Part shown: piece after piece, positions 1-20,793 of the stretch | How positions within the stretch are numbered: the stretch's first letter is position 1 | Layout: every line of letters begins with the position of its first letter | Origin: Candidatus Hydrogenedentota bacterium | GTDB lineage: Bacteria; Hydrogenedentota; Hydrogenedentia; Hydrogenedentiales; GCA-2746185 | Direction: 5' to 3' | DNA length: 20,793 nucleotides | Assembly: GCA_012965445.1 (NCBI GenBank) | Contig: DTSJ01000465.1 | Span: 1 to 20,793 of the forward strand | Notes under the pieces: generated by a model | What the model saw: the letters and a program-made list of their open reading frames with translations, nothing else | Told to the model about the DNA's origin: nothing | Database searches by the model: none | Made by a program: the position numbers and the translations under genes

Positions 1-176
1 CCGTTGGAGAAGGTTTGGTGGGTTTCTTCTTCGATGGTTCCGCGTATGATGCCGCTTCCGTCGGCGGCCAACGATCCTTGACCGGACAGAAAGAGAAGGT
101 TTCCTGCTTTAACAGCGTGGGAGTATGGTCCGAGTGCCGGGGGTGCGCCTTCGGCAGTTATGCATTGCTTTGACAT
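1..176 (-). CDS. ridA: RidA/YjgF/UK114 family protein, N-terminal part
   Basis: Reading from ATG at 176 gives 58 codons before the window edge, so the C-terminal half is missing. The visible protein contains APPALGPYSHAVKAGNLLFLSGQ-type sequence, the N-terminal signature of the RidA family (small trimeric enzymes that hydrolyse reactive enamine/imine intermediates released by PLP enzymes). The catalytic Arg and Glu of the family lie in the missing half, so true RidA deaminase activity versus a divergent family member cannot be decided. An AGGAGA Shine-Dalgarno sequence sits about 7 nt upstream of the ATG, which supports this start. The gene follows the ankyrin gene on the same strand after about 150 nt, and a promoter-like sequence lies in that gap, so it may be transcribed independently. 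Confidence 0.85.
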   Translation of the reverse strand, partial: MSKQCITAEGAPPALGPYSHAVKAGNLLFLSGQGSLAADGSGIIRGTIEEETHQTFSN

Positions 177-215
177 AAGATGTCTCCTGGATTTGAGGGT
201 AGGCTTTCAACCATC

Positions 216-243
216 AAAATAGCATATTCGGATGGAGTTTATA
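216..243 (-). promoter_or_regulatory. Candidate promoter of the RidA-family gene (extended -10)
   Basis: On the minus strand TGCTATTTT (216-224) resembles an extended -10 element (TG-n-TATAAT). A weak -35-like TTATAA lies 17 nt upstream. It would give a leader of about 33 nt ahead of the ATG at 176. Sequence match only. Confidence 0.35.
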
Positions 244-325
244 AATTGCGGAGAGGGCCGACCGAACTCGTCGTATCTCTTACCGACTCCGTGCCACAAT
301 CAGATTTTCCATGTTGTTTTCTTCA

Positions 326-2755
326 TCAGGATCCTTTTGATTTGAGGAGTTCGACGACTTGGTGCTGGTCGTTTTCGCTGGCGTGCTGCAGGGCGCTTTT
401 GCCTTCGAAGAGTATGCTCAGATCTGCGTTGTTATCCAGCAGCAGACCCACGATCTGAACGTGTCCTTTCAGGGCGGCATAATGAAGCGCAGTTTTTCCG
501 AAAATGTTCTGAGCGTTCACTTGACTTCCATGACGCAGCAGGAGGTCAACGAGTCTTACGTTTCCGCCGCTTGCGGCCATGTGCAACAGAGTCCATACGT
601 GCTTACTGGTAATCGTGTGAATGATTGCTGGTTTCGCATTCAGGAGTCTTGATGTTTGCTGGGTGTCGCCTGCTACGATTGAATTGAGTATTCCGAGGCT
701 TGCATCAGTATAGTTGCACGAGTTGCAGGCTTCTTCTCCGATGGCAGTGGTTTGGCCGCATCGCGCACATATTCGCTGTGTTTCCGTAAGGTCCAGTTTT
801 GGAAGTTCTTCGCTGACGGATATTGGCATGGTATCTTGGGATGCAGGAATGGCTGGTATTGTTGCCGATGGTTCGATACTCTGGTCGTCTGATTCGGGTT
901 GGGGATCGACGGAAGGCAGTGGAACGTCGTCCAATCCGCTGTAAGTAACGGGTTCTTCTATTTCGGGTGTTTCGGTGGATTCTTCCGACGGGACATTCAG
1001 AACGGGATCGGAATCGACGTTCGTATCGGCATCATCATCGGTGGCGAAATCGAGTGTATCATCATTGAGAATAAGCGTGTTCGCCTTGTTTTCTTGGGAA
1101 ACACTTTCTAACTCGAAGTCCCCTTCGGTGAATGCGGCTATCGGTTCCGCGTCGACGGTAGTTGAATTGTCGTCGATATCGGGTTGATCGAATACGGTCT
1201 CTTGAACCTCTGGAGCCTCTGCCTCGGTATCTTCGTCAGGAAGCGAGGTGCTGGACTCATCGGTTTCGGGGTCGCTATCGATTTCGAGACTAGTCTCTGT
1301 GAAAGCGGCGTCCAAATCGGTGTCGAATGTCGTGGCGTTTTCGTCGACGTCGGTCGAATCGAATACAGTCTCCGGGATGTCGGGTACATCGGTACCGGTG
1401 ACTTGGTCTACGACGATATCGACAATGAGTTCGTCTGGAGCGGATGCGTCTGACTCTTCCTCTTCTACGGTGCTGTCGATATCGAACAGGGTATCGTCGG
1501 TGTCGGGTTTTATTGTTTTCAGTTGATCGATCAAATCATCATTACTATCGAATTCCGGGGTATCGGTGGACGAGAACGCGCCTTCGTAATGATCATCATC
1601 TGCCAGGGGCGTGGAGTCGGTTTCTGCGATGTCGGGGGCTTCCTGAGCCGTGTCGGGGTCTGGGGATTTATCGAGAGCGGCAATCAGCGAGGCCAGGGTA
1701 TCTTCGAAATCGCCGACGGGCTCATCGATTTCGGATTCGGCATTTTCTAGATCAATTCCCGGAGTGGATAGGACGTTTTCGTCTGTGGTATCAAAACCCG
1801 CTCCGAAGGAAGATAATGGGTTTAATGTGTCGTCAGCGTCTTCCGGCGTTGGTTGTGAGGATATTGGTGTATCCTCGATTACGGCGTCGCTGGTTGACTC
1901 TTCGTCGGCTGTATCTGGATCGGGAAGCTCGTCCTTTGATCCGGACTGATATCGTTGGGAAAACACATCGTCGATCTCGTGATCGGTATCGTTTTCAATG
2001 GTCGCGTGATCGTTTGAGGCTTCGGGCTCATTTAAGGACGGGGTATGGTCGATGGAACTTGAAATCGCAGACGCAGGTGACTCTTCCGGAACTTCGAATC
2101 CGAAAGCTGGTGTTTGTACGGTCTCTACCTCGTCTTTGTCTTCCTTGTCAGGGGAGGATTTTTCGTCGCCGTCAGTTACGGATTCGGCCTGGTCGATATC
2201 TAGTATCGAAGTAGAGGGTTCGAGCGAATCATGCACATCGTCTTCGGCATCTTTCGTTGCGTGCTCGACGGCGTGGTCTTCGGCGACATCGGGTATAGAA
2301 GGGAAGGGATCCCTAGAGTCTTCAGCTTCGACTGACGTTGGCCCATTTGAATCGTCGGTCTCTTCAGCGATTTCCGGCGTAGCATTGTCAGGGGACAGGT
2401 CGGCATCCGGGATTTGAAAGGGGTCTACTTTGGATTCGTCGGATAGAGAGTCTTCCTCGTCGAACCCGGATGCAGCATCGGGTATGCTCTTTTCAATCGA
2501 GTCGGAATCTCCGGAATCCTCGGCGTAGGATTGTACTGTCGATTCGGGTTCTTCTTTCGACTGCGCTTCGAGATCGTCGATGAGCATGTCGATTTTGGTG
2601 TAGCGAGTTGACAGGTCGAGCATTTCGTCTGGATCTTTTGTTGAATGGTACAGAATGAGAAGACGATCAGCTTCTTCGCGCAGTTCGTCCGAGTTCAATG
2701 AATGAATGCCGCGCTCATCCGGCGTTGACGGGGTCTCAATGGACAAAGCCTGCAA
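326..2755 (-). CDS. Large acidic protein with zinc ribbon and C-terminal ankyrin repeats
   Basis: A protein of about 809 aa with three visible parts. Residues 20-65 look helical. Residues 66-655 form a very acidic low-complexity stretch rich in Asp, Glu, Ser, Thr and Pro with almost no Lys or Arg, probably disordered. The C-terminus holds a CxxC-x10-CxxC zinc ribbon (C663, C666, C677, C680) followed by about three or four ankyrin repeats (687-809; TLLHMAASGG, TALHYAALKGH). There is no signal peptide or membrane segment, so it is probably cytoplasmic. Ankyrin repeats and zinc ribbons suggest protein binding; the partner is unknown. Residues 458-494 and 515-551 are an internal duplication. The first possible start is TTG at 2755, preceded by an in-frame TGA. 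GAGGA abuts that TTG, so TTG at 2746 (9 nt from GAGGA) may be the real start. Confidence 0.85.
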   Translation of the reverse strand: MQALSIETPSTPDERGIHSLNSDELREEADRLLILYHSTKDPDEMLDLSTRYTKIDMLIDDLEAQSKEEPESTVQSYAEDSGDSDSIEKSIPDAASGFDEEDSLSDESKVDPFQIPDADLSPDNATPEIAEETDDSNGPTSVEAEDSRDPFPSIPDVAEDHAVEHATKDAEDDVHDSLEPSTSILDIDQAESVTDGDEKSSPDKEDKDEVETVQTPAFGFEVPEESPASAISSSIDHTPSLNEPEASNDHATIENDTDHEIDDVFSQRYQSGSKDELPDPDTADEESTSDAVIEDTPISSQPTPEDADDTLNPLSSFGAGFDTTDENVLSTPGIDLENAESEIDEPVGDFEDTLASLIAALDKSPDPDTAQEAPDIAETDSTPLADDDHYEGAFSSTDTPEFDSNDDLIDQLKTIKPDTDDTLFDIDSTVEEEESDASAPDELIVDIVVDQVTGTDVPDIPETVFDSTDVDENATTFDTDLDAAFTETSLEIDSDPETDESSTSLPDEDTEAEAPEVQETVFDQPDIDDNSTTVDAEPIAAFTEGDFELESVSQENKANTLILNDDTLDFATDDDADTNVDSDPVLNVPSEESTETPEIEEPVTYSGLDDVPLPSVDPQPESDDQSIEPSATIPAIPASQDTMPISVSEELPKLDLTETQRICARCGQTTAIGEEACNSCNYTDASLGILNSIVAGDTQQTSRLLNAKPAIIHTITSKHVWTLLHMAASGGNVRLVDLLLRHGSQVNAQNIFGKTALHYAALKGHVQIVGLLLDNNADLSILFEGKSALQHASENDQHQVVELLKSKGS
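1103..1213 (-). repeat. Internal protein repeat, copy 2, in the acidic region
   Basis: Encodes residues 515-551 of the ankyrin protein. Aligned without gaps to residues 458-494, 19 of 37 positions are identical, sharing ETVFD, TT and AAFTE cores. This points to a tandem-type duplication that has diverged inside the disordered region. Confidence 0.7.
1274..1384 (-). repeat. Internal protein repeat, copy 1, in the acidic region
   Basis: Encodes residues 458-494 of the ankyrin protein, the partner of the copy at 1103-1213. The copies are offset by 57 residues. Confidence 0.7.
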
Positions 2756-2799
2756 TCCTCAAAAAATACTGCCGATGTACTAGAACTCAAATTGGTATC

Positions 2800-2817
2800 G
2801 TACCCAGTGTCGGGTAC
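2800..2817. promoter_or_regulatory. Perfect inverted repeat GTACCC-N6-GGGTAC
   Basis: The 6-bp arms at 2800-2805 and 2812-2817 are perfectly complementary with a 6-nt spacer. The repeat lies at about +1 to +18 of the predicted ankyrin-gene transcript, so it could be an operator or a 5' mRNA hairpin. Function is inferred from position only. Confidence 0.35.
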
Positions 2818-2824
2818 TTATCAT

Positions 2825-2854
2825 ACTATATTCCAGATCTGAAAGTCCTGTAAA
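2825..2854 (-). promoter_or_regulatory. Candidate sigma-70-type promoter of the ankyrin gene
   Basis: On the minus strand TTTACA (2849-2854) and TATAGT (2825-2830) are separated by 18 nt. Each matches its consensus hexamer at five of six positions. The predicted leader is about 65 nt. Confidence 0.5.
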
Positions 2855-2922
2855 TTTACGAGTGAAAATACACGGATCTTTTGAAAGTCAGTTGCGGAGT
2901 TGTTCAACAGTGAAGCAGGTGT

Positions 2923-2951
2923 TTGCGTTGATTTTAAGCAGATGATATACT
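2923..2951 (+). promoter_or_regulatory. Candidate promoter of lptD
   Basis: TTGCGT (2923-2928), a 17-nt spacer and TATACT (2946-2951). The -10 matches consensus at five of six positions, the -35 only at three. It would give a leader of just under 60 nt before the TTG start at 3015. Confidence 0.4.
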
Positions 2952-3014
2952 TTCGGAAACAGCGAAACTGGTAGAGTCTAATTCATTCGGTATCAATAGT
3001 TTGCGGGGAAATCG

Positions 3015-5567
3015 TTGAAACCATTTTTAGCAAAAAATGTAAAGTTTCGTTTACTCCGATTTCACCGCAATGAGTTGGTGGTACTGTTATTCGGGATATT
3101 CTGTATCACGTCCAACTTTGGTACTGCGCAGGACGCGGCGACCACATCGGAAGCGGTGTCGGGTGTTCCTGAAATGGAAATTGTGCGGACGCCGGTGGTG
3201 CCGCCGCCAGCCCGCGTGTATCCATCGCTTCGGATTGAAGAATCTGGCGAGGCTGGATATTCAGATCTTCGGTCAAAGTATTCGGTTCCCCCTTACAGTT
3301 TGGGTTTTCGGGGTCGTGGCATACATGCGCCTCGATTCGGTAGAGGGCGAGCGAGGAGTCTGGAACGCGCTTTCAGTGATGCGACGGATTACAATTCGAC
3401 GAAGAACAGTCTACTCAATATCAATGTAACGGAGTCGATTGAAAATATCGACACTGCTGATCTGCGGGGCAACATTCGCGATAAGAATAAATTTTCGGCA
3501 CGTGGTGGAATTGAATTCGATCTGGATCGCGGACACTTTAGAGCGAATTCGCTCGATGCGGATCGTGACGCGGGATTGTTGAAAATTGACGGCGACGTGG
3601 AGATTACCAATTCTGAAAGCCGACTGACGGCGGACAGTTTTTTTCTGCAACGATCACCGATGCAGGAAATTACCGAAGAAGATCGGATTCGATATCGGCT
3701 TGTTCCACACGGGCATGATCCATATGAAGTGTCGAAGCTGGGTGACGGTGTTCTTGAGGCTTACAATCTTGATTATATGGAGTTGAAGCGGGCTTTCAAT
3801 GCTGATTATATTCGCTATGATTCTATGAGTCATGCGGGAGTGTTGACGGGTGTCAAGGGGTATTCAGATCCGTTCTATTTTGGAGCGGATCAGGTTCGAA
3901 TTATTGGGCCGTCTACTTTCGACGTGGACAATATATGGCTGACCACGTGCGATCTAGATGATCCGCATTATCGCATCCGGTTTTCACAGGCGCGCGTGGA
4001 GGAAGGCCGCATGGTAGTGGGTAAAGAGACGAAACTTCAGATCGGGAAAAAGAAGCGGACATTCTTCTATATTCCGCAGATATCCGGTTTGAGCATCACG
4101 GGGGAGGATCGTTTGCGACTGGAGATCGAGACAGGTCAGCAATCCGAGCATGGGTATTATCTGAACATTGCGCAATGGTATACGGTAACTCCGAATGTCG
4201 ATCTTGCTTATCGTCTGTATCCGAGTGCCAATGAAGGACTCGGCTTCGGCCTGGACGGAGAGTACGATTTCAGGCAGAATCCAGCGTCTCGTTTATTCGG
4301 CTCTAAAGGCGAATTTGAGACTTTGTACACGACAAAGGAACGTGGGTATACGCAGTGGTATCATCGTCAAGAGCTTTCGCAAGATCTTACGCTGCTTACA
4401 CAATGGGAGCAGTGGTACGACAGGGATTTCGTGAAGGATTTCTACAATGATGAATACGAAGATCGATCTGGTCCGCGTACGTTTACCAACCTGACGTACC
4501 TCAAGGACGGGTACATTGCGACGGGGACGGCTTCGAAATCGACGCATGATTTTGTGAGTGAAACGGAGAAGCTGCCTGAGGCGACGTTTCATCTTCTTGA
4601 GCGGCAACTTGGGGAGGGCTTGTATTTAAGTTTGGACAGCGTGGCGGGCTACTATAATCATAGTGGGACGGATGTGCAGGCGCAACGATATTCTCAGGTC
4701 GCGCGCCTTTCGTACGATTTCAATGTCATGCGTGGAATGAATATTCTCCCCTTTGTCGAAGGCAGTACGACACACTACAGCGAAACACTGACGAGCGATG
4801 ATGCGGAGTCCCGCGTTTCAGGACTTGCAGGTGTGACGACTCAGTTTCGATTCCAACGGGGGTATGCTGGCCGTGGAAAGTTTGACGGGTTCAAGCATAT
4901 TATTGTGCCTTCCGTTACTTATTTTCATGAGAACAGCTCTTCGATAGATGCCGATGATGTACCTCGTTTCGATTCAATTGATATACGTCCTTCACGGGAG
5001 AGAATCGAAAGTAAAATAGATAACCTGATTCTGGGTCGAAATTCGGAGAACGGTCAGGTGTGGCGCGTTTCGAAGTTGACGCTTTACCAAGGAAACGATA
5101 TTTCCAATGAGACTGGCGAAGCGACGGACTACGAAGTGGATATGGAAATTCGGCCGCGTCCGTGGTGGGGAATTAGAACGTTTGCGGAGCAGCACCGGGT
5201 AGACGAGGCTATTGGTGTGAGCGGCCACGACTTTGATCGCGTTCTGAGTTATATTTTCTATGACGACAATAATTTCGAGAACTCGTTTAATGCGCGGCTC
5301 GGCTACGCCTTGACGGATGCAGGTGATATTACTGTGAACCGCGAAATCTTGTACGGCATCGGCTATAAACTGTCGAAGAAATGGTCTTTCTCAGCCGATC
5401 ATACTTACGATCTGGACGATTCCGAGATTCGACGTCAGTCGTATCAGATAAACCGTCGACTACACAAATGGAGTATGGGGCTGCGGATTCGAGATCGTCC
5501 TCGCGGTACGGATGTGAACGTTGTTATGAGTCTAATCGGTTTTTCGGGAACGCGGGTGAGCTTCTAG
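3015..5567 (+). CDS. lptD: LPS-assembly protein LptD (outer-membrane barrel)
   Basis: An 850-aa outer-membrane protein of the LptD/OstA family, the barrel that inserts lipopolysaccharide into the outer leaflet with the lipoprotein LptE. A basic N-terminus and hydrophobic segment (residues 18-36) form a signal peptide with likely cleavage near GTA-QD (39). After a linker rich in Pro and Gly, an OstA-like beta-jellyroll spans roughly 130-300, with family motifs such as FDVDNIWLTTCDLDDPHY (303-319). The rest is a C-terminal barrel rich in aromatic strands, ending in Phe as Bam substrates do. The mature chain has a single Cys (C312), so the inter-domain disulphides of E. coli LptD cannot form. 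The start is TTG: an in-frame TAG lies at 2997, GGGGA precedes the TTG by 5 nt, and later starts would remove the basic part of the signal peptide. No lptE is visible nearby. Confidence 0.9.
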   Translation: MKPFLAKNVKFRLLRFHRNELVVLLFGIFCITSNFGTAQDAATTSEAVSGVPEMEIVRTPVVPPPARVYPSLRIEESGEAGYSDLRSKYSVPPYSLGFRGRGIHAPRFGRGRARSLERAFSDATDYNSTKNSLLNINVTESIENIDTADLRGNIRDKNKFSARGGIEFDLDRGHFRANSLDADRDAGLLKIDGDVEITNSESRLTADSFFLQRSPMQEITEEDRIRYRLVPHGHDPYEVSKLGDGVLEAYNLDYMELKRAFNADYIRYDSMSHAGVLTGVKGYSDPFYFGADQVRIIGPSTFDVDNIWLTTCDLDDPHYRIRFSQARVEEGRMVVGKETKLQIGKKKRTFFYIPQISGLSITGEDRLRLEIETGQQSEHGYYLNIAQWYTVTPNVDLAYRLYPSANEGLGFGLDGEYDFRQNPASRLFGSKGEFETLYTTKERGYTQWYHRQELSQDLTLLTQWEQWYDRDFVKDFYNDEYEDRSGPRTFTNLTYLKDGYIATGTASKSTHDFVSETEKLPEATFHLLERQLGEGLYLSLDSVAGYYNHSGTDVQAQRYSQVARLSYDFNVMRGMNILPFVEGSTTHYSETLTSDDAESRVSGLAGVTTQFRFQRGYAGRGKFDGFKHIIVPSVTYFHENSSSIDADDVPRFDSIDIRPSRERIESKIDNLILGRNSENGQVWRVSKLTLYQGNDISNETGEATDYEVDMEIRPRPWWGIRTFAEQHRVDEAIGVSGHDFDRVLSYIFYDDNNFENSFNARLGYALTDAGDITVNREILYGIGYKLSKKWSFSADHTYDLDDSEIRRQSYQINRRLHKWSMGLRIRDRPRGTDVNVVMSLIGFSGTRVSF

Positions 5568-5619
5568 TTGGTGCTGTGCGCGCGTATCGGTATTTGTTTA
5601 CTTGATGAGGATCTGCTTA

Positions 5620-5659
5620 TCAAGACGGCTTCATGTTATGATGGGAAGAGTCGTCTTGA
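5620..5659 (+). promoter_or_regulatory. Leader hairpin upstream of the amidohydrolase gene
   Basis: TCAAGACG (5620-5627) and CGTCTTGA (5652-5659) are perfectly complementary, and inner CTTC/GAAG can extend the stem. No T-run follows, so it is not an intrinsic terminator. It ends 8 nt before the GGAG ribosome-binding site of the GTG start at 5680 and could act as an mRNA leader structure. No regulation is demonstrated. Confidence 0.35.
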
Positions 5660-5679
5660 CGCTGTTTGGAGCGGAAACC

Positions 5680-6849
5680 GTGAGAGCGTTTATACACCAA
5701 CAGTTACCGGAGCTTATTGATCTTCGGCATGAACTTCATCAACATCCGGAAATCCGGTTCGAGGAAGAGTGGACTTCGGATCGGATCGCTCGATTTCTTG
5801 ATGGAGAGGGTATTTCTTACACACGGGGTCATGCCAGAGGCACGGGAATCGTGGCGAGTATCCAGGGGGCAGGAGGGAAGACCGTCGCGCTGCGTACTGA
5901 CATGGACGCATTGGAGATCGAAGAGGACACGGGGCTTTCGTATTCATCGACGATTTCGGAACGGATGCACGCTTGCGGGCATGACGGACACATGGCCTGC
6001 ATGTGTGGAACAGCGCGTTTATTGAACGAAAACAGGGGTTCTCTGAATGGGACAGTTAAGCTGATATTTCAACCTGCTGAGGAACAGGCTGCGGGGGGGC
6101 GGTTGATCGTGGAAGAGGGGATATTGGACGATGTGGACGCGGTATTTGCGCTTCATTGCTGGCCGAGCCTGCCTGTGGGCCAGGTGGGGGTCAAATCGGG
6201 TGCTGCGATGGCGAGTGCGGATTTTTTTCGAATTGAAATCTGTGGCGAGGGGTGTCATGGGGCTGATCCGGCTTCGGGTGTCGATCCGGTTCTCATCGCG
6301 GGGCACATCTTGACGGCGCTGCAGTCTGTGGTAAGCCGCGAAACGAATCCCTGGGATCCTGCGGTGCTTACTGTGGCCAAGATTCAGGCTGGTCAGGCTT
6401 CCAATGTGATTCCAGAGTCGGCGATCATGGAGGGTACTTTTCGGGCGTTGAGCAGCAAGGTCCGGGATCACATCTTTGACGCTATTCCGCGGATCGTGGA
6501 GCATACGGCGCAGGCGCATCGTGCGGAGGCGATTGTTCATTTCGACGGGGAACCGTATCCGTTTTTACATAACGATCCTGCGATGAGTGAGTTTGCCAAG
6601 GATGCGGTCCGGGATGTATTTGGGGAGGAGCAGTTGTATGAGCCGAATTTTGCATCGATGGCATCGGAAGACTTCGCGTTCTATCTTCAAAAGGTTCCCG
6701 GCGCTTTTTTGTTTCTGGGAAACAACCCCGATCCGGCAACTCGCTATCCGGGACTGCACAGTCCGCGATTCAATTTCTGCGACGACGCGCTGCCTTATGG
6801 AATTGAACTGATGAGCTCTGTGGCGATGAGATATCTGAGTTCGGAGTAG
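5680..6849 (+). CDS. M20D-family amidohydrolase (N-acyl amino acid / peptide hydrolase)
   Basis: A 389-aa metal-dependent amidohydrolase of the M20D family (hippurate hydrolase, ILR1-like auxin-conjugate hydrolases, N-acetyl-diaminopimelate deacetylase). These cleave an acyl group or dipeptide from an amino acid; the substrate cannot be read from the sequence. Expected metal ligands are present: C99 and H101 (HACGHDGH), E135 (QPAEE), H159 (ALHCWP) and H360 (LHSPRF). RTDMDALEIEE and MASEDFAFY are also conserved. There is no signal peptide, so it is cytosolic. I chose GTG at 5680: GGAG lies 8 nt upstream and the protein then begins ten residues before the conserved ELIDLRHELHQHPE block, as relatives do. 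The frame stays open back to ATG at 5602, but that extension crosses a leader hairpin and looks non-conserved. The gene lies 112 nt after lptD and ends directly against the convergent AsmA-like gene. Confidence 0.9.
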   Translation: MRAFIHQQLPELIDLRHELHQHPEIRFEEEWTSDRIARFLDGEGISYTRGHARGTGIVASIQGAGGKTVALRTDMDALEIEEDTGLSYSSTISERMHACGHDGHMACMCGTARLLNENRGSLNGTVKLIFQPAEEQAAGGRLIVEEGILDDVDAVFALHCWPSLPVGQVGVKSGAAMASADFFRIEICGEGCHGADPASGVDPVLIAGHILTALQSVVSRETNPWDPAVLTVAKIQAGQASNVIPESAIMEGTFRALSSKVRDHIFDAIPRIVEHTAQAHRAEAIVHFDGEPYPFLHNDPAMSEFAKDAVRDVFGEEQLYEPNFASMASEDFAFYLQKVPGAFLFLGNNPDPATRYPGLHSPRFNFCDDALPYGIELMSSVAMRYLSSE

Positions 6850-7578
6850 TTACTTCTCGTTTTGTTCTTCGCGGAGATCTTCCAGAATTTCCAGCTCTAA
6901 TTCGTCTCCGGATTCTTTGCGTAGCTGCTTCATGATCGGACTCAGCAGGCCCTTTAATGTGAGGGTTTCTTTGATGAGGCTGCGTAGAATGATTGAGGAT
7001 GCTTTCGCCGCGTTTATGGGTTCTTCGTTTTCGAGGTCGTTCAATTCAACGGTGACGAGGTTCAGATCGACGTTTGCCTTTGGAATCAGGTTCGTACTGA
7101 ATTCCACCTTTGCGTCTTTGCATCGCACATTCTGAATCACGAACTGTGGGGTGGCGGAATCGTTTTCGGAGATAGACTCGAACTGCTTGGCGAGTTTTCC
7201 GATATTCGTTCCCTGGAAAACTTCGTATCTGTAGTGAATTACGGTATTGATAAAGGTCAGTTGTTCGATGGTGGGAGATTTTCCTAGAAGTGAAAACGGA
7301 TCCAGCTTCACGATGACGCGTTCGCTTGTAAGTGCATCACCATCTTTGAATTTGGCGGGATTTTTGAGTTTTACGTTGTGGAGTATTAGTGCCTTTTTTG
7401 TCGGTGCGATCGAGATGGACCCGACTTCGGCTCTGGAATCGAAGGATGAAGAGAGCATTTCGGCGATTGAATTTGCAGTGAAGCGCTCGGCTTGGGTGTA
7501 GACGACGAGTCCGCCGATGCCGATCATAATCAGCACGAGACCCACTGTCGTCATTCCGAATTTGATGGCCGCCTTCAT
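6850..7578 (-). CDS. AsmA-like membrane-anchored protein
   Basis: A 242-aa protein with one N-terminal membrane segment (about residues 8-27), followed by a region resembling the N-terminal part of AsmA-type proteins: an 'aevGsisi...kkalilhnvklkNP..f..g.al.serv.vkldpfsLl...ptieqltf' pattern with repeated beta-strands. Known AsmA/YhdP/TamB proteins are usually much longer and act in the envelope in lipid transport or outer-membrane homeostasis. This is a short version, with a helical acidic tail (about 195-242). It is probably tethered in the inner membrane and faces the periplasm. The start lies 19 nt after the stop of the lipoprotein gene, so the two are very likely co-transcribed. Family-level confidence is moderate; function is inferred. 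Confidence 0.7.
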   Translation of the reverse strand: MKAAIKFGMTTVGLVLIMIGIGGLVVYTQAERFTANSIAEMLSSSFDSRAEVGSISIAPTKKALILHNVKLKNPAKFKDGDALTSERVIVKLDPFSLLGKSPTIEQLTFINTVIHYRYEVFQGTNIGKLAKQFESISENDSATPQFVIQNVRCKDAKVEFSTNLIPKANVDLNLVTVELNDLENEEPINAAKASSIILRSLIKETLTLKGLLSPIMKQLRKESGDELELEILEDLREEQNEK

Positions 7579-7597
7579 AAGGTTCTGCCTGAATCGA

Positions 7598-8401
7598 TTA
7601 GTTGCGATGGATGCGTGTCAGCGCACGTAGTTTTCCGTACAGGTCGCTGAACCGGACTTTGAGTACTTGAACGGTCTCGGTTTGGGTTGGGCGCCACCGA
7701 ATGACATCGGTGATGTCCGGCTTGGCATCGGGATCCAGTGATTCGAGTGCGATGGGTTCCTGCGCCATCCATTCGAAATAGAATGTCGTATCGAAGTTTT
7801 CAAGATAGAGTCGAATCATGGTGGTCTCGTCGGGGAGCGTGGGCAATCCTGAAATGATGTCTTCCATCGCGAAAACGAGGACATTGGTACGATTGAACTG
7901 CTTGAGCGTTCCGACCTGTTTCTCCTCGGCTGCAGTCATGAGTAGGTGCTGCAACGGATAGACCTTGGAGCCGTTTGGGCTTTGCAGATAGACGTTTGTA
8001 TTCCGCAGTCCGGACACGTCATAGGCGATACTGGAATCCCGGAACATTGTCTCGATGTGGCATTCGACTACGATGTAGTTGTCTGAGATGAATTCAACGT
8101 CGCTGATGAGATCCGGGGAGATGTTGGGATTGTTCTGCTGTTCGAATGCCTGCTTGATTTCGACGATGGTACTGTCCACCCATACGGCGTGGGAGGGGAG
8201 GGAGAAGAGGGTCTGTTGATTACCTTTGTCGTGCTCGATGCGCGCGACGAAATTCGCGGGAATGAATGTCGGAGGTGGAGCGGCCTGCTTTGCGGCGGGT
8301 TCTGATTTTGGGGCAGGCGATGTAGTGGAGCATGCGACCACTGCGACTGTGACGAGAAGTGTGATGCCGAGCCAGTTTGTATATCGATTGTATTTGATCA
8401 T
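7598..8401 (-). CDS. Putative lipoprotein of unknown function
   Basis: A 267-aa protein I do not recognise. A positive-hydrophobic N-terminus (residues 1-23) ends in the lipobox VVAC, with lipidated Cys at C24 and Ser at +2, compatible with outer-membrane sorting by proteobacterial rules. A Pro/Ala/Lys-rich linker (25-48) precedes a globular region with mixed strands and several Tyr/Phe residues (FYFEWMAQEP). The ATG at 8401 has AGAGG 5 nt upstream. It is the first gene of an operon with the AsmA-like gene (19-nt gap), which suggests a shared envelope role. A CTGAG/CTCAG hairpin in the mRNA leader directly adjoins the ribosome-binding site, and a promoter-like extended -10 lies about 30 nt upstream of the start. 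Confidence 0.85.
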   Translation of the reverse strand: MIKYNRYTNWLGITLLVTVAVVACSTTSPAPKSEPAAKQAAPPPTFIPANFVARIEHDKGNQQTLFSLPSHAVWVDSTIVEIKQAFEQQNNPNISPDLISDVEFISDNYIVVECHIETMFRDSSIAYDVSGLRNTNVYLQSPNGSKVYPLQHLLMTAAEEKQVGTLKQFNRTNVLVFAMEDIISGLPTLPDETTMIRLYLENFDTTFYFEWMAQEPIALESLDPDAKPDITDVIRWRPTQTETVQVLKVRFSDLYGKLRALTRIHRN

Positions 8402-8431
8402 GCGTACCTCTGAGGGTTTTCTCTCAGGTTC

Positions 8432-8440
8432 ATCATAGCA
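8432..8440 (-). promoter_or_regulatory. Candidate extended -10 promoter of the lipoprotein operon
   Basis: On the minus strand TGCTATGAT (8432-8440) matches an extended -10 element. No good -35 is seen, which extended -10 promoters can tolerate. The predicted leader of about 24 nt contains the CTGAG/CTCAG hairpin. Confidence 0.35.
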
Positions 8441-8478
8441 ATATGGTGGGGATTACCTCAGCACATCTGTGTGCAAAA

Positions 8479-8531
8479 ATGTACAGATTCACACCTGTGT
8501 GTCCATCATGCACGAATATGTACATAGATTC
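8479..8531. repeat. Direct repeats with ATGTACA cores, one within a palindrome
   Basis: ATGTACAGATTC (8479-8490) and ATGTACATAGATTC (8518-8531) are near-identical copies, with starts 39 nt apart. The second contains the palindrome TATGTACATA (8517-8526). They lie roughly 55-105 nt upstream of the predicted lipoprotein transcription start, as paired operators often do. Confidence 0.4.
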
Positions 8532-8652
8532 TACTTTTTCGAGTAACATTTCTGACTAAATATCAAGATATAGTATCGTTTTCGTAATTTGGCACCATAT
8601 TTGCGTATAGAGGTTTAATTCTGTCAACAGTTTACCATAAGCAAAGGTGGAG

Positions 8653-8838
8653 ATGATGGGCAAGCAGATACAGCAGGAAATCGAGTATAAATCGGTCATA
8701 CGCACCAGTTCGTGGATGAGGGCCTGGTATCTCATTTACTTTTGTGGCCAGAAGGTTCGTTCCGTGCGGCGCACGCCGCTCGTGACGCTGGTTGGTTTTA
8801 TGATTTATTCCAAAACGTGGATTCTTGTGACGTACTAA
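8653..8838 (+). CDS. Possible small basic protein (61 aa)
   Basis: ATG-ATG at 8653/8656 is preceded by AAAGGTGGAG, a fair ribosome-binding site. The 61-residue product is basic with a hydrophobic, aromatic second half (TLVGFMIYSKTWILVTY). It could associate with a membrane, but I recognise no family. Codon choice resembles that of the neighbouring genes. Against it, another plus-strand frame is also open over part of the region, and no clear promoter is seen. A structured RNA with an intrinsic terminator begins about 30 nt after the stop and could be its 3' end. Confidence 0.35.
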   Translation: MMGKQIQQEIEYKSVIRTSSWMRAWYLIYFCGQKVRSVRRTPLVTLVGFMIYSKTWILVTY

Positions 8839-8869
8839 CGGGTTATCCAAGTTGTAAAAGACGAGATTA

Positions 8870-8924
8870 TCCAAAGGCATTGCCTAACCGCCGACAGGCG
8901 GTTCACCCTTAGGGGGTGTTTGGA
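8870..8924 (+). ncRNA. Predicted compact cloverleaf RNA (four-way junction)
   Basis: Outer stem TCCAAA/TTTGGA (8870-8875 with 8919-8924) encloses three consecutive hairpins: GGC-ATT-GCC (8876-8884), AACCGCC-GACA-GGCGGTT (8886-8903) and CACCC-TTAGG-GGGTG (8904-8918). All stems are perfect, and only one base (8885) is unpaired at the junction. Two nucleotides later an intrinsic terminator begins. It is not a canonical tRNA: the loops are too short, and T-loop and anticodon-loop features are absent. It may be a small RNA, a riboswitch-like leader of the HD gene, or a structured 3' UTR. I know of no matching family. Confidence 0.5.
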
Positions 8925-8926
8925 GC

Positions 8927-8971
8927 GCCGCACCGGGTTGCGCATCGGGTGCGGCCTTTTTTGCTTTTTTT
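8927..8971 (+). terminator. Rho-independent terminator
   Basis: GCCGCACC (8927-8934) pairs perfectly with GGTGCGGC (8948-8955) across a 13-nt loop. A run of six T follows (8957-8962), then seven more (8965-8971). It would end plus-strand transcripts from the small gene or cloverleaf RNA before the HD gene at 9025, or act as an attenuator for that gene. Confidence 0.85.
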
Positions 8972-9024
8972 GGGACAGGGTGCCTAGTATGGGGGAGTAG
9001 TGGAATTTCAGTCTGGAAGGCGTG

Positions 9025-9594
9025 ATGCATCTTATCGAGCGCAATGACCATATTGAGCGGATTTTCCTACCGTGGCGGTTTTCACTTGGGAAGGCTTGTG
9101 ATGCTTACAAGGGCCATGTTTATCGCGTGCTGAATTTCGCGTGTGCCGTGCTTGAGGTTGGTGATGCGGACCGCAAGGTCTATGGCGACTATCAGAAAGT
9201 TGAGGATCGCATTGCCATCGCCGCGAGTTTCCATGATGTGGGTATCTGGCTGGACAAGACGATCAACTATCTGGGACCTTCGAAGAAGCATGCGTCGGAA
9301 TGGCTTGACGAGCGAGGTCTCAGGAATTGGGAGTCTGAAGTTGTGTTGATGATTGAGTATCATCACAAACAGACGCGTTATACAGGGGAGCATGAAGTTC
9401 TGGTTGAAGCGTTTCGTCGGGCGGATCTGGTGGATGTCTCGCTGGGTCTCGTGAGATTTGGGATTCCGGGGAGATTCATTCGTGAAGTGAAGCGGGCTTT
9501 CCCGAATTGCGGCTTCCACCGGACGCTGGTGGTCAAACTTACGCCTTATATGCTTACGCATCCGTGGAAACCGCTTCCTATGTTCCGCAAATAG
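9025..9594 (+). CDS. HD-domain phosphohydrolase-like protein
   Basis: A 189-aa single-domain HD-superfamily protein. The metal-binding pattern is complete: H31 (YKGHVYRV), H70-D71 (ASFHDVGIW) and D134 (RRADLVD), with an added HH at 113-114. HD proteins of this size hydrolyse phosphate esters of nucleotides or related small molecules; the substrate cannot be inferred. There is no signal peptide or membrane segment. The first possible start is GTG at 9022, but ATG at 9025, 4 nt after GGAAGG, is better placed. The gene starts about 50 nt after the T-runs of a strong terminator, so its expression may depend on read-through or on a promoter in that short gap. It is followed after 73 nt by the frame-broken anchored protein on the same strand. 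Confidence 0.85.
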   Translation: MHLIERNDHIERIFLPWRFSLGKACDAYKGHVYRVLNFACAVLEVGDADRKVYGDYQKVEDRIAIAASFHDVGIWLDKTINYLGPSKKHASEWLDERGLRNWESEVVLMIEYHHKQTRYTGEHEVLVEAFRRADLVDVSLGLVRFGIPGRFIREVKRAFPNCGFHRTLVVKLTPYMLTHPWKPLPMFRK

Positions 9595-9667
9595 AGGGAG
9601 TTTGCGTGGAACCGTAGGAGAGCCTTGAGGATTCATACCGAAACGGTGTTTTGAGGTAACGCTTCTC

Positions 9668-10543
9668 ATGCGCAATCGTTGGGGAGTATATATCGTAGCA
9701 ACGGCGGTAATGCTGGTCGCTTTCCGGATATTTTGGGGCCTTCTGGAACATCGGTCGGATCCGGTCGCTACGGATACGCCTGAGGGCCGTTCTGGTTCGC
9801 TGGAGTTACTTCGTGAAGATGAATCGGGGATCGATGATGCGCCTGAGCAGGAAATCGTTGATTTTTCGGAAGAGAGTACTGGCGGCTATACGATTCATGG
9901 CCGTGTCCTAAATGCGTCTGACGTGCCGATATCGTTTGCCAGGCTTGATCTGGAAGGCGGTATCCGAGCGAGCATCGATACAGATGCCAGCGGAGGATTC
10001 GCGCTGACGGACGTACCGGCTGGACGGTACGACATCGAGTTGAGTCACCCGCGATACAAGAGCGTTCGCAAACGAATCACAGTTCGCGGCGACCGCTCGT
10101 TTGACTTCAGGATGGGCTGGGTATCCTTGAAGGGCCATGTCAGCGACGCGGGAGTTGATATTCCCATCAAGAGTTTTACTGTGGGCTGGGTGAACCTTGA
10201 GCACCCGAATGACACTCCGTCTGACAAGAAGGGTTTTTACAGGAGTCAGGGTGACTTTGCGCTGGAGTACGCCGACTTTCGCTATGACGCTATCGGGATT
10301 TCGGCGCGGGGGTATGAGAACAAGGTTGTCGGGATTGAGGAGTTCGATAGGGTCGATGACGCTCTTGCGGCGTCTATCGTATTGACACCTATGGACGGCG
10401 TGGTGGGAAAGGTGGTTGATGAGCAGGATCGATATCGGGAACCAAATACGTCGGTCGGGAATCGGTCATTTCCTTGTATAGAGGACATAGGCCGGTTGAC
10501 GGTCGAAAACTTTTCCAAGATCTCAGCGCCCTCATCACTCTAG
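9668..10543 (+). CDS. Membrane-anchored carboxypeptidase-regulatory-like protein, frame-broken
   Basis: A protein of 291 aa as read. Residues 5-26 form an N-terminal membrane anchor, then comes an acidic linker (35-72). Residues 74-148 are a carboxypeptidase regulatory-like (prealbumin-type) beta-sandwich: IHGRVLNASDVPISFARLDLEG, then GGFALTDVPAGRYDIELSHP. A second such domain starts at about 244 (GVVGKVVDEQDR) and then turns into unrelated sequence ending at a TAG. The missing continuation is open in another frame up to 10764, so the natural product is probably about 365 aa and one base appears to be lost. The start ATG has GAGG 11 nt upstream, a rather long spacing. These domains are usually extracytoplasmic and structural or binding; no enzymatic domain is visible. 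Confidence 0.75.
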   Translation: MRNRWGVYIVATAVMLVAFRIFWGLLEHRSDPVATDTPEGRSGSLELLREDESGIDDAPEQEIVDFSEESTGGYTIHGRVLNASDVPISFARLDLEGGIRASIDTDASGGFALTDVPAGRYDIELSHPRYKSVRKRITVRGDRSFDFRMGWVSLKGHVSDAGVDIPIKSFTVGWVNLEHPNDTPSDKKGFYRSQGDFALEYADFRYDAIGISARGYENKVVGIEEFDRVDDALAASIVLTPMDGVVGKVVDEQDRYREPNTSVGNRSFPCIEDIGRLTVENFSKISAPSSL

Positions 10544-10764
10544 GAAACATTCCAGCCGATATGATATCGCTATCGCTAATCATATTCAGCTCTCAACGCA
10601 ATCTGGCGTACGAATTTACGAACCTTCCCGACGGAGAGTACACGCTGGCCGCGACGATGGTGATAGAAGAGCCATTGCTGCTGAATGCACCTGCAGCGCC
10701 GCTGGTCGTTCACGAGATTACCATCGTAAATGGAGAAGCGATTGTCGTTGACTTTAGTTTTTGA
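10423..10764 (+). pseudogene. Out-of-frame 3' part of the carboxypeptidase-regulatory-like gene
   Basis: This frame opens after two stops at 10417-10422 and encodes ISGTKYVGRESVISLYRG followed later by AYEFTNLPDGEYTLAA, typical of the end of a carboxypeptidase regulatory-like domain. It completes the second domain begun in the upstream frame. The relation of the frames equals a single-base deletion somewhere between about 10430 and 10470. A TTG at 10474 could start a 96-aa product, but no such separate gene is expected. It may be a true pseudogene or a sequencing or assembly error. It ends 3 nt from the convergent oxidoreductase gene. Confidence 0.65.
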
Positions 10765-10767
10765 TGG

Positions 10768-11775
10768 TTACGAGACTTTTACGAGCTGCTTGCCTTTGTT
10801 TTCTCCGTTGAGCATACGGATGAATGCTTTGGGTGTGTTTTCGAGGCCTTCCATGATGTCTTCGCGGTAGGTTAGTTTTCCTTCGCTGATCCACTGTGCC
10901 ATTTGCTTTTGACCTTCGGGGAAACGCTCTGCGAAACGAGAGACGATGAAGCCTTCTGCGCGGGACTGGGTGACTAGGAGATTGGTCATGAGGCGCGGTG
11001 CCATTTCCGGCTCGGTAAGGTTGTATTGTGAGATTGCGCCGCAGATGCTGATGCGGGCGAACCCTGCGAGATTCATGAGGACGGCATCTGTCATTGCGCC
11101 GCCGACGTTGTCGAAGTAGCAGTCGATGCCTTCGGGAAAGTATCCGCGCAGTACGCTTGGGAAATTGGTTTCGGTTTTGTAGTTGAAGGCTTCGTCGTAT
11201 CCTGCTTCGCCGAGGAGGCGTTCTACTTTTTCGTCGGTGCCTGCGCTACCGACTACGCGGCAGCCTTTTATTTTCGCGAGCTGGCCGACGATTTCGCCGA
11301 CTGCGCCTGCTGCGCCTGAGACGAAGACCTGATCGCCCTCTTTTGGTTCGCATAGATCGAGAAAACCGAAGTAGGCGGTCATGCCGGGCATGCCGAGGAT
11401 TCCGAGCGCGGTCGTAACGGGGGCGGCATCCGGGTCGAGTTTGTTGATACCCTCTCCGTTGCTGACGGCGAAGTCCATCCAGGGGCCGAAGCCAGCGACG
11501 TTGTCGCCTTCCTTGTAGTCGGGATGATTGGACTCGGTGACGATGCCGACTGTGCCTCCGTAGATTGCTTCGCCGAGCTCGAACGGGGCGGCGTAGGATT
11601 TCGCATCGTTCATTCTTCCACGCATGTAGGGGTCGACGGTCAGGTAGGTGGTGCGGATAAGAAATTCGTTTTCGCCGGGCGTCGGCATGGGTTGTTCGAC
11701 GAGCGCAAAATCGGATTCTTTCGGAAAACCTACTGGGCGTGCGGCTAGCGTGTAGACTCGGTTTGCTTGTGACAT
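10768..11775 (-). CDS. Zinc-independent NADP-dependent oxidoreductase, CurA/leukotriene-B4-dehydrogenase type
   Basis: A 335-aa medium-chain dehydrogenase/reductase of the zinc-independent double-bond reductase group (E. coli CurA/YncB, prostaglandin/leukotriene reductases). These use NADPH to reduce the C=C bond of enones. Family features: YLTVDPYMRGRM (44-54), the nucleotide-binding loop SGAAGAVG (153-160), GCRVVGSAGTDEK (171-183) and YFDNVGG (220-226). No structural-zinc cysteine cluster is present. ATG at 11775 has a strong AAGGAG 8 nt upstream. It lies 43 nt after the acyl-CoA dehydrogenase genes on the same strand, so it probably acts with them on acyl or enone intermediates of a degradation pathway. 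Orthology to curA itself is not claimed. Confidence 0.9.
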   Translation of the reverse strand: MSQANRVYTLAARPVGFPKESDFALVEQPMPTPGENEFLIRTTYLTVDPYMRGRMNDAKSYAAPFELGEAIYGGTVGIVTESNHPDYKEGDNVAGFGPWMDFAVSNGEGINKLDPDAAPVTTALGILGMPGMTAYFGFLDLCEPKEGDQVFVSGAAGAVGEIVGQLAKIKGCRVVGSAGTDEKVERLLGEAGYDEAFNYKTETNFPSVLRGYFPEGIDCYFDNVGGAMTDAVLMNLAGFARISICGAISQYNLTEPEMAPRLMTNLLVTQSRAEGFIVSRFAERFPEGQKQMAQWISEGKLTYREDIMEGLENTPKAFIRMLNGENKGKQLVKVS

Positions 11776-11818
11776 GAGGTCGGCTCCTTATGGTTTCTTA
11801 TGATTCGTATATGAATGT

Positions 11819-12931
11819 TTAGATACAGAGTGCCTGTTGGCATATTAGTTCGTCGTAGTAGTCCGCGTCGCCAAAGAGGAACTGGTTGTGGCGGGCGCGT
11901 TTCAGGAACAGGTGCAAATCGTATTCCCATGTGAACCCGATTCCGCCGTGCAACTGGAGGCAGGTCTGGGTTGTCGTGCGATAGGTTTCGACGTTCGTGT
12001 TTCGCGCGACGGCTACGGCGACTTCCACGCCTTTGTCATCCGCGTCGACGGCCCATGTGGCGTAGTGAAATGCGGATTTGGCTGATTCGATCAGGGCAAA
12101 CAGGTCCACGAGGGGGTGTTTGACGGATTGGAACGAGCCGATGAGTGTGCCGAACTGTGTGCGTTCTTTTGCGTAGGCTACGGTGAGTTTGTGGATGTAC
12201 TCGGCACCTGCGAGGGAATCCGCGGAGATGATGATGTTTGCGATGCGGAGGGTCTTTGCGAATACGTCTTGGGGATTCAGAATCTCTGCGTCTGCGCTGA
12301 CCTGGACGTTTTCGAGCTTCAGCGTGCCGCTACGGCTGGTGAGGTCCCAGACCTTGTTTGGCGTTACTGTTAGGCCTTCTGCGTCTTTATCGACGATGTA
12401 GAAGCCTACGCCGGAGTCAGATTTTGCGGCAACGACGAAGACATCTGCCGCGAGGGCGTCGGGGACTATATCCTTTTGGCCGCTTAGCGTGAAGCCGTCT
12501 GCTGAGGGCGTTGCTGTGCAGGCCGTGGCATCGAGGTCTATTCCGAGTTCGGGTTCGACGATGGCTAGCGTTCCGACTGATGCTCCCGCGACGAGATTTT
12601 CGATGTACTTCGCCTTTGCTGCGTCAGTACCGCCTTGTGCGATCATATTGGTCGCGAGCGTTGTAGACATGAACGGGCCGGGTACGATGCCGCGACCGAG
12701 TTCGTAGGCGACGACACCGAGCTCTTGCGCGCCCATACCGAGACCGCCTAGGTCTTCGGGTACAAGGATACCGAGCCAGCCTTGTTCGGCGATTGCGTTC
12801 CAGAGTTCATCGGTCAGGCCCTTGGGGTTGTTAGCCAGTTCACGCACTTTTTCGAGCGAGACTTCGTTCTCTACGAACTTGCGCGCGCTGTCCTGGAGCA
12901 TTGTTTGTTCTTCGGTTAGCGTTACGTTCAT
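11819..12931 (-). CDS. Acyl-CoA dehydrogenase family protein, probable non-catalytic subunit
   Basis: A 370-aa protein with the acyl-CoA dehydrogenase fold. It keeps the motifs that contact FAD of the neighbouring subunit, ERTQFG (255-260) and QLHGGIGFTWEYDLHLFLKRA (326-346). The C-terminal catalytic Glu region is replaced (RARHNQFLFG), and the flavin-side motif usually reading TEPxAGSD is EPELGIDL. It therefore looks like the partner subunit of a heteromeric enzyme, as in mycobacterial FadE28-FadE29-type alpha2beta2 dehydrogenases. ATG at 12931 is chosen because GGAG lies 9 nt upstream; TTG at 12946 would add five residues that include this ribosome-binding site. The gene starts 43 nt after the catalytic subunit gene. 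Confidence 0.9.
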   Translation of the reverse strand: MNVTLTEEQTMLQDSARKFVENEVSLEKVRELANNPKGLTDELWNAIAEQGWLGILVPEDLGGLGMGAQELGVVAYELGRGIVPGPFMSTTLATNMIAQGGTDAAKAKYIENLVAGASVGTLAIVEPELGIDLDATACTATPSADGFTLSGQKDIVPDALAADVFVVAAKSDSGVGFYIVDKDAEGLTVTPNKVWDLTSRSGTLKLENVQVSADAEILNPQDVFAKTLRIANIIISADSLAGAEYIHKLTVAYAKERTQFGTLIGSFQSVKHPLVDLFALIESAKSAFHYATWAVDADDKGVEVAVAVARNTNVETYRTTTQTCLQLHGGIGFTWEYDLHLFLKRARHNQFLFGDADYYDELICQQALCI

Positions 12932-12974
12932 TTTATTGTTCTCCAACGGCGAATTAGGCCGGATTCGTTAGTGA

Positions 12975-14162
12975 TTATTTGGGCAGGCCGAGTACGCGTT
13001 CGCCCGTGATATTTTTTAGAATTTCTGAGGTTCCGCCTTCAATTGAGTTTGCGCGTGCGCGCAGATACTGGAACATCCAGCGGCTTGTCGGGTCTTCCTC
13101 GCATTCCGGCATGAGCTCAGCGTAGGGGCCGAGAATATCGACAGCGAGTTCGAGAAGGTCTTGGTTGGCTTTTCCCCAAACGAGCTTGAAAATAGAGCCG
13201 ATGGGACCGGGGTCTCCGCCTGCGGTGGCGTTTGCGCGCATGCGGAGGTTGTTTAAGCGCTGCTGCTCTACGTTCGTGTAGAAGTATGCGAGCTTCTTAC
13301 GAATGACGGGGTCTTCGCAGAGCGGTTTACCGTTCTTTTTGATCGTTCTGGTGAGTTCGACGACATCGGCGAGTGTGCGTTTGATTCGACCGTAGAGAAT
13401 TGCCGCGATATTTACGCGTTCGTGCATTAGCGTGTGTATTGCGACCATCCAGCCGTTGTCCTGACCGCCAAGAATGTTTTCTTTGGGGATGCGCACATCC
13501 TCGAAGAAGACTTCGTTGAATTCGGGGTCGCCTGTAATTTGTACGAGGGGACGAATGTCGATGCCGGGCGTGCTCATGTCGAGAATGAAATAGGTCATGC
13601 CGCTGTGTTTCGAGCCGGTGTTGTCGGTTCTGGTCAGCAGGATGCAGTATTGTGCGTGATGCGCGCCGGATGTCCAGATTTTCTGACCGTTTACTACGTA
13701 CTCATCACCGTCGAGTACTGCGGAGGTCTTGAGGCCCGCGAGGTCGGAACCAGCGTTGGGTTCCGAGAAACCCTGGCACCAGATTTCTTTTCCGGAGAGG
13801 ATGTTTTCGAGATGGCGATTTTTCTGTTCGTCGCTGCCGTGTGCCATGATCGTGGGGCCGGCCATCCCTACGCCGATGGTGTTCATGGGCGGGGGGGTGA
13901 TGTACTTGCTCATTTCGTCCTGGTAGATGAACAGCTCGATAGGGCTGCATTCTCGACCGCCGAATTCTTTGGGCCAGTTGATGCCTGACCATCCGCCTTC
14001 GTGGACTTTGAGCATCCAGTCTTTGATTTCCTGCATCTGTTCCTGGGGGTCTTCGGGAACCGGCCATGCGTCGCTTCCGTAGTCGCCGGGGATAGTCTCG
14101 TCCATCCAGGATCGGACCTGATCCCGGAATTCGAGTTCGGCGGTAGAGTAACTAAAGTCCAT
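12975..14162 (-). CDS. Acyl-CoA dehydrogenase, probable catalytic subunit
   Basis: A 395-aa flavoprotein that would oxidise an acyl-CoA to the 2,3-enoyl-CoA. It has the flavin-side motifs GFSEPNAGSD (131-140) and GQKIWTSGAHHAQY (159-172), and the C-terminal SIEGGTSEI with E375 at the position of the catalytic base of medium-chain acyl-CoA dehydrogenase. It lacks both R-x-QFG and the Q-x-x-GG-x-G motif, which the adjacent dehydrogenase gene does carry, so the two products probably share composite FAD sites. Mycobacterial enzymes built this way act on steroid side chains, but the substrate here is unknown. ATG at 14162 has AGAGG 7 nt upstream; GTG/ATG codons up to 14180 are possible but less likely. 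It is the first gene of the operon. Confidence 0.9.
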   Translation of the reverse strand: MDFSYSTAELEFRDQVRSWMDETIPGDYGSDAWPVPEDPQEQMQEIKDWMLKVHEGGWSGINWPKEFGGRECSPIELFIYQDEMSKYITPPPMNTIGVGMAGPTIMAHGSDEQKNRHLENILSGKEIWCQGFSEPNAGSDLAGLKTSAVLDGDEYVVNGQKIWTSGAHHAQYCILLTRTDNTGSKHSGMTYFILDMSTPGIDIRPLVQITGDPEFNEVFFEDVRIPKENILGGQDNGWMVAIHTLMHERVNIAAILYGRIKRTLADVVELTRTIKKNGKPLCEDPVIRKKLAYFYTNVEQQRLNNLRMRANATAGGDPGPIGSIFKLVWGKANQDLLELAVDILGPYAELMPECEEDPTSRWMFQYLRARANSIEGGTSEILKNITGERVLGLPK

Positions 14163-14496
14163 GATTGTGCCTCTTGACAAATTGGTTAAGGGATTAACAG
14201 TTAAATTCCAGAGTATTGTACAAAATGGGGGTAATCAATGCCAGCTTTTTCGGGGAAGGAAACCCACCCTACCTCTTTGCGCTGAGATGGTATGTGAGGA
14301 CGATTGGTTCCTAATATACTAACGGGCTTGTTGCGTTCCATACGGAAAGTAGGTTCCAGATACTGGCGGATGAGCAGTGATTTCGGGGTTATGGGAAACG
14401 AGAGGGTCGCGATTGTAAGGTGTTTATTTGGAGTGATTTACGAAAGTAAACGGTTGACAGTTTTGGCCTGCCCGTCATGTTTCTGCGACTTTGTTT
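14163..14496. other. Gene-free region between recD2 and the dehydrogenase operon
   Basis: 334 nt in which I find no convincing gene; a 71-codon plus-strand frame from 14304 lacks a ribosome-binding site and runs into recD2. It holds a possible operator of three GTTAA half-sites near the dehydrogenase start, a TACAAT -10-like hexamer on the minus strand (14215-14220) without a good -35, and a small TTTAC-GAAA-GTAAA hairpin (14437-14450). No clear terminator follows recD2. Confidence 0.6.
14185..14204. promoter_or_regulatory. Candidate operator: GTTAA-N4-TTAAC-N1-GTTAA
   Basis: Three alternating half-sites GTTAA (14185-14189), TTAAC (14194-14198) and GTTAA (14200-14204) give two overlapping inverted repeats. 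They lie between the TACAAT -10-like hexamer and the start codon of the dehydrogenase operon. This would suit a TetR- or FadR-like repressor, but no regulator gene is in the window. Confidence 0.35.
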
Positions 14497-16677
14497 TTAC
14501 GTGGAGACCGCCGACCTGAGCCGCTCTGCGAGGCGTGTGTTTCGGCGGGTGACGTCGGTGTTGTTGAGGGCGCGGCGGAGGGCCTTTTTTTCGCCTACGA
14601 CGACAACGAGGGATTTTCCGCGGGTGATGGCGGTGTAGAGGATGTTGCGCTGGAGCATGAGGTAGTGCTGGCTGACGATGGGGAGGATGAGGGCGGGATA
14701 TTCGCTGCCCTGCGATTTGTGGACGGTGATGGCGTAGGCGAGCTGCAGGTTGTCTATGTCGTCGAAGTTGTAGAGCGCGGTTCTGTCTTCGAATTCGACG
14801 TGGAGTTCCTTGACCTCCTCCGAGACCAATGTGATGATTCCGACGTCGCCGTTGTAGACATCCAGCTCGTAGTTGTTTTTGGTCTGGATGACTCTGTCGC
14901 CGAGTCTGAGTCCTCTTCGAGGAATTTCCTGGCCGTTCGGGTTCATCGCCTGCTGGAGTTGTTGGTTGAGATGGGCGACTCCTGCATCTCCGCGGTGCAT
15001 GGGTGCGAGTACCTGGATATCTTTCATGGGGTCGAAGCCGAATTTTTTGGGGATTCGGTTGGTCACGAGTTCGAGGATCGTGTCGCGGACAGCTTCTGGG
15101 TCGTTTCGCTCGACGAAGAAACAATCCGTGTCGTTCCATTTCGGGGGATCGCCGACATTTATTCGATGGGCGTTCGAGATGATTCCGCTTTCAGCGGCCT
15201 GTCGGAAGACTGTTTTGAGACGTACGGTGGGAACGGCGTTTGACGCGATGATGTCCATCAGCACGTTTCCAGGGCCGACGGAGGGGAGCTGATCGACATC
15301 GCCTACGAGGAGGAGTCGCGCGTCGTCCGGTATTGCTTTCAGTACGCTGTGCATCAGCGACACGTCGACCATGGACATTTCGTCGATGACAATTACGTCG
15401 GCGTCGAGAGGATTCATTTCGTTTCGCGAGAAGTCGTGGAGCTTGGGATTGTATTCGAGGAGGCGGTGAATGGTTTTCGCGGCGTGTCCGGTAGTTGTTT
15501 CCATTCGCTTGGCTGCTCGTCCGGTTGGTGCAGCGAGCAGGAGGGTGAAATTTTTGCGTTGAAAGACTGAGATGATGCTGTTGATGAGGGTCGTCTTGCC
15601 TGTTCCCGGGCCGCCGGTAATGACCATGACGGGCGCGTCGACGCTCATGCTCAGGGCATCGCGCTGTTCATCGGAGAGTGTGATGGAATGTTTTTTCTCG
15701 ACCCATTTTATTGCTATGTCTACTTTGTCCGTTACGGTTTCCTTTTCAGCCGAGAGTAATCTGCGGAGATGATCGGCGCATCCGGTTTCGCGGTCGTGGA
15801 GGTCTTGCAGAAAAATATCGTCGCCTTCGCCAACGAGAGTGTCGTTGTGAATCATGGTGGTGAGTTCATGTGCGATTAGATCTTGGTCTGTTTCGAGGAG
15901 GGCGCGGGCCTTTGAGAGGAGGTTATCCCGCTCCGAAAACACGTGGCCTTCTGAGACCATCTGCTGGAGCGTGAAGGTTAGGCCAGCGGCGATACGGGTC
16001 TGGGAGTCCTTTGCTAGGCCGAGGTTTACCGCGATTTTGTCGGCACCTGAGAACCCGATGCCTGTGATGTCTTCGATGAGTTTGTATGGGTTGTCGCGGA
16101 GTACTGAGACTGCACCGTCGCCGTACTTTTTGTATATTTTGACGGCCTGGTTGGTTCCGATGCCGTGTCCCTGGAGGAATACCATGATGGACTGGATGTT
16201 TTTTTGCTCCGACCATGCTTCGCGAATCTGGCTTGCCCGTTTGGGACCGATGCCTTCGACGGTTCTAAGGCGTTCGGGCTGTTCGTCGATTACCTTGAGT
16301 GTTTCGATGCCGAATGCCTTAATCATGCGCTCTGCGTAGGCGGGGCCGATTCCGTGAATCAATCCTGAGCCGAGATATTTTTCGATTCCGATGATGGAGT
16401 TGGGCAGGATGGTCTTGTAGCCGGTTACTTTGATTTGTTTTCCGAATTTTCGATCATCTACCCATTCGCCTTCGATTTGAATGGTTTCGCCGGGACTTAC
16501 GGCCATCATGGAGCCTACGAAAGTGAGTTGATCGTGACGACCTTCGACGCGCATGCGCGCGACCACGAAACCGTTGTCGGGATTTTCGTAGACGATGCGT
16601 TCGACGATACCTTCGGCGGAGGCGCGGTCTGAGTGCGGCAGGAGATTGTTTTCTTTTGGTCTTTGGCTATCCTGCAT
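14497..16677 (-). CDS. recD2: RecD2-type ATP-dependent DNA helicase
   Basis: A 726-aa superfamily 1B 5'-3' DNA helicase of the RecD2 type, which works without RecBC in DNA repair. Domain order: N-terminal OB-like region (about 20-90), helix-hairpin-helix repeats (about 100-220; VEGIGPKRASQ, ITGIGFSGADK), then the helicase core. Walker A is GGPGTGKTT (355-363), Walker B VIVIDEMSMVD (428-438), followed by GDVDQLPSVG (459-468), VFRQ with R492, AITVHKSQGSEY (649-660) and TAITRGKS (682-689). The length matches the RecD2 family. The start ATG overlaps the last 11 nt of the YihY gene, implying translational coupling; no ribosome-binding site of its own is evident. It is the last gene of the operon with the L,D-transpeptidase and YihY genes. 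Confidence 0.95.
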   Translation of the reverse strand: MQDSQRPKENNLLPHSDRASAEGIVERIVYENPDNGFVVARMRVEGRHDQLTFVGSMMAVSPGETIQIEGEWVDDRKFGKQIKVTGYKTILPNSIIGIEKYLGSGLIHGIGPAYAERMIKAFGIETLKVIDEQPERLRTVEGIGPKRASQIREAWSEQKNIQSIMVFLQGHGIGTNQAVKIYKKYGDGAVSVLRDNPYKLIEDITGIGFSGADKIAVNLGLAKDSQTRIAAGLTFTLQQMVSEGHVFSERDNLLSKARALLETDQDLIAHELTTMIHNDTLVGEGDDIFLQDLHDRETGCADHLRRLLSAEKETVTDKVDIAIKWVEKKHSITLSDEQRDALSMSVDAPVMVITGGPGTGKTTLINSIISVFQRKNFTLLLAAPTGRAAKRMETTTGHAAKTIHRLLEYNPKLHDFSRNEMNPLDADVIVIDEMSMVDVSLMHSVLKAIPDDARLLLVGDVDQLPSVGPGNVLMDIIASNAVPTVRLKTVFRQAAESGIISNAHRINVGDPPKWNDTDCFFVERNDPEAVRDTILELVTNRIPKKFGFDPMKDIQVLAPMHRGDAGVAHLNQQLQQAMNPNGQEIPRRGLRLGDRVIQTKNNYELDVYNGDVGIITLVSEEVKELHVEFEDRTALYNFDDIDNLQLAYAITVHKSQGSEYPALILPIVSQHYLMLQRNILYTAITRGKSLVVVVGEKKALRRALNNTDVTRRNTRLAERLRSAVST

Positions 16678-18337
16678 CGGCAGCTTCGGGGGCTTTCGGA
16701 AAAACGTGGACGCGGTGGATTAACTCCTCGATTGTGGTGGCGTGGATTCCTTCGGAGGGGTAGAGGTATTCGTCGAACACGGAGCGATAAGCATCGTCAT
16801 GGAGGAATCGGGAGGGGTCTTCGCCGCGTTCATGGAGGGAGCGCAGTATGTCGCCTGCGGTTATCTGGTCGAGGGGACGCGCGGGCTGGTAGCTGACTTG
16901 TTCTGTGGCGCATTCTGTGATGAACCCGGAGTCTTCGAGCTGCTCGAGGGTTTCGATGATCAGACGACTTGGGACGTTCCATTCGAGTGCGGCGGCTTCG
17001 ACTTGCAGCGTTGGGAGGCTTTTTTGAAACCTTCTGCCCATGTCGATCATTGCGCGCAGTCCGAGGGCAGCGCGATATGCGAAGCTGGCGTTATCGGCGA
17101 ATCGTTCCATGGTGAACGTTTTTTCGTTTTGATAGGCGTAGGTGACTTCGGAACCGAAGAGGAGTATTGCCCAGCTCAGGTAGACCCACATGAGGAGCAT
17201 TGGGAACTGGGCGAATACTGAGAGTACGGCCTGATATTTCGCGAGACCTATCTGGAAATTGATGTATGACCATGAAAGGGAGACCCACAGAATTCCGGCG
17301 ATGAGGCCGCCGAATACGGCGTAGCCGAAGCGCACACGGGTATTGGGTACGATGAAGTAGAGGGCGGTAAAGAGCAGCACGACTACGGAGAACTGGAAGG
17401 TCTGGAGCAGGACCGCCATTGGCCCGAGTGCTTCTCTGATACGTTCGCTTTGGAGTGCGGCTGAGATGCCGAGAACGGCTGCTGTGATGAACGGGATTGC
17501 GAGGGTAATGACGAGGTAATCGCTCATCATTCGATACCAGGACCGTTTGCGGCGCACACCCCAGATACTGTTGAACGAGACTTCGATATTTTTCATCAGG
17601 CCGAAGACGGTTGTCACGACGAGGAGCACGGTTGAAATTCCGAATGCGGCCTTGTTTTTTGCGGCCTCGTCTGCCAGAGAGGCGAGTGAGTTTGAAAGGT
17701 CGACAAGCCACTGCACGGGGTTTTCCATGTCTTCGTCCTGTTGACCTACTCCCTGGAACATTGACTGTACCAATTGGTTTTGCAGTTCTCTATTGGATTC
17801 GTTGCGGTCGGCAGCGGCGATGTCTGCGTTTTCAATGGATTCATCGGTTACGATCACTTCCGCGTCGTCATCGGGGGACGGTTCTTCGGACAGAGGCTCG
17901 TCTGTGATTTCGGCATTGGTGACCGTGAGGGCATCATTGTCCGGCAGCGCTGCTTCTTCGGGCAGGTCTACCGTCTCTGAATCTTCTGACTGGTTGAGCC
18001 CAGGAACCTTTTCGGCGGAAACGACGATGAAGTCCTCGAGTTTTTCCTGCAGATTGGTGTAGAGGCCGCCGCCGAGGTTAAAGGTTTGAATTATGTAGAA
18101 GGTCACGGCGAGGAATGGCACGATTGAGAGGAGGGTTGCGAAGGTCAAAGCGGATGCGCGGAGCATGAGATTGCCATCGAGGAGCTTGGTGAGCAGGAGG
18201 ATTACTACGCGAATTTGTTTGATGAAAAAGCCGCTGGGAATTTCTTCGCCAGGTTTTCCTATGTCCCAGATGTCCATCGTGACGAAGTATCTGCCACGTT
18301 CGATGGCTTCGCGTATGCGTGTGATGGTTTTTCCCAT
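16667..18337 (-). CDS. YihY/virulence factor BrkB family membrane protein with acidic insert
   Basis: A 556-aa inner-membrane protein of the YihY/BrkB family (function not firmly established; once called RNase BN in error). The family core is visible: TM1 (about 62-86), then TM2-TM6 between 230 and 402, with FNSIWGVRRKRSW (255-267), YFIVPNTRVRF (327-337) and the closing GSEVTYAYQ (395-403). Two features are unusual. Residues about 113-200 form an acidic, probably disordered insert (many Asp/Glu, Ser, Pro) between TM1 and TM2, most likely on the periplasmic side. A C-terminal extension of about 150 aa (405-556) resembles a winged-helix domain (LPTLQVEAAALEWNVPSRLIIETLEQLEDSGFI). It starts 29 nt after the L,D-transpeptidase gene and overlaps recD2 by 11 nt. 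Confidence 0.9.
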   Translation of the reverse strand: MGKTITRIREAIERGRYFVTMDIWDIGKPGEEIPSGFFIKQIRVVILLLTKLLDGNLMLRASALTFATLLSIVPFLAVTFYIIQTFNLGGGLYTNLQEKLEDFIVVSAEKVPGLNQSEDSETVDLPEEAALPDNDALTVTNAEITDEPLSEEPSPDDDAEVIVTDESIENADIAAADRNESNRELQNQLVQSMFQGVGQQDEDMENPVQWLVDLSNSLASLADEAAKNKAAFGISTVLLVVTTVFGLMKNIEVSFNSIWGVRRKRSWYRMMSDYLVITLAIPFITAAVLGISAALQSERIREALGPMAVLLQTFQFSVVVLLFTALYFIVPNTRVRFGYAVFGGLIAGILWVSLSWSYINFQIGLAKYQAVLSVFAQFPMLLMWVYLSWAILLFGSEVTYAYQNEKTFTMERFADNASFAYRAALGLRAMIDMGRRFQKSLPTLQVEAAALEWNVPSRLIIETLEQLEDSGFITECATEQVSYQPARPLDQITAGDILRSLHERGEDPSRFLHDDAYRSVFDEYLYPSEGIHATTIEELIHRVHVFPKAPEAADAG

Positions 18338-18366
18338 AAGAGTATGCTACTGATTCGACCCGTCGC

Positions 18367-19863
18367 CTACAACTTCGGTGACATGCTGCCGGAGCGAACA
18401 ACGATTGGCGTGCCTAGGGGAACCATGTTGTACAAGCGTCGTGCGTCCTGCGGCCTCATGCGGATGCAGCCTTTGCTGAGTGCCTGGCCGATGGATTGGG
18501 ACTTGTTCGTGGGGTGCATGCCGTAGGTGAGGGGAGTATTTCCGTCGCTCAGGCCGAGCCATCTGTCGCCTAGAGGATTGTTGGGCACACCTGCGGGGAC
18601 GACGTCACCGCTGTTATACCAATCCGGTTCGCGGATTTTGGCACCTATGGTGAAAATGCCGTCGGGTGTGCTGCCTTTGGCGCCGAGGCCTACTGGGAAC
18701 TGCCAGATGGTAGCTGCGTTTTTTACTACGTGCAAGACGAATGTGTCTTTGTCGACATATACGACGATTGGAGCGTCAATGGGCAGGCTTGTCAGGGAAG
18801 AATCTAGCGTAACCCAGTTGTCCAGCTTGGGGAGAACGGGGATTTCATTGGGGTGGATGATTAGCCGTCCGCGAAAGTTGCGAAGAACTTCGCGCCAGAG
18901 TTCGGGCAGGTCGTTGACAGAATCTGCGGCGTTTCGGGTCCGGTAGAGAGCTGCCAACCGATTTCCCGCCAGCATGGAGGTTTGTGCGTTTTCGAGATCA
19001 CGGGCAAGTTTTTCGACTGGGGAGGGGTTACCTGAATTGCCCGCGGGAAGTGCGTTTAAAATCCTAGGTACATCTTGGCTGCCTGGATCATGGACGATCG
19101 GTCGAAGGGTGCCAAGCGATGCAGACAGAAAGGAATCTTGTGGTTTTTGGAAGTATGGGGGGACAGCTTGCAATTTTTTCGTGTCGATAGACGTGTCCAG
19201 ATGATTGTAGGTAAATGTACCGGAAGCGTAATCATGGGATGCTGGCGCTTTTTCGGACGCACCGCTGGCACTTTGGGCGTAGGATATGCCCCTAAGTGAA
19301 TCTGCGTTTTTGGCTTGTGATTGCCTGGAGCCGAGTAATAGCAGGAAAAAGATAATCAAGAAGAGTATGACTAGTAAGACTGGTTTCCAGATCGGGGAAC
19401 TCTTTCGACCCGCGTTCGGCTTCGAGCGTTTCTGTTTTGGTATTGCGTTCGATTGCTGGACCGATTTTACGGGTATCGGTTTGAACCGAATACCTTTGAG
19501 GGCGACTTTTGGCAGATAGTGAGCCGTCTTTTTCGTCTCAATCCGGGTTTGCTTTGGGTTGTAGAGCGTTTTGATCCCGAGGACGTATCCGTGGGCGCCG
19601 AATTTCTCGACGTAGCGTATTTCTCCTTTGGAGAGGAGAGTTTCTTCCTGGCCGTTTTCATCCGTTGGCGGGAATTCGATGTCGATACGTGTGCCGACGG
19701 TTTGGGGTGTATCGGTCCGAATGCTCATCGCACCGAAACTTTTAGTCAGCAGTGAACCCCCGCACAGCGACGCCGAACCCGCGGTGTCGCAGAAACACAC
19801 GGGTTGATTCGAGGGGATACGTGTCCCGATGCGTCTTTCCGATTGTTCAGTTTGGGGGATCAT
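18367..19863 (-). CDS. PilZ-TM-YkuD fusion: membrane-anchored L,D-transpeptidase with cytosolic PilZ-like domain
   Basis: A 498-aa protein. Residues 8-105 are PilZ-like: R11xxxR15, then TKSFGAMSI (40-48) at the place of the D/N-x-S-x-x-G c-di-GMP motif, with Ser kept but the acidic residue and Gly replaced, and a closing YVLGIKTLY. Next come a basic linker, one membrane segment (161-178), a long periplasmic linker with helical stretches, and a C-terminal YkuD L,D-transpeptidase domain (365-492) with H450 and SKGCIRM, nucleophile C466 and R468. YkuD enzymes form 3-3 peptidoglycan cross-links or attach proteins to peptidoglycan. The topology puts PilZ in the cytosol and the enzyme in the periplasm, suggesting nucleotide-controlled cross-linking (inference). 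ATG at 19863 has AGGA 5 nt upstream. It is first in the operon with YihY and RecD2. Confidence 0.85.
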   Translation of the reverse strand: MIPQTEQSERRIGTRIPSNQPVCFCDTAGSASLCGGSLLTKSFGAMSIRTDTPQTVGTRIDIEFPPTDENGQEETLLSKGEIRYVEKFGAHGYVLGIKTLYNPKQTRIETKKTAHYLPKVALKGIRFKPIPVKSVQQSNAIPKQKRSKPNAGRKSSPIWKPVLLVILFLIIFFLLLLGSRQSQAKNADSLRGISYAQSASGASEKAPASHDYASGTFTYNHLDTSIDTKKLQAVPPYFQKPQDSFLSASLGTLRPIVHDPGSQDVPRILNALPAGNSGNPSPVEKLARDLENAQTSMLAGNRLAALYRTRNAADSVNDLPELWREVLRNFRGRLIIHPNEIPVLPKLDNWVTLDSSLTSLPIDAPIVVYVDKDTFVLHVVKNAATIWQFPVGLGAKGSTPDGIFTIGAKIREPDWYNSGDVVPAGVPNNPLGDRWLGLSDGNTPLTYGMHPTNKSQSIGQALSKGCIRMRPQDARRLYNMVPLGTPIVVRSGSMSPKL

Positions 19864-19894
19864 GGAGTCCTGCCCGAGTAACAGCCTGTAAATC

Positions 19895-19903
19895 AGTATA
19901 GCA
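19895..19903 (-). promoter_or_regulatory. Candidate extended -10 promoter of the PilZ-YkuD operon
   Basis: On the minus strand TGCTATACT (19895-19903) is a near-consensus extended -10 element. It gives a leader of about 25 nt. No convincing -35 is seen. Confidence 0.45.
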
Positions 19904-19924
19904 TACTCCGAATTGGGTGGAGTT

Positions 19925-19953
19925 TTGTGATATCGGCGTTTTACTGGTAAGAT
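19925..19953 (+). promoter_or_regulatory. Candidate promoter of the HD-GYP gene
   Basis: TTGTGA (19925-19930), a 17-nt spacer and TAAGAT (19948-19953), each four of six to consensus. It is back to back with the PilZ-YkuD promoter candidate, with only about 20 nt between them, so a single regulator could control both. Confidence 0.4.
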
Positions 19954-19990
19954 GAAACCAGCCGTAGGGAGTCAATTCAGGAGAGAATGA

Positions 19991-20755
19991 ATGCTGAAGC
20001 GTATTGCAGTTGCTGGAAGCGATGAGAAAGCGCGGAAGGCTTTGAGCAAGGGAGTGAAGAAGCTCGATATTCAGCTTGTGGACGTTGAACCGTCCGACTC
20101 ACTGCCCGATATGACTGACGCGTTGCTTCACGTTGGCTCTGCTCAGGATGCGCTTCATTTGGCGGTGCAGCAGGCGGATCGTTCTGAAGAGCTGCTGCAT
20201 TTGCTTGCGGAGGCGATCGATTGCCGCGAGTCGTTCAAGCCGAAGAGTTCGCAGCGGGTCGTGGATCATGCTACGAGGTTTGTAAAGGCGCTGGGGCTGG
20301 ATGATGAGCAACGCATTTTGCTGGAACGGGGTGCGCTTCTGCGAGATATTGGGAAATTGAAGATTCCGAACGACGTTCTGCTCAAGGACGGTCTGTTGAC
20401 ATACGACGAATGGACGCTTGTACAGCAGCACACGAATATCGGTGCCGATCTGGTTCGTGACCTACCGGGGATGGAGGGGATTGAGGAGATTGTTCGGTGC
20501 CATCATGAGTGTTTTGATGGAGATGGATATCCCGACAAACTTGAGGGTGAAGCGATTCCGTATCTGGCGCAGATGCTGAAGATTATTGATGTGTATTGCG
20601 CTATGACAAGTCCTCGAGCGTATCGGTCTGGTACATCTTCGCAGGACGATGCGCTGGCATACTTGAAAAACGAGCGCGGCAAGCATTTCGATCCTGAGCT
20701 GGTTGACGTATTTCTTGAGAAGAAAATTGGCACTGTTGTGAAGGACAGCGAGTAA
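19991..20755 (+). CDS. Degenerate HD-GYP domain protein
   Basis: A 254-aa protein. Residues 1-80 resemble no domain I can name (a short receiver-like start, then helices). Residues 83-245 are a clear HD-GYP domain, normally a c-di-GMP phosphodiesterase: RDIGKLKIPNDVLLK, QQHTNIG (H147), HHECFDGDGYP (171-181) and IIDVYCAMTS (D200). Two metal-binding histidines of the family are missing: the H of the HSxRV motif is S86 and the H of the HD pair is R118 (codon CGA at 20342-20344). D119, H147, H171 and H172 remain. It is therefore probably inactive or altered and may act as a binding or sensing protein. AGGAG lies 7 nt before the ATG. The gene is divergent from the PilZ-YkuD gene, 127 nt apart. Confidence 0.85.
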   Translation: MLKRIAVAGSDEKARKALSKGVKKLDIQLVDVEPSDSLPDMTDALLHVGSAQDALHLAVQQADRSEELLHLLAEAIDCRESFKPKSSQRVVDHATRFVKALGLDDEQRILLERGALLRDIGKLKIPNDVLLKDGLLTYDEWTLVQQHTNIGADLVRDLPGMEGIEEIVRCHHECFDGDGYPDKLEGEAIPYLAQMLKIIDVYCAMTSPRAYRSGTSSQDDALAYLKNERGKHFDPELVDVFLEKKIGTVVKDSE

Positions 20756-20765
20756 CACCCAGACC

Positions 20766-20793
20766 ATGAGTTCCCCGAAGAGAAATATTGATC
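20766..20793 (+). CDS. Possible start of a further gene (cut by window edge)
   Basis: ATG at 20766, 10 nt after the HD-GYP stop, begins nine open codons up to the window end (MSSPKRNID). There is no clear ribosome-binding site, and too little sequence to identify it. Confidence 0.25.

Follow-up and report, generated by a model that had tools for sequence, protein, structure and literature searches.

A PilZ domain fused to a YkuD L,D-transpeptidase in Hydrogenedentota: a candidate c-di-GMP receptor joined to a predicted periplasmic cell-wall enzyme

Results

A PilZ-YkuD fusion encoded by one ORF

Members of the phylum Hydrogenedentota encode a protein family in which a PilZ domain, a transmembrane segment and a YkuD domain are joined in one polypeptide. 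We consider it fairly probable that these are inner-membrane L,D-transpeptidases equipped with their own cytoplasmic c-di-GMP receptor, working inside-out in the manner of Alg44, and that the copy examined here is a variant of the family. This copy (P0001) lies in a 20,793-nucleotide stretch of DNA, referred to below as the window. An earlier reading made from the DNA letters and translated ORFs (the sequence-only reading) had proposed a PilZ domain, one transmembrane segment, a linker and a YkuD domain in one protein, and these parts are indeed found in a single ORF of 498 amino acids. The main features of the locus are as follows:

18367..19863, minus strand: PilZ-transmembrane-YkuD fusion gene, 498 aa, single ORF
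19549..19851, minus strand: PilZ domain, residues 5-105, predicted to face the cytoplasm (family profile, model, fold search)
19819..19833, minus strand: intact RxxxR motif, R11-R15 (motif reading; R11 and R15 invariant in alignments A3 and A4)
19729..19746, minus strand: altered second PilZ motif TKSFGA, residues 40-45 ([DN]xSxxG in 33/38 members)
19312..19389, minus strand: one transmembrane helix, residues 159-184 (model and hydrophobicity)
19021..19311, minus strand: low-confidence, probably disordered linker, residues 185-281 (pLDDT <50 for 180-278)
18856..19020, minus strand: helical segment preceding YkuD, residues 282-336, TPR-like in some relatives (model, domain scan)
18397..18765, minus strand: YkuD L,D-transpeptidase domain, residues 367-489 (PF03734)
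18460..18477, minus strand: catalytic SKGCIR with C466 and R468; the H450 codon is 18514-18516
19991..20755, plus strand: HD-GYP-type protein, 254 aa, divergent neighbour (PF13487, E 1.2e-33; R for the H of the HD dyad, LLRDIGK)
16667..18337, minus strand: YihY/BrkB-family membrane protein, downstream, same strand as the fusion gene
14497..16677, minus strand: RecD2-type helicase, further downstream

The YkuD domain

The YkuD domain of the window protein matches PF03734 with 78.6 bits against a cut-off of 23.4, and its catalytic residues H450, C466 and R468 are intact, as the sequence-only reading had stated. Across the 41 family rows reaching these positions, H450 is kept in 41, C466 in 40 and R468 in 41, so that the catalytic residues are kept more strictly than the c-di-GMP motifs of the same family. 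In the one exception (L049, 6001-7509), whose PilZ motif is intact, the catalytic Cys is replaced by Tyr (SQGYVR); this may reflect an inactive enzyme or an error in sequencing. The closest PDB entry by sequence is 6v45_A, which was deposited under an oxidoreductase name.

Enzymes of the YkuD fold include L,D-carboxypeptidases and lipoprotein-attaching enzymes, and the periplasmic domain might have one of these activities under the same control. The ElsL carboxypeptidase was among the NCBIfam matches, far under its cut-off (18.5 versus 270 bits), but better scores were obtained for LdtE (48.9 bits, itself far under the cut-off of 480) and for B. subtilis YkuD, both named transpeptidases, although these names do not indicate the acceptor. 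We therefore regard a carboxypeptidase or lipoprotein-attaching enzyme as quite improbable.

The N-terminal PilZ domain

The PilZ profile PF07238 was absent from the Pfam scan of the window protein up to E 10, with the curated Pfam score not reached, and its cut-off was passed by five of nine fusion members scanned singly. Against a profile of its relatives the window N-terminus scored 62.9 bits, and none of 200 shuffled controls matched. A fold search with the whole-protein model, which was run first, gave a list dominated by YkuD with one PilZ entry (rank 50), and since YkuD filled this list the N-terminus was modelled separately. The predicted model of the N-terminus has the six-stranded PilZ beta-barrel and resembles solved PilZ structures, and the best 30 rows of the fold search with this part alone were all PilZ-bearing chains. 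The PilZ domain of BcsA headed the Foldseek matches and was also the closest PDB hit by sequence for the N-terminal profile (E 0.007); the Alg44 PilZ structures 4rt0 and 4rt1 were also among the fold matches. The barrel on which the earlier proposal hinged was thus found in both the model and the fold search. Among 34 aligned fusion members (alignment A4, which excludes L060, L065, L066, L063 and fragments), 30 had a PilZ match and 34 a YkuD match.

Distribution of the fusion

Profile searching and ORF analysis of 68 Hydrogenedentota genomes showed that 28 of them encode the fusion in a single ORF, a count that includes three members with a degenerate PilZ N-terminus (L060, L065 and L066). In two further genomes (G030 and G050) the PilZ and YkuD halves lie on two contigs, and in G001 and G046 the YkuD half alone is present, at a contig edge. 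Three protein searches covering 5.8 billion sequences, each scoring about 8000 candidates that shared words with the query, retrieved nine full-length members; one of these, P0002, is identical to the window protein at all but 2 of 498 residues, and P0003-P0010 are further one-ORF relatives. The other matches in these searches covered 19-28% of the query and had no PF07238 listed, in an annotation column that also misses the PilZ domain of P0002-P0006.

A contig search with the window protein alone as query retrieved no relative, and one with alignment A1 retrieved four, all from Hydrogenedentota. Plasmid (664) and phage (3) records gave partial matches only, no record aligning with 80% of the query at a single site, and those listed fall in query residues 290-495. 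As far as tested in 68 genomes of the phylum and in the protein searches, the fusion therefore appears confined to Hydrogenedentota, where it is conserved; the sequence-only reading had made its proposal depend on such conservation. Within the family, identity to the window copy falls to 22%. The named relatives are metagenome-assembled, the one point found in favour of an assembly or annotation artefact. We rejected this explanation, whose probability is negligible, because the fusion recurs in many separate copies: 28 genome assemblies and each of P0003-P0010 have it in a single ORF.

An edge-cut ORF in genome G057 (L073:1-1422) has a PilZ region scoring 91.4 bits against the family profile, the motif ELSREG and a later hydrophobic segment. 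It is possibly a truncated fusion member and stands outside the family count.

c-di-GMP motifs across the family

Among 38 members with an N-terminus (a set that excludes P0002 and the five partial or cut rows L001, L059, L069, L072 and L073), RxxxR is present in 35, [DN]xSxxG in 33 and both motifs in 33. Five members depart from this pattern: the window copy (TKSFGA), L047 (ERSVGG), and L060, L065 and L066, in which both motifs are gone. These last three form one clade (branch support 100/100) with an intact YkuD domain, and their degenerate N-termini score 14.8, 24.4 and 23.4 bits against the family profile, as compared to 3.6 for the best of 300 shuffled controls. Resolution near the base of the tree is poor, with 20 of 34 inner branches starred, which limits inference on the number of motif losses. 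In alignment A3, which omits the three motif-less members, R11, R15 and S42 are invariant in all 27 rows.

In the window copy RxxxR is kept and the second motif is altered, as the sequence-only reading had noted: two of the three key letters are changed (T40 and A45 for N and G), while R11, R15 and S42 remain. The relatives P0003 and P0004, which are 62% and 61% identical to it, both carry NRSSGG, and P0004 is its sister in the tree (support 100/93), so that the change appears to be recent in the window lineage. We accordingly file the family as c-di-GMP receptor-like by its motifs, and the window copy, with RxxxR present and [D/N]xSxxG absent, only as PilZ-fold. Alg44 variants altered at R17, R21 or residue 44 lose binding according to PMC12564702; the residue at position 44 is named Asp in that text and Glu in PMC8461298.

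Because its second motif is altered, binding of c-di-GMP by the window copy is doubtful, and the copy has probably lost or changed its ligand binding. It retains the fold, RxxxR and the catalytic residues, but the two changed letters of motif 2 make a variant particular to its lineage the most likely reading, one that binds c-di-GMP weakly, differently or not at all and is constitutive or answers to another cue. A rival proposal, that the window copy is a receptor re-purposed through an altered pocket for another ligand such as a different cyclic dinucleotide, fits the replacement of two letters next to retained R11, R15 and S42 and the recent date of the change. There is, however, no sign of which ligand this would be, and the change was seen only in P0001 and the nearly identical P0002, so that we hold this possibility to be rather unlikely.

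The persistence of the fusion without canonical motifs, in the window copy, in L047 and in the L060/L065/L066 clade, counts against reading the family as c-di-GMP receptors. It agrees with an alternative in which PilZ serves for structure or targeting by contact with a partner protein, while nucleotide binding is ancestral and dispensable and the enzyme constitutive; PilZ domains working through protein contact without a nucleotide do exist. A pure scaffold, however, would not need the two motifs that are kept together in 33/38 members despite the divergence of the family, nor the invariance of the two arginines and S42 in A3, and we judge this alternative unlikely.

Membrane topology and linker

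The window protein contains one hydrophobic stretch (residues 154-184) after the PilZ domain, with five K/R in the 15 residues before its peak and three after. A hydrophobic segment follows the PilZ region in 38/38 members with an N-terminus, with one extra marginal segment each in P0006 and L061. K/R residues are richer before the peak than after in 32 of the 38, and no such excess is seen in P0005, P0006, P0008, L004, L063 and L067. The N-in, C-out orientation is likely, because of this excess in most members and of the predicted model. The model contains a helix at residues 159-184 and, ahead of YkuD, further helices within 282-336; its confidence is low from 180 to 278. So long a low-confidence linker would transmit poorly as a rigid lever, which is a point against the receptor reading, and would favour placement or clustering of the enzyme.

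Genes next to the fusion

Examination of the fusion loci revealed a recurrent set of neighbours. Where at least 1 kb of downstream sequence is available (29 loci), a YihY/BrkB gene follows on the same strand in 18 cases, a point in favour of a PilZ domain that binds a partner protein. Where it reaches 4.5 kb (22 loci), RecD2 is encoded downstream on that strand in 7. On the other side, of the 24 loci with 3 kb of upstream sequence, 10 carry a divergent gene for an MshEN protein (by similarity), as compared to about 0.24 loci expected from genome-wide density in the same genomes in either orientation; as these neighbours are shared by descent, the figure describes a conserved context and not 24 independent trials. 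Pfam scanning of eight of the ten MshEN loci plus L003 yielded a PF05157 match for all ten proteins. MshEN is described in PMC5013675 as a c-di-GMP receptor domain; in the neighbours its two motifs are recognisable, with the arginine of RLG replaced in some. A divergent HD-GYP-type gene occurs at 3/24 loci, similarly shared by descent, and likewise in the window, and neither type of gene at 11/24. The 13/24 loci with an MshEN or HD-GYP neighbour, like the two motifs kept in 33/38 members, lend indirect support to control of the family by c-di-GMP. GGDEF, PilZ and MshEN domains each occur in 68/68 genomes.

The upstream proteins of L002, L003, L004, L045, L054, L055, L057, L061 and L064 have one C-terminal MshEN and no secretion-ATPase match. 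Several upstream MshEN proteins show weak coiled-coil-type matches in their N-terminal part.

The HD dyad is broken in three of the four HD-GYP neighbours. We rejected a paired decay of the PilZ motif and the HD-GYP neighbour, since L052 pairs RDIGK with an unbroken PilZ motif (DMSAGG), and R at this dyad position is frequent among the HD-GYP proteins (20/31). In that family (window 19991-20755 and L077-L106) the position of the dyad His holds R in 20 of 31 proteins, H in 8 and another residue in 3, with HH and GYP kept in all 31. The R-type proteins are probably pseudo-phosphodiesterases or have an altered metal site, as judged from these residues. HD-GYP matches at E 1e-30 were found in 51/68 genomes, some of them to more distant HD-GYP proteins.

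Several other window proteins have features of their own. The YihY/BrkB protein (16667-18337) contains a long acidic insert at about residues 110-215, as seen by eye, and a Rrf2-like C-terminal match under cut-off. The ORF at 329-2755 codes for an 809-aa protein with C-terminal ankyrin repeats and no other Pfam match above cut-off, that at 3015-5567 for 850 aa without any such match, and that at 9022-9594 for 190 aa with an HD-domain match just under cut-off (18.7 versus 22 bits). No polysaccharide synthase was found among the 16 window proteins scanned.

A second L,D-transpeptidase of the phylum often precedes a GGDEF gene

The commonest other YkuD protein in the 68 genomes has the architecture TPR-LysM-YkuD (7/7 scanned), with a hydrophobic stretch near its N-terminus as judged by eye. 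The places where its gene lies do not involve the window gene. Counting one place per genome and leaving out G012 and G030 (partial matches), 42 of 57 places have a GGDEF gene on the same strand in the 3 kb that follow: at least 38 by comparison with the GGDEF matches listed, and four from reading the remaining 19. At the other 15 places no such gene was found in the available sequence, which at L120, L124 and L125 extends less than 1 kb downstream.

At eight loci (L107, L108, L109, L111, L112, L113, L115 and L129) similarity points to the order MoxR ATPase, Ser/Thr kinase, L,D-transpeptidase, GGDEF, and at L108:1213-6750 all four products (MoxR, Ser/Thr protein kinase, TPR-LysM-YkuD and GAF-GGDEF) were confirmed by Pfam. 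Of eight such cyclases examined, five carry GGEEF with a preceding RxxD and three carry GGEEL or GGEEI. The conserved order is represented by L107-L115, L118 and L128-L130, with all four genes seen at the eight loci above. This second link raises the likelihood that c-di-GMP and L,D-transpeptidases are connected in the phylum.

Discussion

In the standard form of the family, by analogy with Alg44 and LapD, c-di-GMP would bind the PilZ domain through RxxxR and [DN]xSxxG and thereby change the packing of the PilZ domains. This change may be passed through the single helix and the helical segment, so that YkuD is switched, placed or assembled in the periplasm, and the messenger level would then set L,D cross-linking without transcription. 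We give about an even chance to the broader proposal of a single-protein, phylum-specific switch by which c-di-GMP sets L,D cross-linking, wired twice, once in the PilZ fusion and once in the MoxR-kinase-YkuD-cyclase order.

Each part of this architecture is known, and the combination is new. To our knowledge, the usual members of the YkuD/ErfK family carry either a signal peptide or a short anchor and lack a sensor in the cytoplasm, whereas the fusion carries a cytoplasmic PilZ domain. In BcsA the PilZ domain sits in a cellulose synthase and is unattached to a periplasmic enzyme. LapD is a GGDEF-EAL type receptor with a separate periplasmic enzyme; the Pfam scan of the window protein found neither a GGDEF nor an EAL domain, which sets it apart from the LapD type. 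Alg44, as described in PMC8461298, is composed of PilZ, one membrane helix and a periplasmic domain, and the window protein likewise has, by prediction, an N-terminal PilZ domain, one helix and a periplasmic C-terminus. The output differs, being a membrane-fusion (HlyD-like) domain in Alg44, an alginate co-polymerase, and a YkuD cell-wall enzyme domain here. In the LapD-LapG system an enzyme of the periplasm is controlled by messenger binding on the cytoplasmic side (PMC3032545); the inside-out principle is shared, but LapD is a separate membrane protein binding a separate protease, while the fusion would hold receptor and enzyme in one chain. In the RgsP-RgsM system of Rhizobiales, a membrane protein bearing c-di-GMP domains is linked to a peptidoglycan enzyme of the periplasm and to wall growth (PMC6107284). 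There, however, two proteins are involved, the enzyme is a metallopeptidase, and RgsP degrades c-di-GMP via an EAL domain. No recognisable description of a PilZ-YkuD fusion was found among the open-licence PMC papers listed in literature searches; within that scope the sequence-only reading, which knew of no characterised system with this architecture, stands.

Known targets of c-di-GMP control are polysaccharides, pili, flagella and adhesins. By word search, neither "peptidoglycan" nor "transpeptidase" occurs in the main text of the c-di-GMP receptor reviews PMC12564702 and PMC10519070. With a receptor fused to an L,D-transpeptidase, a link from messenger to wall becomes testable in one purified protein, for which the motif-intact, motif-2-altered and motif-less members offer a natural control series. 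If true, the proposed role would show how a cytoplasmic messenger reaches an enzyme outside the cytoplasm.
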